NCBI RefSeq assembly: GCF_946478805.1 | Contig: NZ_CAMLDC010000002.1 | Span: 186,001 to 250,000 of the forward strand | Length of the DNA: 64,000 nt | Direction: 5' to 3' | DNA from: an uncultured Fluviicola sp. | GTDB lineage: Bacteria; Bacteroidota; Bacteroidia; Flavobacteriales; Crocinitomicaceae | Shown: piece after piece, positions 1-64,000 of the stretch | Position numbering within the stretch: the first letter of the stretch is position 1 | How the letters are laid out: the number at the start of each line of letters is the position of its first letter | Translations under genes and position numbers: made by a program | Notes under the pieces: model-generated | Told to the model about the DNA's origin: nothing | The model's input: only the letters and a program-made list of their open reading frames with translations | Databases searched by the model: none

Positions 1-403
1 GTATCACCAATAATCCCATTCCTATGATATTTTTGATCAATGCCTGAACTGGAGTCATTGGCAATAAAGAACCAAAACAACCACAGTTACCGCTATTGCC
101 GGAAGATGCAATCTCATAGCTCAAATGAATACTGAAAATCAACAACATTAAAAATGACATCGGGATCACCAATCGCTTGAAGTAATTTCTTTGCAGTAAC
201 AGAATTCCCAAAGCCAACTCGCAACCGATCAGTATACGGGAGAAATAAGCTGCACTCGTTTCAGAAAAACCCATTGGGATCAACTGCTTCACTTCAAATG
301 TGGGAAGTGCTAAATTTGGAGAAGGATACAATTTTGCCACTGCGGAAAGCAGGAACATAAATGCCATGATTCCTTTTATAATCAGTGGAAGCTGTTTATT
401 CAT
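1..403 (-). CDS. MauE/DoxX-like redox-associated membrane protein (3' part, cut by window edge)
   Basis: The reading frame starts at 403 and is still open at base 1, giving 134 residues. I see four hydrophobic segments and, in the third loop, a CGCFG motif with two close cysteines. That motif is typical of MauE/DoxX-family proteins that pass electrons to periplasmic thiol partners. The start at 403 has a GGAAG-like ribosome site a few bases upstream; an in-frame ATG at 436 is an alternative. The gene lies about 80 bases downstream of egtD on the same strand and may be co-transcribed. The family call rests on topology and the CGCFG motif; the substrate or partner is unknown. Confidence 0.7.
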   Translation of the reverse strand, partial: MNKQLPLIIKGIMAFMFLLSAVAKLYPSPNLALPTFEVKQLIPMGFSETSAAYFSRILIGCELALGILLLQRNYFKRLVIPMSFLMLLIFSIHLSYEIASSGNSGNCGCFGSLLPMTPVQALIKNIIGMGLLVI

Positions 404-497
404 AAAACTTCCATTTCCCAAGCCGGTAGTTGTCATAACGCGATTTTATGCATCTAAAATAATAGAAAGATGCGGGCTAAGTTTCCTTTTTAGTAAA

Positions 498-515
498 AGC
501 TTAACAAATTAAGCT
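498..515 (-). terminator. Weak hairpin just after egtD
   Basis: AGCTTAA and TTAAGCT form a 7-bp stem around a 4-base loop immediately after the egtD stop. On the minus strand it is followed by a loose T-rich stretch (TTTTACTAAA). The stem is AT-rich, so it may be only a partial terminator that lets transcription continue into the MauE-like gene. Confidence 0.3.
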
Positions 516-516
516 C

Positions 517-1467
517 CTAAACGCGATTGATAATATAATCCCCGAACCAGGATTTTTGATCCGTAAAACAATGTTGAACAGACAATGGAGATTTGTCAAT
601 AATCTTATCCAGGATCAAATCGTTGTATTTCCGGGAGATTTCAGTATGAATCCGTTCATTCTCTTCAAAGACAAATTGTTCATGAATCGACTCGATAGTG
701 ACTACCTGCTTCTTTGTGCTTTTTAGAAAACTTTTGGCAATCCCTTCGGATTCATGGTATTCCGGATCATGGACAAAAGCATTCAAGTCAAAATCGGCAT
801 GTAATTCGCGATTCATTCGTTCCAACAAGTTCAGATTGAAATCACGTGTAATTCCAGCAACATCATTATAAGCAGGAAGGACAACTTCCTTTTCCTTGAT
901 CAGATCCACTCCCAAGACAATTTTGTCCCCCTTATTCAAATTACCGCTCAATGATGCAATGAACAATTTGGCTTGTTCATCCGACATGTTTCCAATATTG
1001 GAACCCAAAAACAAAATGATCTTTCTATTGGGAGATTTTTTCAGGTCGTTCAGCATTTGGAAATAATCTCCATGCAGGCTATTAATTGCCAGTTCAGGAA
1101 TTTCCTCTTTCATTCGATGTTCCAATCCAATCAACGCATTGGAGGAAATGTCAATCGGAATATATTTAAATGTCACCCGCGAGCGAATCAGTTCAAATAG
1201 CAGGTGAATGGTTTTTGTACCATCTCCGGCACCTAATTCCACTACTTCTATTTCCTCTCCTTTTTGAATATCAAAACTTGAAATAATGTCCTTGGATTGT
1301 TGCTGGAATATTTCCATTTCTGCACGGGTCAGATAATATTCCGGCATATTCATGATTTGCACGAATAATTCATCACCCCGTTTATCGTAAAAGTACTTTG
1401 AAGGAATTTGTTTGGGAGTTTGAGAAAGTCCAAACAACACATCTTGCTTAAATTGTTCTAATATCAT
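517..1467 (-). CDS. egtD: EgtD, L-histidine N-alpha-trimethyltransferase
   Basis: EgtD methylates histidine three times with S-adenosylmethionine to give hercynine, the first step of ergothioneine synthesis. The 316 residues match the family length. The N-terminal part has the typical SKYFYDKRGDELF and PEYYLTRAE stretches that help bind histidine. The SAM-binding motif ELGAGDGTKT is at residues 77-86, followed by PIDIS near 104-108 and FLGSNIGNM further on. The ATG lies one base after the egtB stop, so the two are translated from one message. No transferred or broken features are seen. Separate EgtB and EgtD polypeptides argue against the fused ovothiol enzyme OvoA. Confidence 0.93.
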   Translation of the reverse strand: MILEQFKQDVLFGLSQTPKQIPSKYFYDKRGDELFVQIMNMPEYYLTRAEMEIFQQQSKDIISSFDIQKGEEIEVVELGAGDGTKTIHLLFELIRSRVTFKYIPIDISSNALIGLEHRMKEEIPELAINSLHGDYFQMLNDLKKSPNRKIILFLGSNIGNMSDEQAKLFIASLSGNLNKGDKIVLGVDLIKEKEVVLPAYNDVAGITRDFNLNLLERMNRELHADFDLNAFVHDPEYHESEGIAKSFLKSTKKQVVTIESIHEQFVFEENERIHTEISRKYNDLILDKIIDKSPLSVQHCFTDQKSWFGDYIINRV

Positions 1468-1468
1468 C

Positions 1469-2617
1469 TTACTTTGCTAATCTAATTCCTGAATACTGCC
1501 ATTGAAAATGTGGGTGGAAAAAGTTTCTGTAGGTTTTTCTGCTATGATTTGGGGCTGTTGCAACGGAAGCTCCGCGCAAAACCATTTGATTGATCATGAA
1601 TTTTCCGTTGTATTCGCCAACGGCCCCTTCAGCTGTTTTGAATCCGGGATAAGGTAAATAAGCGCTATTGGTCCACTCCCATCTAGTACCCCAATCCAAT
1701 GCATCGGAAGCTGCTTCCCATTCAAATTCGGTTGGTAAACGCAACCCTTTCCAGGTAGCGTAGGCTTGCGCTTCGTAATAAGAAACATGTCCCAGGATTG
1801 CATGGTGATCGACTTCTTTCAAGCCAGCAAGTGTGAAATAATGCCACTTTCCTTTAATCTTATGCCAGTAAAGCGGACTTGTAATACTGTTTTCATTCAA
1901 CCAGGACCAACCTTCGTCGAGCCAGCAGTCAAAACGTGAATAACCGCCGGCTTCTATGAACTCAATGTATTCTCCGTTGGTTACCAGGCTTTTGGATATT
2001 TCAAAAGCGTGTAAATAGACCTTATGCCTGTTCAATTCATTATCAAAGCAAAAGGCTCCACCGTCATGTCCGATTTCATAAATCCCTTCTTCCATCGGAA
2101 CCCAACCCGTGTGTTTATTCGAATCAGCAAGTAAATTTTGGGTTTCATCGTACACCGGAAAGATCGGGTTATGTCCAAGCGTGTATTTCAGGTCCGTGAT
2201 CAATAACTCCTGGTGCTGTTGTTCATGGTTTAATCCGAGTTCAATCAGTTCCCCTAATTCACGTGACAAGTCTTTCCCGAATAATTCCATCATTCCCTGG
2301 TCAACATACGCCCGGTAAGCGTAAACCTCGGAAACTCCAGGCCGGGTAATATTTCCACGATCTGCCCGGAAAGTCCGTTCACCGATTGTATTGTAATAGG
2401 AATTGAATAAAAAGCCGAAATCCGCATGGAACTCCCGGTATCCCGAAAGATTCTTTTTCAGGATCATTTCTTCAAAAAACCAGGTAGAATGAGCCAAATG
2501 CCATTTCGGCGGACTTGCAAACGGAACAGGTTGAGGAATATAATCTTCTACCTGAAGAGGTTTGCAAATAGCTTCTGTCCTATTTCTTGTTTCTATGTAT
2601 TTATCTTTCAATTGCAT
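1469..2617 (-). CDS. egtB: EgtB, iron-dependent hercynine sulfoxide synthase
   Basis: EgtB is a non-haem iron enzyme that joins hercynine to a thiol (cysteine or gamma-glutamylcysteine) with oxygen to form a sulfoxide. The 382 residues show an N-terminal DinB-like bundle and a C-terminal formylglycine-generating-enzyme-like (C-lectin) domain. The iron ligands are visible as H43 in WHLAHSTWFFEE and H131/H135 in HEQQHQE. The C-terminal domain ends with the usual YSGIRLAK-like tail. It sits between a DUF427 gene (9-base gap) and egtD (1-base gap). No egtA, egtC or egtE gene is nearby, so the sulfur donor and the final C-S lyase cannot be assigned from this window. Confidence 0.92.
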   Translation of the reverse strand: MQLKDKYIETRNRTEAICKPLQVEDYIPQPVPFASPPKWHLAHSTWFFEEMILKKNLSGYREFHADFGFLFNSYYNTIGERTFRADRGNITRPGVSEVYAYRAYVDQGMMELFGKDLSRELGELIELGLNHEQQHQELLITDLKYTLGHNPIFPVYDETQNLLADSNKHTGWVPMEEGIYEIGHDGGAFCFDNELNRHKVYLHAFEISKSLVTNGEYIEFIEAGGYSRFDCWLDEGWSWLNENSITSPLYWHKIKGKWHYFTLAGLKEVDHHAILGHVSYYEAQAYATWKGLRLPTEFEWEAASDALDWGTRWEWTNSAYLPYPGFKTAEGAVGEYNGKFMINQMVLRGASVATAPNHSRKTYRNFFHPHFQWQYSGIRLAK

Positions 2618-2626
2618 CTGATCCGA

Positions 2627-2914
2627 TTAATCGACAACGACCTGAACTCCTTTCCAAAAAGCCACTTTACCTTCAATGCTTTTGGCCAATTCCGAAGCTT
2701 TAGGGTAATACCAAGCCGCATCTTTGTTTGTCTGTCCATCGACTTCCAGCGAATAATAGGATGCCACTCCCTTCCACGGACAAGTTGTGTGCGTATCGGA
2801 ATCCTTAAAATATTCTTTCTTGATTGCTTCAATCGGGAAGTAGTGATTCCCTTCTATAACTACTGTCTTATCACTTTCTGCAATAACTGTATCGTGCCAA
2901 ATTGCTCTTTTCAT
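2627..2914 (-). CDS. DUF427 domain protein
   Basis: This is a 95-residue protein of the DUF427 family, recognised by the ESDKTVVIEGNHYFP start and the central CPWKGVASYYSL motif followed by a WYYP block. Its length is usual for single-domain members. The biochemical role is not known. It is the first gene of a tight minus-strand group with egtB (9-base gap) and egtD, so it is probably transcribed with ergothioneine synthesis, but a functional link is only suggested by position. Confidence 0.85.
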   Translation of the reverse strand: MKRAIWHDTVIAESDKTVVIEGNHYFPIEAIKKEYFKDSDTHTTCPWKGVASYYSLEVDGQTNKDAAWYYPKASELAKSIEGKVAFWKGVQVVVD

Positions 2915-3161
2915 GGTTGCGGGTTTTTATTCAAAATAAAATACGGGAATCAAACGCATCTGGATTTCAGTTTACAGTGATAAAATTCAAAATGATTTGG
3001 GTCCTTCTATACTAATTTACTCTTTAGTTTTCATAATATGTACTAAATACTTAAATAATTAAGGTTTTCATAATGTAGATTTCAAAGATCAAATTCTCTT
3101 TCTGACTTCAAATTTTGTAATCCGATTTTAAATTCTGAACTTCAAAAAATATTTCAGATTC

Positions 3162-4040
3162 ATGTCAAACATTCAACTCATCATAGAAGAACGTGCTGCT
3201 GATATCGGCAATTTCCTGGTTGGAAGATTACTTCCTTTTCGCCAAAAAAGGGCTGTTGGACCGTTTGTGTTCATCGATCATATGGGACCGGCAAAATTGA
3301 GCGACCATCAAAACCTGGATATCGGACCTCACCCTCACATCGGATTGTCCACACTCACTTACCTGTTTGAAGGGGCGATCATGCACCGGGACAGCATTGG
3401 TTCCGTTATGGAAATTAAACCCGGAGCAGTAAATTGGATGACATCCGGAAAAGGAGTTGTTCATTCTGAACGGACACCTGAATATTTGCGTCATTCAGAA
3501 AAACACTTGCATGGATTACAAATTTGGGTTGCACTTCCTACCGAATTGGAAGAAATGGATCCTTCATTTGCACACATTGAAGCGGATGAAATTCCTTCCT
3601 GGACTGAAAACAATGTTCATTACAAACTGATTGCGGGTGAAGCATTTGGAAAAAAATCCCCCGTTCCTGTTTACAGTCCACTCTACTTTCTTGAAATCAA
3701 GAACAAGGAGGCAACTACAATCAGCATGGGCAATGAATTGTTCGGAGAAAGTGCTTTGTATATCTTGGAAGGAAGTATAAAAGACGGAACAGAAGAATTT
3801 GGTCCGAAACAAATCCTGATAGCAAAAAACACAGAGATTTGCACTTTCGATATGGCAGCAAATACGACGGTTTATATTTTTGGAGGAGATGCATTCCCTG
3901 AAGAGCGATTTATATTTTGGAACTTCGTGTCATCCAAAAAAGAAAGGATTGAAGAAGCCAAACAAGCATGGATCAACCAGACTTTTCCTAAAATTGAAGG
4001 GGAAACTGGATTCGTTCCTTTACCGGAACCCAAGTTTTAA
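3162..4040 (+). CDS. Pirin family protein (bicupin)
   Basis: Pirins are iron-binding bicupin proteins; some bacterial members have quercetin dioxygenase activity and others act as redox-linked regulators. The 292-residue sequence has the N-terminal cupin with all four metal ligands of the family: H57 and H59 in GPHPHIG, and H101 and E103 in GKGVVHSERTP. The C-terminal cupin (about residues 165-275) is more divergent, as usual. No signal peptide is present, so the protein is cytoplasmic. It is preceded by about 250 AT-rich bases and is divergent from the DUF427-egt group. The physiological substrate cannot be read from the sequence. Confidence 0.9.
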   Translation: MSNIQLIIEERAADIGNFLVGRLLPFRQKRAVGPFVFIDHMGPAKLSDHQNLDIGPHPHIGLSTLTYLFEGAIMHRDSIGSVMEIKPGAVNWMTSGKGVVHSERTPEYLRHSEKHLHGLQIWVALPTELEEMDPSFAHIEADEIPSWTENNVHYKLIAGEAFGKKSPVPVYSPLYFLEIKNKEATTISMGNELFGESALYILEGSIKDGTEEFGPKQILIAKNTEICTFDMAANTTVYIFGGDAFPEERFIFWNFVSSKKERIEEAKQAWINQTFPKIEGETGFVPLPEPKF

Positions 4041-4125
4041 TTAAAAATTACGAATGCAAAATTCAAACGTTTTTGACTTCTGAATTTTGCTCCCGATGCT
4101 ATCGGAATTGAATTATACAAGTGAG

Positions 4126-4404
4126 ATGGAAATAAAACAATTTGACAGAGAAACCAAAGGATTTTTCAAAGCAACAGAAGATGGACAGGAAGCAGGAAGA
4201 ATGACTTATGCCTGGGTGAATGACGACCGGATCATTATCGATCATACAGAGGTCAATCCGGCGTTCAGAGGCCGAAATGTAGGGAACCTAATGGTTCAGG
4301 CAGCTGTTGAATTTGCCCGGAAAGCGAATATTAAAATTGTTCCATTGTGCCCGTTCGCAAAAAGCGTATTTGACAAAACATCAGAGTACAAAGATGTACT
4401 CTGA
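4126..4404 (+). CDS. Small GNAT-type N-acetyltransferase (COG2388-like)
   Basis: This is a compact acetyltransferase of about 92 residues. It shows the core of the YjdJ-like branch: a strand region IIIDHTEVNPAFRGRNVGN, which contains the RGRNVG acetyl-CoA loop, then a helix, then IVPLCPFAKSVFDK. An in-frame ATG at 4087 would add 13 residues with no family match, so the start at 4126 (MEIKQFD) is preferred. The gene follows pirin by 85 bases and may share its transcript. The substrate is unknown. Confidence 0.8.
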   Translation: MEIKQFDRETKGFFKATEDGQEAGRMTYAWVNDDRIIIDHTEVNPAFRGRNVGNLMVQAAVEFARKANIKIVPLCPFAKSVFDKTSEYKDVL

Positions 4405-4415
4405 ATTCAAAAAAA

Positions 4416-4982
4416 TTATTTTTTCACGTACTGCGTCAGGATATAAATGGATTGTCCGTCGATTTTCCCTTCGATCAAGGTCGGATCGTCGTGAACCAAA
4501 CGAATGTTCCGTACAGCAGTTCCACGCTTCGCTGTAATTGTTGAACCTTTCACATCCAGTTCCTTGATCAGAACAACAGTATCACCTGCTTTCAAAACAA
4601 CTCCATTCGAATCAATGTGCTTAATGGCATCTTCATCCTCCATTCCGGACTTCGCCCATGCAAGTTCCTTGTCATCCAAATAGATCATTTCAAGCAAATC
4701 GTTTGGCCACCCCTCTTGTTTCAAAGCATTTAACATGCGATAAGAAATTACTTTCACAGCTGAAACCTCACTCCACATGGCATCATTCAAACATCTCCAA
4801 TCATTTGGAACAATCTCTTTTGTACCTTCCAATTGGTCTTTTAGATTTTGATTGATCAAAATGAAATCATCGGCCGAATTCCCTTCGGATGGTTGTACCT
4901 GGTAAACTTGCAGATTATCTGTTGTACCGTTCAATTCACATACTTCACCACTTCGGGTGTTCAACTGTTTTCCAAAATTCAT
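4416..4982 (-). CDS. PhnA-domain protein
   Basis: This 188-residue protein carries the PhnA C-terminal domain (residues about 125-188). Its conserved block reads SNGVVLKAGDTVVLIKELD, then KGSTITAKRGT and a final IYILTQYVKK. The family was named after a gene beside phosphonate genes in Escherichia coli, but it has no role in phosphonate use that I can support here. The N-terminal region (LNTRSGEVCELNG) lacks the CxxC pairs of the zinc-ribbon found in many PhnA proteins. The gene converges on the GNAT gene with an 11-base gap. It is probably cytoplasmic. Confidence 0.8.
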   Translation of the reverse strand: MNFGKQLNTRSGEVCELNGTTDNLQVYQVQPSEGNSADDFILINQNLKDQLEGTKEIVPNDWRCLNDAMWSEVSAVKVISYRMLNALKQEGWPNDLLEMIYLDDKELAWAKSGMEDEDAIKHIDSNGVVLKAGDTVVLIKELDVKGSTITAKRGTAVRNIRLVHDDPTLIEGKIDGQSIYILTQYVKK

Positions 4983-5043
4983 GCTGCAAAGTTAATTTAA
5001 TCTCCCAAAGTAATAAATGACAAATGTCATACAGGCATATCAT

Positions 5044-5077
5044 AAAAAAGTCCCGATTCACTTTCGTGAACCGGGAC
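5044..5077 (-). terminator. Rho-independent terminator of the T9SS surface-protein gene
   Basis: GTCCCG-ATTCAC and GTGAAC-CGGGAC form a 12-bp stem with one mismatch and a 4-base loop. On the minus strand the stem is followed by six T residues. It lies 26 bases after the stop of the gene at 5103-7928. Confidence 0.85.
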
Positions 5078-5102
5078 AATTATTTTAAGATGTGGTTTAT
5101 TC

Positions 5103-7928
5103 TTATTGAATAACTACACGGAATACTTTTTCAGCATTGTCGCTTGAAAGTTTCAGGAAGTAAGTACCTCTTTCAACTTCTTTCAAGTTTACAGTGTTTG
5201 TTCCGGCAGAGATCGTATTTTGACCGGTTTGCACCGTACGACCATTAACATCTGTAATTACCAGGTTGAAATTACCTGTAAATCCTGATTCAATGAAGAT
5301 GACTCCTGTAGAAGGGTTCGGGTAAACCGTTACTTCTTCCAATGCATTCTCATCAACTGATAACCAGTTACAATTTCCTAGTACAGTAACGACGACACTG
5401 GAAGTATCATCCGGACAAACTCCATTTCCTGAAATGTACTTATAGTTAAACTGTCCCGGGAAAGTTCCTGTCATCACTTGAGAATTTGGCATCAAGACAT
5501 TTGTCGGGCTATACCAATCTCCACCCAAATCAACCGTTCCATTTAAACCGGACAATAGATCGATCGGTTCGTTTTTACAAGCAGTGATCATTCCGTCCTG
5601 ACCTGCACTTGATGGAGGATAGATTGTAACCATAACAGATGCTGTATCTACCAAACAACCGTATGTAATGTAATCCACATTTACTGTCCCTGCAGGCACA
5701 AATTGCGGATTAAACATGGAATCATTTACAATGGTAGTAGGATTTGGGGCGAATGTCCAGGTACCTAATGGGTCATTGATTGTAGCGTTTTGGTTCAAGT
5801 CAACCAATCCATTCAGTTGACAAGCATCAATCGCACTTCCTGTTCCTGCAGTAGCTGCACGTTCAATCAGGCTGAAATCATCAAAAGACAAAAAGTATGG
5901 CGCAAATGAAGCACTTACTTTAATTCCAAAAGTGTAAACTCCGGATGTTTGTGGTGTGAAACAGAAGAACTCTCTTTTATAATCTTCAGTTGGTATATCA
6001 GCTGGCGCAATAAACGGACTTCCAAGAGGTGTAGCTCCGGTTGATGATTGTGAATTGTTTACAACCACAGAACCGGCCCAACCTTCGATATCATTTACTG
6101 ATTCCCATAAAAAGCTGAATTCATATTTATGACCGGCAACCAATTGGAATTCGGGAGTCCATAAATAATCATTTGAACCGTAATAAATTCCAACAAAATT
6201 TGATCCTGAATTAGCAACTCCAGGACTGTTATTACTATTATCAGAAAGCCAGTCTCCATTTTCACTTAACCAGCAAAGCGGAAATAAATCGTAATCAAAA
6301 TCAGTCATTGCTTCAAAGTCTTCTGTCCACGGCAATGCAGCAATCGGTGCACAAAGTGTCGTACCACTTACTAATGTCCAATAAGAAGAATCAGTTGAGC
6401 TACAACTTGCTTGTACATAGATATCATAAACAGTTGCAGGATCCAATCCACCAATTGTAAATGATGCTGATGAACTTTGTTGAGCAGAATCGACACCAGT
6501 GCCTGTTCCCGGTACAAATCCAGGCATTCCCCATTCAATATTCCAATCAGTTTCACTGTCACCCGGTGTCCAAGTAATATCAATAGTGTTAGTTGTTTCA
6601 TTGTCAGTAACCAAATCGGATACCGGTAAACATGTTGGGATAGGAACCACTACAAATGTATAATCTTCCGCTTCACCTTCTCCTGAATTCAATGTACACG
6701 CATCTGAAGGAGAAGAATTCCAATAATCCGCTAGGATTCGCATTCTGTAGCTACCAACTGCTACCCCCACAGGAACTCCAAAAGACCCTGAAAAGTCTTC
6801 TTGATACCCGATATTGGACTGAAACATTTGTTCGCTTGATTCGAAAACCATGTTGTCATTCCAATCTACCCAGATTCCAAACCCATAAGTATAACCCGGT
6901 GAACCGAAGTCTACACTGAAATTCACATTTGGTCCACCTTCATACTGAGAGACTGTCATAGTAGTAGCATCTTCATAACCATTTGAAGCAAATCCGGAGT
7001 TCAAGTTTGAAATATTCGAAGTAGCTCCACCTGTTGTAGAAAAATTATTGATGTAATAGTCAGAGTCTATTCCTTCAAATTCACAATAACCGGTGTAAAC
7101 AGAGATCGGTCCTATCCAAGGGCTTTCATCACCTGCTCCACAATCTGCCTGAACATAGAAATCATAAGTCGTATTCGGAGTTAATGGTGTTGAAGTAGAG
7201 AAGGATTCAGTTGAAGATGTTCCAGGAGTTCCTGAACCTAGAGTAAATCCACTTATTCCATATTCAATGTTCCAACTACTTTCTGTACCTTGAGCAGTCC
7301 AGGAAATATCTGCTGATGTAGCGGTCACTCCATCAATAAGTACATCTGTTACAGGTGCACAAGTAATCACCTCAACCTGAACGTTATCTACAACCCAATA
7401 GTAGCTATAGTCGCCATACCAAACAAAACGAACCTGAGCATCCGAAGCTCCATTTGCATCAGCAGTAATGTCAAGCAAAACATGTCCTGAAACATCTCCG
7501 GAACCGCTCATAACTGAATTCCAGGATGAGCCATCCCAAACTTCAACGGAATAACTCCCATCGCCATTGAAATCGTCATTAAAGAAGCTGTGATCAAAAG
7601 ACAAATAAATGTAGTCTGTAATTACGCTTGCGTCAAAAGTAGGTGATTCCAAAGCCGACTCCGGGTAATCACCTGACCACCCCAGGTAATCGTTATTAAA
7701 AATTGCAGCAGGATCAGTGATCGGTGCATTCAATGAAACTAATCCCGGATTATCGAACGCCCATAAATAAGGTGTTGACGCCATAGTCATGTCATTGTTA
7801 CTCCAACCGGCAGGTGGCGTAGTTCCCGTCGCGGAACTGAAATCTTCACTAAAGAGAACTTGAGCGGAGAGTTTGTTTGACAACTGCGACAAAAGGATGC
7901 AGCCCAACAAAGTGTAAATTTTTCTCAT
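5103..7928 (-). CDS. Large secreted multidomain protein with T9SS sorting domain
   Basis: A surface or secreted protein of about 941 residues. After a signal peptide (MRKIYTLLGCILLSQ..., ending near AQ) I read: a cleaved-adhesin/MAM-like domain (about 25-190), a fibronectin III repeat (about 190-280), a GEVED domain (about 290-440, with WVDWNDN), a second fibronectin III repeat (about 445-535), another adhesin-like domain with WTEDFE (about 540-700), two Ig-like segments, and a type A T9SS domain in the last 75 residues (VYPNPSTG ... GTYFLKL). The start at 7928 gives a clean signal peptide; the ATG at 7973 would put 15 extra residues before it. It is probably an adhesin-like or matrix protein. 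No catalytic motif is visible. Confidence 0.88.
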   Translation of the reverse strand: MRKIYTLLGCILLSQLSNKLSAQVLFSEDFSSATGTTPPAGWSNNDMTMASTPYLWAFDNPGLVSLNAPITDPAAIFNNDYLGWSGDYPESALESPTFDASVITDYIYLSFDHSFFNDDFNGDGSYSVEVWDGSSWNSVMSGSGDVSGHVLLDITADANGASDAQVRFVWYGDYSYYWVVDNVQVEVITCAPVTDVLIDGVTATSADISWTAQGTESSWNIEYGISGFTLGSGTPGTSSTESFSTSTPLTPNTTYDFYVQADCGAGDESPWIGPISVYTGYCEFEGIDSDYYINNFSTTGGATSNISNLNSGFASNGYEDATTMTVSQYEGGPNVNFSVDFGSPGYTYGFGIWVDWNDNMVFESSEQMFQSNIGYQEDFSGSFGVPVGVAVGSYRMRILADYWNSSPSDACTLNSGEGEAEDYTFVVVPIPTCLPVSDLVTDNETTNTIDITWTPGDSETDWNIEWGMPGFVPGTGTGVDSAQQSSSASFTIGGLDPATVYDIYVQASCSSTDSSYWTLVSGTTLCAPIAALPWTEDFEAMTDFDYDLFPLCWLSENGDWLSDNSNNSPGVANSGSNFVGIYYGSNDYLWTPEFQLVAGHKYEFSFLWESVNDIEGWAGSVVVNNSQSSTGATPLGSPFIAPADIPTEDYKREFFCFTPQTSGVYTFGIKVSASFAPYFLSFDDFSLIERAATAGTGSAIDACQLNGLVDLNQNATINDPLGTWTFAPNPTTIVNDSMFNPQFVPAGTVNVDYITYGCLVDTASVMVTIYPPSSAGQDGMITACKNEPIDLLSGLNGTVDLGGDWYSPTNVLMPNSQVMTGTFPGQFNYKYISGNGVCPDDTSSVVVTVLGNCNWLSVDENALEEVTVYPNPSTGVIFIESGFTGNFNLVITDVNGRTVQTGQNTISAGTNTVNLKEVERGTYFLKLSSDNAEKVFRVVIQ

Positions 7929-8271
7929 AATATCTAGAATGTAATTTAATAGATTATTGAGTAATATTAACAAATAAAACCCTTTAATAAAAGACTCCTA
8001 TTTGTTTAATTTTGTTGCTTTTAGAAAAAAAAAAGCAATAATTTTAGTTTCAACTATTCATATCACATCAATAATTGACAAGACAATTTACATCCATTAT
8101 ATTGATTCGTCAAGGGTTAAAGAATTGATAAATTTCCGATTTTTACGAAAAAGCATTTCACTGTTTTCTGTGAAATTTATTTTTTCACAATGTTTTATTT
8201 TTAACGGTTCTTTTGGAAGAATTATAAGAATACCATCATTTTACAAAACATTCATAATTTCTGAGGATTGT
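7929..8271. other. AT-rich intergenic region, no gene seen
   Basis: A 343-base gap between two minus-strand genes. It holds the untranslated leader of the T9SS protein gene. At 8155-8176, ATTTCAC and GTGAAAT form a 7-bp hairpin followed on the minus strand by GCTTTTT, a possible weak terminator for the lipoprotein gene at 8272-8907. A frame on the plus strand (8002-8340) is low-complexity AT-rich sequence with no protein-like features. Confidence 0.5.
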
Positions 8272-8907
8272 CTACTTGTTAAAATCCGTGTGTTGCCATT
8301 GAATCCAATATTCTTCCAAGCCTTCTTTTGTTCGGAATAATCTGCTGATCCATAATTTTCGATTTTTCACAATTTTATTCGTACTGAAAATTAAATCATG
8401 TTTTCTTTGCTTGAGTTCCGGTTTGTGCCCCCAACCACCACTGTGATCAAAGGCGGTCATGGCCTGATTTTTCGGAACACGTTTGAAAGGAATGTAAATT
8501 TTATACTCGACATAATTGGAATCTCCGTTCATTCCTTTTGTGGAAATTCGGATCTTATTGAAATCCACTTTGCTATACAAACTGTCGCGATAGAGTTGTT
8601 TTAATTTATTCCCGACATATTCGCACATTTTGTTCGAATACTGGTGTGCCACATCCGTTCCATTCAATTCCAATTGATCGATGTAACGCTCAGACACAAA
8701 TTCTACTCCGCGATACATTCCACTACAGGCCGAATCTGTGCAAAGCGGAGTATCAATTATGCAGGTGAATGGCAAATTATGAGATGAATCCAGAATCAAT
8801 TTTTCCTGATTCCCTTCCGTAAATATTTGTTTACTCCCACTGTTTTCACATGAAAATGCCAGTGATAACAAACACCCATAAATGATGACTGGAATTATGC
8901 GATTCAT
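8272..8907 (-). CDS. Lipoprotein of unknown function
   Basis: The 211-residue product begins with a lipoprotein signal; the lipobox is LAFSC with the modified cysteine at residue 20. The mature part has a cluster of cysteines (TCIIDTPLCTDSACSGM) that could form disulfides outside the cytoplasm, and a basic, aromatic C-terminal half. I do not recognise the family. It is a single gene with AT-rich flanks, and nothing in the context suggests a role. Confidence 0.7.
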   Translation of the reverse strand: MNRIIPVIIYGCLLSLAFSCENSGSKQIFTEGNQEKLILDSSHNLPFTCIIDTPLCTDSACSGMYRGVEFVSERYIDQLELNGTDVAHQYSNKMCEYVGNKLKQLYRDSLYSKVDFNKIRISTKGMNGDSNYVEYKIYIPFKRVPKNQAMTAFDHSGGWGHKPELKQRKHDLIFSTNKIVKNRKLWISRLFRTKEGLEEYWIQWQHTDFNK

Positions 8908-9106
8908 AAAATTATATTCGATTCCGAAAATAGGAAATAACGAGTTATAAAGTTAGAAGTGGAAAGGTAAAAATGAAAAGATTACGTGTGGATAAAATTA
9001 TCAATAGGTGCTTACCAATACAACACGTTGGCCAACAAGAGATTATTGCAAAACTGATAATTATTTCCATTATTGTATCTTCGCTTTCAAACTACGACTT
9101 TAGGAT

Positions 9107-10567
9107 ATGCGTAACGCACTTATTACTTGCTTATTATGTTTCTCGACTTCTGCCATTTTTGCCCAAGCTGATTGGAACAACACTTCTTTTGTTCATCGGT
9201 CGGGAAGGCAAATCCTGGACGGAACCAATACCCCTATTCGTTTGGAAGGAGTAAATACCGGCGGCTGGCTTTTGTGGGAGGGATGGATCTGGGGAGAAGG
9301 TTATACGCAGGAAAAAAGCATTTACACCCGTATAAAAAACAAAGTGGGGCAAGCAAGCGCAGATGCATTTAGAGATTCTGTTTACCAAAACTACATTACC
9401 CGAAAAGACATCGAAGCAATTTCAGGAGAATGTTTCAACCTTGTTCGTGTTCCTTTCAATCACACGATTCTCGAAGACGATTCAAATCCTTACACCTATA
9501 AACAATCCGGGTGGGATTTGATGGACAGTATCTTGGATTGGTGCGAAGACAATAATATCTATGTGCTTTTGGATATGCACAGTGCTCCGGGTGGACAATC
9601 GACTTATTTTGTAACAGATCCCGATTCCCCCAATATGTGGGCAGATATCAATTATCAAACAAGAACCATTGAACTTTGGAAAGCCATTGCCGATCGGTAT
9701 AAAAACCGTGGAATTGTAGCAGGATATGACTTATTGAACGAACCGGTAACTTCAGCCGACAGCACACTTATCCAGTTTTATGATATCCTGATCGATTCGA
9801 TCCGGACGGTGGATACCAACCATCTGTTATTTGTTGAGGGTAAAACAGCTTCCACTGATTTCAGTATTTTCACAGCTTTGCCCGACCCGAATATGGTTTT
9901 TTCGTTTCATTTCTACAGCTGGTTCGTTTGGAATATTCCGGGTGCATTGGACGATTTTGTGCAAGTTTCAGAAGATTTCAATGTACCGGTCATGTGCGGA
10001 GAATGGGGTGAAAACAATTATGCACCTTTAACCACAACCTTGGATTATTTTAGAGATCCAAGTAAGCAAATCAGTGGCGAAACTTTTTGGACATGGAAAA
10101 AACACATCACAGGAAGTAATTATCCTTATTACGTTGGAGTTGATTCCAGTTCACTCTGGAACAAATCCATCAAATGGATTGCAAACGGATTTAATCCACA
10201 ACCTACTCCTGCCGAGATGCAGCAAGGAATGAATGAGTTTATCCACAACATCAAATTCGGAAATTGCTTTGTGAATGATTCCATGAATAACCTGTTGAGA
10301 GTTTGCCAGGGAACTGCTTCCCTCCCAAGCAATAAAACGGATCAATCCATGCAACTGATCCCAAACCCGGCAGATCGGGAAGTATTTATCTCCACGACAC
10401 CAGAAACAAAAGAACTGCGCGTTTATAATTCCTTAGGACAATTGATCGGAACTTTTCCAGTTTCGGGCACAGACACCATACTTTCAGTGGAAAAGTACGA
10501 CGAAGGGATCTATTTTATCGCTTCAGAGCCATTCACCGGAAGTATGAAACTGTTCATCCGGCATTGA
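9107..10567 (+). CDS. Secreted GH5-type glycoside hydrolase with T9SS sorting domain
   Basis: A secreted endo-glycosidase (cellulase/exo-glucanase-like family GH5). Residues 1-20 are a signal peptide ending SAIFAQ. The TIM-barrel domain (about 25-370) carries the acid/base glutamate E212 in YDLLNEP, the HFY motif at 268-270 and the nucleophile E299 in MCGEWGEN. The start of the domain (GVNTGGWLLWEGW) resembles the fungal-type exo-beta-1,3-glucanase branch of GH5. The final 75 residues are a T9SS type A domain (LIPNPADREV ... YDEGIYFI). It is likely exported and anchored or released at the cell surface to cut beta-glucans. The exact substrate needs an assay. Confidence 0.9.
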   Translation: MRNALITCLLCFSTSAIFAQADWNNTSFVHRSGRQILDGTNTPIRLEGVNTGGWLLWEGWIWGEGYTQEKSIYTRIKNKVGQASADAFRDSVYQNYITRKDIEAISGECFNLVRVPFNHTILEDDSNPYTYKQSGWDLMDSILDWCEDNNIYVLLDMHSAPGGQSTYFVTDPDSPNMWADINYQTRTIELWKAIADRYKNRGIVAGYDLLNEPVTSADSTLIQFYDILIDSIRTVDTNHLLFVEGKTASTDFSIFTALPDPNMVFSFHFYSWFVWNIPGALDDFVQVSEDFNVPVMCGEWGENNYAPLTTTLDYFRDPSKQISGETFWTWKKHITGSNYPYYVGVDSSSLWNKSIKWIANGFNPQPTPAEMQQGMNEFIHNIKFGNCFVNDSMNNLLRVCQGTASLPSNKTDQSMQLIPNPADREVFISTTPETKELRVYNSLGQLIGTFPVSGTDTILSVEKYDEGIYFIASEPFTGSMKLFIRH

Positions 10568-10579
10568 TGCAAGAAAAAA

Positions 10580-10969
10580 TCAGTCTCTTAAAATCTTTAC
10601 GGGTTGTTTGTTCTCATCAATAGCAACGAAGGTGAATTCTCCGATAACCGCTTTCTCGCGCATATCCAAGTACATCTGTTCAATAAAAATCTCTACGCGG
10701 ATTTTCAAGCTCGTGCTCCCAAGGTAAGTCACTTTACCGATCAGTTCGATAATCGTTCCAGCAGGAATCGGTTTTTTGAAATCAATTTTATCACTGCTTA
10801 CGGTTACCATCCGTTGCCTGCTAAATCGGGTTGCAGCAATAAAAGCCACTTCGTCCATCAGTTGCATGGCTGTTCCTCCGAACAAGGTATCATAATGATT
10901 GGTTGTGTTGGGAAATACGGCTTTAAAAATGCGTGTTTCAGCTTGTCGGATACGTTCTTCTACGTTCAT
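10580..10969 (-). CDS. Acyl-CoA thioesterase, hotdog fold (YciA/BFIT type)
   Basis: A 129-residue single hotdog domain that hydrolyses acyl-CoA to free acid and CoA. The family's active region is visible as PNTTNHYDTLFGGTAMQLMDEVAF (residues about 19-42), with the asparagine/aspartate pair used by these thioesterases, followed by the VTVSSDKIDFKKPIPAGTI strand pair. It is cytoplasmic and normally hexameric. The gene converges on the GH5 gene with only 12 bases between stops. Acyl-chain preference cannot be told from sequence. Confidence 0.9.
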   Translation of the reverse strand: MNVEERIRQAETRIFKAVFPNTTNHYDTLFGGTAMQLMDEVAFIAATRFSRQRMVTVSSDKIDFKKPIPAGTIIELIGKVTYLGSTSLKIRVEIFIEQMYLDMREKAVIGEFTFVAIDENKQPVKILRD

Positions 10970-11016
10970 TTTATTTAATTACGAGTTACGAATGTCTAAT
11001 TACGGATTGCCTGCAA

Positions 11017-11262
11017 TTAATTATTCTTTTTAAAAAGTGTTGAGATCTGATTGAATTTCTGTTCCAATAATCCGGCGTTGTATTCTTTCTTCAATTCAAG
11101 CATGCAGGCAACGCATAAGCACTCTTCGTAATTATCACAGATGTATTGACTTTCATCCACTGTTAATGATACCGCCGTACATTGGCAAAGCGAAATAGAA
11201 CCAACCTTGCATTCAAAATGTGACTTACAACGTGGACAAACTACTTGTTCATGATCACTCAT
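11017..11262 (-). CDS. Cysteine-rich CWC-type small protein
   Basis: An 81-residue protein with ten cysteines: CPRCKSHFEC near the start, CQC in the middle, and CDNYEECLCVAC near residues 42-53. This pattern matches the cysteine-rich CWC family, which is thought to bind zinc or an iron-sulfur cluster; the family's function is unknown. There is no signal peptide. It follows the thioesterase gene on the same strand by 47 bases. The C-terminal 25 residues are a charged helix. Confidence 0.75.
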   Translation of the reverse strand: MSDHEQVVCPRCKSHFECKVGSISLCQCTAVSLTVDESQYICDNYEECLCVACMLELKKEYNAGLLEQKFNQISTLFKKNN

Positions 11263-11681
11263 CTTACTGTTTTAATAGGATGTTCTTAGTGCTTTGGGGA
11301 GAAATTACGTGCAGGTGCATCCGATTCTTTTGAATAAAAAAGAAAACAAACAACCTTGACATGAGCTTCAAACCGCGAAAGCATGGTCAATTCTGCCCAC
11401 CAAAGTGAACAGGTCAAGAAGAGGCAGGTACCTGACTTTTCCGACACCTTAACGGGTCTGAATTACAGTTGCGCGACAGCTCGTGATTCTCACACGATTC
11501 CCTCTTATTTCCTTTCACTACTGTGAATCGGAAACCTTTTCCTGAGTATTGAACAAATAAAGAACGTTTTGTAAATGTACATATAATTATGTCCGTCACA
11601 CCCATCGAATTTCGAATTAACACTTGATTTTACACTTTTGAGAAATTCATCTTCGGGTTTGGGATTAAGATCCGTCTCAAT
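11263..11681. other. Intergenic region without a supported gene
   Basis: About 420 bases with no convincing reading frame. Around 11385-11415 the motif GGTCAA occurs twice in a style that recalls the ends of IS21-family elements, but no transposase is present. A 69-residue minus-strand frame (11414-11623) has no family features and is not called. Confidence 0.4.
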
Positions 11682-11708
11682 AAAAAACCACTCGCAACAG
11701 ACGAGTGG
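11682..11708 (-). terminator. Rho-independent terminator ending the first ArsR-SRPBCC operon
   Basis: CCACTCG and CGAGTGG form a perfect 7-bp stem with a 7-base loop; on the minus strand it is followed by six T residues. It lies downstream of the short frame at 11763-11885 and so probably marks the end of the minus-strand transcript that starts at the ArsR gene. Confidence 0.75.
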
Positions 11709-11762
11709 TTTACCTTTTAATATTTCGCAAAACTTTATGTTATAGCGTAAGTAATCAAAGTC

Positions 11763-11885
11763 TCAATTCTGGTTCTTCTTCTCTATCTGAATGAATTTTC
11801 CCGCACTCATCATAAAGGTCATTCCGTTCAATTTGAAGGTCTTTCCGTTCCCCATTTGTGTGATATTGGTCAGATCCTCTTCCAT
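11763..11885 (-). CDS. Short open frame, possible small protein or gene remnant
   Basis: From an ATG at 11885 this encodes 40 residues starting MEEDLTNITQMGNGK and ending IEKKNQN. The same frame is open upstream to about 11972 and reads as normal protein sequence (for example NFELYLDLAYATGGSVHT), without a start codon. That pattern suggests the 3' end of a gene whose 5' end has been lost, rather than a deliberate 40-residue protein. It lies between the SRPBCC gene at 11991 and a good terminator at 11682-11708, so it is probably still transcribed. I do not recognise the family. Confidence 0.35.
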   Translation of the reverse strand: MEEDLTNITQMGNGKTFKLNGMTFMMSAGKFIQIEKKNQN

Positions 11886-11947
11886 CGTATGCACACTTCC
11901 TCCTGTTGCATAAGCTAGATCGAGGTACAATTCAAAATTATAAAATC

Positions 11948-11978
11948 GGTTAGCGCGAGATTCCAGTTCGTGCTAACC
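11948..11978 (-). terminator. Hairpin after the SRPBCC gene at 11991
   Basis: GGTTAGCGCGA and TCGTGCTAACC form an 11-bp stem with one mismatched (or wobble) pair and a 9-base loop. On the minus strand it is followed by GATTTTATAATTTT, on the plus strand by AATAATTTTTTG. It could be an attenuating or bidirectional terminator, or a boundary repeat. Confidence 0.35.
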
Positions 11979-11990
11979 AATAATTTTTTG

Positions 11991-12407
11991 TTAATTCGTC
12001 TCTGTATATTTTTTGAAGTTATCCAGGATCGCTTGCCAGCCTCCCTGTTGCATTTCGATCGGATTGGTATCTTCCGCTTCAAAGGTTTCAATCACCTTGG
12101 TTTCATTTCCTTCACTGACGAATGTAACGTCCGTTTTTCTTCCATCATCCATGGTATAACTGATTTTCTCATGCGGAACAACCTCATCATAAGTTCCTCC
12201 AAAATCAAAACCAAAGCTACCGTCTTTTGCTTCCATACGGGCAGTAAACCTTCCACCAACCCGCAAATCATTTTCCGATTTCGGGGTATGCCAATCCGCT
12301 GAAGCACTGTTCCATTTCGTAATATGCTCCGGTGTATTCCAATAATCCCACACTTTTGCAACAGGCGCACTTACACTGCTTTCAACTGTGATTTTTGTCT
12401 TTTTCAT
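11991..12407 (-). CDS. SRPBCC (START/AHSA1-like) domain protein
   Basis: A 138-residue single-domain protein with the helix-grip fold. It starts KITVESSVSAPVAKVWDYWNTPEHITKWN, the typical N-terminal strand and helix, and ends with GWQAILDNFKKYTE, the long C-terminal helix. The family binds hydrophobic ligands or acts as a co-chaperone; no specific role can be assigned. It is the fifth recognisable member of a minus-strand operon that begins with an ArsR regulator at 14722, 20 bases after the DoxX gene. Confidence 0.85.
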   Translation of the reverse strand: MKKTKITVESSVSAPVAKVWDYWNTPEHITKWNSASADWHTPKSENDLRVGGRFTARMEAKDGSFGFDFGGTYDEVVPHEKISYTMDDGRKTDVTFVSEGNETKVIETFEAEDTNPIEMQQGGWQAILDNFKKYTETN

Positions 12408-12427
12408 TTATCTGGCTTTTTGAATTT

Positions 12428-12805
12428 CTATTTAAATAAAGGGGTGTACTTTTCCCTGTTTTCAATCATTATCCATGTCAGAATGGCAAATAAGACCAAT
12501 GCGATCGGCAATCCGGAAGGTGCATTGAAAATATGTGTCAATAAAATCCCAACCATGATAGGTAAAATCATGATCGCTCCAAGCGCTCTGTATTTAGGGA
12601 TGATCACTAAAACTCCTCCGATTATCTCAACTACCGCGATCAAAGGCATCAACCAGACAATCGCTCCGAAAGCTTCCACTACTTTCATCATGCTTTCGGG
12701 CATGTCTTTCGGCATTGGCATGTATTGGAAAATCTTATTGAGCCCGGAGTTAATGAACATCAATCCGAATAACAGGCTGAACACAAACAAAATTTTATTC
12801 TTCAT
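12428..12805 (-). CDS. DoxX family membrane protein
   Basis: A 125-residue integral membrane protein with four hydrophobic helices. The first contains FGLMFINSGLNKIF, the typical DoxX helix. Residues PLIAVVEIIGGVLVIIPKYRALGAIMI form the next pair. DoxX proteins are small quinone- or redox-linked membrane proteins of unclear function. The gene is 5 bases downstream of an SRPBCC gene and 20 bases upstream of another, so it is co-transcribed with them. The second ArsR cluster at 25982-26362 holds another DoxX protein in a comparable position. Confidence 0.85.
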   Translation of the reverse strand: MKNKILFVFSLLFGLMFINSGLNKIFQYMPMPKDMPESMMKVVEAFGAIVWLMPLIAVVEIIGGVLVIIPKYRALGAIMILPIMVGILLTHIFNAPSGLPIALVLFAILTWIMIENREKYTPLFK

Positions 12806-12810
12806 ATTAT

Positions 12811-13317
12811 TTACTTTTTAAGTGTTGGTAACAATTCGTCTAACTGTTCCATTCCAATTGACAATCCTTCTTTGAAGCCCATTTTGATTGTTTCTTCCAA
12901 ATGCGCCAAATCACGGTAAGTAATGTGCAAAGTCACTGCTGTCAATTCCTCCCCTTTATCCTCAAAGGAAACTTCCCATTTCGATTGTGGCATTTCTTCA
13001 TTCACCTTTCCGCTACTATCTGTAAACGCATCCAAACCTGCGAATAAACTTTCCGGACGGATCTTGGTGTAATTCACAATTGCCCAGTGTTCTTCATTAT
13101 TTGGACCAACCATGGCATATAACCATGTTCCACCTTCTTTGAAATCCATTTTCTTTGTTCGTGCGTTCCACGGTTTTGGTCCCCACCACTGATCCAGGAT
13201 TTCCGGTTTCGTATATGCATCCCAAACTAATGAACGTCCGGCTGCAAATTCTCTTTTCACTTCGATTGTTTTGTTTTCCTTATCCACGGAAAAATCAAAT
13301 GCTAAATTGTGTCTCAT
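12811..13317 (-). CDS. SRPBCC (AHSA1-like) domain protein
   Basis: A 168-residue AHSA1-type protein: strand KTIEVKREFAAGRSLVWDAYT, then PEILDQWWGPKPW, then MDFKEGGTWLYAM, and a C-terminal helix EGLSIGMEQLDELLPTL. It is closely similar in layout to the N-terminal half of the neighbouring protein at 13437-14405 (both have FDFSVxKExN and PEILDxWWxPKP), so the two arose by tandem duplication. It lies in the ArsR-led operon. The ligand is unknown. Confidence 0.87.
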   Translation of the reverse strand: MRHNLAFDFSVDKENKTIEVKREFAAGRSLVWDAYTKPEILDQWWGPKPWNARTKKMDFKEGGTWLYAMVGPNNEEHWAIVNYTKIRPESLFAGLDAFTDSSGKVNEEMPQSKWEVSFEDKGEELTAVTLHITYRDLAHLEETIKMGFKEGLSIGMEQLDELLPTLKK

Positions 13318-13436
13318 CTTCTATCGTTTTTATTTGTTTTCAAAACTTCGTTCTTAGATGAAAGTTTCCAGAGGGTAACCTTAAAAATACGCCATCTGTT
13401 TTCAGAACAAAAACTTTCAATCTAAATTATTCGTTA

Positions 13437-14405
13437 TTAATTGATGTTGTTACTGTGATTGATCATCCAACTGATTCCGTATTTATCGGTAAACGATCCG
13501 TAATACGATCCAAAGAACATATCTTCCAGAGGCATTGAAATGGTTCCTCCGCTTGAGAGTTCATCAAAAATGCGTTTTGCCTCTTCCCGTGTTGCCGGTT
13601 CAATCGAAATGTGCATGTTGTTTCCAGATGTAAGATTGAATCCCATTTCTTTCGGCGCATCCGTTCCCATCAGGACAAAATTCCCCATAATAGGCAGTTC
13701 GACATGTAAGATCATCTTTTTCACGGCTTCAGCTACCGGCGGGTGATCTTCATTCGGAATGTCTCCGAACCGTTGGATTCCTTTTCCTGAAAACTCAGTC
13801 TTGAAAACTGATCGGTAGAATAGAAACGCTTCTTCCGTATTTCCGGGAAAATTCAAATAAGTAGCCACCCGCGGCGAACAATCCGTCTTCAATTCATTTC
13901 GCAATTTGAATTTCGCTTCAATGTATTGATCCAGGTTTTCCATTGCCATGGTGAATCCTTCTTTAAAGCCAAATCCGATAATTTTTTCAAGATCTTCCAG
14001 GGATTCATACTTGATAGTAATGTTCACTGTCGTACTTTCGCCTTTGGCAGTGAATTCATTGTTCCATAACGAGCGCGGAAATTCCATGTTGAGTACGCCA
14101 TCTTCATCACAAAAACCATCCAATCCGGAATAAAACTTTTGAGGCTCGATTTTTCGGTAATCCACTCTGCACCAATGCACTTCATTCTCGGGCGAAAACA
14201 TCCCGAAGAGCCAGGCTCCTCCTTCTTTGAAATCCATCGATTTCGTCTCTGTCCTGTATGGTTTCGGGGCCCACCAAAGATCCAATATCTCGGGTTTCGT
14301 CCACGCGTCCCAAACTAATGACAAGTTTGCTGCAAAATCGCGGGTTACGTGAATCGAGTTTTCTTCCTTGTTTACGGAAAAATCAAAAAACAGGTTTGAA
14401 TTCAT
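13437..14405 (-). CDS. Fusion of SRPBCC (AHSA1) and PhnB-like VOC domains
   Basis: A 322-residue two-domain protein. Residues about 1-165 are an AHSA1-type SRPBCC domain ([30 protein letters not shown]). Residues about 175-320 are a VOC/glyoxalase domain of the PhnB type ([58 protein letters not shown]). PhnB-like proteins usually lack the full metal site and their function is unclear. The ATG overlaps the ArsR stop in an ATGA arrangement, so translation of the two is coupled. Both domains normally occur as separate genes beside ArsR regulators. Confidence 0.88.
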
Positions 14406-14722
14406 ATGTTACTTTTTTTAAGGGTTGCTAATACATCGTCCAGTTGGTTAAAGCGGCTTTCCCAAATCTTCTTGAATTGCTCCAGCCATTTGTCAATCTC
14501 TTTCATTTTGTCTCCATTGAGTTGATAATAAATCTCTCTCCCCGATTGGTTCTGTTTCAATAATTCGCACTCAGTCAAAATCCGCAAATGCTTTGAAACC
14601 GCCTGACGTGTTGTGTCAAAATGCTCCGCCAAAGTATTTGGTGTCATGGATTGCACTGCAACCAGTAAAATAATTGCTCTTCTCGTCGGATCTGCAATGG
14701 CTTGAAAAACGTCTCTTCTCAT
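14402..14722 (-). CDS. ArsR-family transcriptional regulator
   Basis: A 106-residue winged-helix repressor. The start [22 protein letters not shown] is the standard ArsR opening, and the recognition helix region reads [18 protein letters not shown], followed by the wing GREIYYQL. No cysteine or histidine metal site typical of ArsR/SmtB sensors is seen, which places it with the non-metal (SdpR-like) group often found beside SRPBCC genes. A longer frame starts at 14800, but that would run through the promoter and operator at 14742-14788, so 14722 is the start. It is probably autoregulated and controls the five genes downstream. Confidence 0.92.
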
Positions 14723-14741
14723 GAGTTGAATTTTTAAATAT

Positions 14742-14788
14742 GAAACCAATCGGTTGCAAATATATATGCAACTTTTCGGTTTCGCAAA
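14742..14788 (-). promoter_or_regulatory. Promoter and nested palindromic operator of the first ArsR operon
   Basis: On the minus strand there is a -33 element TTTG (14788-14785), a 20-base spacer, and a -7 element TATATTTG (14764-14757), matching the Bacteroidota consensus. Two nested inverted repeats share the centre 14762.5: GTTGCA-N8-TGCAAC (14753-14772) and, outside it, GAAACC-N30-GGTTTC (14742-14783). The operator therefore covers the core promoter, as expected for ArsR repression. The start codon is about 20-30 bases downstream. Confidence 0.8.
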
Positions 14789-14929
14789 TTTTTTTGTCAT
14801 TTTTTTTGTTTTTTATATCAAGATATGAAGAGTATTGCTCTCTTTCCCTTTGCGGCTTTGCAGTAAACCCCTGAATGAACGAAACAACGTTTGCGCTGTA
14901 TTAACGTTTACATAAAAAGCAACTTCCGA

Positions 14930-15628
14930 ATGAAACGCATTTATTTCTTATTGGTCATCCTCCTGTTTTTTTCCAATGATTTGTTTGGTCAGCAAGATAG
15001 TTTACCGGTTTACGAAGGTTCGGAGCAAGAACACCCCAACTTACCATTGGATAGTATTTATTTTGGTAAAGTAGAATTTCCCTGGGGATATCCTCCTCCA
15101 TGCATTGTACCCTTCAAGTGGGATACCGTTAGTTTCGCTTCACTTTTTTATATCCCAAACACTATTTTTGTCCTTCCCTACGATGCCAAAAGTGCCTCTA
15201 AAGACATTAAATCCGGTAAACCATTGATCTTGTTTTCGGCAGAAAATGGAAAAGTACCGCAATTCGACTCTAAAAAAGATTCAGAATTCCAAGCAAAATA
15301 CCAAGTCAAATTCATTTCTCCCAGCGGCTTCCGAATTGTTGGGTCTGATGAAGAAAAAGCCTATAACCGGGTTATTTTTGAGTACCTGGATAAAAAATTC
15401 GGGAACGCATGGCGGATGGAATTACGGGAGGATGCCATCGGATTCGAAGTACCCAAACTGGTTATTCCCAAATTGAGCTCCATTGCCATGCAGATAACCA
15501 ATTCAGCAAATCCATTAAAACAAGAATATATGAACCTCGATCCCGAAACTTCCATTTGGTGGTATGTGCTACCGACAAGTGGTTTTGCTTTGTTACTGGC
15601 TCTTTACTTTATCAAAAGGAAAAAGTAA
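14930..15628 (+). CDS. Secreted or membrane-anchored protein of unknown function
   Basis: A 232-residue protein. It begins with a signal peptide (MKRIYFLLVILLFFSNDLFGQ), has a soluble middle part with proline-rich VEFPWGYPPPCIVPF, and ends with a single membrane helix followed by KRKK, so the C-terminus should face the cytoplasm. I do not recognise the family. The start at 14930 is chosen because the frame's earlier start at 14891 would precede the signal peptide. It is a single gene between the ArsR operon and the NarL-type two-component genes. Confidence 0.65.
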   Translation: MKRIYFLLVILLFFSNDLFGQQDSLPVYEGSEQEHPNLPLDSIYFGKVEFPWGYPPPCIVPFKWDTVSFASLFYIPNTIFVLPYDAKSASKDIKSGKPLILFSAENGKVPQFDSKKDSEFQAKYQVKFISPSGFRIVGSDEEKAYNRVIFEYLDKKFGNAWRMELREDAIGFEVPKLVIPKLSSIAMQITNSANPLKQEYMNLDPETSIWWYVLPTSGFALLLALYFIKRKK

Positions 15629-15750
15629 TTCCGAACCTGTAGAAATTGTTGTTTAAACGAATTTATTCAGCATTCGCCATTAATAATCAATTCTCCGTAA
15701 CCAAACATTTGAAATCCGATAGCGATCCAGGTTTTGCTTTTTAATAAAAA

Positions 15751-16422
15751 CTAAACCCATTCCACCAACTGATTCTTAACCGCATACATAACCAATCCGG
15801 TGACATTGCGCGAACCTGTTTTTTGGAGCAGATTATTCCGGTGTCCATTGACCGTTTTTACGCTTATGAACAATTTACGGGCAATCTCTTCAGCGGTATA
15901 TTGCTGACAGGTCAATTGCAAGATCTCCACTTCTCTTTTCGTCAAATCGGCAGATTGTTGCACGGATTTCGATTTCTTTCCCATATTCCGTTGAATGGCT
16001 TTCAAAGTCAATTCGTTGATATAGGATCCTTTCAAATGAACAGTTGTAATCGCTTCATAAACCTCCTGCGGATCGCTGTCTTTTACGAGATAACCGTGTG
16101 CACCGGTTTCTATCAGTCGTGCCATGTAATTTTCATCCCGATGAACTGAAAGGATGATGATCTTGACATTCGGAAAATGCCGATTCAAATCAATCGTCAG
16201 ATTTTCTCCTGAATATTCTGTTGTACCATCCGGCGGAAGTGACAGATCAACCAGCATTACATCCGGGATCTCGGCTCCATTTTCCAGTTTTTCAATCACA
16301 GAATACCCATCACCCGATTCAAATACCACATCCAGGTCATCCCATGAACTTAAAATTGCTTTTATCCCTGTTCGAAAAAGCAGCTGATCTTCTACCAGTC
16401 CGATTTTTATCATCTGTTTCAT
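15751..16422 (-). CDS. NarL/FixJ-family response regulator
   Basis: A 223-residue response regulator. The receiver domain (1-130) has the acidic pocket VEDQ and the phospho-acceptor D59 in MLVDLSLPPDG, plus the conserved lysine in GYLVKDSD. The LuxR-type HTH (about 155-220) shows LTKREVEILQLTCQQYTAEEIARKL and SVKTVNGHRNNLLQKTG. It lies 30 bases downstream of its likely kinase partner at 16453-17241, so the pair forms a two-component system. The alternative start at 16413 would remove three residues. Its targets are unknown. Confidence 0.92.
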   Translation of the reverse strand: MKQMIKIGLVEDQLLFRTGIKAILSSWDDLDVVFESGDGYSVIEKLENGAEIPDVMLVDLSLPPDGTTEYSGENLTIDLNRHFPNVKIIILSVHRDENYMARLIETGAHGYLVKDSDPQEVYEAITTVHLKGSYINELTLKAIQRNMGKKSKSVQQSADLTKREVEILQLTCQQYTAEEIARKLFISVKTVNGHRNNLLQKTGSRNVTGLVMYAVKNQLVEWV

Positions 16423-16452
16423 TTCAATTTCTTAAAAAAAGTATCATTTACT

Positions 16453-17241
16453 CTAAAAAGGCACTGAGATCGTTGCAACAAAAGATCCTTTCTCATTATT
16501 TCCAATTGCAATCCTTCCTCCTATTACACTAATCCTTCCTTCAACCCCCTTCAATCCCAAACCTTTTTCGTTTGGCTGATCAGACAATCCTTTCCCGTTA
16601 TCCGAAAATACGATTTTAAGCGATTGACCCTCCTGATTTATCGTAATATCAATTCTGTCTGCCTCTGCGTGTTTTATGGTATTGTTAATAAGTTCCATCG
16701 CAACACGGTACAAGGTCAATTGAATCGAATGATCCAGAAACGAAAGATCTGAAGAAGTACGAAGTGTAATTTTAATCATTCCCGCACCTTGCAATTGTTC
16801 GATAACCGTTTCAAGTGTTTTAATCAGTCCAAACTTTTCCAATTGAGCAGGCATCAATTCATGGCTGATCCTGCGCATACTTTCTAAAGAACTCTCCGTC
16901 AGCGAACGAATCATCTGTAAATCCGAAAGTAAATCTCCGGAATCAGTTCCATGCTTCCTTTCAGCCTGGAGCAGGTGCATTCGCGTAATAGACAGAGCAG
17001 CCCCCATCTCATCATGCATATCCTGAGCGATTCGTTTACGTTCTTCTTCCTGTGCCTGGATACTTGAACGCAACAATTCAATATGGTGTTTTCTCTTCAG
17101 TTCTTCCTGTTCCAGTTGCTTGCGGTAAAGATTTTTGCGAAATTGCTGCGTAAGGAAAACCACTCCAATTGCAATCAGGAACAAAATCCCGACAAATGGC
17201 AATAAGGTATTAATAAACGTTACTTGACTATTCGATTCCAT
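16453..17241 (-). CDS. Sensor histidine kinase (HisKA_3 type)
   Basis: A 262-residue kinase of the NarX/DesK class. Residues about 9-31 form one membrane helix, followed by a coiled-coil and the phospho-acceptor H76 in IAQDMHDEMGAALS. The ATPase domain follows: N box ELINNTIKHAEA, G1 box VFSDNGKGL, G2 box GLGLKGVEGR. There is no extracellular sensing domain, so the signal is probably received through the upstream 7-helix-like membrane protein, whose 3' end overlaps this gene by 22 bases. The start at 17241 (MESNSQ) is preferred over 17253. It should phosphorylate the regulator at 15751-16422. Confidence 0.9.
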   Translation of the reverse strand: MESNSQVTFINTLLPFVGILFLIAIGVVFLTQQFRKNLYRKQLEQEELKRKHHIELLRSSIQAQEEERKRIAQDMHDEMGAALSITRMHLLQAERKHGTDSGDLLSDLQMIRSLTESSLESMRRISHELMPAQLEKFGLIKTLETVIEQLQGAGMIKITLRTSSDLSFLDHSIQLTLYRVAMELINNTIKHAEADRIDITINQEGQSLKIVFSDNGKGLSDQPNEKGLGLKGVEGRISVIGGRIAIGNNEKGSFVATISVPF

Positions 17242-17876
17242 AAACCTCTCCAAAAACAGAAATACATAATGACAGAAAAAAAAGAATGCACCACCCAGGT
17301 ATACCTGCTCAATTCCAAGTCGACATGACTAGTAATATATTCCCCGAAATAGAATATCAATAAGGTTGAAGCATGATAGATAAATAATCCCGAATTGATC
17401 CAATTAACAGAAAGTGTGGACTGAAGCTTTTCCCTTCCGATTCCTTTGTTGAGAAAAAGAATGTAAGTAGACAGGGATAAGATTAATATTAAGACACATT
17501 CAACTGTCAACGCATTGGAATTAAACACCCTGAAAGTTTGATAAAACAAGGTATTAATGAATGAAAAGACAGCAAAACAAATAGCTGTTATCAGCAAGAT
17601 TGACTTATCCAGGAAATTATTCAATACGCTTCGATAATAGAGTGCCAAAAAGAAAAAACCGACCGGGACGAGCAAGTGTAAAACAAAGAGGTTATTTATT
17701 TTCAGGAACCACAGGACAAAGGAAATCAATTGAAGGATTCCCGAAGAAAAAAGAAAGCCCGAAAACCATTTTAATTCTGGTTTCAGGCTCTTGTAAATGA
17801 ACAAGGCATAAAGTGCTACTGCAAATACGGGAACATGCGATAAAATAATAATGATTTTGGTAATACTCATTTTCAA
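17220..17876 (-). CDS. Polytopic membrane protein coupled to the two-component system
   Basis: A 218-residue protein made almost wholly of six or seven hydrophobic segments. No motif of a known transporter or enzyme is visible. Its stop codon lies inside the kinase gene (22-base overlap), which implies translational coupling and a stable protein ratio. I infer that it acts as the membrane sensor or accessory subunit for the kinase, which has only one membrane helix of its own. The first ATG is at 17876; a second in-frame ATG at 17870 is equally possible. Confidence 0.7.
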   Translation of the reverse strand: MKMSITKIIIILSHVPVFAVALYALFIYKSLKPELKWFSGFLFSSGILQLISFVLWFLKINNLFVLHLLVPVGFFFLALYYRSVLNNFLDKSILLITAICFAVFSFINTLFYQTFRVFNSNALTVECVLILILSLSTYILFLNKGIGREKLQSTLSVNWINSGLFIYHASTLLIFYFGEYITSHVDLELSRYTWVVHSFFSVIMYFCFWRGLWNRIVK

Positions 17877-17894
17877 CTATTACGGGCTGAGAAA

Positions 17895-18401
17895 TTACGG
17901 TTTATAAAGAGGGCTGTATTTATCACAGGTACTCGGGCATGGAGCGTTCAGATCGTATAAAAATTTATGCCTGTTAACAGATAGAATGGTATCCATATAA
18001 ATGGAAGTTTTCGGATTATCAGGATCCGGTTTCAATACCGTGGGAGTCATATACAATTTGAATTTATTTTCGTCTGTCAAGCCTATGTAAACGCGGCAAT
18101 GATCAAACGTACAATCGGGTACGGAAGTTACTCCAAGAATGCCCAAAATATCTGATTTATTGATACTGTATGAACGGATTGGAACAGTATCATTGAAAAG
18201 ACTATCACAGGAGCTTAAATAATGTTGAATGTCCCGCTGTGCTTGTTGTAAACTTACCGTATCAGTATAAACGACCCCTTTGTTGGTTGGAAGATTTTCA
18301 AGTGATGCTTTTTCTTCTTCGGTTTTGTTGTTACAACCTGCCAAAGTGAGAAGAAGGGTTCCTGAATACAAGAAGATTTTAAGAATAGTGATCTTTTTCA
18401 T
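17895..18401 (-). CDS. Lipoprotein of unknown function
   Basis: A 168-residue lipoprotein. The start at 18401 gives a signal sequence with lipobox LAGC (cysteine at residue 22); the frame extends 61 codons further upstream, but that part has no family or signal features. The mature protein contains four spaced cysteines (SSCDSLF, VPDCTFDHC, and the C-terminal APCPSTCDKYSP), suggesting disulfides. It precedes the membrane protein of the two-component system by 18 bases on the same strand and may be part of that operon. Function unknown. Confidence 0.7.
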   Translation of the reverse strand: MKKITILKIFLYSGTLLLTLAGCNNKTEEEKASLENLPTNKGVVYTDTVSLQQAQRDIQHYLSSCDSLFNDTVPIRSYSINKSDILGILGVTSVPDCTFDHCRVYIGLTDENKFKLYMTPTVLKPDPDNPKTSIYMDTILSVNRHKFLYDLNAPCPSTCDKYSPLYKP

Positions 18402-18589
18402 ATGCGTTAAATTAAATAATAGTTCGGACAAAACTAAGTGAAAGAATCCTTCCACATCATTCTTACTTGCAGAATCAGGTATTATTTTTCCAAAAACAGG
18501 TAGAAATCCCTGTTTTGTCAAATTGAACAAATTTCCTCTTACACAAGCTTCCACTTTGAGCAACCTTTGCGATAGCTGCAGCAATTAAC

Positions 18590-18672
18590 TGTGGAGCAGA
18601 ACCCACATAAAAAAACGGGCTGATCTGTGCAGCAAATCACAGGGGCGAAACCTGAAAAGCCTTACGAGTAGG
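18590..18672 (+). promoter_or_regulatory. Hairpin-rich 5' leader of the lectin-like gene
   Basis: Upstream of the gene at 18692 there are consecutive short stems: TGTGG/CCACA (18590-18607), CTGTG/CACAG (18625-18642), CAGG/CCTG (18640-18654) and CCT/AGG (18660-18672). The second and third share bases and so are mutually exclusive. This suggests a folded leader RNA that could switch between two states. It does not match any riboswitch consensus I know. The evidence is only complementarity of short stems, so confidence is low. Confidence 0.3.
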
Positions 18673-18691
18673 GAAACTGATACTATTTATT

Positions 18692-19102
18692 ATGAATACT
18701 TTCACATTCACTGTTTATTTAACCCCGTATTGGCAAAATAAACCGAACACGATCTTAACGATCTCGTACTTTACGACTTCCTCTTATTCGTACAGCGCAT
18801 CTATTTCCGGACCAGGATTAAATTCTCCGGTAACGTTCCCCGATAACAATTCCGGATGTGCTACCAATGTCATTCCGGCAAACATTTACAAAACAGGACA
18901 AGCAATGCCATATTTGATTACTATTAACACGAACTCACCTACCCTTGCAGGAAGAACGATTAACAGCATTGAAATGGGAGCAAAAGCGGATGGATCTGCT
19001 ATCTCCTACCAAGGATTCCTTTTCTCCAATGATGCGGGAAGTGACAAGGACTGGAATGATTGTGTCTTGAACCTTGGTTTATTCAACGATTCTACAGACT
19101 AA
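18692..19102 (+). CDS. Possible LecB/PA-IIL-like calcium-dependent lectin
   Basis: A 136-residue protein without a signal peptide, rich in serine, threonine and beta-strand residues. Its C-terminus reads NDAGSDKDWNDCVLNLGLF. Aligned to the calcium loop of Pseudomonas aeruginosa LecB (EDGTDNDYND, residues 95-104 there), the ligands E95, D99, D101, N103 and D104 appear as D, D, D, N and D. LecB-family proteins are small, lack signal peptides and bind fucose or mannose through two calcium ions. Overall similarity outside this loop is weak, so the assignment is tentative. A clear terminator follows, so the gene is monocistronic. Confidence 0.5.
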   Translation: MNTFTFTVYLTPYWQNKPNTILTISYFTTSSYSYSASISGPGLNSPVTFPDNNSGCATNVIPANIYKTGQAMPYLITINTNSPTLAGRTINSIEMGAKADGSAISYQGFLFSNDAGSDKDWNDCVLNLGLFNDSTD

Positions 19103-19133
19103 GAAGCTATCGAAATTACCTGATGATATGTTG

Positions 19134-19164
19134 ACCCTTCTGATCATTATCGGAAGGGTTTTTT
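19134..19164 (+). terminator. Rho-independent terminator of the lectin-like gene
   Basis: ACCCTTC and GAAGGGT form a 7-bp stem (19134-19140 with 19153-19159) with a 12-base loop, followed by six T residues. It lies 32 bases after the stop of the gene at 18692. Confidence 0.8.
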
Positions 19165-19176
19165 GTTGAGAATAGG

Positions 19177-19548
19177 TTAACTTTTTTTGTTGGAATTCAG
19201 GTTCCTGATTTCATTCAGAAATTTCAAAAATGTCAGTCGCGCGGAACAATGCGGGCAAAACTTATCTTTTATCACCTGTGGATCTGCCAATTCACGCACG
19301 AATCGAAAATGCTTAAAACCGATCCTTTTGCCATTACTAAGACCAAAGTATTCTGATTGATAAGAACCAAAATCAACTGCGCAGAAATTACATAAGGTCA
19401 AATGAAGTCCCTGGTACACCTCATAAGTTTCATAGGTATGAATACCTTGATGTAAATGATTTATTTCACGTGGGTCCCAGCCACAATCATCGCAAGGAGC
19501 ACATTCCCTTACCTCCAGTTCATGATAACAAATCGGACATTGTTCCAT
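19177..19548 (-). CDS. Small zinc-ribbon-like cysteine-rich protein
   Basis: A 123-residue protein with cysteine pairs that look like metal-binding knuckles: CPIC near residue 4, CAPCDDC near 16-22, CNFC in the middle and CPHC near residue 97. The N-terminal CPIC...CxxC set resembles the short CPCC/zinc-ribbon modules of uncharacterised bacterial proteins. The rest, with IGFKHFRFVRELADP, is not recognised. It is a single gene between the terminator of the lectin-like gene and a lipoprotein gene. A role in nucleic-acid or protein binding is possible, but not shown. Confidence 0.65.
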   Translation of the reverse strand: MEQCPICYHELEVRECAPCDDCGWDPREINHLHQGIHTYETYEVYQGLHLTLCNFCAVDFGSYQSEYFGLSNGKRIGFKHFRFVRELADPQVIKDKFCPHCSARLTFLKFLNEIRNLNSNKKS

Positions 19549-19646
19549 AGCCTTCCTGCTTGAAAACGAAAGTTACTTTTTTAAGCCTAAAAATCAAAAC
19601 GAAAGTAATTTTAACGTAATTTTCATTCAACTTTTACTAACTGTTT

Positions 19647-19994
19647 ATGCGCCTGATAACACTCCTGTTTTTACTATTCCTTCTTAATTCCTGTCAAACA
19701 TTGTATACGGATATCCCAAAGGGTACAACAAGCGATGAATCCATTACCCAATTGGTTTTGGATTATCGTATGATCTCCTCCGACAAGGTTGTTGGAACCA
19801 TTCAAAACAATTCGAAAAACCGGATTTTGGATATCCGGGTCAAAATCAGCATCTCAAACCTGAATGCTCCGGGTACGACGGAACATTTTGTCATTACCAA
19901 AATAAATCCTTACCAGAACTATAAGTTCAAGAAGACAGTTGAATCCGCAGAAGCTGTTGAAATGGTGCTTCAAATCCAGTCTTCACACTATTAA
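19647..19994 (+). CDS. Small lipoprotein
   Basis: A 115-residue lipoprotein with lipobox LNSC (cysteine at residue 16) followed by an all-beta mature part. The region TQLVLDYRMISSDKVVGTIQNNSKNRILDIRVKI has the spacing of a small immunoglobulin-like or FxLYD-type beta domain, but I cannot name a family with confidence. Its stop is two bases from the stop of the convergent YdeI-type gene. Confidence 0.65.
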   Translation: MRLITLLFLLFLLNSCQTLYTDIPKGTTSDESITQLVLDYRMISSDKVVGTIQNNSKNRILDIRVKISISNLNAPGTTEHFVITKINPYQNYKFKKTVESAEAVEMVLQIQSSHY

Positions 19995-19996
19995 AG

Positions 19997-20569
19997 CTAG
20001 AATTGCTTCGGCTTCAACTTCCGGACAGCCGATTCAACGATTTCAGTAACCCGATTTTGTCTTGTTTCCGGTCTTTTAGCTGAAATCACCCAGTAAAGCA
20101 TCATTTTTCGTACGGATTTACTAAGCCCCAAAAAGAAATCCTTTGAACCATCATGAAGTTGAAATGCCTTTTCAAGATCTTCCGGGATAATCAGTTCCTC
20201 CACAGAATCCAAAATTGTCCACGAACCATTTTGCTTTGCTATTTCAACACTTTCATAACCTGCCTTGGTCATTAGTCCGGATTCGATTAATCGAATCACT
20301 TTCTCCTTGTTGATCTTTGACCAGATACTCTTTACTTTGCGCTTACTGAAAAACTGATGCGATTTCTCGTAATCTATGGATACTTTCTTACTGTCAATCC
20401 AACCGAAACACAAGGCTTCATTTACAGCATCGCTCCAGCTAAGCGTTGGCTTTTCAGAAGATTTTTTGTAAAACACTACCCAAACAGCTTGTTTGGAATC
20501 ATGGTTTTCCTGTAGCCAATATCTCCACTGCTGGGGATTCTCTGGATAAAAAATTTCTATTTCACTCAT
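19997..20569 (-). CDS. YdeI/OmpD-associated family protein
   Basis: A 190-residue cytoplasmic protein of the YdeI/OmpD-associated family. The diagnostic parts are the N-terminal WRYWLQENHDSKQAVWVVFYKK, then EALCFGWIDSKK and FSKRKVKSIWSKINKEKV, and the C-terminal KRPETRQNRVTEIVE. Members were linked in enterobacteria to resistance to polymyxin or bacteriocins, but the biochemical activity is unknown. A DUF1801-containing relative is encoded at 25360-25977. It is monocistronic. Confidence 0.88.
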   Translation of the reverse strand: MSEIEIFYPENPQQWRYWLQENHDSKQAVWVVFYKKSSEKPTLSWSDAVNEALCFGWIDSKKVSIDYEKSHQFFSKRKVKSIWSKINKEKVIRLIESGLMTKAGYESVEIAKQNGSWTILDSVEELIIPEDLEKAFQLHDGSKDFFLGLSKSVRKMMLYWVISAKRPETRQNRVTEIVESAVRKLKPKQF

Positions 20570-20791
20570 TTAAATACTTGTTTACTCGTGTTCTTCGTGT
20601 TCCTTCTGGTAATTTTCTCACCAAAAAGCACACGAAAAATGTTTCAGCAAAAATAATTAGGTATAGTGACAGCCTTATGTCAGGGGTTGAATAAGATTTT
20701 AAGACATGGAGACATTAAGATTTCAGGACTGGATTTCCCTAACAGAAAAATGATCTTGTCCTAACATCCTAAAGTCCGAATATCCCGGTGT

Positions 20792-21781
20792 CTAGTTTAC
20801 AATGAACTTATACCCTATTCCCCGGATATTGATAATCTTCACACGGGAATCCGATTCCAGTTTCTTTCGCAGTCTGGAAATAAAGACATCCAAAGTCCTT
20901 CCGATGTAATCACCTTCATCACCCCAAACAACTTTCAGGATATATTCGCGTTCCAATGTCTTATTTTCATTGGAATGAAGCAAGAAAAGCAGATCGGACT
21001 CTTTACTGGACAACTCCATTTTTTCTTTTCCGAATGAAAGCGTCATATTTTTCCGGTCAAATCGGGAATTACCTATCGTCACGATATCCGGATCATTCGC
21101 ATTGGAACGCTCAATAGCCGGTTTTCTCTTCCTGAAATAAACAAACAAGCCTACAAACGCAAAAATGGAACCGATTGGTAAAGCAATCAGGGAATAACTC
21201 ATTGGTTTCTTTGGAGAAGAATCGGTTTCCTTACTTTCTTTCCTTGATGATTCCATTCTCCTTGTAAAAACCATCTCTTCCTTGTTCTTTGATAAGGTAG
21301 ATTTTTCAGCAACGGGGTGGTGTATTGCTGTCAAAGGATTGTATTTGCTTAAAAGCGTAATAAAAAGTACATAACAGGCTTTCGGTTGGGATCTGGAACT
21401 GCATGGCATCAGATCAGGAGTCATGGAATCTCCGATCTCATAACTGTAAACGACCTGTTCCGTGTTGCATCTTTCCACTTCAACGATATAGCTGTTTGCG
21501 ATCTTTGTGTCTTTGACCAGGCGATCAATAATGGCTGACAGTTCTTCCGGATTGAATTCAAAACCGGATTCAAATTGGATACGGTAACGGTCTTTCACTT
21601 TTTCGATCGGTAAAATTCGTGAACTGCTATCACCGGAATAAAGTAAGATCTGATGTCCGATCATACGCATGGAAACCAAAATGTGCTGCTCTTCCCGGTT
21701 GGATTGTCCATAGCTTATCACTATTCCCAACGCCAGATTTAGAACCATCATTAAAACCAGTTTGTATATTCCAGTTGCCAT
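20792..21781 (-). CDS. Membrane-anchored winged-helix regulator with periplasmic sensor domain
   Basis: A 329-residue one-component regulator with an unusual order. A signal-like helix (about 6-24) is followed by a periplasmic region of about 165 residues with two cysteines (CNTEQ, PCSSRSQPKAC), a single membrane helix (SLIALPIGSIFAFVGLFVYF, then RKRK) and a C-terminal OmpR-type DNA-binding domain (SKESDLLFLLHSNENKTLER ... YIGRTLDVFISRLRKKL). The DNA-binding domain is cytoplasmic, so a periplasmic signal could be passed directly to DNA. This is ToxR-like in principle but with the reverse domain order. The start at 21781 is chosen for the signal helix. Confidence 0.85.
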   Translation of the reverse strand: MATGIYKLVLMMVLNLALGIVISYGQSNREEQHILVSMRMIGHQILLYSGDSSSRILPIEKVKDRYRIQFESGFEFNPEELSAIIDRLVKDTKIANSYIVEVERCNTEQVVYSYEIGDSMTPDLMPCSSRSQPKACYVLFITLLSKYNPLTAIHHPVAEKSTLSKNKEEMVFTRRMESSRKESKETDSSPKKPMSYSLIALPIGSIFAFVGLFVYFRKRKPAIERSNANDPDIVTIGNSRFDRKNMTLSFGKEKMELSSKESDLLFLLHSNENKTLEREYILKVVWGDEGDYIGRTLDVFISRLRKKLESDSRVKIINIRGIGYKFIVN

Positions 21782-21854
21782 AATTACAAATCTACTTGAA
21801 TGCATTATTTACTTGATGGTTTTCATCCCCAATTTACATTAATTTACACTTTTT

Positions 21855-22670
21855 TTAGTTCTTTTCGCCACCTAGTTCTTTCGCTGTTATTCCATATTGC
21901 TTCCTGAAAGTAAATGAAAAATGGGACAAGTCCTCAAAACCCAGATCCAGGTAAATTTCCGATGCCTTTTTTCCTTTTTCCTTGATCAGGTAATAAGCTT
22001 CTTTCAATCTTTTCTCGAGCAGCCAACGACTTGGGGTTTTATGAAAAATTTTCGAAAAGTCGCGCTGGAATGTAGAAAGACTTCTACCTGTCAGATAAGC
22101 AAACCGTTCTAATTGCACATTGAAATGGAAGTTTTTCTGCATGAATTTTTCCAAGTCTATTTTATGAGGTTCTGAGAAGTCAAACAACGTATTTTTGGAT
22201 GAGGGATCAACTTTTAAAAGTAAAAACAATGCTTCTTTTTGTTTCAGCATTAAAAGCTGATTCCTGTCCGGTTCATTGAATAAATCTTCGTAATCCAGTA
22301 AAGACTTCATAAATGCAGACAATAATTTATCTGCCTGCAACTTGACAAATGCCGCTGAAATAATTGATTTATCCGCTTCGTATGCGTAATCCATGCTAAA
22401 ATCACGAAGCAGCTTTTCATCGAAACGAATGCTTAAAGATTTAAATTCACCATTTGAAGGCGGATGCTTGACAAACTTGAGCAGCTTGTTTTTCCGGGAA
22501 GTATAAAGTTCACCTTCCCGGATCAGTTGTTTTTGTTCTCCATCATTTAATTCCATCGTTCCCGACAAAACGATTCCCAGGCCATGTGCTTCCACAAATT
22601 GCTCTCCTTCCCGGAATTCGGCTATGTGACACGAATAATTGACGGGAATTATTTTTGGTTCTTTACTCAT
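21855..22670 (-). CDS. AraC-family transcriptional regulator
   Basis: A 271-residue regulator. The N-terminal part (1-150) is an AraC-type effector or cupin-like region (IVLSGTMELNDGEQ). The C-terminal double HTH is clear: FAYLTGRSLSTFQRDFSKIFHKTPSRWLLEKRLKEAYYLI and then LGFEDLSHFSFTFRKQYGITAKEL. It lies 56 bases downstream of an aldehyde dehydrogenase gene on the same strand and may regulate it. The effector is unknown. Confidence 0.92.
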   Translation of the reverse strand: MSKEPKIIPVNYSCHIAEFREGEQFVEAHGLGIVLSGTMELNDGEQKQLIREGELYTSRKNKLLKFVKHPPSNGEFKSLSIRFDEKLLRDFSMDYAYEADKSIISAAFVKLQADKLLSAFMKSLLDYEDLFNEPDRNQLLMLKQKEALFLLLKVDPSSKNTLFDFSEPHKIDLEKFMQKNFHFNVQLERFAYLTGRSLSTFQRDFSKIFHKTPSRWLLEKRLKEAYYLIKEKGKKASEIYLDLGFEDLSHFSFTFRKQYGITAKELGGEKN

Positions 22671-22726
22671 TGTGCTTCCGAAATCAATCTTTTTTTCGCC
22701 CTTAATTTTGAATCAAGTTATTCATT

Positions 22727-24148
22727 TTATTCCAAAATAGCCTTAGGCTCCAAGTAGGTTTCTAATCCGTAAACACCAAATTCCCGACCGATACCCGATT
22801 GCTTGAATCCACCGAACGGAGTTTGTGAATCGTGTTTAAACCCGTTTATAACAACTCTTCCTGCATCAATCTGCTCTGCCACATGGTTTGCGCGTTTTTT
22901 ATCGGATGAACTGATATAAGCCGCCAAACCATAAACAGTATCATTTGCAATAGTAATTGCTTCTTCCTCTGTTTTATAAGAAATAATAGACAAAACCGGT
23001 CCGAAAATTTCTTCCTGAGCAATACGCATATCGTTGCGTACATTGGTAAAAATAGTTGCTTTCACAAAATTCCCGGCTTCTAATCCTTCTGGCTTCCCTT
23101 CTCCACCAGCCAGTAAAACAGCTCCTTCTTCCATTCCTAACCTGATATAGTTTTGAACACGTTCAAATTGGATTTTGTTTACAAGTGGTCCTACGTGCGT
23201 ATTTTCGTTCATTGGATCTCCAACCTGGACCAGTGCTGCCGCAGATCTTGCCAAAGCATTCACTTCATCGAGTTTATTTTCCGGAACAAGTAACCGCGTT
23301 GGAGCAATACAGGCCTGACCGCTATTCATATATGCTCCAAAAACAGCCGCAGGGATCACTTTTTCCAAATCAGCATCATCCAAAATAATATTGGGAGATT
23401 TCCCACCCAATTCAAGCGTAACCCGTTTCATTGTATCTACTGCTCCCTTAGCAATAAGTTTTCCGGTAACAGTGGAACCTGTAAATGAAATTTTTGCAAT
23501 ATCCGGGTGATTTGCAATCTCTGCTCCAACTACATTTCCCAAACCGTTTACCAGGTTGAAAACTCCATCCGGCAATCCTGCTTCATGAAAACATTCCAAG
23601 AGTAATTGGGTTTGAAGCGCACTCATTTCACTTGGTTTTACAACCACCGTACACCCCGCTGCAAGTGCAGTGGCAAACTTGTTACAAATGAAACTATTGC
23701 TTGCATTCCAAGGTGTAATAATCCCAACAACGCCTAAAGATTCTAATCTCACCTTTGATTGCCCGACTATTTTCTGGAAATCAAACTTTTGCAACACTTC
23801 GATCATATTGGTAAATGATTCAATTGCGTTTTTGGTACTTGCTTTACAAAATTTCAACGTACCGCCATATTCCTTCACCATTATCAAAGTCAATTCTTCT
23901 TCACGCTTACTTACTGCATTGTGCAGTTTTTGTAAATAAGAAATACGCTCCTCTTTGCTTGTTTTCCGGAATGTTTTAAACGCTTCTTTGGCCGCTGCAA
24001 TTGCTTTTCGGGTATCCACCTCGTCGCCCAAAAGAACCTCACCCGTTTTTTCGTTACTCGTCGGATCAATAAGATCAATGATTTCTGTTCCATGCGGTGC
24101 AATGAATTGCCCGTTCACGTAAATTTGATTTATCTGTTTCATTCTCAT
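22727..24148 (-). CDS. NAD(P)-dependent aldehyde dehydrogenase
   Basis: A 473-residue member of the aldehyde dehydrogenase superfamily, which oxidises aldehydes to carboxylates. The catalytic set is complete: N148 in ITPWNAS, E246 in LELGGKSPN and the nucleophile C280 in NSGQACIAP. The cofactor-binding stretch SFTGSTVTGK and the C-terminal PFGGFKQSGIGREFG are normal. The first ATG is at 24148; the one at 24142 (MKQINQ) also fits. The aldehyde substrate cannot be assigned. It lies upstream of an AraC regulator gene. Confidence 0.93.
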   Translation of the reverse strand: MRMKQINQIYVNGQFIAPHGTEIIDLIDPTSNEKTGEVLLGDEVDTRKAIAAAKEAFKTFRKTSKEERISYLQKLHNAVSKREEELTLIMVKEYGGTLKFCKASTKNAIESFTNMIEVLQKFDFQKIVGQSKVRLESLGVVGIITPWNASNSFICNKFATALAAGCTVVVKPSEMSALQTQLLLECFHEAGLPDGVFNLVNGLGNVVGAEIANHPDIAKISFTGSTVTGKLIAKGAVDTMKRVTLELGGKSPNIILDDADLEKVIPAAVFGAYMNSGQACIAPTRLLVPENKLDEVNALARSAAALVQVGDPMNENTHVGPLVNKIQFERVQNYIRLGMEEGAVLLAGGEGKPEGLEAGNFVKATIFTNVRNDMRIAQEEIFGPVLSIISYKTEEEAITIANDTVYGLAAYISSSDKKRANHVAEQIDAGRVVINGFKHDSQTPFGGFKQSGIGREFGVYGLETYLEPKAILE

Positions 24149-24190
24149 TTTTTTTATTTCTACAAAGTTGCGTCAATTCCTTGCCTTCTA

Positions 24191-24234
24191 CTTTGTTGAA
24201 ACAGTCAAATTCACTTTGCTGAAACGGTCAAATT
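24191..24234. repeat. Two 21-bp direct repeats, IS21-end-like
   Basis: CTTTGTTGAAACAGTCAAATT (24191-24211, 21 bp; the second copy differs at two positions) recurs at 24214-24234, a period of 23 bases. Tandem repeats of this kind, with a GTCAAATT core, occur at the ends of IS21-family elements where transposase binds. No transposase gene is present, so this may be a solo end or an unrelated operator. Confidence 0.4.
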
Positions 24235-24260
24235 TTGCTCAAACTACATCCATTCCTTTT

Positions 24261-24725
24261 TCAGTCCTGAAACTTTCCTTCATCTAACGATTGTTGAATA
24301 TATTCCTGAAGCCGTTCGATGTTCTGCTTCTGTCCTTCATCCGCTTTATGTGCCTTGACAATGATGTCAAATTGCTCAGGAGAATCAAAATGCATGTTCC
24401 ATTGGATTTCAGTTCCTCCCTCCTTCGATTCAAAAAGAATCGTTGCAACAAAATGCGGATTGAAATGTTCGAAACTGATTTTCTTCAGCGGAACAATTTT
24501 TTTGTAAATACTTCTGTTCGGATAATTTGTTCCGTCCGGACCGTGAAGGGTTAGATTCCATTCTCCACCTTCCCGAAAATCCATCTCATGAATAGTCGTC
24601 GTGAAACCATTCGGACCCCACCAATTTACAATTTTATCGGGATTGACCCAGAGTTCCCAGACCAATGCAAGCGGTGCATTGAAAGTTGCTGTTGTTTGAA
24701 GTTCTGTTTGTTCTGAGTTTTCCAT
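24261..24725 (-). CDS. SRPBCC (AHSA1-like) domain protein
   Basis: A 154-residue helix-grip protein: ATFNAPLALVWELWVNPDKIVNWWGPNGF, then MDFREGGEWNLTLHGPDG and a C-terminal helix KQNIERLQEYIQQ. The start at 24725 (MENSEQ) is used; a frame starting at 24779 would translate a short 9-bp repeat into LNH triplets, which is an artefact of the repeat. It is the last gene of the second ArsR-led cluster, separated from DUF4256 by the repeat tract. Function unknown. Confidence 0.86.
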   Translation of the reverse strand: MENSEQTELQTTATFNAPLALVWELWVNPDKIVNWWGPNGFTTTIHEMDFREGGEWNLTLHGPDGTNYPNRSIYKKIVPLKKISFEHFNPHFVATILFESKEGGTEIQWNMHFDSPEQFDIIVKAHKADEGQKQNIERLQEYIQQSLDEGKFQD

Positions 24726-24734
24726 AAAATAAAA

Positions 24735-24779
24735 ATGGTTCAAATGGTTCAAATGGTTCAAATGGTTCAAATGGTTCAA
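24735..24779. repeat. Five perfect copies of a 9-bp tandem repeat
   Basis: ATGGTTCAA occurs five times in perfect tandem in the leader of the SRPBCC gene, ending 9 bases before its start codon. The unit length is a multiple of three. Copy-number changes would alter leader length and, if the tract were translated, would not shift the frame. Confidence 0.9.
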
Positions 24780-24809
24780 AACTAAATTACAATTAAACCC
24801 TTTGAACTT

Positions 24810-25367
24810 TTACACTTTTAACATTCCTCTAAATCCACGCGCTGCATAATACGATTCCGCGCCGTTGCAATAGGTGAATATTGTCCCGAAGCGGTTGTCA
24901 CAAAAAATGGCACCACCCAGTTTACGGATCTTTTCAGGAGTTTGTACCCAACTGGATGTTTTCCGGTCGAATTCTCCCAATTGCTGCAGTTCGCGGTATT
25001 GTTCTTCGGTCAGTAATTCAATCCCCATTTCATCAGCCATATCCAACACACTGTTTGCAGGCTTATGCTCTTTCCGTGAATTCAACGCATCGCGGTCATA
25101 ACACAAACTTCTGCGACCTTTCGGGCTTTCAGGTGAACAGTCAAAGAAAATGTATTCACCCCTCTGTTTATCGTAGCCAACTACATCCGGTTCGCCTTCC
25201 GAGCTTTCCATTTCGTCCAGCGACCAAAGTTTCTTTGGATTTGCTTCCAATTTCGCTTGCACCTTTGACCATTCCATGCCTTTGTGACGATCCATGTGCT
25301 TTTCAAAACGTGCCTTCAGGGCCTTGAACAATTCTTCTATTTCGTGTGACGACAATTCCTTACTCAT
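24810..25367 (-). CDS. DUF4256 domain protein
   Basis: A 185-residue protein that matches the DUF4256 family over its full length: WSKVQAKLEANPKKLWSLDEME, GEPDVVGYDKQRGEYIFFDCSPESPKGRRSLCYDRDAL and the C-terminal FTYCNGAESYYAARGFRG. The family has no known activity. Its start overlaps the end of the DUF1801/YdeI gene by 8 bases, so the two are translationally coupled within the second ArsR-led operon. Confidence 0.88.
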   Translation of the reverse strand: MSKELSSHEIEELFKALKARFEKHMDRHKGMEWSKVQAKLEANPKKLWSLDEMESSEGEPDVVGYDKQRGEYIFFDCSPESPKGRRSLCYDRDALNSRKEHKPANSVLDMADEMGIELLTEEQYRELQQLGEFDRKTSSWVQTPEKIRKLGGAIFCDNRFGTIFTYCNGAESYYAARGFRGMLKV

Positions 25368-25977
25368 TCTTCTTTTTTTTGTTGATCAGGTATTCATTCA
25401 CGTCGTTCAAACCTAAGCCTTCAAGAATATTCGGGATGTTTTTCTCAATCCGGGCTTCACGTGTTTTGGCTTGTTTCGGTTGGGAAAAATGGAGCAAATA
25501 AGCTCTTTGCCGGCCTGGAGTCAAGGATTCGAAGGCTTTTTTCAAAGCCGGTTGTTCTTTGAATTTCGCTTCCAATTCTTCTGTCATTGGGAATTCCTTC
25601 GTTTTTTTCAAAGGTACTTTCTTCCCGGATTCTTCCACTTCAACCGCTTCAAAAATATACTTTTTCAAGTCCGATTCCAGTTCCTTGATTTCGTTCAAAC
25701 CCGTGAACCGGATTTGTCTTGCCGATTGTACATTTTCAGTTTGTTGAACCAGGATGCCTTTCGGATCTTTCATCAAAGCACCCTTGAAAAGCAGAAATGC
25801 GCAGTATTCCTTGAATACATGGATCAGAATAATGTTCTTGTCTTCATAAGTATAGCAAGGACAACCCCACTTCAGATCTTCGGTCAAGTGACATTCGAGA
25901 ACAATTCTTCTCAATTCCTTCACCTCTGCTTTCCATTTTTCTTCCTTCTCGAAGAACCAATCAACTTTCGGATTCAT
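25360..25977 (-). CDS. DUF1801 plus YdeI/OmpD-associated protein
   Basis: A 205-residue protein with an N-terminal DUF1801 domain (WKAEVKELRRIVLECHLTEDLKWGCPCYTYEDKNI; FKEYCAFLLFKGALMKDP) and a C-terminal YdeI region (FPMTEELEAKFKEQPALKKAFESLTPGRQRAYLLHFSQPKQAKTREARIEK). The same combination is widespread beside SRPBCC and DoxX genes, but its biochemical role is unknown. It ends in a lysine-rich tail. It lies 4 bases after the DoxX gene and overlaps the DUF4256 gene. Confidence 0.88.
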   Translation of the reverse strand: MNPKVDWFFEKEEKWKAEVKELRRIVLECHLTEDLKWGCPCYTYEDKNIILIHVFKEYCAFLLFKGALMKDPKGILVQQTENVQSARQIRFTGLNEIKELESDLKKYIFEAVEVEESGKKVPLKKTKEFPMTEELEAKFKEQPALKKAFESLTPGRQRAYLLHFSQPKQAKTREARIEKNIPNILEGLGLNDVNEYLINKKKKNE

Positions 25978-25981
25978 ATGC

Positions 25982-26362
25982 TCAATTTATTACGGCAACC
26001 TTTCTGTCAGCAGGTCTCAAATACCAAGATACAACAGTTAAAACTAAAAGCAAGAGTGAGGGAAAGATTTCACTTAGGGGACTTTCCGATGCAATATGGG
26101 AAAACACAGCCCCTGACATTGCGAAGAAAAAACCGGCATAAGCCCATTCTTTCAGAATCGGAAATCGGGGAATCAGCACTGCAACCACTCCCATGATTTT
26201 CCAAATTCCCAGCAAAGTCAGCAAATAAATCGGGTAATTCAACGCATGCATCCGGTCAACGTCCTGGTCCATTTTTAATAATTGCACAATTCCGGTTGAA
26301 AGCATTCCCAATGAAAGCCAGATCGTGGCGATCCAATAAATTATTTTTTTTGTCTTATTCAT
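25982..26362 (-). CDS. DoxX family membrane protein
   Basis: A 126-residue protein with four membrane helices (IIYWIATIWLSLGMLSTGIVQLL; YLLTLLGIWKIMGVVAVLI; AYAGFFFAMSGAVFSHIAS; FPSLLLLVLTVVSWYL). The KIMGVVAVLIPRFPILKEWAYAGFFF stretch is typical of the DoxX-like branch found beside SRPBCC genes. It has 2 bases to the upstream SRPBCC gene and 4 to the downstream gene, so it belongs firmly to this operon. No redox cysteines are visible. Confidence 0.86.
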   Translation of the reverse strand: MNKTKKIIYWIATIWLSLGMLSTGIVQLLKMDQDVDRMHALNYPIYLLTLLGIWKIMGVVAVLIPRFPILKEWAYAGFFFAMSGAVFSHIASESPLSEIFPSLLLLVLTVVSWYLRPADRKVAVIN

Positions 26363-26364
26363 GA

Positions 26365-26838
26365 TTAGATATTTTTGAATTTTTCATTTTGAATTTCTTC
26401 AATTCGATCATGCGCCATATTGATTCCCATTTCGAACGGCATGCTCAATTGTATTGCACGAGCTTCTACGGAACGGTAAATGACCTGCATTGTCAATTTA
26501 CTTCTGTTATCGGATAATTTCTCGAATTCCAGGAACTCCAGTTGCGGACCAATCGCTGCACCTTCCATTTCAAATGTGCGCGTGATCTTATTATTCGGAA
26601 TAAATTCATGAATGACTCCGTTGAAACCGTGCTTATTCCCTTTCGGGTCAATTGTTTCGAATTGATAACTTCCATGCTTCCTGTTTTCGAGCTTCAGTAC
26701 TTTCGTTCCCATCCATTGCTCCACTATCTCAGCTTCTTCGTAAGCCTTGAAAAGCAATTCCAAAGGTAGATCGAATTCCCGCGTGATTGTTAATTCCTGT
26801 TTGCCATCTTCGGCATGGATTTGTGTCTTTTTTTCCAT
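26365..26838 (-). CDS. SRPBCC (AHSA1-like) domain protein
   Basis: A 157-residue AHSA1-type protein: TITREFDLPLELLFKAYEEAEIVEQWMGTKVLKLE, a central FEMEGAAIGPQLEF region and a C-terminal helix FEMGINMAHDRIEEIQ. It is the first structural gene after the second ArsR regulator, 33 bases downstream. The ligand is unknown. Confidence 0.86.
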   Translation of the reverse strand: MEKKTQIHAEDGKQELTITREFDLPLELLFKAYEEAEIVEQWMGTKVLKLENRKHGSYQFETIDPKGNKHGFNGVIHEFIPNNKITRTFEMEGAAIGPQLEFLEFEKLSDNRSKLTMQVIYRSVEARAIQLSMPFEMGINMAHDRIEEIQNEKFKNI

Positions 26839-26871
26839 AATTCAAGTTTAATTGGTTCAAATAATTCGTAA

Positions 26872-27189
26872 TTATTCTTTAAATCGTTTCATAATCTCTT
26901 CCAATTTATTGAATCGTTCATCCCATAATTGGCGGAACGGTTCAATAAAGTCTGCTACTTCTTTCATGTTTTTTGCGTTAATCTGATAGTGAATTTCCCG
27001 ACCGTTTTGTGTTTGTTGAAGCAATTCACACTCAGTAAGGATCTGTAAATGTTTTGAAACTGTTGGCCTTGCGGTATCAAAATTGGACGCAATTGCTCCA
27101 GCAGTCATGGATTGTGTAGCTACCAACAGCAAGATTGCTCTTCTGGTCGGATCGGCTATCGCCTGAAATACATCTCTTCTCAAATTCAT
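26872..27189 (-). CDS. ArsR-family transcriptional regulator
   Basis: A 105-residue regulator closely similar to the one at 14402-14722: [24 protein letters not shown], then [31 protein letters not shown]. It lacks a metal-binding cysteine motif. It leads an operon of SRPBCC, DoxX, DUF1801/YdeI, DUF4256 and SRPBCC genes. Its promoter contains paired inverted repeats, so autorepression is likely. It is divergent from a TetR gene, with about 120 bases between start codons. Confidence 0.92.
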
Positions 27190-27192
27190 TGT

Positions 27193-27239
27193 GTAGTTAT
27201 TTGACTACAAATATATGTGTAGTTATTCGACTACGCAAA
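27193..27239 (-). promoter_or_regulatory. Promoter and double operator of the second ArsR operon
   Basis: On the minus strand TTTG (27239-27236), a 20-base spacer and TATATTTG (27215-27208) form the promoter. Two copies of GTAGT-N6-ACTAC (27193-27208 and 27219-27234, 26 bases apart) flank the -7 box. The promoter skeleton is the same as at the first ArsR operon, but the operator half-sites differ (GTAGT here, GTTGCA there), so the two repressors probably do not cross-bind. Confidence 0.78.
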
Positions 27240-27254
27240 TATTTTATTGAAAAA

Positions 27255-27286
27255 TTTGAATATGACCGTTCGGTCACTTATATTTG
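27255..27286 (+). promoter_or_regulatory. tetR promoter with palindromic operator
   Basis: TTTG (27255-27258), a 20-base spacer and TATATTTG (27279-27286) form the promoter. The 14-bp palindrome TGACCG-TT-CGGTCA (27263-27276) sits exactly between the two elements, the classical position for repression by a TetR dimer. The start codon at 27311 is about 18 bases after the expected transcription start. Confidence 0.85.
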
Positions 27287-27310
27287 TATCCTGATTCAAT
27301 CACAAAGGGC

Positions 27311-27898
27311 ATGACAAAAGCTGAAAGAACAAAACAATTGATCATCGATAAGTCTGCACCTCTTTTCAATAAAAAAGGAGTTGCAGGAACTTCATTGAGT
27401 GATATTCTGGAAGTAACGAAACTGGCAAAGGGAAGCTTATATGTTCATTTTGAAAACAAAGAAGCGATTTCTCATGCAGTAGTAGATCATTTCGTCATGC
27501 AGAAAATAACTTATCTCAACAGCACTTTGAATGGACCTGGAGATGCAAAAACCAAATTATTCAACTACCTGGATGTCTTTTTGAATCCACTTACTCCACC
27601 ATTTGTAGGTGGTTGTCCATTCCTGAATTTCGGAATGGAATCGGATGATACGGACCAAGTGATTCGAAACAAAGTAAAAAATGTGGTTGAAACGGCCCAA
27701 TGGTATATTGCAAAAACCATAAAGAACGGTATTTCTTCCGGAGAGTTCGATTCGAACTGGGAACCGGAAGCATTTGCGCTTAAACTGTTTTCAATGATGC
27801 AAGGTGCCGTAATGATCTCACGTGTAACGGAAAACCAATCTGTTATGAACGCCATTTCACAGCTCATTAAAGAAGAAATAACAAGTCACGTCATTTAA
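27311..27898 (+). CDS. TetR-family transcriptional repressor
   Basis: A 195-residue repressor. The HTH region reads TKAERTKQLIIDKSAPLFNKKGVAGTSLSDILEVTKLAKGSLYVHFENKEAISHAVVD, standard for TetR. The ligand domain contains GGCPFLNFGMESDD, a motif seen in TetR proteins of the group with a C-terminal domain like the AcrR/YxaF branch. The frame extends to 27284, but that codon lies inside the -7 box, so ATG 27311 is the start. A matching palindrome upstream of this gene and another upstream of the DUF2798 gene suggest it represses itself and that neighbour. Confidence 0.92.
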   Translation: MTKAERTKQLIIDKSAPLFNKKGVAGTSLSDILEVTKLAKGSLYVHFENKEAISHAVVDHFVMQKITYLNSTLNGPGDAKTKLFNYLDVFLNPLTPPFVGGCPFLNFGMESDDTDQVIRNKVKNVVETAQWYIAKTIKNGISSGEFDSNWEPEAFALKLFSMMQGAVMISRVTENQSVMNAISQLIKEEITSHVI

Positions 27899-27916
27899 TT
27901 TTTTTTATTCAAAAAA

Positions 27917-27930
27917 TGACCGATTGGTCA
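27917..27930 (+). promoter_or_regulatory. Second TetR operator, before the DUF2798 gene
   Basis: TGACC-GATT-GGTCA is an inverted repeat with the same outer half-sites (TGACC/GGTCA) as the operator in the tetR promoter. It lies between the tetR stop and the DUF2798 start (27961), so the TetR protein probably controls this gene directly as well. No clear -7 box is visible next to it. Confidence 0.75.
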
Positions 27931-27960
27931 TTTTCAAACAAACACATAAACAAATCAAAC

Positions 27961-28176
27961 ATGAAAGAAAAAATAACATTCGCTCTGATTATGGGAATCA
28001 TTACAACCGGTGTAATCACTTTCTCCTTAATCAGCATCAATAATGGCTATTCTGACAAATTCTTTTCCATTTGGCTTAAATCTTGGACTTTGGCTTATGG
28101 AATTGTAGTACCGGTTATTTTGTTGGTCGGACCTCGTGTGGAATTGTTCGTTAAGTTCTTATTGAAACGGAAGTAG
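27961..28176 (+). CDS. DUF2798 small membrane protein
   Basis: A 71-residue protein with two membrane helices (ITFALIMGIITTGVITFSLISI and WTLAYGIVVPVILLVGPRV) joined by a short loop and followed by a basic tail. The GIITTGVITF and SWTLAYGIVVPVILLVGP features match the DUF2798 family, of unknown function. The longer frame from 27916 starts within the operator palindrome and is not used. It is the likely target of the neighbouring TetR repressor. Confidence 0.85.
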   Translation: MKEKITFALIMGIITTGVITFSLISINNGYSDKFFSIWLKSWTLAYGIVVPVILLVGPRVELFVKFLLKRK

Positions 28177-28180
28177 TTAA

Positions 28181-28216
28181 ACAAAAGAAGCGGGTAGCTT
28201 CTACTTTACCCGCTTC
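28181..28216 (-). terminator. Terminator between convergent genes
   Basis: GAAGCGGGTA and TACCCGCTTC form a perfect 10-bp stem with a 10-base loop. On the minus strand TTTTGTTT follows, so it should end the HAF-repeat gene at 28282-29613. It also lies 10 bases after the DUF2798 stop on the plus strand, where no T tract follows. Confidence 0.8.
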
Positions 28217-28281
28217 AAGAATAGAGGTCAATCCGAACTAAAACCAATATGTTTTCTGACCTCCTTCTACCATGAAACCTA

Positions 28282-29613
28282 TTACTGTTTTACCAAGCGG
28301 TTTGTTTTTAGGATCTTATTTTCTCCTTGAACTGACAAGAAGTAAATTCCTGAAGCAAAGCCAGATACATCCAGCTGGTGAGTTCCTGAAATTGCCGTAT
28401 TGATAAGGGTCTTTCCTTCCGGATTCATAATAAGAAGTGTCGCATTCCCTTCATTTTCAATTGTAACCAGGTTACTTGCCGGATTCGGATGAACCTTTAC
28501 TTCTGCATTTGAAAACTCATTTAATCCCAGGTTTAACGGACTTAAACGGTAAGCGAAAGAATCGAATGTTACCGTATCCACACCATAACCAACGATGTAA
28601 TCCCCGCTTGGTGACATGCAATTTGCGGAATAAATCAATTTATTTCCTGTGGCGATACCCAAAACATTGTGTGCATAATCATTCAGATTCTGCATCCCGT
28701 TTGCCTGCGTCCAAATGAAGGGAATTTCCGGATCCCAGGGACCAACCTGGATTCTTCCGACAGCAACACTTCCATCATTGCTTAATGCAGCAACATAAGA
28801 TTGAGCCCCTGGGGAAAGTGTTCCCAAATCGATTACGCCTGTTGCCTGACTCCAGATCCAGGCATTTCCATTATTCGCATAATCACCAGCTCCTCCAACC
28901 CAATTTCCATCGCCTGAAACCGCAGTACACTCCCCCATTTGATTGTATTCATCATCCGGATTTCCATTCGGATCCAATAAGATATATTGGTTTGGAAAAT
29001 AACCTCCCGCCGGATTCTTTCTCCAAACGGCAGATTTCCATGGTCCGTTAAAATCCTGCCAGCCAACTACGACAGATCCGTCATTACTTACTGCATTTCC
29101 TCTGGTGCTTCTACCGGCAAACAAAGTTCCCAGATCCATGATTCCTTCTGTCGGATTCCAGGCGACAGCGTCCGTATAACCGCCATTTTTCCACGCATTT
29201 CCCACAACTGTATTTCCATCACCGGAAATCCAATATCCTCCGCTTCTGGCAGTATCCATCGCTACTCCTAAACTTCCCAATGCCGTCCATGAATTGGTTA
29301 CCCGGTTATAGCGAGCCATTTCAACTTTGCCATTTTCAAGTGTATTTCCGGAAAGAAAATTTCCGTTTAAGGAAAAAGAGGCGCCACCGCCAACTCCATT
29401 TCCCGGAGCAATTCCTCCAATGTATTCCACTGCCTGCGTTTCAGGAGTCCAAATGGAAAAAGGTCCGGTCCATTCTTCATACCCGACAACTTCTCCCGTG
29501 TTCGAAACACCCTGTGTCTGAAAAAAGACATCTTTTACAATAAACTGGGAGAAACCAAAATTTGCCAAACCGACAAACCCCGCAACGATTACTAACTTTT
29601 TTTTCATTTCCAT
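28282..29613 (-). CDS. Secreted HAF-repeat beta protein with T9SS sorting domain
   Basis: A 443-residue secreted protein. After a signal peptide (KKLVIVAGFVGLANFGFSQ) the body contains repeated units of the extracellular HAF type: AVAWNPTEGIMDLGTL, AWIWSQATGVIDLGTLSPG, FIWTQANGMQNLNDY, each with an alternating A(V/L)SNDGSVxVG stretch. The last 75 residues are a T9SS type A domain (VKVHPNPASNLVTIEN ... GIYFLSVQG). The function of HAF-repeat proteins is unknown. Two starts (29613 and 29607) fit the signal peptide. A good terminator lies 66 bases downstream. Confidence 0.87.
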   Translation of the reverse strand: MEMKKKLVIVAGFVGLANFGFSQFIVKDVFFQTQGVSNTGEVVGYEEWTGPFSIWTPETQAVEYIGGIAPGNGVGGGASFSLNGNFLSGNTLENGKVEMARYNRVTNSWTALGSLGVAMDTARSGGYWISGDGNTVVGNAWKNGGYTDAVAWNPTEGIMDLGTLFAGRSTRGNAVSNDGSVVVGWQDFNGPWKSAVWRKNPAGGYFPNQYILLDPNGNPDDEYNQMGECTAVSGDGNWVGGAGDYANNGNAWIWSQATGVIDLGTLSPGAQSYVAALSNDGSVAVGRIQVGPWDPEIPFIWTQANGMQNLNDYAHNVLGIATGNKLIYSANCMSPSGDYIVGYGVDTVTFDSFAYRLSPLNLGLNEFSNAEVKVHPNPASNLVTIENEGNATLLIMNPEGKTLINTAISGTHQLDVSGFASGIYFLSVQGENKILKTNRLVKQ

Positions 29614-29829
29614 ATTGTATTTTATAGTTAATAGCGGTTGTAGTAATGACTATTAAATCAAAAACTCCAACCTTGGCTCGAAAGTAGAACGATTGATCCG
29701 GCGGATCTGTATTTAAGATCTTACAAAGACGGTACACCTACAAAAATGCACATTACATTTACAATACAATCAGAAATAAAACACTGAAAAACAGATAGTT
29801 AATTACATGAATTCGTAATTCGTGATTAA

Positions 29830-31479
29830 CTACAAACCCATCAGGAAATTAACCAGGTGTATATCCTCACCATCGATACCCAATTTTTTTCTTAGTCTTG
29901 TCCTGGCAACTGTGATACTGTTAACAGATTGATTGGTGATTGCGGAAATATCTTTAGTAGACATATTTAATCGAAGGAAAGCACAGAGTTTCTTTTCATT
30001 GGAGGTCAAGTTGGGAAATTTATCCTGGAGAGATTCATAGAATTGAGAATGTACACGGGTAAAGTGGACTTCAAATTCTTCCCAGCCGGAATTGCGTTGC
30101 CCCAACTGTAGATCGGCAATAATTTCCTGGATCTGCTGCTGGTTTTCCTTTGTAAGGGAACGTTTGGCCTTTTGAAGGTTTTCCGTAACACGTTCCAAAA
30201 GTTCGGTATTCTTTAGCATAAACAGCGCCTTTGCAGTAAGCTCCCGTTCTTTAAATTCAATATCTTCCTCCATGGTCTTATGCACCAAATCCATATTTTC
30301 GCGTTCAAGTTTCAGTTTTTCCTGCTGTAACTGAGCATTTTTTATTCTACTCCGCATCATTATGATGATGAAAATTGCTACCGCAAGCACTAATAAAAGT
30401 GCCACAAGTAAAACCAGATTCCGAAGTTGGTCGGATTCATTTTGCTTCAACTTCAATTCATACGTCTTCCGGTCCTGATCCCGCTGATGGCTTTCTTCCA
30501 GCGAAGCTATTGCTGTTTTGCTTTCCAGGTTGAAAATCCGGTCATTCAGCTGCTTATATTTTTTATAATAGTATAATGCCTCTTTGTAATTACCCAGGGT
30601 GTCGTTGATTGATGAAAGTGACTCAAGGGAAATCAAGGTGGAGGAATTACTCCCGGTTTTTCTACTCAGGGAAAGTGCTTGCTTGAAATATTCCAATGCT
30701 TTAGGGAAATCGCCACGGAATACTTCGTTCTTACCCAAACTGTTCAACACCTGGGCTTGCCCCAGCTCATCTCCCGCTTCCTTTCGGATTTTGAATGATT
30801 TCTGGAAATAATGGCTTGCAAGATCCAGTTCTCTCTGTTCCAGATGACAAATCCCGATATTGTTCAGGATCGAACTTTCATAGTTCTTATTTTTGACCTG
30901 TTTGTTAAGATCTAGTGCATTTCTAAAATAAACCAATGCCATTTCATAATCATTCTGACTGATAAAAACAGCTGCCAAATTGTTATACACTTTCAGTTTC
31001 CGTGTAACCAGTTCCATTTTGGGAGTTCGTTTATCCGCTTTTTCCAAAATAAGTAAAGCCTCTTCCTGGTAAGCAATACTTTTATTGAAATTTTTAAGCT
31101 GAAGATATAAAACTCCGATTTTGAGCCTGGAATCAGCTTTTAATAAATTCAAATGAAGATTAGCCGGACTCCTTGAAACTGCTTTATCCACCATTATTTT
31201 GGCTTGCAGGTAATATCTCATGGAGTTTGCGTAATCGCTTTTGAACTTAAAACAGTCTCCCAGGTTTTGGAGTACCTCGATTTTGAGATCCACCGAACTC
31301 ACCCCGGGCAATTCCTGTTTTGCTTTCAAGGCCTCGACCAACGCAGAATCGGCATTTTGAACAAGTAATCTTTCAGATGCCTTCACATGATTGCGCACCT
31401 CCTCATCTTCTTTCTGCCCGAAAGACCAAAGACCAAACAACACACACAAGGAAAAGCTTACGAATTTTATATTACTCAT
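29830..31479 (-). CDS. TPR-repeat regulator with membrane helix and C-terminal LuxR-like HTH
   Basis: A 549-residue regulator in the style common in Bacteroidota. A signal peptide (MSNIKFVSFSLCVLFGLWSFGQ) leads to about seven tetratricopeptide repeats in the periplasm (for example NNLAAVFISQNDYEMALVYFRNALDLN). One membrane helix follows (NLVLLVALLLVLAVAIFIIIMM), then a cytoplasmic coiled-coil and a LuxR-like HTH (LTSNEKKLCAFLRLNMSTKDISAITNQSVNSITVARTRLRKKLG). The arrangement would pass a periplasmic signal to DNA. The frame's longer start at 31506 would bury the signal peptide. Targets unknown. Confidence 0.88.
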   Translation of the reverse strand: MSNIKFVSFSLCVLFGLWSFGQKEDEEVRNHVKASERLLVQNADSALVEALKAKQELPGVSSVDLKIEVLQNLGDCFKFKSDYANSMRYYLQAKIMVDKAVSRSPANLHLNLLKADSRLKIGVLYLQLKNFNKSIAYQEEALLILEKADKRTPKMELVTRKLKVYNNLAAVFISQNDYEMALVYFRNALDLNKQVKNKNYESSILNNIGICHLEQRELDLASHYFQKSFKIRKEAGDELGQAQVLNSLGKNEVFRGDFPKALEYFKQALSLSRKTGSNSSTLISLESLSSINDTLGNYKEALYYYKKYKQLNDRIFNLESKTAIASLEESHQRDQDRKTYELKLKQNESDQLRNLVLLVALLLVLAVAIFIIIMMRSRIKNAQLQQEKLKLERENMDLVHKTMEEDIEFKERELTAKALFMLKNTELLERVTENLQKAKRSLTKENQQQIQEIIADLQLGQRNSGWEEFEVHFTRVHSQFYESLQDKFPNLTSNEKKLCAFLRLNMSTKDISAITNQSVNSITVARTRLRKKLGIDGEDIHLVNFLMGL

Positions 31480-31588
31480 TGTTTCCGGATACAGCCAAAT
31501 ATACATTTTATCTGATTGAGATGCCCGGTAGTTTGTTGGGAAGCCTGAAAATCAATCAAAATATTAAAAAAAAACAGGACTCACGATT

Positions 31589-32305
31589 TTATTTCTTAGA
31601 GGCAGGGATTGATGCTCCTCCTTTTAATGCTAAAATGTATTTATCGATATAAAGTTGTTTTTCTTTGGATTTATATTGCTGAATATATCTTGGATGTTCA
31701 AGCACCGTCAAACGATCAAATAATGTTGCTTCCTTATTGAGTTTTTGGATGAAAGCGGCATTTTTCTTCCCCAGGACAAATACTTCGGAGGTATCCAAAC
31801 CCAAATTAATGTGATTCTTCAAAGAGGCTATCATAAAGTCTTTCACCAATTCAAAAAGAGCAGGCTCATCATAATAATTGGCATTCAACCAGTTTCCTTC
31901 TTTCGTCTGGCGGATAATCGCCAACGGAAACGGTGAATTGATGTAAAATTGTTTGTAGAACTCATTTACACCGCCATACTCAGAGATCAGATCATATATG
32001 AAAACAGAAGATACCTCATGAGTATAAGCCGATTTCATTCGGATTCCGCAAACACTTTCAAGTCGTTTAGTATCTGTAAAAGGAATACCCGTTACCCCTG
32101 CCCCATGTCTGCTTGGATTAATTCCGATTATAAATCTCCGTTGCACCGAATCATCATAGAATTTATGATAAAACTGTCGCATTACCACCATCGTTTCAGG
32201 ATTATCCAAATAAGGGTTCATCACCTGAAAACCTTCAGGCAGTTTACCTGAATAGTGTAATTGACTATTGAATTCAATCACTTTATCTGCAACGGTTTCT
32301 AACAT
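31589..32305 (-). CDS. SMUG2-type uracil-DNA glycosylase family protein (DUF4918)
   Basis: A 238-residue protein of the uracil-DNA glycosylase superfamily. Its motif 1 is visible as IIGINPSRHGAGVTGIPFTD (about residues 59-78) and the C-terminal motif 2 as VLEHPRYIQQY, matching the SMUG2/DUF4918 group. Members remove uracil or damaged pyrimidines in base-excision repair. No signal peptide. It is divergent from the B12 radical SAM gene, with about 110 bases between them. Confidence 0.85.
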   Translation of the reverse strand: MLETVADKVIEFNSQLHYSGKLPEGFQVMNPYLDNPETMVVMRQFYHKFYDDSVQRRFIIGINPSRHGAGVTGIPFTDTKRLESVCGIRMKSAYTHEVSSVFIYDLISEYGGVNEFYKQFYINSPFPLAIIRQTKEGNWLNANYYDEPALFELVKDFMIASLKNHINLGLDTSEVFVLGKKNAAFIQKLNKEATLFDRLTVLEHPRYIQQYKSKEKQLYIDKYILALKGGASIPASKK

Positions 32306-32380
32306 TGTTACTTTTTACAGAACTAAGGTCTAAAATTCGCTGCGGATTTCCTAGTGGTTCGCAATTCCATAAAATAGCGA

Positions 32381-32388
32381 TACTTTTG
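32381..32388 (+). promoter_or_regulatory. Possible -7 element of the radical SAM gene
   Basis: TACTTTTG fits the Bacteroidota TAnnTTTG element and lies 25 bases before the TTG start codon at 32414. No good -33 TTG is at the expected distance. Confidence 0.45.
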
Positions 32389-32413
32389 CATGAAACTCAT
32401 TTAAAGTATTGTC

Positions 32414-34612
32414 TTGAAAAATCAGCTCTTGTTAGTCACTCCGCCCTTTACGCAGCTAAATACTCCGTATCCGGCAACGGCTTACCTGAAAGGTTTTCTC
32501 AACACGAAAAACATCGCTTCCGTTCAGGCTGATCTGGGAATCGAGGTGATCCTGGAACTATTCTCAAAAAACGGACTCACGAACCTTTTCGTTGAGATTG
32601 AAACAAAGAACCCGGAGCTTTCAGAAAATGCGGAACGCATCATTGCTTTGAAAGCCGACTATATCCAAACCATTGATCCGGTTATTCAATTTTTACAAGG
32701 GAAGAATCCGAGTTTGGCACATGTCATTTGCCAGGATGATTTTTTGCCGGAAGCTTCCCGTTTCAACCAGTTGGAAGAATTGGACTGGGCATTCGGAATC
32801 ATGGGAACCCAGGACAAGGCAAAACATTTGGCGACACTTTACCTGGAAGACATCTCGGATCTGATCGTTGAAACGGTTGATGCTCATTTCGGATTCAGTC
32901 GGTATGCAGAACGTTTGGGAAGATCTGCACTTCAGTTTGATGAATTATATGAAGCTCTCCAACAGGAAATCACCTTTACCGACCGGATCTTATTGGAATT
33001 ACTTGAAAAACACCTGCAGGAAACAGATCCGAATATGGTGGCTTTTTCCGTTCCCTTTCCGGGAAATCTATATGCGGCTTTTCGTTCAGCACAATACATC
33101 AAGCAACATTACCCTCAAGTGAAAACTGCGATGGGTGGCGGTTTTCCCAATACGGAATTACGAGCAGTATCAGATCCAAGGGTCTTTGAATTCTTCGATT
33201 TCATTACGTTGGACGATGGCGAAGTTCCTATCGAACACTTGGTTGAACACCTGGAGGGAAAACGTTCCATTCATGACCTGAAACGCACTTTTACTTTGCT
33301 GGATGGCAAAGTGGTTTACATAAACAATTCCAAAACACCCGATTACAAGCAAAAAGATCTCGGAACACCTGATTACAGTGATTTGCTGCTCGACCGCTAT
33401 ATTTCCGTTATTGAAGTCGTGAACCCGATGCACCGCATGTGGAGCGATGGTCGCTGGAACAAGTTGACCATGGCACACGGTTGTTATTGGGGGAAATGTA
33501 CCTTTTGCGATATTTCACTGGATTACATCAAAATCTACGAACCGGCCACGGCGAAAATCCTGGTTGATCGAATGGAGGAACTAATCCTTCAGACGGGGCA
33601 AAACGGTTTTCACTTCGTGGATGAAGCTGCTCCTCCAGCTTTGATGCGCGAATTGGCGCTTGAAATCATCCGAAGGAAATTGGTGGTAAGTTGGTGGACC
33701 AATATCCGATTTGAAAAAAGCTTTACACGTGATTTGTGCATTCTCCTAAAAACGTCAGGATGCATAGCTGTTTCCGGCGGATTGGAAGTCGCTTCGGATC
33801 GTTTGTTGAAATTGATTGACAAAGGAGTAACCGTTTCACAGGTAGCACAGGTGACGCGCAATTTTACAGAAACCGGGATCATGGTTCATGCTTACCTGAT
33901 GTACGGATTTCCCACACAAACAATCCAGGAAACCGTTGATTCTCTTGAAATGGTACGTCAACTGTTCGAAACCGGCATACTTCAATCGGGATTCTGGCAT
34001 CAATTTGCGATGACCGCCCATAGCCCGATAGGTTTGAATCCGGAGCAATTCAGTGTTATTCGGGAAACGGGGGTCGGAACGTTTGCAAATAATGACCTTT
34101 ATCACCAGGATAAGACAGGAATCGACCACGAACAATTCAGTTTCGGACTCAAAAAATCACTCTATAATTTCATGCATGGAATCGGGTTCGACCTACCTTT
34201 GCAAAGCTGGTTTGATTTCAAGGTTCCCAGAACAAAAATTTCACCTGATTTCATTGGAAATGCAATTGAAGAAATGGAAACCGGTTTTATCAAGCCAAGT
34301 GCTAAAATTGTCTGGCTGGGTACAAAACCTTCCTTAAATTTCTTCACGAAAAGCAAAAAAGGAAATCAATGGGAAATGGCCGAACTGAGTTTTCATACGA
34401 AAAAAGATATTTTCACCATTCAAGTGAGCAAAGACCAAGGTGTCTGGCTGGAAAAAATGCTTCGGAACATTTCCGCTTCCGGAAATAAAAACGGTCTATT
34501 CCACGAAATCAAATCGGATTATGAGCAGCATATTCCGGGTGACCATTTTGAACCTTTCTGGTATGGGAAACAAATTGCTAGGTTGAAAGAAGCGGGATTG
34601 TTGGTATTGTGA
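32414..34612 (+). CDS. B12-binding domain radical SAM protein
   Basis: A 732-residue enzyme. The N-terminal half holds a cobalamin-binding-like Rossmann region (LLLVTPPFTQLNTPYPATAYLKG; MVAFSVPFPGNLYAAFRSAQYIK; MGGGFPN). The radical SAM core (about 330-560) binds the [4Fe-4S] cluster through C357, C362 and C365 in HGCYWGKCTFC, a CX4CX2C spacing rather than the common CX3CX2C. The reaction is unknown; related enzymes methylate or rearrange unreactive carbons. The start is a TTG at 32414: the first in-frame ATG is more than 100 codons downstream and would remove the B12 domain start. It is monocistronic. Confidence 0.88.
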   Translation: MKNQLLLVTPPFTQLNTPYPATAYLKGFLNTKNIASVQADLGIEVILELFSKNGLTNLFVEIETKNPELSENAERIIALKADYIQTIDPVIQFLQGKNPSLAHVICQDDFLPEASRFNQLEELDWAFGIMGTQDKAKHLATLYLEDISDLIVETVDAHFGFSRYAERLGRSALQFDELYEALQQEITFTDRILLELLEKHLQETDPNMVAFSVPFPGNLYAAFRSAQYIKQHYPQVKTAMGGGFPNTELRAVSDPRVFEFFDFITLDDGEVPIEHLVEHLEGKRSIHDLKRTFTLLDGKVVYINNSKTPDYKQKDLGTPDYSDLLLDRYISVIEVVNPMHRMWSDGRWNKLTMAHGCYWGKCTFCDISLDYIKIYEPATAKILVDRMEELILQTGQNGFHFVDEAAPPALMRELALEIIRRKLVVSWWTNIRFEKSFTRDLCILLKTSGCIAVSGGLEVASDRLLKLIDKGVTVSQVAQVTRNFTETGIMVHAYLMYGFPTQTIQETVDSLEMVRQLFETGILQSGFWHQFAMTAHSPIGLNPEQFSVIRETGVGTFANNDLYHQDKTGIDHEQFSFGLKKSLYNFMHGIGFDLPLQSWFDFKVPRTKISPDFIGNAIEEMETGFIKPSAKIVWLGTKPSLNFFTKSKKGNQWEMAELSFHTKKDIFTIQVSKDQGVWLEKMLRNISASGNKNGLFHEIKSDYEQHIPGDHFEPFWYGKQIARLKEAGLLVL

Positions 34613-34628
34613 TAATTATAAATGATTC

Positions 34629-34660
34629 AATTATCAAGACCATAGTCGCCCTTGATAATT
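34629..34660. terminator. Hairpin between convergent genes
   Basis: AATTATCAAG and CTTGATAATT form a perfect 10-bp stem with a 12-base loop between the radical SAM gene and the PAS kinase gene. There is no clear T tract on either strand, so it is at best a weak bidirectional terminator. Confidence 0.4.
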
Positions 34661-34688
34661 CATAATTATTGAAATTTATAATTACCCT

Positions 34689-35714
34689 CTATTCAAACTC
34701 CAACTCAAAATGCACCCCTTCTTTGCTTTTCTTATTTTGGACAGAACCATTCAGCTGGTCAGCAAAGCCATCTATTAAAAAATGTCCGAAGTGATGATCC
34801 CCATCGTCTTCACCCGCTTTGACAAATCCGATCCCGTCATCTTTATATGTCAGGTGATATTTGCCCTCTTTTAAACGAAGTGAAAGGTAAATCGATCCAT
34901 GATTGCGGCCTTTGAAACCATGCAGGATCGAGTTGGTGATCCATTCATTAATCAGCAGCCCAAGAGGAATCATCTTATCAACCGGAAGCTGCAAATAATC
35001 GATATCCAGGTTGAGTTTGAAATTTGAAGGTTCATTCACCAAGGAATTCAAACAATCCTTGAAAAGCTTTTCCCAATAATTGGCCACATTGATCAGCGCC
35101 AGGTCTTTGTGTCTATAAAGCGACTCATGGATACTTGCAATGGTTTCTATTCGCGATTGCGTTTTGTCGAGCACTCCATTAAAATCATTGTCTCCTTCTT
35201 CCATCTGCAAGCGGATGAGACTGGAAATGATCTGGAGGTTGTTTTTCACGCGGTGATGCATTTCCTTAAGGATCACATCCTTCTCATTATTCAACTTCTC
35301 AAGCTCAGCTGTCCGTATCTGCACTTTATTCTCCAGGTCATCTTTCAATTGAAGAAGTTCTTCTTCTGTTTTTTTCCGCTTGGTGATGTTGGTGGATAAA
35401 ATGAAAATCCCTTCGGAAATAGGTTCTATTCGCAGCTCGAACCAATTTTGGGTTCCGTCATTGTATGTGAATTCATTTTCAAACTGCAGCGTAACGCGTT
35501 CATTCATGCATTTTTCCAGCTGACTGAACATGAAGGTGTTTTCAATTCCGGGATAACATTCCATCATCGTTTTACCAATCAGCCGGTCAATGGTACTTTG
35601 CCCCTGACTGGCAACAGTAGTGTTTACATAAAGGTATTTCCAATCGTAGCCGATTACCTGGAATCCTTCGAGCAAACTATCAAGAATACTTAAGTTTAAA
35701 ATAGATCGTTTCAA
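34689..35714 (-). CDS. PAS-domain sensor histidine kinase (HisKA_2 type)
   Basis: A 341-residue soluble kinase. A PAS domain (about 1-115: LEGFQVIGYDWKYLYVNTTVASQGQ ... WFELRIEPISEGIFILSTNITKRK) is followed by a coiled-coil and the HisKA_2 motif EMHHRVKNNLQIISSLIRLQ with phospho-acceptor H153, then a HATPase domain (LLINEWITNSILHGFKGR; YKDDGIGF). This class often works with stand-alone response regulators. No regulator gene is adjacent, so it is an orphan here. The signal is unknown. Confidence 0.9.
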   Translation of the reverse strand: MKRSILNLSILDSLLEGFQVIGYDWKYLYVNTTVASQGQSTIDRLIGKTMMECYPGIENTFMFSQLEKCMNERVTLQFENEFTYNDGTQNWFELRIEPISEGIFILSTNITKRKKTEEELLQLKDDLENKVQIRTAELEKLNNEKDVILKEMHHRVKNNLQIISSLIRLQMEEGDNDFNGVLDKTQSRIETIASIHESLYRHKDLALINVANYWEKLFKDCLNSLVNEPSNFKLNLDIDYLQLPVDKMIPLGLLINEWITNSILHGFKGRNHGSIYLSLRLKEGKYHLTYKDDGIGFVKAGEDDGDHHFGHFLIDGFADQLNGSVQNKKSKEGVHFELEFE

Positions 35715-35832
35715 TGAAGTAGTGTTTAATTAAGTAAAAAAGTTACCAATTACAGCTAATATACAAAAAACCAACCACATGCAACCGGTTCGAAAATGAA
35801 ACCGGAAAACTATCCAAATCAGTTCATTGGCT

Positions 35833-36339
35833 TCATTTACGCCCTTGATCATCCTCGAAAGTCGGTCCGTAAAGTCCAGGTACTTTATTCCCCGTAGCGC
35901 GCAGGTAAACGATCATTTCCCCACGATGATGATAAATATGGTTGAAGAGAAAACCGCGGGCCACGGTTCCTCTTGGAAATGGTCCCATGATGGTTTGGTC
36001 GCCGGATTTCATGGTCCATTGATCCTGCAGGTTTTCTTCCTTCAGTGATTTCAATGCTGCCCGGGCTTTTTCGACATTATTCTCAAAAAGTTCCAGGGTT
36101 GCCTTGATATCCCCGGTGTCTCCGCGTTCCAATCTATCTGTCGACATGTCATACACATCCTTGGTAAGCGTTCCCACGTACCAATAGTAAATAGTTGCAA
36201 TATGCTGAGCAAGTTCCCCCATTGTCCAGGAAGTGGGAGAAGGTTTATACGCTAAATCCTTTTCCGGAATAGCCTGTAGCAACTTCCGGGTACTTTTGAC
36301 CTCTTGCTCAAATTCATCTGTTAAAGCTTCTAATATCAT
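35833..36339 (-). CDS. DinB family protein
   Basis: A 168-residue four-helix-bundle protein of the DinB/YfiT superfamily. The first metal histidine is in SWTMGELAQHIATIYYW and the C-terminal pair lies in FNHIYHHRGEMIVYLR. Many members are thiol-dependent enzymes such as bacillithiol S-transferases, while others have unknown roles. It is monocistronic and divergent from the NeuA-like gene. Confidence 0.88.
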   Translation of the reverse strand: MILEALTDEFEQEVKSTRKLLQAIPEKDLAYKPSPTSWTMGELAQHIATIYYWYVGTLTKDVYDMSTDRLERGDTGDIKATLELFENNVEKARAALKSLKEENLQDQWTMKSGDQTIMGPFPRGTVARGFLFNHIYHHRGEMIVYLRATGNKVPGLYGPTFEDDQGRK

Positions 36340-36518
36340 TATTCCTCATTTTTTTAGACCTGTAAAAGTTAGCACTCTCCTATTTCCAATCAAAAAAACC
36401 AGTGTTAAAAAATGTCTATTTAATTGCCGGGAGAGAAATTCTTTCAAATGAAATGAAAACCGGTATGCAGCACTTCCAATAAAAATGCCTAATCTTAAAA
36501 CAAAAAACACTCATTCAC

Positions 36519-37238
36519 ATGAACAGACCAGCTATCACTGCACTTATTACCATTCAAGAAAACCGGACCGATCTTTCCATGCGGGATGCCAATTTCAAGG
36601 AATTCGACGGGAGACATTTGTATCGCCTGATGATTGAAAAACTCCTGGCGGTCAAAGCAATCAATCATATTGTTATCACTACCGATTCCGATAAGGTAAG
36701 ACAAATATGTGGAGGTAGCAGTAAGATGTCTTTTGTCGACTTACCGGATCCCAGTACTATGTCGAATGATAACTCGATAAGTGTCTTGGAAGAGTTACCA
36801 ACCTCGGATCTGATTACGGCAAATTCACTCAAAAAGGTCGAGGGTGAACATTTTTTACAGACCCAATGTGTCAATCCCCTGCTTTCCATCAAAACCATTG
36901 AAGACGTTATAGAGCGATATTATGAATATGTCCTGAATGATGAATACAAGCAATTCGATTCGGTGATGAGCCTTGCAAGATTGGACAAACGGTTATATGA
37001 CAGCTTCAATTATCCCACCATTACTCTAAGAGATAATCCGCACTATGTGATTTATGAAGACACGGTGTTCAACGTTTTCAACCGCACGGCTTTTGTCCGG
37101 AACGGCCAGAAAAAATTTGGAAAAAACCCGATGTTCTTTGAAGTGCCTGAAATTGAAAATCTGACAGTGGAGACACATGCAGGTTATGAATTGGCAAAGC
37201 TGGCTTACAACAACAGGGAATCCCTTCTAAAAAGATAG
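36519..37238 (+). CDS. Degenerate CMP-sialic-acid synthetase-like (NeuA-like) protein
   Basis: A 239-residue protein that follows the NeuA nucleotidyltransferase fold: the N-terminal strand ITALITIQENR, then YRLMIEKLLAVKAINHIVITTDSDKV, HFLQTQCVNPLLSIKTIEDVIERYY and the C-terminal FFEVPEIENLTVETHAGYELAKLA. In true CMP-sugar synthetases the first loop is a basic RGGSKGIP-type phosphate grip; here it reads TIQENRTDLSMRDAN, and the LQPTSPL motif reads LQTQCVNPL. The catalytic site therefore appears altered, and the protein may have a different substrate or a non-catalytic role. It stands alone, without sugar genes. Confidence 0.65.
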   Translation: MNRPAITALITIQENRTDLSMRDANFKEFDGRHLYRLMIEKLLAVKAINHIVITTDSDKVRQICGGSSKMSFVDLPDPSTMSNDNSISVLEELPTSDLITANSLKKVEGEHFLQTQCVNPLLSIKTIEDVIERYYEYVLNDEYKQFDSVMSLARLDKRLYDSFNYPTITLRDNPHYVIYEDTVFNVFNRTAFVRNGQKKFGKNPMFFEVPEIENLTVETHAGYELAKLAYNNRESLLKR

Positions 37239-37272
37239 GATGAACCCAAACTTTCCACTTTCATAATTGAAT

Positions 37273-37449
37273 TTACCGAAGGTCATTCAAGGTTGTCGCA
37301 TTCCTTTCCTCCATTTCAGTTAGCAGTTTCGCCGGAATCGGTCTGCAATTGCAATGTTTCAGATGTTCCAGATGCCATTTCACCCGTTGTTCAAATGTTG
37401 CGTTTTTTGGCATCTTGTTTTTTTCATGCCAATCTTTATTCGTTTTCAT
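37273..37449 (-). CDS. Conserved-looking 58-residue small protein
   Basis: A short gene between the NeuA-like gene and the NAD(P)HX dehydratase gene. It starts MKTNKDWHEKNKMPKNATFEQ, continues with RVKWHLEHLKHCNCRPIP and ends TTLNDLR. The central WHLEHLKHCNCRP stretch with the CxC motif looks like a conserved small Bacteroidota protein, possibly metal- or RNA-binding; no function is known to me. The stop is followed 34 bases later by the convergent stop of the NeuA-like gene. It is too short for most ORF filters, so it is easy to miss. Confidence 0.7.
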   Translation of the reverse strand: MKTNKDWHEKNKMPKNATFEQRVKWHLEHLKHCNCRPIPAKLLTEMEERNATTLNDLR

Positions 37450-37511
37450 AAGTTCTGTTTTAATGTTTATCCCTTCGGAAACTTTTCATGACATTTCCGC
37501 TCCTCTTTCTC

Positions 37512-38342
37512 TCATGCCCATATCGATTCAAATGCCTTCCCGAAATTTTCAATAACGTCCGTAATCACCATGCTTTCCATACTTTGCTCTTGCAATGTGA
37601 GGTCTGCAGCTAAGCCATGAAGATAAACTCCTGCTTTTGCGGCATTAATTGGAGTGTAACCTTGTGCCAGGAATGAAGTGATCACACCCGTCAAAGCGTC
37701 ACCCGAGCCTCCTTTTGCAAGTCCCGTATTTCCGGTAGTATTGTAAAACACCTCATCCGCTGAAACAATCGCAGTATGATGTCCTTTTAAAACAATAATA
37801 ACATTGTATTTCAACGCTTTATTGATTGCAGTCGTGATTCTATCTTCATTGTTTTGATGAAAACCGAAAAGCCGGTCAAATTCGCCCGTATGAGGCGTGA
37901 TGATTGTTTTACCGGGAACAATTTCAAGCAGTTCTTTATTCTTGGAAAGAATTGTAATGGCATCCGCGTCCAGCAAGATAGGGCCTTTAAATTCTGTCAT
38001 CATTTCAATGAGTAATTCTTCCGTTTTTTTATCCGTACCCAAGCCGGGACCGATTCCAATAGCCGAAAAATGATCGAAAGGAATCGGATCTTCCTTCATC
38101 AATAGCATTGCTTCCGGTACAGCACTCTGTAAGATCACTCGTTCTTCCGCAGGCACACAAACCGTAAGTAAACCGACGCCCGCTCGTAATCCGGCCTTTG
38201 CCGCAATTACAGCAGCGCCCATCGTTCCTTTCTTTCCTGCAACAATCAGTGCATGCCCGTAATCGCTTTTGTTGGAAAATGCTTCTCTCTTTTTCAGTAG
38301 CAATTTTACCTCATTTACAGTCAATTTATTCATTGCATGCAT
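37512..38342 (-). CDS. nnrD: ADP-dependent NAD(P)H-hydrate dehydratase
   Basis: This enzyme repairs damaged hydrated NAD(P)H using ADP. The 276-residue sequence covers the dehydratase (YjeF C-terminal) domain only: GHALIVAGKKGTMGAAVIAAKAGLRAGVGLLTV near the N-terminus, TPHTGEFDRL in the middle and the catalytic aspartate in GGSGDALTGVITSFLAQG. The partner epimerase domain (NnrE), often fused in bacteria, is absent. Start at 38342, or at 38333 (MNKLTVN). The gene is monocistronic here. Confidence 0.9.
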   Translation of the reverse strand: MHAMNKLTVNEVKLLLKKREAFSNKSDYGHALIVAGKKGTMGAAVIAAKAGLRAGVGLLTVCVPAEERVILQSAVPEAMLLMKEDPIPFDHFSAIGIGPGLGTDKKTEELLIEMMTEFKGPILLDADAITILSKNKELLEIVPGKTIITPHTGEFDRLFGFHQNNEDRITTAINKALKYNVIIVLKGHHTAIVSADEVFYNTTGNTGLAKGGSGDALTGVITSFLAQGYTPINAAKAGVYLHGLAADLTLQEQSMESMVITDVIENFGKAFESIWA

Positions 38343-38384
38343 TCTTTTGTCTCAAGCGGATTTATTTTCAAACAACGAAATCGG

Positions 38385-38762
38385 TCACTTCGTAAAGTAG
38401 TTTTTCACAAATGCCTCCTTCTGTTTATCTGTCATATTGTCCGTCGTTGCCACATCAATCCGGACATTCTTGAAATGAGCATCTTCGGATAAATAATTGT
38501 TCAGCTCTAGCTTTGCATCCGTGGGACCGAATAGCAACACATGACCGTAATTCAGAATCTCATCGGCAATTTCCTTATAGTAGGCCCGGTGCATCTGGTT
38601 TTCCTTATTATGCATGTGTTTTTCACCTTTACTCAACGCCTCTTCTTTATCGTTGAAAGAAAATTGCGATTGGATGGATTGTGACCTTCCTTCAAGGTCT
38701 AACGCAATCAGTTCGGCGGATGAATGATCCATCCAGATTCCTATTTTTTTTGTTGGTTCCAT
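38385..38762 (-). CDS. eRF1-like (baeRF/translational-machinery) protein
   Basis: A 125-residue protein related to the host-attachment/eRF1 domain-1 group. The pattern KIGIWMDHSSAELIAL at the start, HNKENQMHRAYYKEIADEILNYGHVLLFGPTDAKLELNNYL in the middle and NMTDKQKEAFVKNYF at the end fits proteins often encoded near universal stress genes. It is thought to act with ribosomes, but the role is unproven. An ATGA-N6-TCAT site lies about 150 bases upstream, so it may belong to the stress regulon of this island. Confidence 0.75.
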   Translation of the reverse strand: MEPTKKIGIWMDHSSAELIALDLEGRSQSIQSQFSFNDKEEALSKGEKHMHNKENQMHRAYYKEIADEILNYGHVLLFGPTDAKLELNNYLSEDAHFKNVRIDVATTDNMTDKQKEAFVKNYFTK

Positions 38763-38910
38763 TGTGATTCTTTTTGAAATAATGAATTTTCACTTCCTTT
38801 AAAGGTATCTAATCCAAAAGGATAAACCACGAATAATCAGGACTATAATTTACATGATTCACGTATTTTGGATTACCCGATAAAGGAACATCATTGTTCT
38901 TAAAAAAAGA

Positions 38911-38924
38911 ATGACTTAGCTCAT
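38911..38924. promoter_or_regulatory. Crp/Fnr-type site (ATGACTTAGCTCAT)
   Basis: An ATGA-N6-TCAT site that is 13/14 identical to the site before the DoxX-universal stress operon (42218-42231). It lies between the response regulator gene and the eRF1-like gene. A possible but poor -7 box (TTCCTTTA) is at the fixed distance for the minus-strand eRF1-like gene. Confidence 0.55.
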
Positions 38925-38975
38925 ACAAACAACTAATAATTGCCCGAATACAAACGATTTATATTTAAAGGAAAA

Positions 38976-40034
38976 TCAGTTTTTCAGGTTTACAAGTTTG
39001 TCGTATTCAAGGATGGTGATCATACTTCCTGCAATCTCAATGTATTTATCCTCTTTGAAATCGCTGAGCGTCCGAATGACTGTTTCTTTGGCCGTTCCAA
39101 CCAGATTTGCCATGTCTTCACGGGAAACATTCATACTGAAACGTTGGTCCGTCTCCTTCTTGTAGGTATCCGACAGTTTCACAAGAGCTTCTGCAACTCT
39201 TTTTCTTACAGAATCATAAGCCAAACGAATCAGTTGCTGTTCATTTTCAATGAGATTATCTGAAAGGATGCCAATAAATTTGCGGGCAACTTCCGAGTTT
39301 TTATAGATCAGCGAGAAAAAATCTTCTTTGGGAATCATATAGATTTCGGCATCCTCCAAAATCGCAGCTGAATGTGTATACTTCTCATCCTTCAATAAGG
39401 AAAGGAACCCGAAAAAATCGCCCGCTTTATGTAAACTACTTATCAGTTCTTTTCCCTGGTCATTTTTGTGGAAAATCTTCACTTTCCCCTTATTGATAAA
39501 ATAAACTCCTTTCGGATAGGCGCCTTCCCAAAAAACCACGTCTTTTTTTCGGTAATGCCTCACATCACGTGCTGTAGAAAGCTCCTTCAATGAACCGAAA
39601 TTCCGGGCTTCATTGATAAAATCCTGAACACCATCAATGTTTTTGGTGAACTTGTTCTTAAACAGATCTTGCTTTTTCAGCCGTGTTTCGATTGCATTAA
39701 GTAATTCCTGATCATCGAATGGTTTTGTCAGGTAATCATCCGCACCCATTGCCATTCCCTTTCTCACATCACTTCTCTCAGCCTTGGCAGTGAGAAAAAT
39801 AAACGGGATTCCGGAAGTTTCTTCATTTTTTGAAAGCAGGTGCAGAACGCCATGCCCATCGAGTACCGGCATCATGATATCACATATGATCAAATCCGGA
39901 TTTTCCTTGATTGCAAGTTTCACTCCTTCCTTACCATTTTCAGCAGTGATAACGTCATACTGCGCCAATTGTAGTATTTCAGCCGTGTTTTCACGAACAT
40001 CTATATTATCTTCAATAATCAATATCTTTTTCAT
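38976..40034 (-). CDS. Response regulator with REC, cNMP-binding and Crp-type HTH domains
   Basis: A 352-residue regulator that joins a phospho-receiver to a Crp/Fnr module. REC (1-120) has D52 (ICDIMMPVLDGHG) and K104 (YLTKPFDD). A cNMP-binding-like beta-roll (about 150-270) follows: DVVFWEGAYPKGVYFINKGKVKIFH and GDFFGFLSLL. The Crp-type HTH ends the protein: VSREDMANLVGTAKETVIRTLSDFKED. No N-terminal FNR-type cysteine cluster is present. It lies 11 bases downstream of the PAS kinase gene (40046-41251), so they form a two-component pair. It is the natural candidate to bind the ATGA-N6-TCAT sites in this island. Confidence 0.92.
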   Translation of the reverse strand: MKKILIIEDNIDVRENTAEILQLAQYDVITAENGKEGVKLAIKENPDLIICDIMMPVLDGHGVLHLLSKNEETSGIPFIFLTAKAERSDVRKGMAMGADDYLTKPFDDQELLNAIETRLKKQDLFKNKFTKNIDGVQDFINEARNFGSLKELSTARDVRHYRKKDVVFWEGAYPKGVYFINKGKVKIFHKNDQGKELISSLHKAGDFFGFLSLLKDEKYTHSAAILEDAEIYMIPKEDFFSLIYKNSEVARKFIGILSDNLIENEQQLIRLAYDSVRKRVAEALVKLSDTYKKETDQRFSMNVSREDMANLVGTAKETVIRTLSDFKEDKYIEIAGSMITILEYDKLVNLKN

Positions 40035-40045
40035 GGCTTCGTTAT

Positions 40046-41251
40046 TTAAGATTTTCTGATGGATATAAGAACTTCAGTTCCCTCATGCTCCACACTTTTG
40101 ATTTGAATCGTTCCATTCATTAACTCAACATACCTGGCTACAATGTTCAATCCCAAACCGGTTCCTTGTATGTGAGTTGCATTGCTTCCCCTGAAAAAAC
40201 GTTCAAAAAGCTGTTCCTGGTCTTCTTTGGAAATTCCAATTCCATGATCTTTAACTGCAATCAAAATTTCATCTGAAGTTGTTTTTACGGACAATTCAAC
40301 AATTCCGTCTGCCGGAGAGAATTTGATCGCATTGGAAAATAGGTTAAGGAGAATATTCTTTAATATTTTCGGGTCAAGCTGAACAATTTCATCCCCTGAA
40401 TAAACTTCATTAATGACCTGCTTCTCCAATAGCATCGTGCGCATTTCCGAGACGATTTCAGAAATGAATAAGCGGATATTGATCTCTTCCGGATTATTGG
40501 TGATTTTACCCTCTTCCAATTTCGAAACGGAAAGAAAGTCATTCAATATATCCGTCAGATTATTGATTGAGGATTTTACTTTGGCAACGTGTTTCTGATG
40601 ATTCACATCATCGTTCCGTTCATGGTATTTCGCAATCAGGGAGACAGAAGACATCATTGTTGTAAGCGGTGTCCGGAATTCATGTGATGCCATTGAAACG
40701 AACCGGGATTTCATCTCGTTCAATTCCTTTTCTTTAGCCAGGGAAATATCCAGGTTTTTTTTTGTCTTTTCCAGTTCGGCGATTGCTTCTTCAAGGACAA
40801 GTGTCCGATTCTTCACCTGCTTCTCCAGGTCAGCGAAATAGGTTTTCATTCTGAACTCTGCCTCTTTTCGAATTGTTACATCAATGATAAAGGCAATTAC
40901 AAAACTCCCATTTTCATTCTTGAAAGGGCTTAAACTGATTTCAACAGGAAATTCCGACCCGTCTTTTTTCAGTCCGAAAAGTTCCATCCCGGCTCCCATG
41001 GATCGGGCATGCGGGTGATGAGAATAATTTTCCCTGTTGATTTCATGTCTTTGAGTAAATCTTTGGGGAATCAGATTCTCTATTTTTTTTCCCTCCAGTT
41101 CTCCATGTTCGTAGCCGAACAATTGCTCGGCACTCGGATTAATCCTAATTATCTGTCCTTCTGTATTTGTAACCAAAATCCCTTCGGTTGCATACTGAAA
41201 TAGTGCATCATTTCCTTCTTTGCTTTCCATTTTTGTCAATTCCAAGCCCAT
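40046..41251 (-). CDS. PAS sensor histidine kinase (HisKA type)
   Basis: A 401-residue soluble kinase. The PAS domain (about 10-125) contains RHEINRENYSHHPHARSMGAG and the motif LKKDGSEFPVEISLSP. The histidine in RHE (H69 from this start) aligns with the haem-binding His of FixL, although the distal Arg position is Met here. HisKA (SMASHEFRTPL) and HATPase (LLNLFSNAIKFSP; VKDHGIGISKEDQEQLFERFFRG) follow. The start at 41251 is an ATG that fits the promoter; a GTG at 41266 would precede it. The signal could be oxygen, but this is only inferred from the PAS motif. Confidence 0.9.
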   Translation of the reverse strand: MGLELTKMESKEGNDALFQYATEGILVTNTEGQIIRINPSAEQLFGYEHGELEGKKIENLIPQRFTQRHEINRENYSHHPHARSMGAGMELFGLKKDGSEFPVEISLSPFKNENGSFVIAFIIDVTIRKEAEFRMKTYFADLEKQVKNRTLVLEEAIAELEKTKKNLDISLAKEKELNEMKSRFVSMASHEFRTPLTTMMSSVSLIAKYHERNDDVNHQKHVAKVKSSINNLTDILNDFLSVSKLEEGKITNNPEEINIRLFISEIVSEMRTMLLEKQVINEVYSGDEIVQLDPKILKNILLNLFSNAIKFSPADGIVELSVKTTSDEILIAVKDHGIGISKEDQEQLFERFFRGSNATHIQGTGLGLNIVARYVELMNGTIQIKSVEHEGTEVLISIRKS

Positions 41252-41279
41252 AGTAAATATATACACTATTTGATCAAGG

Positions 41280-41345
41280 CAAAAGTATTATTTGCACTAT
41301 TTGGAAAAGATGAGTCCCATCATCAGGAAAGATGATTTTAATCAT
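41280..41345 (-). promoter_or_regulatory. Promoter and two tandem Crp-type sites of the kinase-regulator operon
   Basis: The minus-strand -7 box TACTTTTG is at 41287-41280. Two sites of the form ATGA-N6-TCAT lie upstream: ATGAGTCCCATCAT (41310-41323) and ATGATTTTAATCAT (41332-41345). Their centres are 22 bases apart (two helical turns). The nearer centre is 29.5 bp from the first base of the -7 box, about -40 from the expected start, a typical activator position. Confidence 0.75.
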
Positions 41346-41416
41346 TTTTTTTAACGACAAGGAAGTGTCTCTTTTATGATCAAAAGACACTTTCTTTTTG
41401 AAACGTGGATTTTGCA

Positions 41417-42103
41417 CTAAATATCTGCTCTTCCGGAATCCGAATAACTTGGTAGTTCGACGTTGAGATTATTTTCTACCATGGTAACTCCGGGCGCGTT
41501 CCATGCTGCACTTTCCGCATCACGTCTTTCCGCGTAGGAACGTACAATACCGGTAAGTGTAACTTTACTGCCTATATTTTCGATGTGAATACTCTTAGCA
41601 TCGATTGTCGCACTCCTTTCAAAGGCTGCTGTAATTTTCTTCTTTACGTCATCCAGGTTCACTTTTGGTGTGATCTTGACCAGGTTACTGATTCCTTTGA
41701 TTCCGGTAATTGCCGCTACAGCGTCCCGCACTGCATGTTGTTCATATGCCCATTCAACCGTTCCTTCGGTTGTCACCCAACCATTTTCCACCTTTACCTT
41801 GATTTTATCGTCGGGAACCATCACATTCCATTTTAAAGCATCCAATGCCGCCTGAGCCAATTCCGAATCGGTTTTCTTGTGGTTGAAGCCAATATTGATT
41901 TCAATATCTTCTGCAACTCCTTTCACTCCTTCTACTTTAAAAGCTGCTTTTTCTGCGATTTTTTTCTCCAGGTAAGTGTCAACCAAACCCGAAAGCGTTA
42001 CGACCCCATTTTTCACCGCAACTCCAATCTCAGTTGAGTGAATAGAAGGTTGCCACTTCAGTTCCTCCATTACATGTCTCTGAATTTCCTCATCTGTTTT
42101 CAT
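41417..42103 (-). CDS. Triple BON-domain protein
   Basis: A 228-residue protein made of three BON domains (about 3-70, 78-146 and 150-217), each with the alternating pattern GVAVKNGVVTLSGLVDTYLEKKIAEKAA-like and the central VxGVKGVxxxI motif. BON proteins bind phospholipids and help membrane or stress integrity; this one has no signal peptide, so it would be cytoplasmic or membrane-associated. It is divergent from the DoxX-universal stress operon and has a weak version of the regulon's site in its promoter. Confidence 0.9.
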   Translation of the reverse strand: MKTDEEIQRHVMEELKWQPSIHSTEIGVAVKNGVVTLSGLVDTYLEKKIAEKAAFKVEGVKGVAEDIEINIGFNHKKTDSELAQAALDALKWNVMVPDDKIKVKVENGWVTTEGTVEWAYEQHAVRDAVAAITGIKGISNLVKITPKVNLDDVKKKITAAFERSATIDAKSIHIENIGSKVTLTGIVRSYAERRDAESAAWNAPGVTMVENNLNVELPSYSDSGRADI

Positions 42104-42130
42104 AACTCCATTGTTTTAAAGTTTATATTA

Positions 42131-42174
42131 CAAAGCTGATAACAAACCACTTATTTACCAATGACATAACTTAC
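42131..42174 (-). promoter_or_regulatory. Weak regulon site and -7 box of the BON gene
   Basis: The -7-like sequence CAGCTTTG (42138-42131, minus strand) differs from TAnnTTTG at one base. ATGACATAACTTAC (42161-42174) keeps the ATGA half-site and two of four bases of the other. The centre-to-box distance is 29.5 bp, the same as for the stronger sites at the kinase and DoxX promoters. Confidence 0.5.
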
Positions 42175-42217
42175 TCCCGCTCATGAGATTCGTCACTGAC
42201 ATTTTTTATTGCAAACG

Positions 42218-42261
42218 ATGACCTAGCTCATTTTATCCTGTAGGCTTCCTCCTTAGGTTTG
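42218..42261 (+). promoter_or_regulatory. Promoter and Crp-type site of the DoxX-universal stress operon
   Basis: ATGACCTAGCTCAT (42218-42231) is an ATGA-N6-TCAT site. The -7 box TAGGTTTG is at 42254-42261. The distance from site centre to the first base of the box is 29.5 bp, identical to the kinase promoter. The first gene starts at 42285. Confidence 0.78.
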
Positions 42262-42284
42262 CATTTGCATAAGTAATTATTCAT

Positions 42285-42710
42285 ATGGAAATACTGACAC
42301 AATATCATCAGTTGGCTGCAATCACACTTGCGCGGATTTTTCTTGGGTTCCTTTTCCTTTTTCAGGGGTACGATGCCGTATTCAATATCGGGATCAAAAA
42401 AGTAACCGATACCTATCATGAAAATTTCAGGTTGAAAGGTATTCCAAAAGCAATTACATCGCTTTCAGCTTGGTACACAACTTACACCGAATTAATCTGT
42501 GGTTTCTTGCTTGTTTTGGGGCTATTTGAATTTGTGTCTCTTTACCTGCTCGGAATAAATCTGATTATTGCTGCAATAGGCTTTGGAATGAACACTCCTT
42601 TATGGGATACACGAAATGTTTATCCCAGACTCCTGTTGATTCTCTTTCTTTTAATGACGTCAATCCATACTCATCACTGGTCTTTGGATCACCTCATATT
42701 CAAATCTTGA
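42285..42710 (+). CDS. DoxX-like membrane protein
   Basis: A 141-residue protein with four membrane helices (LARIFLGFLFLFQGYDAVFNI; YTELICGFLLVLGLFEFVSLYLLGINLIIAAIGFGM; LLLILFLLMTSIHTHHW). The ARIFLGFLFLFQGYD stretch is typical of DoxX-type proteins. It is the first gene of a plus-strand operon with a universal stress protein 5 bases downstream and, in turn, genes up to 46346. A redox or membrane-stress role fits the context but is not shown. Confidence 0.83.
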   Translation: MEILTQYHQLAAITLARIFLGFLFLFQGYDAVFNIGIKKVTDTYHENFRLKGIPKAITSLSAWYTTYTELICGFLLVLGLFEFVSLYLLGINLIIAAIGFGMNTPLWDTRNVYPRLLLILFLLMTSIHTHHWSLDHLIFKS

Positions 42711-42715
42711 ACGTT

Positions 42716-43579
42716 ATGAAACCCCATACAAAAGAACCTGAAATGATAACTCCATTCAACAGGATCCTGGTGCCGGTAGACTTTTCCGAAACTTCAAACA
42801 ATACCTTGGAGTATGCCCTGCAGTTGGCTAAAAAGACAAATGCCGAGCTACACCTGCTTCATGTATATGACTTACAACTTTTTATGTATGACCCGGTTCA
42901 ATTAAGTCCGGCCGAATATGACCTGGAAGAAGAAGTATTGCAGGAACTTGAAAAACTGAAAAGAACAATCCTTACGGAGAATCCGGGATTAGAGGTGGTT
43001 CATCATGCAATTTTGGGAGTGCCGGTTGATGAAATCAACGCTTATTCCAAAAAAGCAAAGATTGATTTGATCGTAATAGGAACCCAAGGAGCCGGCTATA
43101 TCCAGGAAAGAATATTAGGCAGTACCACTTCCCTCCTGATCCGCAGCGCCAAAACGCCGGTCATTGTGATTGACAAAGAAGTGAAATTCAAGGAACCGAA
43201 ACAAATTGTCCTGGCAGCCGACTTCCAGAAAACAGATACCAACAAGGTGCTTCGACCATTGAAGACCTTGGCCGAGCTTTACAGATCACATATTTGTATC
43301 CTGAATATTTATCCGCATATCCAATTAACTCCTTCTTTGGAAGAAATTCCAGAAGGATTCAGACTGGATTACTATTTAAAAGGTATTGAACACACTTTCT
43401 ACTCACTGGAAAATAATCAGGTCGTTTACAGCATAAACCAATTCATTACCGATTATGAGATCGATATGATTGCAATGATTGCCCGCAAACATTCCTTCTT
43501 CAGTCGGCTCTTCAAAGAGCCATTAACAAAAAAAATGTCATTCCACAGCCGTGTTCCGCTATTAGTTCTACACGACTAA
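42716..43579 (+). CDS. Tandem universal stress protein (UspA family)
   Basis: A 287-residue protein with two Usp domains. The first is clear: FNRILVPVDFSETSNNTLEYALQLAKKTNAELHLLHVYD, ending VIGTQGAGYIQERILGSTTSLLIRSAKTPVIVI, which has the G-x2-G-x9-GS nucleotide motif. The second (about 155-287) is more degenerate and lacks that motif. Usp proteins help survival under starvation, oxygen limitation and other stress. The start at 42716 removes an upstream extension that overlaps the DoxX gene. Confidence 0.9.
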   Translation: MKPHTKEPEMITPFNRILVPVDFSETSNNTLEYALQLAKKTNAELHLLHVYDLQLFMYDPVQLSPAEYDLEEEVLQELEKLKRTILTENPGLEVVHHAILGVPVDEINAYSKKAKIDLIVIGTQGAGYIQERILGSTTSLLIRSAKTPVIVIDKEVKFKEPKQIVLAADFQKTDTNKVLRPLKTLAELYRSHICILNIYPHIQLTPSLEEIPEGFRLDYYLKGIEHTFYSLENNQVVYSINQFITDYEIDMIAMIARKHSFFSRLFKEPLTKKMSFHSRVPLLVLHD

Positions 43580-43597
43580 AATTTGAGTTCTTGAATT

Positions 43598-44002
43598 ATG
43601 AAAATAACTATCAACGATCAGCAAACTATTTCCCAGGTACGTGATTCATTCAATAAATTATTCCCTTTTCTGAAACTGGAATTCTTTTCAAAAAGACACG
43701 CACCAGGGCAACCTTCACCGTTCCAGTTTTTGATCCAAAAAGACATCGCGCTTAAGGATTGTCGTACAATCCATAATTCCGGTGAAATAACGATCATACC
43801 GGATATGAAAGTCAATGAGTTGGAGCAACTCTTGTGGGATAAATATGGCTTAGGAGTGCAGGTTTTCCGTAAATCAGGAGGAATCTGGCTGGAAACCGTA
43901 TTGACAGATATCTGGACCCTGGCTGAACAAAATGCAGAAGGTGAATCATTAAACAAGGGAATTCCACCGGAAGAACCGGAATATTACCAGGATAGAAATT
44001 GA
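43598..44002 (+). CDS. Conserved hypothetical protein of the stress operon
   Basis: A 134-residue cytoplasmic protein that I do not recognise. It has a predicted alpha/beta pattern: helix SQVRDSFNKLFPFLKLEFF, strand EITIIPDMKVNELEQLLWDKYGLGVQVFRKSGGIWLE, and a tail rich in glutamate and proline. It is 18 bases after the universal stress gene, so it is part of this operon and presumably of the same stress response. Confidence 0.6.
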   Translation: MKITINDQQTISQVRDSFNKLFPFLKLEFFSKRHAPGQPSPFQFLIQKDIALKDCRTIHNSGEITIIPDMKVNELEQLLWDKYGLGVQVFRKSGGIWLETVLTDIWTLAEQNAEGESLNKGIPPEEPEYYQDRN

Positions 44003-44075
44003 AGCACAGTCAGGAAAGTCATATCGGATTAATCCGGTTTATACTCTCTTCGGCCTTCATCCTTATAAATAATTT

Positions 44076-44921
44076 ATGTATAATTCATTGACAGTTACAA
44101 AGGCATCAGGAGAACAGACCTTATTCTCTGAGGAGAAAATCAGGTCGTCTCTTCAGAGATCCGGTGCTGATCCCGATCAGATTGATTTCATACTTCAGGA
44201 AGTAAAGAAACAACTGTATGATGGAATGACGACCCGGAATATCTATAAAATCGCTTTCGGTCTTTTAAGATCCGAATCCCGCCATAAAGCAGCGCGTTAT
44301 CATTTGAAATATGCGATCATGGAATTGGGTCCTTCCGGTTTTCCATTTGAAAAGTATATCGCTGAATTGCTCAAATTTGAAGGTTACAAAACACAAATCG
44401 GGCAGATTCTTCAAGGAAAATGTGTGACCCATGAAATTGACATCATTGCTGAGAAGGACGCAAACCAAATTCTTATAGAATGTAAATACCACAATCAACG
44501 CGGAATATCCTGTAATATCAAAATACCGCTGTATATCCATGCCCGATTTAACGATATCGAAGCACATGCACTTAAAAAGTCAATTGATCCGTCAAAGAAA
44601 CGCAAAGGTTGGATTGTTACCAATACCAGATTTACAGCGGACGCAGTCCAATATGCCGGTTGTTCCGGAATTCCTCTTATAGGATGGGATCATCCTTTCG
44701 GAAAAGGGTTGAAAGATAAAATTGACCGTTCAAAACTTTACCCGATCACCTGTCTGACCTCACTTACAATTGCTGAAAAGCGGCAATTACTGGATCGTGA
44801 GATTGTGTTGTGCAATGAGTTACAAAACAATGGAAAACTCTTGTCTTCCCTTGGAATAAAGCAAGGACGAATGGCAACAGTTCTCAATGAAGTACATCAG
44901 CTTTGTGGTCATACCAAATAA
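44076..44921 (+). CDS. ATP-cone domain fused to PD-(D/E)XK nuclease-like domain
   Basis: A 281-residue two-domain protein. The N-terminal ATP-cone (1-85: VTKASGEQTLFSEEKIRSSLQRSGADP ... ARYHLKYAIMEL) senses ATP or dATP in NrdR and ribonucleotide reductases. The C-terminal domain looks like an Mrr-type endonuclease: E92 (FEKYIAELLK), then E120-I-D122 and E135-C-K137, which fit the E/D-xn-ExK catalytic set. The last 60 residues are helical. It sits in an operon with Usp and MBL proteins, so it may be a nucleotide-gated nuclease used under stress. This combination is known from database families, but its activity is not established to my knowledge. Confidence 0.8.
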   Translation: MYNSLTVTKASGEQTLFSEEKIRSSLQRSGADPDQIDFILQEVKKQLYDGMTTRNIYKIAFGLLRSESRHKAARYHLKYAIMELGPSGFPFEKYIAELLKFEGYKTQIGQILQGKCVTHEIDIIAEKDANQILIECKYHNQRGISCNIKIPLYIHARFNDIEAHALKKSIDPSKKRKGWIVTNTRFTADAVQYAGCSGIPLIGWDHPFGKGLKDKIDRSKLYPITCLTSLTIAEKRQLLDREIVLCNELQNNGKLLSSLGIKQGRMATVLNEVHQLCGHTK

Positions 44922-44933
44922 TACAGATTTCAA

Positions 44934-46346
44934 ATGAAAAACAATCTAAGTATTCAGTTTTTAGGCGCATCAGGTACGGTTACAGGCTCCAAATACCTGG
45001 TAGAGCTATCCGGTCAAAAATTATTGATTGACTGCGGATTATTCCAGGGTTTAAAAGAGTTGCGGAAATTAAACTGGGAAACTTTACCTTTCGATGTTTC
45101 CACTATCGATGCAGTCATTTTAACACATGGCCATTTGGATCATGTGGGATATCTGCCCTTATTGGTGAAACAGGGTTTCAAGGGAAAGATCCATGCAACA
45201 GAACCGACAATCGAGATAGCAAAGCTTATTTTGCTTGATAGTGCAAAAATCCAGGAAGAGGATGCCAAGCGCGCCAACCAGTTCGGATACAGCAAACACC
45301 ATCCGGCTAAACCTCTCTATACTACTGCAGAAGCCGAAGCTGTTTTTCCTATGTTCCAGGAACAAGCCATTGACGAATGGATCACACTTTCCGATGTATT
45401 TGCTTTCCGGATGCGCTATAATGGACACATACTCGGAGCCACTTTCATCGAACTGAGAGCAGCAGATAAATTGATCGTATTCTCGGGAGATATCGGAAGA
45501 AAAGAGGATCCTTTGTTATTCTCCCCTCAAAAACCCGAACAAGCCGATATCCTCCTTATCGAATCGACCTACGGAGGACGAATACATCCTCCTAATCCCG
45601 ACATTCGTCTAGCAGAAATCATTAACAAGGCTGCCGCTAAAAACGGTACAATCATCATACCCGCTTTCGCAGTAGAACGCGCTCAGCTTCTCATGTTCTA
45701 TTTATGGAAATTGAAAAGTGAAAACCTCATTCCGGATTTGCCTATTTATCTGGACAGCCCTATGGGACAGGACGTACTGAAAATCTTCAGCAGACATGAT
45801 TCCTGGCATAAATTATCCCCTTCGGAATCCAAAGAAATCACAAAGGAAATCAAGGTTGTAAGCAAACAGAACGAGACAATAAAACTCGCGGAAAGCCACA
45901 ATCCGAAAATCATCATTGCAGCTTCCGGAATGGCCACCGGTGGACGGGTACTGACATATTTTGAATATTACCTGGGACAAAAAACTGCTACTATCCTGAT
46001 GGTTGGTTTCCAGGGAGAAGGGACACGCGGAAGGGCATTACTTGACGGTGCGGAGGAAATTAAAATGCGTGGAAAATACTGGACGGTGAATGCGAACTGT
46101 GTTAGTGTCGAAGGGCTTTCTGCACATGCTGACCAAAGTGAACTTATTGATTGGGTAAACCAGCTTGCAAAAGAACCAGAGAAACTCTTTATCGTTCACG
46201 GTGAACCGGAAGGATCCAGTGCTTTAAAAACGAAAATGAAGGAAGTTTACGGTTATGAAAGCATCATCCCGGAACGAAACGCAACCTATACAATTCCTGT
46301 CAATCTTGACAAAACCGGGCGGGATAATTTCAAACCAATTGAATGA
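44934..46346 (+). CDS. MBL-fold beta-CASP metallo-hydrolase (putative ribonuclease)
   Basis: A 470-residue protein of the RNA-specificity (beta-CASP) branch of metallo-beta-lactamase enzymes. Zinc ligands include H65, H67, D69 and H70 in LTHGHLDHVGYLP. The beta-CASP domain is shown by DILLIESTYGGR and the C-terminal motifs IIIAASGMATGGRVLTYFEYY, GLSAHADQSELIDW and VHGEPEGSSALK. Relatives include archaeal CPSF-like and bacterial RNases. It follows the ATP-cone nuclease by 12 bases, so the pair may act on nucleic acids together. Confidence 0.92.
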   Translation: MKNNLSIQFLGASGTVTGSKYLVELSGQKLLIDCGLFQGLKELRKLNWETLPFDVSTIDAVILTHGHLDHVGYLPLLVKQGFKGKIHATEPTIEIAKLILLDSAKIQEEDAKRANQFGYSKHHPAKPLYTTAEAEAVFPMFQEQAIDEWITLSDVFAFRMRYNGHILGATFIELRAADKLIVFSGDIGRKEDPLLFSPQKPEQADILLIESTYGGRIHPPNPDIRLAEIINKAAAKNGTIIIPAFAVERAQLLMFYLWKLKSENLIPDLPIYLDSPMGQDVLKIFSRHDSWHKLSPSESKEITKEIKVVSKQNETIKLAESHNPKIIIAASGMATGGRVLTYFEYYLGQKTATILMVGFQGEGTRGRALLDGAEEIKMRGKYWTVNANCVSVEGLSAHADQSELIDWVNQLAKEPEKLFIVHGEPEGSSALKTKMKEVYGYESIIPERNATYTIPVNLDKTGRDNFKPIE

Positions 46347-46354
46347 ATTGATCG

Positions 46355-46385
46355 GCGGCTGTATTGGATTTTCTGTTACAGCCGC
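46355..46385. terminator. Bidirectional hairpin between convergent genes
   Basis: GCGGCTGTA and TACAGCCGC form a perfect 9-bp stem with a 13-base loop, 8 bases after the stop of the beta-CASP gene. The T tracts are weak on both sides. Confidence 0.55.
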
Positions 46386-46408
46386 TTTACAATAGAAATA
46401 CCTTCACT

Positions 46409-48919
46409 TTATTTTGTTGTGTCCTTTTTTCTTCTCTTGATCAGCTTCACAAGCTCAAACCAAACAACCGAAATAAATCCGGTAACCAAACATATGATCA
46501 GCTGACTTCCATTCAACCTTTCGAATTCAAAGAAGGCGGTCAAAGGTTTTACAAAGAGCATTAGTCCCATCAGCAACAGAGTTATTCCAATGATGTATAC
46601 AACTAACTTGTTCTTATACTTTAAAGTTGTCCAAATTGAATAATAGAATGAGCGATTGATCAGGGTCAGGAAAATATTTGCCACCACCAAGTCTGTGAAT
46701 ACCATGGTTCTCGTTAATGCTTCATTAAAACCACTGTGAACAGCATATTGATAGATTAAAAGGATTCCCAAAGCAATAACCGACCCCTGAATGATGCTGA
46801 CAGTAAGTTCTGTCCAATTAAAAAATGTGGTAGAAATCGGTTTCGGTTTTTGGAACATCAAATTTTCCTCCATCGGTTCGTTTTCATAGATAATGGAACA
46901 AGTGGGACCCATGATGATTTCAAGAAAAATGACATGAACGGGTGAAAAAATATTGGGATAAACCCATCCCAAAGCCAGCGGAACAAATACCGTTAAAAGA
47001 ATGGGAATATGAATCGAAATGATATATTGAATGGCTTTCTTCAGATTGGTATAAATCTTCCTGCCCATTGCAATGGCATCAATCATTTTGGAAAGATCGT
47101 CTTCCAATAAAATGAGAGATGCGGCATCTTTCGCGATCTCGGTTCCTTTTTTTCCCATCGCGATACCAATGTGAGCCGCTTTGAGGGCGGGACCATCGTT
47201 TACGCCATCGCCGGTCATCGCTACAATTTGATGCTTTTCCTTCAAGGCGTCAATGATCTTTAATTTTGCATCGGGAAACATGCGGGTGAAAATAGCCGTT
47301 TCCATTACACAATCTTTCAACTCTTCGTCACTAAGCTTCATCAACTGGTCACCATTCATACTTTTTTCAAATCCCGAAAAATGAATTTGCCTGGCAATTG
47401 CAGAAGTGGTTTCCGCGTTGTCTCCTGTAATGATTTTCACACGGATCCCTGCATCATAAAAGGATTTAAGTACCTGGTCGATATTCTTTTTAGGCGGATC
47501 ATAAAATGCAACAAGCCCTTTAAAGGTAAATTTCAACGCTTCCTGGTTTTCAGGGAAATCCGTTCCGGAAAAATCAGAAATGCCTACTCCCAAAACCCGG
47601 AATCCATCTTTTGATATGGTCTTTACCACTTCAGAGATCTCTTTTTGTTCGGCATCGGTAAGGGATGAAACACGCATCATGGTTTCTACGGCTCCTTTGG
47701 CTGCCAGAATTCGGTTTCCTTTTCCATCTTCAAAAACGTGAGTCATCATGGGTGGTTTTCCACCCAAGGGATATTCATGAACCAGTTTAAAATCGGGGCG
47801 TCTGTCATCTGTAGTAAAATCTTTGTAAGCTTCATGTAGAGCTTTTTCCATCGGGTCAAACGGAATCGGTTCGCTCGCCCACATTCCTATTTCAATGAGC
47901 TCCTTTTCTTCAGGAGTTGAAACTGCTTTGAGTTCAGAATACTTTTTTGTCGACCAAACAAACAACTTGGACAAGCTCATTTTATTCTCCGTAATGGTTC
48001 CCGTTTTGTCGGTGCAAATAACAGTTGCACTTCCTAAGGTTTCAACTGTTTTCATTTGTTTCACCACGATTCCCATTTTCATCAACCTCCAGGCACCAAG
48101 TGCCATAAATGTGGTAAATGCAACCGGAATCTCTTCGGGTAGGATACTCATTGCCAAGGTCAATGATTGTAAAAGACTTGTCAGCAGACTATGCGATTGA
48201 AGGTAATTGATGATCCAGACAACTAGAAAAACAATTCCTCCCACAATGGCCATCTTCTTCACGAAATTCGCGATCTGAAGTTCCAGTGGTGTTTTTTCTT
48301 CCTCGATACTCTCCAGGCTTTTCCCGATTTTGCCCAACCTGGTTTCATTACCAATCGCTGTGACCGTTACAATCGCCAATCCCGAGGCAACGGTTGTACC
48401 ACTGTAAATGTGGTTGTCATCAGAACCTTTATCTTTAAATATGGCAAGAGACTCTCCTGTGAGAATGGATTCATTTACGGAGAAATCATTTGACTGGACA
48501 ATCTTTCCGTCTGCTATTATCGAACCACCTTCTTCAACAATCAGGCTGTCTCCTACAACCACCTCTTCACTTTTTATTTTTTCTGCTTTTCCATTTCGAA
48601 TAACCGTGCATGTAGGCTGCGAAAAATCCTTGAGTTTATCCAACGCATTTTTACTCCTGGAATATTGATAAATGGAAATAAATGCCTGAAAAAGAATCGC
48701 CGCGGAAAGAAAAATTCCGTCTCCTGTTTTTCCACTGATAAAGTAAATAGAAGCTGCAACAAGGAGCAAAATAATCATCGGTTCTTTCGCTATTCGAAGA
48801 ACCATGGCAAACAAACTATTTCCTTTTTGAGAAGTCAATTGATTGGATCCGAATTGCCCCCTTGCCTGAACGACCTGTTCGGTGGTTAACCCTGTAATAT
48901 TGAATGATCCGTTTTGCAT
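46409..48919 (-). CDS. P-type cation-transporting ATPase
   Basis: An 836-residue P2-type ATPase. The family set is complete: actuator TGES (154-157), PEEIP (261-265) in the ion-channel helix, phosphorylation aspartate D304 in ICTDKTGTITENK, and the hinge AMTGDGVNDGPALKAA. Ten membrane helices are expected. The layout matches Ca2+/Mn2+ pumps (SERCA/PMR1-like), but PEEIPVAFTTF is not the classic PEGLP-type calcium motif, so the ion is uncertain. It lies beside metal efflux genes, and the TTGAC-N4-GTCAA palindrome near its start may be an operator. Confidence 0.9.
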   Translation of the reverse strand: MQNGSFNITGLTTEQVVQARGQFGSNQLTSQKGNSLFAMVLRIAKEPMIILLLVAASIYFISGKTGDGIFLSAAILFQAFISIYQYSRSKNALDKLKDFSQPTCTVIRNGKAEKIKSEEVVVGDSLIVEEGGSIIADGKIVQSNDFSVNESILTGESLAIFKDKGSDDNHIYSGTTVASGLAIVTVTAIGNETRLGKIGKSLESIEEEKTPLELQIANFVKKMAIVGGIVFLVVWIINYLQSHSLLTSLLQSLTLAMSILPEEIPVAFTTFMALGAWRLMKMGIVVKQMKTVETLGSATVICTDKTGTITENKMSLSKLFVWSTKKYSELKAVSTPEEKELIEIGMWASEPIPFDPMEKALHEAYKDFTTDDRRPDFKLVHEYPLGGKPPMMTHVFEDGKGNRILAAKGAVETMMRVSSLTDAEQKEISEVVKTISKDGFRVLGVGISDFSGTDFPENQEALKFTFKGLVAFYDPPKKNIDQVLKSFYDAGIRVKIITGDNAETTSAIARQIHFSGFEKSMNGDQLMKLSDEELKDCVMETAIFTRMFPDAKLKIIDALKEKHQIVAMTGDGVNDGPALKAAHIGIAMGKKGTEIAKDAASLILLEDDLSKMIDAIAMGRKIYTNLKKAIQYIISIHIPILLTVFVPLALGWVYPNIFSPVHVIFLEIIMGPTCSIIYENEPMEENLMFQKPKPISTTFFNWTELTVSIIQGSVIALGILLIYQYAVHSGFNEALTRTMVFTDLVVANIFLTLINRSFYYSIWTTLKYKNKLVVYIIGITLLLMGLMLFVKPLTAFFEFERLNGSQLIICLVTGFISVVWFELVKLIKRRKKDTTK

Positions 48920-48927
48920 AAATGAAT

Positions 48928-48941
48928 TTGACCGGTGTCAA
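48928..48941. promoter_or_regulatory. Palindrome TTGAC-N4-GTCAA at the ATPase start
   Basis: TTGACCGGTGTCAA is a 14-bp inverted repeat that ends 8 bases upstream of the P-type ATPase start codon. Its form resembles Fnr-type sites (TTGAT-N4-ATCAA) but its position would suit a repressor. Proof is lacking. Confidence 0.4.
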
Positions 48942-48984
48942 GATAATGATAAAACAATCTCTATTGCATGGCAAAATGAATCAT

Positions 48985-49323
48985 TTACTGCGGATAACCA
49001 TTATTTACCCAACATTGAATCTTGTTCAATTGGTCGCTCGACAGAGAACTACCTTTTGGCATGTCCTGATCTGTTAGAACGTGTTGCGTAAACAGACCAC
49101 TTCCCGTGATACCGCTTAACCCCGAATAGCTGGAATAACTGGAATGACAACTCACACAATTGCTATTCACAATCGATTTAACGGTGTTGTTATAAGTCGC
49201 ATTTGTTCCGTCACACACCGGAGTCACTTTTTTCTTTTTCTTACAACTTGTTGCTCCTAAACCGAGGCTTAAACATGTGGCGATCAGAATTCCTAAAAAG
49301 GAATAATACGTGTTTTTCTTCAT
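48985..49323 (-). CDS. Small lipoprotein c-type cytochrome
   Basis: A 112-residue lipoprotein. The signal ends with a LGLGATSC lipobox-like stretch, followed by KKKKK. The mature domain has one haem-binding motif CVSCH (in NSNCVSCHSSYSSYSG) and a methionine in DQDMPKGSSLSSDQL, which can be the second haem ligand. The C-terminal IQCWVNNGYPQ is typical of small cytochromes of the Planctomycete-cytochrome-like group. The frame starts at 49332, but MKKNTYY at 49323 is the better signal-peptide start. It lies between the ATPase and the metal efflux genes and may carry electrons in the periplasm. Confidence 0.82.
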   Translation of the reverse strand: MKKNTYYSFLGILIATCLSLGLGATSCKKKKKVTPVCDGTNATYNNTVKSIVNSNCVSCHSSYSSYSGLSGITGSGLFTQHVLTDQDMPKGSSLSSDQLNKIQCWVNNGYPQ

Positions 49324-49463
49324 TGTACTCATGACAATTCTTTTATTAATTAGTAGTTTTTTGATTTACGTCGGTTGCCAGATTGAAATTTCCTTATTCA
49401 ATTGGATTCAAAGTGAAGTTTTTCCATCAAAAACCACGACATTTAATCCGTCGTTTTGGTTCT

Positions 49464-50633
49464 TTAATGAGCGTGCCCACCAGCTTCTTCCCCGTTTTTG
49501 AGTTTACCTAAAAGATCATAAGCACCGTTCATGACGATTTTCAATTCCTTCCTGTTTTTACCCGCCGGTAAGCTGATTTCCGTATAACCAAGTTCGCTGA
49601 CACCTGTTTTCACTGTGATCATTTCAAATACATGATCTTTTGCATGATTTGATTTCACCTCGGAAAAAATGTACTTCTCGCCTTCAAAGTCTACAATAGC
49701 CTTGTCTGGTAACGCTGTCACCTCAGAACTTCCGATTTCAACCAATCCTTTGAGGTACATCCCCGGCAGCAATTGGTTATCTTCCTTATCCAGGTGACAA
49801 TGGATATTCACTGTGCGGTTACTTCCGATTTCCCGTCCGATCAGGTAGACGGTCGCCGTACGTTCTTTGTCTTCATTAGCTAATGTGAAACGCACTTTTT
49901 GCCCGACCTTCAGTTTCGGAACATCTTTTTCAAACACTGTTAGTTCGGCGTGCAAATGCTCTGTATCAGCAATTTTGAAAAGTACGTCTGATGGAACAAC
50001 GAAAGCTCCGATATTGGTATTCACTTGAGTGACATACCCGCTTATCGGGGAAAGTATGGTCGAAGAACTTTGAATCTTGCCATTTTCCAATGACGAAATC
50101 GAGATATTCATGAGCTGCAAACGAGCTTTCAATCCATTCACCCGGGCACGCATACTTTCGTATTCACTCTTGGCCTTTTGAACCGTCTTTTTTGCATTCA
50201 CATTCCCTACAGCCAATTCTTCCTGACGGTCATATTCCAATTTCAGGTAATCCAATTGGCTTTTATAATCCAGGTAATCCTGCTGCACATTGATGAAATC
50301 AGGATTTTGAATAAGGGCCACCACTTGTCCTTTTCTAACCAACATACCTTGTAAAAGCTCCGTGTTTTTAACGGTTCCGCCAAAAGGAGCTGAAATGGAA
50401 ACCAGGTTTTGCGGCGGAACGTCCAACATTCCATTTACTTTGATTGTTCCACTAAGTCGTTTCAGCTCTATTCGACCGGTCTGAAGCTCAATTGTTTTGT
50501 ATTGTTCCGAAGTAAGTTCAACAGTATTCCCATTTTCCTGGTGTTCTTCCTTCAGTATCGGTTTTTCGTTTGAACTACAGCTTGCAAGAATCAAGATGCT
50601 GATCAATATTGTTAGTTGAATGAATGATTTCAT
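49464..50633 (-). CDS. Periplasmic adaptor of RND efflux pump (HlyD/CusB type)
   Basis: A 389-residue membrane-fusion protein and lipoprotein (lipobox LASC at residues 16-19). Barrel-sandwich and beta-barrel parts flank a long coiled-coil hairpin (VQQDYLDYKSQLDYLKLEYDRQEELAV ... KARLQLMNISI). It links the inner-membrane pump at 50719-55077 to the outer membrane. It ends with GGHAH, a short histidine-rich tail that could bind metal. It is 85 bases from the pump gene on the same strand and is transcribed after it. Confidence 0.9.
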   Translation of the reverse strand: MKSFIQLTILISILILASCSSNEKPILKEEHQENGNTVELTSEQYKTIELQTGRIELKRLSGTIKVNGMLDVPPQNLVSISAPFGGTVKNTELLQGMLVRKGQVVALIQNPDFINVQQDYLDYKSQLDYLKLEYDRQEELAVGNVNAKKTVQKAKSEYESMRARVNGLKARLQLMNISISSLENGKIQSSSTILSPISGYVTQVNTNIGAFVVPSDVLFKIADTEHLHAELTVFEKDVPKLKVGQKVRFTLANEDKERTATVYLIGREIGSNRTVNIHCHLDKEDNQLLPGMYLKGLVEIGSSEVTALPDKAIVDFEGEKYIFSEVKSNHAKDHVFEMITVKTGVSELGYTEISLPAGKNRKELKIVMNGAYDLLGKLKNGEEAGGHAH

Positions 50634-50718
50634 GTTTTTTTTTTATTTATCGTTAATCTGCCATTGCAGATAAAATTGTCGGGGCATGCTTGTTTTTGTT
50701 TAGAAGCAGTGCTTTTTC

Positions 50719-53700
50719 TTATTTTTTGCCGGTCAAATAGTGAAGTTTCGCAGCACTCAAGTTAGTCTGAAGCAAGATTGAAAGGTATCGTTCTTTTATT
50801 TCGTTCGCTGTCTTAAGACCGAACAGGTATTCGGAATAACCGATCTCTCCTCCTGCATAAGATTTACGCGCTGCTACCAGAATCGACTCTGCATTTCCCA
50901 AAGCTGACTGTTTGTAATATTCCAGGCTATTGGTGTTATTCAGGTATTCCTGCAAAGCCTGTTGGTATTTTCCTTGTAAATCTGCCTGGTGAGCCTCGTA
51001 GTTACTCTCGGCAACTTTCGTTGACAATTTGGCGGATTTCAGTTTTGCGCTGTAGCCATTAAAGAACAATGGCACGGCCAATCCAACCTGGAACCCTTGA
51101 AAGCGTTTGGAACCACCGAAATAAACATCCTGGTTGTTTACGCTTTGAGTCCCGATCAATGTCTGATTGAAATATCCCACTCTGATATCCGGCAAACCTT
51201 TGGCAATTTCCACTTTCCGCTGGCTTTCTGAAATAGCAATCTGTTGCTGGATGTATGCCAGTTCCGGATTTTCTTCCAGGGCAGTTGAATCATTTACCAA
51301 TAGCAGTTTCTGTTCTTTCAGCACCGGTTCGGCGATCACAACAGGTTCCTGGCTACCGATCAGATTTTGCAAGAGCAACCGATACCTCGATTGGTTCGCC
51401 TTATTCTGTGCAAGCCGATTTCCCAATTCATTCGCCTGTGTCAGTGCCGTTGTCTTTTCCAGTAAGGTACCTTCTCCTGTTTTCTCGCGTAAGGATGAAG
51501 ATTCTACAAACCCCTTGAAGACACTATCTTGTGCTGCCAGGATCTTTTGTTCTTCAGAGAGGTACTGCAGGTAAAAATAACATTGTTTGATCTGATAAAT
51601 CAACTCGTTCCTGGTCCATGCTGTTTTCAATTTACTTTGTTCAATGAGTACATCTCCCAATTCGGAATTGGCTGAGAACACTGTTGGAAAAGGAATTGTC
51701 TGTAAAATACTCAGATTGTTATCGTGCTTGTTGATACTGTTGTATTGACCAATCATCAGGTCCACATCGGTCTTCGGCAGTTCAAATAGGGTTTGTTTGT
51801 ATTGGGTCTGAAATTCAACCTGTTGATTTCCGGCAATTACTCCTTTGTTATTTACTAATCCGGATTCGATAGCCTGATCCAAAGTCAACGATTTTCCTTG
51901 TGAATAACCGAAACCGGAAAACAATAATGCGGCAATGATCGTAACAGCAGTTGAAATTGACTTCACTTTTGGTTTTATTTTTTCACCCCAGTAATACAGG
52001 ATCGGAAGTACAAGCAAAGTAAGTAAAGTTGCCGTCAATAACCCTCCGATCACAACAGTTGCCAGTGGTTTTTGAACTTCTGCTCCACTTCCGTTGGAAA
52101 GCGCCATGGGAAGGAATCCTAAAGACGCAACCAAAGCAGTCATGATCACAGGTCTCAAACGAACTGCTGTTCCGGTTTTGATAATTTCAATGGTATCTTT
52201 CATCCCTTCTTTTTTTAATCGATTGAATTCTGCTATGAGTACTATTCCATTTAAAACAGCGACCCCGAACAAAGCGATGAACCCAACGCCCGCCGAGATA
52301 CTGAATGGCATTCCACGCAACCACAACGCAAATACTCCACCGATTGCAGAAAGTGGTATTGCAGTGAATATCAGAAGTGCCTGTTTCACGGATTTAAATG
52401 TGATATACAACAGGAATAAGATCAACAAAAGCGAAACAGGTACTGCTATCGACAAACGTTCTTTTGCGGCTTGCAGATTTTCAAACGTTCCTCCATAAGT
52501 CGGATAGTAACCGGCCTCAAATTTCACTTCCGATTCAACCCTTTTCTCTATTTCCTCTACGATACTCTCTACATCCCTTCCACGCACATTGAATCCTACT
52601 ACGATTCTTCGTTTCGCATCATCCCGTTGAATCTGATTGGGACCTTTCTTAAAATCAATTGTTGCCAGTTGCTCCAATGGAATCTGCGCACCGGTCGGTG
52701 ATTCAATGAACAGGTTGCGTACATCATCCAGATCCTCGCGGTTGACCTTATCCAATCTCACCACCAGGTCGAAGCGCTTCTCTCCTTCAAATACCAAACC
52801 TGCAACTTCACCTGCAAAACCTGCACGGACAGCGGTATTGATATCGTCGATGTTCATTCCGAATTGAGCAATCTTATCCCGTTGGAATTCGATCACAATT
52901 TGAGCCAAGCCCGAAACCTGTTCCACGTAAATATCCTGGGCTCCTTTGATCTGTTGTGAAATAGCGCCGATTTGTTTGGCGTATTTACTCAATTTATCCA
53001 GGTCTTCCCCATAGATCTTAATGACCACATCCTGTCTTGCTCCTGTCATCAGCTCATTAAAACGCATTTGGATCGGTTGCTGAAAGCCAAAACTTACTCC
53101 GGGAATGTGTTCTTCCAATTTCAACTGCATTTTTTCTGCCAATTCATCTCTCGTTGAAGCACTGGTCCACTCCGATTTGTCTTTCAGGATCACCATCAGG
53201 TCACACGCTTCCACCGGCATGGGATCGGTCGGTATTTCACTCGAACCGATTTTGCCTACTACTTTTTTCACTTCCGGGAAATGGTCTTTCAAGACTTTCC
53301 CGGCCCTGGTTGCCGCTTCGATCGTTTGGGACAAACTGCTTCCTGTCAGTATCCGGGTTTCAACCGCAAAATCACCTTCTTCCAAGGTCGGGACGAATTC
53401 CGATCCCATGGAACCGAAAAGAAACAGGCTGAAGAAAAACAGCCCTACAGCAATTCCTGCAACCAAAGCTTTGGAACGCAGAGCAAAACGTAGCATCGGT
53501 GCATACACCCGCTGACATCCGTCAATGATCCGGTCCGAAATGTTCCGTTTCAAGGAAATCTTTTTACTCAGGAACAACGCACTCATCATCGGTACATAGG
53601 TCAATGAAAGCAGGAAAGCTCCAAGAATGGCAAACACCACGGTCTGCGCCATCGGTTTGAACATTTTACCTTCCACACCGACCAATGCAAGAATGGGCAA

Positions 53701-55077
53701 ATAGACAATCAGGATGATAATTTCACCGAAGGCGGCACTATTCCTGATTTTGGAAGCGGAAGAATAGACTTCGTTATCCATTTCCACCTGGGACAATTTC
53801 GCCTGGTTCTTCCGAAGTTGTAAATGGTGCAACGTGGCTTCAACGATGATAACGGCCCCATCCACAATCAATCCGAAGTCAATTGCTCCTAAACTCATGA
53901 GGTTTCCACTCACTCCGAACAGGTTCATCAATGAGATGGCAAAAAGCATCGCCAACGGAATAACAGAGGCAACTATTAATCCTGCCCTAAAATTACCCAA
54001 AAGCAAAACCAGTACAAAAATCACGATCAAAGCACCTTCTGCCAGATTCTTGGTAACGGTTCCGATCGCATTATCCACCAATTTCGTCCGGTCAAGGAAC
54101 GGTTCTATCACAATTCCCTTCGGAAGTGTCTTTTCAATTTGTGCCATGCGCTCCTTCACATTGGCAATTACCTTGGAAGAGTTCGCTCCTTTGAGCATCA
54201 TCACCACTGCACCCACCACTTCTCCATCGTTGTTACGGGTCATAGCACCATAACGGGTGGCCGCTCCGTATTTCACTTCAGCTACATTTCGTATGAGCAC
54301 AGGAATGCCGTTGTTTGTAGTGACTACAATTTCTTCAATGTCATCAATGGATTGAATCAATCCTTCACTCCGGATGAAGTAAGCATTCGGCTTCTTATCA
54401 ATGTATGTACCTCCTGTATTCTGATTGTTTTTTTGTAAAGCGGTGAATATATCATTGATCCCAACATTCATGCTTTTCAACTTGTCCGGGTCCAATGCGA
54501 TTTCATACTGTTTTAAAAAGCCTCCGAAGCTGCTTATGTCTGCAACTCCTTCCACTCCCAATAATTGCCGGCGGATAATCCAATCCTGGATAGTCCGGAG
54601 TTCCGTAGCGTCATAGTGGTCCTCGTATCCCTTTTTGGGATGGATGATGTATTGGTAAATTTCTCCGAGCCCGGAAGTTAAAGGAGCCATTGCAGGAATT
54701 CCCATACCGGGAGGAATCGTCTTGGAAGCATCGTTCAGACGCTCACTCACCTGTTGACGGGCCCAATAGACATCGACATCTTCTTTGAAGACAACTGTTA
54801 CTACCGAAAGTCCGAAGCGGCTGAACGAACGAACCTCTTCAATATGCGGAATGGTAGCCATGGCTTGTTCCACAGGAAAGGTGACAAACCGTTCGATATC
54901 TTCCGCACCGTTGCTTGGTGAAGAGGTGATAATCTGAACCTGATTATTGGTGATGTCAGGAACAGCATCTATGGGTAATTGATTGACGGAGTATACTCCC
55001 CATCCGATCAATGCGACAATCATCACACCGATCATCAACTTATTCTTAATACTAAATTGAATGATTTTATCTAACAT
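50719..55077 (-). CDS. CusA/CzcA-family heavy-metal RND pump fused to TolC-like domain
   Basis: A 1452-residue fusion. Residues 1 to about 1035 are a complete RND pump of the heavy-metal (HME) class: 12 membrane helices, the proton-relay motif DFGLIVDGAVIIVEATLHHL in helix 4 and two large periplasmic loops. Residues about 1065-1452 are an outer-membrane TolC-type factor (LTLDQAIESGLVNN ... LKTANEIKERYLSILLQTNLSAAKLHYLTG). This fusion is common in Bacteroidota. It likely exports copper, silver, zinc, cobalt or cadmium; the metal cannot be chosen from sequence alone. It is upstream of the adaptor gene and downstream of a histidine-rich small protein. Confidence 0.93.
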   Translation of the reverse strand: MLDKIIQFSIKNKLMIGVMIVALIGWGVYSVNQLPIDAVPDITNNQVQIITSSPSNGAEDIERFVTFPVEQAMATIPHIEEVRSFSRFGLSVVTVVFKEDVDVYWARQQVSERLNDASKTIPPGMGIPAMAPLTSGLGEIYQYIIHPKKGYEDHYDATELRTIQDWIIRRQLLGVEGVADISSFGGFLKQYEIALDPDKLKSMNVGINDIFTALQKNNQNTGGTYIDKKPNAYFIRSEGLIQSIDDIEEIVVTTNNGIPVLIRNVAEVKYGAATRYGAMTRNNDGEVVGAVVMMLKGANSSKVIANVKERMAQIEKTLPKGIVIEPFLDRTKLVDNAIGTVTKNLAEGALIVIFVLVLLLGNFRAGLIVASVIPLAMLFAISLMNLFGVSGNLMSLGAIDFGLIVDGAVIIVEATLHHLQLRKNQAKLSQVEMDNEVYSSASKIRNSAAFGEIIILIVYLPILALVGVEGKMFKPMAQTVVFAILGAFLLSLTYVPMMSALFLSKKISLKRNISDRIIDGCQRVYAPMLRFALRSKALVAGIAVGLFFFSLFLFGSMGSEFVPTLEEGDFAVETRILTGSSLSQTIEAATRAGKVLKDHFPEVKKVVGKIGSSEIPTDPMPVEACDLMVILKDKSEWTSASTRDELAEKMQLKLEEHIPGVSFGFQQPIQMRFNELMTGARQDVVIKIYGEDLDKLSKYAKQIGAISQQIKGAQDIYVEQVSGLAQIVIEFQRDKIAQFGMNIDDINTAVRAGFAGEVAGLVFEGEKRFDLVVRLDKVNREDLDDVRNLFIESPTGAQIPLEQLATIDFKKGPNQIQRDDAKRRIVVGFNVRGRDVESIVEEIEKRVESEVKFEAGYYPTYGGTFENLQAAKERLSIAVPVSLLLILFLLYITFKSVKQALLIFTAIPLSAIGGVFALWLRGMPFSISAGVGFIALFGVAVLNGIVLIAEFNRLKKEGMKDTIEIIKTGTAVRLRPVIMTALVASLGFLPMALSNGSGAEVQKPLATVVIGGLLTATLLTLLVLPILYYWGEKIKPKVKSISTAVTIIAALLFSGFGYSQGKSLTLDQAIESGLVNNKGVIAGNQQVEFQTQYKQTLFELPKTDVDLMIGQYNSINKHDNNLSILQTIPFPTVFSANSELGDVLIEQSKLKTAWTRNELIYQIKQCYFYLQYLSEEQKILAAQDSVFKGFVESSSLREKTGEGTLLEKTTALTQANELGNRLAQNKANQSRYRLLLQNLIGSQEPVVIAEPVLKEQKLLLVNDSTALEENPELAYIQQQIAISESQRKVEIAKGLPDIRVGYFNQTLIGTQSVNNQDVYFGGSKRFQGFQVGLAVPLFFNGYSAKLKSAKLSTKVAESNYEAHQADLQGKYQQALQEYLNNTNSLEYYKQSALGNAESILVAARKSYAGGEIGYSEYLFGLKTANEIKERYLSILLQTNLSAAKLHYLTGKK

Positions 55078-55165
55078 GAAAATGAAGTTAATCGTGATTA
55101 ATTCTTCCGCAACTGTTCAATACAAAAGCGGTTGGGTATCTAAAACCCAAAGAACATAGAAGTGA

Positions 55166-55537
55166 TTAACCCAATTGAGGCGGTTGCCAGATAGATGCTG
55201 TAAACTCAGAAAGAGCGCATTCCGTAGAATAGTTGATCTTAACCGATTTCACCATTCCCAAATCGCACAAACCAATGTGATAAGAAGAATTATTAGCTGG
55301 AATGTAAACTAATTGGTAGGAGTAGCAATTGGAAGAATGATCATGATTAAAAGGGAGATTTTCATGTTCCGGATCTGCTTTGCGATTTGTTGCATGGTCC
55401 ATTAAAAAATCAAGAAAGCCAACTGGCTCATGTTCCTTATTGTGATGTTCATAATGAGCTATAACTTCCGGAAGCTCAATTACAAAATGAAAAAAGCCTG
55501 TCGGAGCAACTATTCCAACAATGAAAAAACAAATCAT
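55166..55537 (-). CDS. Histidine-rich small protein of the metal efflux operon
   Basis: A 123-residue protein with one N-terminal hydrophobic helix (MICFFIVGIVAPTGFFHFVI) followed by a histidine-rich segment (VIAHYEHHNKEHEP; NLPFNHDHSSN). This type of protein often opens RND metal efflux operons in Bacteroidota and probably binds metal at the membrane. The start at 55537 is chosen because a -7 box at 55566-55573 puts transcription start near 55559; the longer frame from 55582 would begin upstream of it. The gene is 88 bases before the pump gene. Confidence 0.65.
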   Translation of the reverse strand: MICFFIVGIVAPTGFFHFVIELPEVIAHYEHHNKEHEPVGFLDFLMDHATNRKADPEHENLPFNHDHSSNCYSYQLVYIPANNSSYHIGLCDLGMVKSVKINYSTECALSEFTASIWQPPQLG

Positions 55538-55565
55538 TATTTTTTTCAACTTATTCACTAAATAC

Positions 55566-55573
55566 AAAATTAT
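55566..55573 (-). promoter_or_regulatory. Possible -7 element of the metal efflux operon
   Basis: TAATTTTG on the minus strand fits TAnnTTTG, 29 bases upstream of the histidine-rich protein start. No clear -33 element is seen. Confidence 0.45.
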
Positions 55574-55759
55574 AAAAAACAAACTTAAAGGAATTCTATT
55601 TCATGTTTAATTAACACTCCTGTTCATAATTTAGAATTATCCCAAATAGTGAACGGGTTCCCGGAAGCGATCTCATTCTTTTTATTTCCTACCAACGAGT
55701 ACAGAACACAGCGTTTTTAAAGTAAACTTCTTAGATTATCGAACGGTATGCTAGCTTTA

Positions 55760-55767
55760 TACATTTG
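55760..55767 (+). promoter_or_regulatory. Possible -7 element of the R-body locus
   Basis: TACATTTG fits TAnnTTTG and lies about 73 bases upstream of the first gene of the R-body locus (55840). The -33 region is poor. Confidence 0.4.
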
Positions 55768-55839
55768 TGTTCTTCCGTGGGAGAAAAAAATTGTCATCTG
55801 ACAAACATTTATTACATTGGCAAACAATTAAATACCACT

Positions 55840-56181
55840 ATGACAACAAACACTCCCCCCATTCCGGATTCGATTCCTGCGAATACAACGGAAGTATTGC
55901 AGCAAACATTACTAACCGGATTCGTTTTTAACGTAAACCTTCTTATGCAGCAAATGGTTGCCAACCAGCATTCTTTACAGCAAATCCTTACCGCATCCAC
56001 TGCGAAGGCTGTAACTGAAATTAACAGCTCAAAAAGTACGAACGACACGGCGGTCATTCAGAACGTGGAAATTGTGCTGAAAGCAATCCAGGAGTCTTCC
56101 TCGAGTTATATTCACATGATCCGGCAATTGGCTGTTGAAGCGGAAAACGCGCTAAAAACGGTCAACAGGAACAACAACTAA
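55840..56181 (+). CDS. Small helical protein before rebB, putative R-body accessory or Reb-like
   Basis: A 113-residue protein with a helical, polar sequence (VLQQTLLTGFVFNVNLLMQQMVANQHSLQQILTASTAKAVTEI and VEIVLKAIQESSSSYIHMIRQLAVEAENAL). It does not carry the ITDAVTQxNVK motif of RebB, but its size, composition and position 33 bases before rebB suggest a Reb partner or a diverged Reb protein. The longer frame from 55765 begins inside the promoter region and is not used. Function is inferred only from context. Confidence 0.55.
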   Translation: MTTNTPPIPDSIPANTTEVLQQTLLTGFVFNVNLLMQQMVANQHSLQQILTASTAKAVTEINSSKSTNDTAVIQNVEIVLKAIQESSSSYIHMIRQLAVEAENALKTVNRNNN

Positions 56182-56214
56182 TTCATTTTTTTATTTATCA
56201 AATCACTTTTCATT

Positions 56215-56481
56215 ATGGCAGATACCGTCAACCCTCAGATTACAGATGCAGTTACTCAAACCAACGTAAAAGTTATAGCTGAAGCTCCCGCAATGGCAAT
56301 GGGTGCTATTTATCAGGCAATGGCTCAAAGTATGGGAATTCTTATGGAAAACGCCGTAACGGCTCAACAAAACATGAACATCATTGGACAGGCAACGACT
56401 ACCCAAGGGGTAGCATTGATCTATTCGGTGGATACTGCAGCTGCCGGTGCTGCTACAAACAAAATTTTGGACGAGAAATAA
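56215..56481 (+). CDS. rebB: RebB, R-body structural protein
   Basis: An 88-residue protein that matches the RebB/killing-trait family along its full length: NPQITDAVTQTNVKVIAEAPAMAMGAIYQAMAQSMGILMENAVTAQQ, then TTQGVALIYSVDTAAAGAA. RebB subunits polymerise into the coiled ribbon of refractile bodies (R bodies) in Caedibacter, where unrolling kills sensitive paramecia; Reb genes also occur in free-living bacteria with unknown roles. Only one clear copy is present here, with the helical protein at 55840 upstream. A very strong terminator follows 11 bases after the stop. Confidence 0.92.
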   Translation: MADTVNPQITDAVTQTNVKVIAEAPAMAMGAIYQAMAQSMGILMENAVTAQQNMNIIGQATTTQGVALIYSVDTAAAGAATNKILDEK

Positions 56482-56491
56482 TCGTTTCATT

Positions 56492-56534
56492 AAAACAGGT
56501 AGGCACGCGATTCATCGCGTGCCTACCTGTTTTT
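56492..56534 (+). terminator. Strong terminator/REP-like palindrome after rebB
   Basis: A perfect 19-bp stem (56492-56510 with 56515-56533), loop TTCA, core AGGCACGCGA/TCGCGTGCCT, followed by T residues. It works as a Rho-independent terminator on the plus strand. Its core resembles the palindromes that recur between genes in some genomes (REP-like), so it may also be a repeat. Confidence 0.88.
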
Positions 56535-56593
56535 GGTTTGAACCTAAAACCGTTGGTTAACCGGCTAACCCGGAATTTTTGGGTTCATCTCAT

Positions 56594-57148
56594 CTACTTC
56601 CTTTCGATTATAATTTTCTTGACTAAAGTTGGTGTTGACTGCCGCAACTGAATGAATCTAATAAACCCTTGCTCCCAAATATATTCAATCATCCAACTTT
56701 TGTCAGTAGTGATAATCCATGTCTCAGGTCGGGAGAAAAACAGAGTTGGATGAGATAAAAAGGCTTTGACAGAAATTTCAAGTTCTGGATCCCCACCTTG
56801 ATAGCATACTATGAGGCAATTCGTATGTGGAATGAGTGATGAGAACTGTTCCCGGAATATATCCGAATCCAGATCTTTGATGCTCATTTTAAGTGTACTT
56901 ATTGCTGTTGAATCGTCAACATCCACTTGAAAATCACTATAAACACCGGTATATCCGTCCCGTTTCCTTACGTATACATTCGAATCAATCCAATCCAGAT
57001 TCTCAAACTCGTAATACAGCCTGTAAGATTCACCCGATTCTTCTAAATGAGCCAATTGAGGTGCTACTCGTTCGTTTAACTTCCTCAAGCGAAGTTCTTC
57101 CTGCAGTTGCCGCCGCCTATATTTCAGTTCTTCTCTTTTCTCTTTATC
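56594..57148 (-). CDS. Hypothetical protein
   Basis: A 184-residue cytoplasmic protein. The first 35 residues are a highly charged helix (EKREELKYRRRQLQEELRLRKLNERVAPQ), followed by a beta-rich region with many aromatic residues (LYYEFENLDWIDSNVYVRKRDGYTGVYSDFQVDV). I do not recognise the family. The start at 57148 is used because the frame's extension to 57172 has no helix-like features. It is downstream of a small lipoprotein on the same strand. Confidence 0.6.
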   Translation of the reverse strand, partial: DKEKREELKYRRRQLQEELRLRKLNERVAPQLAHLEESGESYRLYYEFENLDWIDSNVYVRKRDGYTGVYSDFQVDVDDSTAISTLKMSIKDLDSDIFREQFSSLIPHTNCLIVCYQGGDPELEISVKAFLSHPTLFFSRPETWIITTDKSWMIEYIWEQGFIRFIQLRQSTPTLVKKIIIERK

Positions 57149-57197
57149 CATTTGATGGAGGATCAAGTACACGCTTTTGAATGCTTCTATACGAATT

Positions 57198-57596
57198 TTA
57201 TTTCCTTACATATTGATACGTATAACCATCATATGCTTCATCAATGATATAAAGTGTGTCGTTTACTACTTGGTAAGTTTCATAACTTCCATCGCGATAG
57301 ACTATTGCCGGTCTCAAATCTGTTTCGTAGATTGACTTCTTTAATTCAATTTCGAATCGTTTCTGACTTTCTTTTTTGGATCTTTTATACAAACGGAAAA
57401 AACCTTTCTCAGTGAACTCGATCCAGTTTTCCGAATTGAATGTAGTACTTCCTTCTCCGGAAAAACCACCGGTACTACTTCTGTATCGCCATGATCCAAA
57501 AATAGCCTTTGATTCCTCCGTGGGTGTGGATATTTTTTTACATCCAACCAGTATCACCAGCATTGAAATAAGTGGGTACATTATCTTGCTTCTCAT
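57198..57596 (-). CDS. Small lipoprotein, lipocalin-like
   Basis: A 132-residue lipoprotein with lipobox LVGC (cysteine at residue 19). The mature part starts after KKISTPTEESKAIFGSWRYRSSTGG and continues as alternating strands (WIEFTEKGFFRLYKR; SYETYQVVNDTLYIID), a pattern seen in small lipocalin-like Bacteroidota lipoproteins. No specific ligand can be assigned. Its stop is 49 bases from the start of the gene at 56594. Confidence 0.65.
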   Translation of the reverse strand: MRSKIMYPLISMLVILVGCKKISTPTEESKAIFGSWRYRSSTGGFSGEGSTTFNSENWIEFTEKGFFRLYKRSKKESQKRFEIELKKSIYETDLRPAIVYRDGSYETYQVVNDTLYIIDEAYDGYTYQYVRK

Positions 57597-57798
57597 TTTC
57601 AGAATTTCTTTGCTCTATAAATAATAATGTAACAGCTATCATAGATAGGACGTTTTCAAATATATCATTTTTTGCAGTTTGTCAAAAGGTCTTTTAAGGT
57701 TTATAATTCCCTTGCGGAAGAACAAGGAAGGCCAATTAGCAAAATGATTGAAGACTTTCAAAATAAATCGTAATTTAAGTTCGTCAAAAAACTACATT

Positions 57799-60279
57799 AT
57801 GAAGAAAGCCCTATTCACACTCCTGTTGTTTCCACTATTTTCAATTGCTCAGCCAACCAACTGGCAAAGTCGTGGGATCGGTGGCGGTGGCGCACTTTTC
57901 TGCCCAAGTATCAGCCCTTTGGATGCCAATAACATCTACCTTCAATGTGATATGTCGGAGGTTTTTCATACGACAAATAAAGGTGGTTCGTGGGATATCA
58001 TTCCTTTTCATGAAATGATATCGACAGGTGGGATCAATACGGTCGAGTTCACATCCAACGCCAATATGCTCTATGCTGTAAACCTGGATTACATTACTGA
58101 TGAGCGGTTCCCTGTGAAAAGTGCGGACGGTGGGCAAAGCTGGTCGCCTACTAGTGCAGATCCTACAGGAGCCGATACCTGGTATCTGTCTGCAGATCCG
58201 CAGTCAACAACCCGGCTTTTAGTGGCTTCTTATGATGAATTGTTCTTTTCGAATAACGGTGGAACGAGCTTTCAAAGCGTTTTCTCTATGAGTGATTTCC
58301 ATATTGCGGGTGTTTTCTGGGACGGAATGAATATTTATGTCGGAACACGCCAGGGATTATTGGTTTCAACAAACAACGGTGCCAGCTTTTCTATGAGCGC
58401 TACTGCCGGCATTCCTGCGGGAAGTGGTTTCATCTCGTTTACCGGAGCAAAATTGGGTGGTACGACGCGTTTGATGGGGACTATTGCCGACCAGGCAGAC
58501 CTTTACCCCGGAATCAAGGCACTGGATATCGGAATCTGTACCGGAATGCTGAAGCTGGACGTAGGTGCAGGAAACTGGGCCAATGTATACAACAACATTG
58601 ATCCCAATCATGAGCTATTCCTGATTTCCTCGGCTACAAACGATATCAACACCTACTATGTCGGTGGAACAAACACAAACAACAGTTTCCCCGTAGTTTA
58701 CAAAACTACAAATGGTGGCACCAACTGGTCGGAAATATTCTTAGGGGTGAATAATCAGAATATCACAACCGGATGGAGCGGTTACCAGGGAGATGAGAAC
58801 TGGTGGTTCGGTGAGATCATCTTCGGGTTGAAAGCAGCTCCAAATGATGCCAATACGCTGATCATTACCGATTTCGGCTACGCACACGTCACATCGGATG
58901 GTGGTGCGAACTGGAACCAGGCATATGTTCAGGCAACTGATCAGAACCCGGCAGGAAGTCCAACTCCAACCGGACAATCTTATACCGGAAATGGACTCGA
59001 AAATACCGCTTCATGGTATATGCATTGGTCAGACAACAACAATCTTTTCACAGGATACACGGATATCACGGCAATTCGCAGTACAGACGGGGGACAGAAA
59101 TGGTCCAAGAATTATTCGGGAATCACTTACAATACCGTGTACCAGATCATCGAAGCTCCGAACGGAACTTTATATGCAGCGGTATCCAGCGTTCACGATA
59201 TGTACCAAAGTACTTACCTGCAAGATAACCGCATCGATAACGGTTCAGGTGCTATCCTCTACTCTACCAATAACGGCCAAGACTGGAACATACTGCATGA
59301 TTTCAACATGCCTGTAATCTGGATGGCTCTCAACCCGAATAATGCGAACGAACTCTACGCAAGCGTTATCAATAGTGCGAACGGTGGTATTTATAAAACC
59401 GCGAATCTTGGAAACAATGCTTCTTCCACCTGGGCCATTACGGGAACACCTCCAAGAACGGAAGGACATCCGTACAACATCCGTGTCCTGAACGATGGAA
59501 CTCTTATTTCGAGCTGGAGCGGTCGCAGGGACAACACCGGATTTACACCAAGCTCGGGTATCTTCAGTTCTGTAAACGGTGGTTCCAGCTGGCAGGACAT
59601 TAGCGACGCCGGTATGTACTATTGGACAAAAGATATCATTATCGATCCGCACGATGCAACTCAAAATACCTGGTATGTTGCCGTACACAGCGGATGGGGC
59701 GGTGCTCCGAACGATCTGGGCGGATTGTACAAAACAACTAACCGCGGCACCAACTGGGTACGCATCTTTGATTCATACCGTGTGGAATCGGCTACGATCC
59801 ATCCGACGAATGCAAACGAGATCTACGTAACAACCGAGTCGGACGGTTTATGGTACAGTAACAACCTGACTTCCAATTCTCCGACTTTCTCCAACCTGGA
59901 TGAATATCCTTTTCAACACCCAACGCGTGTTTTCTTTAACCCGTATAACTACCATGATATCTGGACTACCACCTTCGGTAATGGGATGAGACTGGGAATT
60001 GACGGAAGTGTTAGTAATGGAATTTCAGAAAACCAGCTCACATCAGCGGATATTCGCGTTTATCCGAATCCGGCAGTTAATGAGTTGACAATTGTTTCCA
60101 AAAACATCCTCAGCAGCTGGATCATTGCCGATCAGTTGGGACAAATCGTAGCGGAAGGAACGACAAATTCTGTTCAACTGACGATCAATACGAAAACGTT
60201 GAACTCCGGAAGCTATACTCTGACGACGACGGATCAGAACGGGAAAACAGGAACCCAAAAAGTGGTTATTTTCAAGTGA
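57799..60279 (+). CDS. Large secreted Asp-box propeller protein with T9SS sorting domain
   Basis: An 826-residue secreted protein. After the signal peptide (MKKALFTLLLFPLFSIAQ) most of the body is made of beta-propeller blades with Asp-box motifs such as KSADGGQSWSP, STNNGASFS, TTNGGTNWSE, TSDGGANWNQ, STDGGQKWSK, STNNGQDWN and TTNRGTNWVR; at least eight are visible. This fits a two-propeller GH74 xyloglucanase-like or sortilin-like protein, but no catalytic aspartate pair can be assigned safely. The last 75 residues are a T9SS type A domain (VYPNPAVNELTIVSKN ... SGSYTLTTTD). The start at 57799 is chosen for the signal peptide. Confidence 0.86.
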   Translation: MKKALFTLLLFPLFSIAQPTNWQSRGIGGGGALFCPSISPLDANNIYLQCDMSEVFHTTNKGGSWDIIPFHEMISTGGINTVEFTSNANMLYAVNLDYITDERFPVKSADGGQSWSPTSADPTGADTWYLSADPQSTTRLLVASYDELFFSNNGGTSFQSVFSMSDFHIAGVFWDGMNIYVGTRQGLLVSTNNGASFSMSATAGIPAGSGFISFTGAKLGGTTRLMGTIADQADLYPGIKALDIGICTGMLKLDVGAGNWANVYNNIDPNHELFLISSATNDINTYYVGGTNTNNSFPVVYKTTNGGTNWSEIFLGVNNQNITTGWSGYQGDENWWFGEIIFGLKAAPNDANTLIITDFGYAHVTSDGGANWNQAYVQATDQNPAGSPTPTGQSYTGNGLENTASWYMHWSDNNNLFTGYTDITAIRSTDGGQKWSKNYSGITYNTVYQIIEAPNGTLYAAVSSVHDMYQSTYLQDNRIDNGSGAILYSTNNGQDWNILHDFNMPVIWMALNPNNANELYASVINSANGGIYKTANLGNNASSTWAITGTPPRTEGHPYNIRVLNDGTLISSWSGRRDNTGFTPSSGIFSSVNGGSSWQDISDAGMYYWTKDIIIDPHDATQNTWYVAVHSGWGGAPNDLGGLYKTTNRGTNWVRIFDSYRVESATIHPTNANEIYVTTESDGLWYSNNLTSNSPTFSNLDEYPFQHPTRVFFNPYNYHDIWTTTFGNGMRLGIDGSVSNGISENQLTSADIRVYPNPAVNELTIVSKNILSSWIIADQLGQIVAEGTTNSVQLTINTKTLNSGSYTLTTTDQNGKTGTQKVVIFK

Positions 60280-60435
60280 TCCCGGCTTTATGAGTGTGTT
60301 TGAAGATGAATAAGGTGGTGAAAGAGGTTAGAAAGAAATAAACTTATTCTCCTAAAATGCCTTGTTCCTGACGAAAATCATACTTTTTGAGGTTTTCTTT
60401 TACAAAATTTGCTCTGGAATAAGAATAGCAATCTC

Positions 60436-60714
60436 TTGAAACTCGGAACTCTAAGAATAGAACTGGAAAAGCTGGATGCGGAATTGATCCGCCTGCTTTC
60501 GGAGCGTCAGCGCATAGCCTGTGACATCGGAACAATCAAACAGTGCACCGGTATTCCTTTCGAACAACCGGAAATCTGGAAGCAACAATGCTTGAAACGA
60601 CGGGAATGGGCACTTGCCCTTGGTGTAAATCCTCATTTGGTATCGGAGGTTTTTGAATCTATTCACCACTTTTCATTAGACATCCAAAAGCAACATACAA
60701 CAAAGCATGAATAA
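60436..60714 (+). CDS. AroQ-type chorismate mutase domain protein
   Basis: A 92-residue protein of the AroQ fold, which converts chorismate to prephenate. Counting from the TTG start at 60436: R7 (TLRIELEKLD), R24 (LLSERQRIACDIG) and K35 align with the Escherichia coli active-site R11, R28 and K39. The block FEQPEIWKQQCLKRREWALALGV and SIHHFSLDIQKQ resembles Bacteroidota chorismate mutases. The E52 equivalent is not conserved. There is no in-frame ATG, so the start is a TTG (60436, or 60409). It overlaps the U32 gene by 8 bases, so the two are coupled. Confidence 0.72.
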   Translation: MKLGTLRIELEKLDAELIRLLSERQRIACDIGTIKQCTGIPFEQPEIWKQQCLKRREWALALGVNPHLVSEVFESIHHFSLDIQKQHTTKHE

Positions 60715-61942
60715 AATGGAATTGATGGCCCCGGCAGGATCCTACGAATCGTTAATGGCAGCTGTCAAAGCAGGGGCCGATTCGGTTTATTTCGGAGTGG
60801 AGCAATTAAATATGCGTACCAAATCCACCCACAATTTTACACTGGAAGATTTACCTGAAATTGCATGCATCTGCAAGGAAAACGGCCTAAAGAGTTATCT
60901 GACTCTCAATACAATCGTTTACGACCACGATGTATCCCTGATGAAGCGGATCGTAGACGCATCTGCAAAAGCCGGAATCACGGCCATCATTGCTTCCGAT
61001 CTGGCGGTTATGAACTATGCTCGCAAAACCGGGGTAATCGTTCATATCTCTACACAAACCAATATCACAAACATCGATACGGTGGAATTCTTTGCAGACT
61101 ATGCTGACGTGATAGTCATGTCCAGGGAATTGAGCTTATTGCAGGTGGAAAGCATCAACAAAGAAATCAAACGCCGCAATATTACCGGGCCGTCCGGAAA
61201 CTTGGTACGCACGGAAGTTTTCGGTCACGGGGCTTTGTGTATGGCCGTTTCGGGAAAATGTTACCTGAGCCTTCACACCCATTTCTCCTCTGCGAATCGG
61301 GGCGCATGTGTTCAGAATTGCCGACACAGTTACATTGTCACCACCAAGGAAGACGGAATTGAACTTGAGATTGACAACGAATACATCATGTCAGCCAAGG
61401 ATTTATGCACAATTGATTTCCTTGACAAAGTTAGTGCCGCAGGTGTTTCTGTACTGAAGATCGAAGGAAGAGGCCGAAGTGCAGACTATGTTTACACGAC
61501 TACCAGCTGTTACCGCGAGGCGATTGATGCAATTGAAAACGGGAATTACACTCCCGAAAAGGTGCCGGATTGGAAAACACGTTTGAGCACCGTTTTTAAC
61601 CGCGGGTTCTGGGATGGCTATTACCTTGGACGTACAATGGGTGAATGGAGTGACGATGCAGGATCGAAAGCCACCAAACGTAAAGTTTACATCGGGAAAG
61701 GCATGAAATACTACGAAGCAGCCGGAATCGGTGAATTTTTGATTGAAGCACAAGGAGTAGAATTGGGAGACGAATTGATTATCACCGGGCCAACAACCGG
61801 TGTCATTGAAACCTCCCTGACAACCATGCGTGCAGACAATGAGCCTGTGGAATCGGTGAAACGTGGAACAATGATCACCTTCCCGGTTTCGGAAAAAATT
61901 CGCCCGTCAGATAAACTATATAAATTGGTTCCTGTTATATGA
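60707..61942 (+). CDS. U32-family protein, TrhP-like tRNA hydroxylation factor
   Basis: A 411-residue U32 protein. It has the family start MELMAPAGSYESLMAAVKAGADSVYFG, the RTEVFGHGALCMAVSGKC region and four likely [4Fe-4S] ligands: C178, C185, C201 and C234 (KDLC); C205 is an extra cysteine. In Escherichia coli TrhP (YegQ) makes 5-hydroxyuridine in tRNA wobble positions and depends on prephenate and iron-sulfur clusters. Here a chorismate mutase gene overlaps its start and a ferredoxin gene overlaps its end, which supports that role. Alternatives are the UbiU- or RlhA-type branches of U32. The start is at 60707 or 60716. Confidence 0.85.
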   Translation: MNKMELMAPAGSYESLMAAVKAGADSVYFGVEQLNMRTKSTHNFTLEDLPEIACICKENGLKSYLTLNTIVYDHDVSLMKRIVDASAKAGITAIIASDLAVMNYARKTGVIVHISTQTNITNIDTVEFFADYADVIVMSRELSLLQVESINKEIKRRNITGPSGNLVRTEVFGHGALCMAVSGKCYLSLHTHFSSANRGACVQNCRHSYIVTTKEDGIELEIDNEYIMSAKDLCTIDFLDKVSAAGVSVLKIEGRGRSADYVYTTTSCYREAIDAIENGNYTPEKVPDWKTRLSTVFNRGFWDGYYLGRTMGEWSDDAGSKATKRKVYIGKGMKYYEAAGIGEFLIEAQGVELGDELIITGPTTGVIETSLTTMRADNEPVESVKRGTMITFPVSEKIRPSDKLYKLVPVI

Positions 61943-62166
61943 TCCGTATTCTGCAACACCGCCACAAATGTATCGGTTGCAATGCCTGCGTGGAAGCAGA
62001 TAAATACCGGTGGCGGATTTCGAAAAAAGACGGAAAATGCACATTGGTTGGCAGCACGGAGAAAAAAGGATGGTTTTCCATCGTGGTAGACGACGACGAG
62101 GGTTCTGCAATCGAACAAGCAGCCAGGAACTGCCCCGTGAATATTATTCGTTACCTGGAGGTTTAA
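61939..62166 (+). CDS. Single-cluster ferredoxin
   Basis: A 75-residue [4Fe-4S] ferredoxin. The cysteines C11, C14 and C17 (CIGCNAC) and C65 (NCP) give one cluster. An extra cysteine, C34, lies between them. It starts with ATGA overlapping the stop of the U32 gene, so it is translated with it and is the likely electron partner of that enzyme. No signal peptide. Confidence 0.9.
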   Translation: MIRILQHRHKCIGCNACVEADKYRWRISKKDGKCTLVGSTEKKGWFSIVVDDDEGSAIEQAARNCPVNIIRYLEV

Positions 62167-62192
62167 GCGAAGAATTTTCGACCGAACACAGT

Positions 62193-64000
62193 TTAATAAG
62201 TAAATGTAAATCCTCCTCCGAATCCCATGTCGCTATCATAATGCGCGGATAGTGAAAACGATTTGTTCAACACATACTTTAGGCTTGCCATGTACTCGAA
62301 ATCGGAGTTATACATCAAACCCAAACGAAGTCGTTTTGTGAGCGGAATATCTTCTCTCATGAACTGCAAACGCAATTTTCCATCCGAATCTATTCGAAGA
62401 TCGGCAATGATGAGCATGGGTAAGGTGTATTGAATTCCGGCACAAACAACCGTTCGTCGGTCATGGGTGTTCACTTGGCCAAACAAGTTTCGTTCCACTG
62501 CCCCGCTTTCCATCACCCGGTAACGCCAATCCAATCCGACATAAGGCATGAACCACTGCATTTTTCCAATATACCGGCCAAAATGGGCTTCGGTTTCATA
62601 TCCCATCATCGAATTGTAGCCCAATCGCCATTCTACCTGAAGATTCCAACGGGTATTCTGTAACATCATTTCACCGTCGTTGCCGTTGGTGGCAAAATCG
62701 TTTTGGAACATGAAATGAAACTCGCGATCATCGGCATACAATTTCCGAAGTGCTTTTTTGGGGTTAGGCAACTGCGCATTCGGTGGGGAGTTTTCATAGG
62801 AGAAAATCCGTCCCATTCCACTCATCATGTGGTACAGGATATGACAGTGGAAAAACCAATCCCCGCTTTCGGTTGCCGCGAATTCGATGGTATCGGTTTC
62901 CATCGGCATGATATCCAACACATTCTTCAAGGGCGAAAAATCTCCGTTGCCGTTTACAACGCGAAAGAAATGTCCATGCAAATGCATGGGGTGACGCATC
63001 ATGGAATTATTATAAATGATGATGCGGACATTTTCTCCTTTTTTGATCAGTATCTTATCTGTTTCCGATACCGTCTTGTTGTCAATACTCCAAACGTAGC
63101 GGTTCATATTCCCGGTCAGTTCGAAATTGTAAGTGGTGGTTTTCACGTCCGGTAAATTAGTCCTCAACGGCGATTTCAACATATTGTAATTCAGCGTGAC
63201 AATCTCCGAAAACGCATTGCTGTTGTACCGGTCGTCATTAGGAGTCATATCCATCTGCCGATGTTCGTGTTTTTTTTGCTTCTTTGCCCCGGTTATTTCA
63301 GGATACATCACCACATTCATATCCATCTGCTGCAAACTCATATTCATTCCCATGTCATCCAGGTTCCCATTCATCTTGATCATGTCGTTCATCATCTGCA
63401 TGCCTTCGAAATATTTCAATGGTTCCAGTGGGGAAATCAACTGCTTCACTCCTGTTCCAATCCACAGGGAAGTGCTTCTTATCCGGTCTTCGGATGTAGC
63501 CTGAAGTTCGAAAGAAGTGCTGTCGGAAGGAATGGTTATCATCACGTCATAGGTTTCCGCAACGGCAATAATGAAGCGATCAACCGGCACAGGAACAACA
63601 TCCATTCCATCGCTGGCGACTACCTCCATTTTTCCACCCGACCAACGCATCCAAAAATAGGTTGATGAACTTCCATTGATAATCCGAATGCGCACCTTTT
63701 CCCCCGCCCTGAATGAAGGAGCTTGCATTTCGGGCTTTCCGTTGGTAAGGAATTTGTCGTAGTACACATCACTGACATCCATGGCCAGCATACGTTTCCA
63801 TTCGTTGCCTAATTTCGTTTTTAAACTCCCGGCTGCAATCGCGTCCAGGTAACTTTGTACCGCGCCTTTCTGAACTTTTGCTTTCTTGATCGCCGACCAG
63901 TCATTTGCCATGTGCAGTCGCCGGTGTACCTCGAATGGCTTCATATTCGTCCAATCGCTGAGTACCATGGTATATTCGGGAATTACTTCTTCGTTCCTCC
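62193..64000 (-). CDS. CopA-type multicopper oxidase with C-terminal barrel-like extension (N-terminus beyond window)
   Basis: The frame is open through base 64000, so the N-terminal copper motifs are missing. Read from the internal ATG at 63968, the visible 591 residues have the C-terminal copper-binding set HPMHLHGHFF and DWFFHCHILYHMMSGM (type 1, 2 and 3 copper ligands), and methionine-rich stretches (MNDMIKMNGNLDDMGMNMSLQ and HEHRQMDM) typical of CopA oxidases that detoxify Cu(I). After about residue 420 comes a beta-strand-rich tail (MPYVGLDWRYRV ... SLSAHYDSDMGFGGGFTFTY) that resembles a CopB-like outer-membrane barrel. The fusion is inferred from sequence pattern only. Confidence 0.85.
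   Translation of the reverse strand, partial: RNEEVIPEYTMVLSDWTNMKPFEVHRRLHMANDWSAIKKAKVQKGAVQSYLDAIAAGSLKTKLGNEWKRMLAMDVSDVYYDKFLTNGKPEMQAPSFRAGEKVRIRIINGSSSTYFWMRWSGGKMEVVASDGMDVVPVPVDRFIIAVAETYDVMITIPSDSTSFELQATSEDRIRSTSLWIGTGVKQLISPLEPLKYFEGMQMMNDMIKMNGNLDDMGMNMSLQQMDMNVVMYPEITGAKKQKKHEHRQMDMTPNDDRYNSNAFSEIVTLNYNMLKSPLRTNLPDVKTTTYNFELTGNMNRYVWSIDNKTVSETDKILIKKGENVRIIIYNNSMMRHPMHLHGHFFRVVNGNGDFSPLKNVLDIMPMETDTIEFAATESGDWFFHCHILYHMMSGMGRIFSYENSPPNAQLPNPKKALRKLYADDREFHFMFQNDFATNGNDGEMMLQNTRWNLQVEWRLGYNSMMGYETEAHFGRYIGKMQWFMPYVGLDWRYRVMESGAVERNLFGQVNTHDRRTVVCAGIQYTLPMLIIADLRIDSDGKLRLQFMREDIPLTKRLRLGLMYNSDFEYMASLKYVLNKSFSLSAHYDSDMGFGGGFTFTY

Follow-up and report, generated by a model that had tools for sequence, protein, structure and literature searches.

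A candidate two-component low-oxygen switch with a receiver-Crp/FNR fusion, a FixL-like kinase and tandem operators in Fluviicola and other Bacteroidota

The 64-kb stretch of DNA analysed here (the window), from a freshwater Fluviicola sp., likely encodes a two-component low-oxygen switch within an island at 38385..46346, in which a FixL-like kinase is paired with a Crp/FNR-type activator that carries a receiver in the same chain. The regulator (38976..40034, minus strand) is a response regulator of 352 aa, combining a receiver (REC), a cyclic-nucleotide fold and a Crp helix-turn-helix (Pfam PF00072, PF00027, PF13545 and PF00325). The kinase (40046..41266, minus strand) is a PAS sensor histidine kinase of 406 aa with Pfam PAS, HisKA and HATPase_c domains; it is the first gene of the kinase-regulator operon, and the gap between the two genes is 11 bp. 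Pfam supported eight of the ten island proteins scanned, and gave nothing for a 125-aa and a 134-aa protein.

The regulator was aligned across 80 loci holding an ortholog, giving 81 sequences with the window included. The putative phospho-acceptor set of the receiver is conserved: E8, D9, D52 and K104 were invariant in 81/81 sequences, and T82 was present in 80, with Ser in the other one. Furthermore, the recognition-helix residues E317 and R321 were found in all 81; Glu and Arg of the Crp/FNR helix serve TGA recognition. FixJ has an output domain of the LuxR-type helix-turn-helix, whereas that of the regulator was assigned by Pfam to HTH_Crp_2. The FNR-type Fe-S cysteine cluster was absent in the window's regulator, whose only Cys (residue 51) is in the receiver beside the phospho-Asp. 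Among the 81 sequences, 50 had one Cys, 22 had two, five had three and four had four. The position that presumably corresponds to the cAMP-phosphate Arg of E. coli CRP was E in 40, D in 22, S in 11, G in 4 and H in the window (78 listed of 81).

The kinase was matched by tblastn in 79 of the 80 regulator loci, and in 77 of these 79 it was on the regulator's strand and ended at most 150 bp before it. The H-box phospho-His was conserved in 74/74 aligned kinases, and genetic linkage is the basis on which phosphotransfer to the regulator is predicted. When the kinase PAS profile was compared with the PDB, the matches at E<1e-8 were FixL, DosP/Ec DOS and 10jx alone; 10jx is a heme PAS, so all matches at this level are heme PAS domains. 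The axial His of FixL is the heme ligand, and the residue aligned with it, His74 in the window's kinase, was H in 56 of 57 FixL-type kinases. The kinase PAS (residues 20-141) is probably heme-binding and a FixL-like oxygen sensor. The distal regulatory Arg of FixL, R220 of BjFixL, was not kept, being M in the window and, across the 57 kinases, M in 25, R in 9, L in 8, I in 7, F in 5, K in 2 and T in 1. In addition, a different sensor was present in 17 of the 74 aligned kinases, so the input may vary among relatives.

An earlier note on this DNA had described ATGA-N6-TCAT sites at the kinase and DoxX promoters, centred 29.5 bp from the -7 box, and this was exact on the sequence. The proximal operator of the kinase-regulator operon (ATGATGGGACTCAT, 41310..41323, minus strand) is centred 29.5 bp before the -7 box (TACTTTTG, 41280..41287, minus strand; consensus TAnnTTTG in the available text of PMC9723704), and the distal operator (ATGATTAAAATCAT, 41332..41345, minus strand) lies 22 bp upstream, the distance that the note had given. 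Both are kept in the nearest relative, L001. In the DoxX-Usp unit, the proximal operator (ATGACCTAGCTCAT, 42218..42231, plus strand) forms a footprint with L001 and has its centre 29.5 bp from the box (TAGGTTTG, 42254..42261, plus strand); a degenerate distal operator (CTGACATTTTTTAT, 42196..42209, plus strand) is 22 bp upstream, with its TGACAT half kept in L001. The weak BON site that had been claimed at the same distance was also found (GTAAGTTATGTCAT, 42161..42174, minus strand), 29.5 bp from a box that is weak too (CAGCTTTG, 42131..42138, minus strand; the DoxX and BON box coordinates were both checked on the sequence). A better-matching distal partner, which the note had not named, lies 22 bp upstream (GTGACGAATCTCAT, 42183..42196, minus strand). 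Moreover, the full site reported before the eRF1-like gene was located by the palindrome and promoter-model scans (ATGAGCTAAGTCAT, 38911..38924, minus strand), at the same 29.5-bp spacing from a weak -7-like box (TTCCTTTA, 38881..38888, minus strand). The L001 orthologs had a better promoter for BON (score 23.9) and a promoter of score 30.6 for the eRF1-like gene.

Taken by itself, with at most one mismatch, the palindrome showed no enrichment over the 64 kb: the window had 60 matches where 53.2 were expected, and 18 of 100 shuffles reached that number. Exact matches numbered nine, five of them intergenic, of which four were in the island. A promoter model of 70 columns, built without the window, scored 38.8 at the kinase, 30.2 at DoxX, 12.9 at BON and 12.6 at the eRF1-like gene, whereas 300 column-permuted models averaged 0.18 matches per window when the cut-off was 10 and 0.077 when it was 12. 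Thus, once promoter geometry is counted, the operators in the window are beyond chance.

The window's motif was recovered as TGAY-N4-RTCA by an unsupervised palindrome scan of the intergenic DNA of the 80 loci, with 61 occurrences of TGAC-N4-GTCA against 1.7 expected and 82 of TGAT-N4-ATCA against 4.7. The distance from the motif to TAnnTTTG peaked at 22 nt (35) and 44 nt (59), any other distance having at most 8. Often the motif came in pairs 22 bp apart, one copy centred 29.5 bp and the other 51.5 bp upstream of TAnnTTTG; an operator usually consists of two TGAY-N4-RTCA sites in tandem. At a score of at least 14, the promoter model gave 183 matches in the 81 sequences against 0-4 for ten permuted models. 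At least one such promoter was found in 68 of the 80 loci and none in 12, some of these on short contigs. The kinase directly before the regulator bore the operator in 22/81 sequences. The sites are promoter-locked and conserved across Bacteroidota. Matches were also obtained in 20/20 genomes, with 114 against 1 in the control, and the strict tandem pattern gave 132 matches against 0 in 198 genomes. Co-occurrence with the regulator in related genomes, proposed in the earlier note as a test, was positive, though not exclusive: the tandem pattern was present in 41/67 genomes with a close regulator compared with 11/87 with none detected (odds ratio 10.9), and in 8/14 genomes having plain Crp only. 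Furthermore, 23 of 92 tandem promoters were within 12 kb of the regulator, against about 0.6 expected. Single sites in the 87 genomes without a regulator match occurred at 0.61 per Mb, still well above the control. A distal-only pattern was noisier (287 matches against 51 in the control, 198 genomes) and carries no weight in the conclusions. The -7 box lies at -12 to -5 in the Flavobacterium psychrophilum start-site map, as given in the available text of PMC9723704; on that map, which is F. psychrophilum's and not the host's, a centre 29.5 bp before the box would place the proximal operator at -41.5, as in class II promoters of CRP and FNR.

The island targets include an eRF1/Dom34-like 125-aa protein (38385..38762, minus strand), some of whose 120 homologs listed bear the database label 'stalled ribosome rescue protein Dom34', which supports the eRF1-like identity; some relatives are named translational machinery protein. 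The others are a triple BON-domain protein (41417..42103, minus strand; PF04972 in three stretches), a DoxX-family membrane protein (42285..42710, plus strand; PF07681), a universal stress protein (Usp) probably cotranscribed with DoxX (42728..43579, plus strand; PF00582), the unnamed 134-aa protein (43598..44002, plus strand), a protein with an ATP-cone and an Mrr-type nuclease-like domain (44076..44921, plus strand; PF03477 and PF04471) and an RNase-like beta-CASP metallo-hydrolase (44934..46346, plus strand; PF10996 and PF07521). The last is the probable final gene of the unit and had no operator of its own in the promoter-model scan of the window. DoxX was an operator target in 15 sequences, window included, Usp in 16 loci and the 134-aa family in 18 (with a tblastn homolog in 37/80 loci), and a separate promoter with the operator served the ATP-cone nuclease in both L001 and L014. 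SOGA and TerB identities for two small targets had Pfam scores below the cut-off and were ignored.

In relatives, the same operator preceded respiratory genes: ccoNO (16 loci), a CcoI-like ATPase (8), hemA (10) and hemN (6), and further ccoS/fixS, hemH, a globin and RIC, an Fe-S repair protein, the last two in one locus each. The earlier claim of a self-contained regulon does not stand with these targets. The coherent stress set proposed there includes Usp and DoxX, but a generic stress regulon is too broad given the cco, hem and CcoI-like targets, which point to low oxygen instead. The regulon looks like a low-oxygen, FNR/FixK-like one. Since ccoNO, hemN and hemA were not found in the window (tblastn, 64 kb), the low-oxygen targets are known from relatives only.

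In the proposed circuit, falling oxygen would lead the heme-PAS kinase to phosphorylate the receiver of its operon partner, and the receiver-Crp fusion would combine the roles of FixJ and FixK in a single polypeptide. Once phosphorylated, the fusion would bind more readily to two TGAY-N4-RTCA sites 22 bp, or two helical turns, apart, where the proximal dimer at about -41.5 would contact RNA polymerase in the class II manner. The fusion would activate its own operon and, in relatives, the cbb3 oxidase, a CcoI-like copper ATPase, heme synthesis, Usp, DoxX and translation/RNA-fate proteins. There is an even chance that a compressed FixLJ-FixK circuit governs the micro-oxic response in much of Bacteroidota, and that it arose when an ancestral FNR swapped its Fe-S sensor for a receiver slaved to a heme-PAS kinase, kept the tandem operators and then spread over a dormancy-type set (Usp, DoxX, BON, Dom34-like, beta-CASP and the 134-aa family). 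Such a swap would offer a simple evolutionary route from a one-component to a two-component oxygen sensor with the DNA code kept, and many genomes would then have Fe-S and heme oxygen inputs on one operator code.

The regulator had been named the natural activator. The island encodes no other Crp-type protein, and the regulator likely has this role, but not exclusively, as three relatives hold a plain FNR-like Crp with the helix E-T-L-I-R, like the fusion's, which adjoins hemN in two of them. Of 19 tandem-bearing pieces from genomes in which no fusion was detected, 10 also contained a plain FNR-like gene, and those ten mostly have CcoI and/or ccoNO too. Tandem sites near plain FNR with no fusion detected rule out such sites as the fusion's private mark. 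Likewise, a clean split, with single sites for FNR and tandem sites for the fusion, is only a tendency; the promoter model had been trained on tandem promoters. The operators could belong to the plain FNR-like protein with its CxxC N-terminus, the fusion being merely nearby and modulating or reading a few; the like recognition helices, the ten FNR-bearing pieces and the single sites at hemN beside the FNR gene argue for this. It is quite unlikely, however, as tandem sites are commoner with the fusion and cluster beside its gene, and its own operon bears the operator. Shared use of the operators by the two proteins, in which the fusion would bring a kinase input to an older FNR network, could just as well be true as not. 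It agrees with the similar recognition residues, with the linkage of tandem sites to both kinds of gene, and with the finding that FixK and FnrN of Alphaproteobacteria recognise very similar sites (PMC4999443, in the text available). Against it, hemN and hemA were mostly single-site (tandem in 0/6 and 1/10), whereas the operators of the kinase, Usp, DoxX and the 134-aa family were mostly tandem, which hints at a division of labour. This sharing is compatible with the fused switch, from which it differs in exclusivity alone.

The signal itself could be another one. NO and CO are possible ligands of heme PAS domains, FixL structures with NO and with CO exist in the PDB, the distal Arg is replaced, and the targets include RIC and a globin; the kinase might thus sense nitric oxide, redox or another ligand, and the regulon might be a nitrosative or general stress response. 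This is rather unlikely, as ccoNO, the CcoI-like ATPase, hemA and hemN dominate the respiratory targets, and in the F. psychrophilum start-site map and 32-condition transcriptome cbb3 and heme genes were induced on oxygen limitation (PMC9723704, available text). Chance palindromes at AT-rich promoters, for which the lack of enrichment of the palindrome in the window would speak, are contradicted by the spacing, conservation and controls; this explanation is refuted at the family level and has a negligible probability.

FixI, FixS and hemN are FixK targets. The fused switch resembles the FixL-FixJ-FixK system of rhizobia and Caulobacter in its PAS kinase, its receiver, its Crp/FNR-type activator without Fe-S cysteines, the operator on its own operon, and the cbb3 oxidase and heme synthesis in its regulon (FixK targets in the available text of PMC4999443). 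It differs in that the receiver and Crp/FNR parts are in one chain rather than in two proteins, that TGAY-N4-RTCA operators stand in tandem before a -7 box of the Bacteroidota type, and that the distal Arg of FixL is lost. The operator core TGA-N6-TCA is shared with the FixK-type TTGA-N6-TCAA, with the left outer base mostly A or C, not T. Compared with FNR/ANR and the plain Bacteroidota FNR, the predicted class II spacing, the core and the low-oxygen targets, including Usp, are alike; what sets the window's regulator apart from them is the lack of a Cys cluster and the presence of a receiver and a partner kinase. E. coli CRP has the same domain families and the class II position that is predicted here, but its half-site is TGTGA, compared with ATGA/CTGA for the fusion, and the residue presumably aligned with its cAMP-phosphate Arg is H in the window.

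Among the matches listed in the open-licence literature, little was in print on low-oxygen sensing in Bacteroidota and nothing on a receiver-Crp regulator. In addition, a term search found neither 'Crp' nor 'Fnr' in the main text of PMC9723704. A candidate regulator, sensor, operator, promoter geometry and target list are named here, all directly testable, and an expression condition is predicted for several unnamed protein families. For the 134-aa family, the AlphaFold model was good, with a mean pLDDT of 87; no PDB fold matched at E 0.001 or better, and a di-ubiquitin-like identity (best E 0.13) was set aside. The DosR (Mycobacterium) and lxa sets, which include BON and release-factor-like members, have regulator families and operators that differ from the fusion's. 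They resemble the present set, by analogy only, in being low-oxygen gene sets rich in Usp, with six Usp in the lxa locus of Burkholderia cenocepacia and 10 of 48 DosR genes (PMC6127331, available text).

A scan of species genomes for the regulator (38976-40034, minus strand), which combines a receiver, a cyclic-nucleotide fold and a Crp helix-turn-helix, gave 80 loci among the matches listed, out of 579 confirmed relatives, with identities of 56 to 80%. The closest locus among the matches listed was L001, from a Flavobacteriales MAG. The intergenic DNA of the 80 loci was searched for 4-mer palindromes with gaps of 0 to 12 that were over-represented, the reference for each being the identical word with a different gap. 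TGAC-N4-GTCA (61 vs 1.7 expected), TGAT-N4-ATCA (82 vs 4.7) and ATGA-N6-TCAT (74 vs 5.1) ranked highest, and all three are a single motif. Distances from TGAY-N4-RTCA, anywhere in these loci, to the next TAnnTTTG peaked at 22 nt, with 35 cases, and at 44 nt, with 59; no other distance had more than 8. This indicates two sites spaced 22 bp apart. In Flavobacterium psychrophilum the -7 box spans positions -12 to -5 (PMC9723704). With the box taken to lie likewise here, the proximal operator would be centred at -41.5. At class II promoters, CRP and FNR are centred at this position. A 70-column promoter model was derived from 78 of the loci's promoters, with the window excluded. It gave 183 matches scoring at least 14 in 81 sequences, of which 154 lay mostly in intergenic DNA; ten column-permuted models gave between 0 and 4. 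After filtering, 68 of the 80 loci had at least one match, 48 had at least two and 12 had none. In pairwise alignments of L001 with the window, the sites and boxes were preserved and the flanks had diverged.

The palindrome alone was not enriched in the 64-kb window (60 matches with at most one mismatch vs 53.2 expected), so that it is position and conservation that carry the claim. Nine matches were exact; five were intergenic, four of these in the island (38385-46346). Re-reading the coordinates on the sequence bore out the promoter layout described in the earlier note: the kinase promoter (gene at 40046-41266, minus strand) carries two full sites 22 bp apart, the proximal one centred 29.5 bp upstream of TACTTTTG; the DoxX promoter has a full site 29.5 bp upstream of TAGGTTTG; the BON promoter has a weak site at the same spacing; and a full site precedes the eRF1-like gene. 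Moreover, the box of BON is weak, its distal partner site is better than its proximal one, and the eRF1-like site also lies 29.5 bp from a weak box, TTCCTTTA. The model scored 38.8 at the kinase, 30.2 at DoxX, 18.7 before 4416-4982, 12.9 at BON and 12.6 at the eRF1-like gene, and one further match (12.8) was the opposite-strand echo of the kinase palindromes; column-permuted models gave 0.18 matches per window at a cut-off of 10 and 0.077 at 12. The operators are real, conserved and promoter-locked. Eight of the ten proteins scanned had Pfam support. The closest named homologs of two island proteins were from Fluviicola, which marks the source as a Fluviicola-like member of Bacteroidota.

Outside the island, a PhnA/YjdM-domain gene (4416-4982, minus strand) is preceded by the full site ATGACATTTGTCAT at 5017-5030, 29.5 bp upstream of a perfect TAACTTTG box, itself 12 bp before the gene. 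This gene is a possible regulon member, whose leader may be very short or whose true start may lie further downstream. A cation P-type ATPase gene (46409-48919, minus strand) adjoins the island, and the promoter-model scan of the window showed no operator upstream of it. Such ATPases are also present in dormancy gene sets of other organisms.

Because the regulator served to pick the loci, and the loci in turn to train the model, the genome-wide tests weigh more. The strict single pattern matched in all 20 genomes of 20 loci (114 vs 1 for the reversed control) and 659 times in 198 genomes of the class (17 in the control). A close regulator was present in 67 of these genomes, a weaker one in 30 and only a plain Crp match in 14, while 87 lacked any match at E 1e-40; the single pattern occurred at 1.40, 0.91, 0.89 and 0.61 per Mb in these four classes, respectively. 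The site is thus widespread, and its association with the regulator is one of degree. The strict tandem pattern matched 132 times, with none in the control, and was present in 41/67, 10/30, 8/14 and 11/87 genomes of the four classes (41/67 vs 11/87, Fisher p 2e-10, with genomes treated as independent despite their relatedness). The co-occurrence check suggested in the earlier note thus gave a positive result, but not an exclusive one. The 67 genomes contain 92 tandem promoters. Within 12 kb of a regulator gene lay 23 of these, where about 0.6 would be expected under uniform placement, and nine of the 23 were within 100 bp.

This clustering points to the receiver-Crp regulator as a likely, though not exclusive, reader, the rival being a plain FNR-like Crp lacking a receiver. 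The genomes of three regulator loci (L117, L119 and L124) also encode such a protein, with a CxxC N-terminus and the helix ETLIR, adjoining hemN in two; the L123 piece has a Crp without CxxC. Furthermore, among 19 pieces that bear tandem sites and come from genomes in which no receiver-Crp fusion was detected, 10 contain such a plain FNR gene, in most cases accompanied by a CcoI-like or ccoNO gene. Sites at hemN and hemA were mostly single, and those at the kinase, Usp, DoxX, 134-aa family, ccoNO and CcoI-like ATPase genes mostly tandem, a contrast that is only indicative, as promoters of the tandem type made up most of the model's training set. An excerpt on FixK and FnrN (PMC4999443) offers a precedent for two inputs on a shared operator code, and by analogy such an arrangement is likely here.

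The genes downstream of 162 promoters were sorted into groups. The kinase led with 27 promoters, in 25 sequences, followed by the 134-aa family of 43598-44002 (18), Usp (16 loci), ccoNO (16), DoxX (15), hemA (10), CcoI-like ATPase (8), hemN (6) and smaller groups, of which 23 consisted of one gene. One representative each of ccoN/ccoO, hemA, hemN, hemH and the Fe-S repair protein RIC was above the NCBIfam cut-off, and Pfam identified FixS and a bacterial globin. The CcoI-like protein was a P-type ATPase in NCBIfam, below the heavy-metal subtype cut-offs, so its name rests on its company with ccoNO. In L001, operators were present at each of the BON, kinase, eRF1-like, DoxX and ATP-cone genes, and at the nearby cco. 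The targets probably constitute a low-oxygen regulon. In 22 of 81 sequences, an operator-bearing kinase ended within 150 bp before the regulator, and the operator therefore heads the regulator's own operon. We read kinase and regulator as a compressed FixL/FixJ/FixK-like circuit, with putative binding, heme, phosphotransfer and signal. No report of a receiver-Crp regulator of this kind was found among the open-licence papers listed by the literature searches.

The 134-aa family, frequent in regulator loci, has no Pfam name; 244 homologs had E-values of at most 0.001. Its confident AlphaFold model had no significant match in the PDB, and weakly suggests two ubiquitin-like lobes. The partner kinases of two relatives' loci, L027 and L044, have an N-terminal receiver-like domain, judged by eye, in place of the FixL-type PAS, and the circuit's input may therefore be exchangeable. 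Several receiver-Crp paralogs occur in some genomes, with four matches each in G057 and G065, and in another relative's locus an operator lies upstream of a second receiver-type gene (L002:12743-13396).
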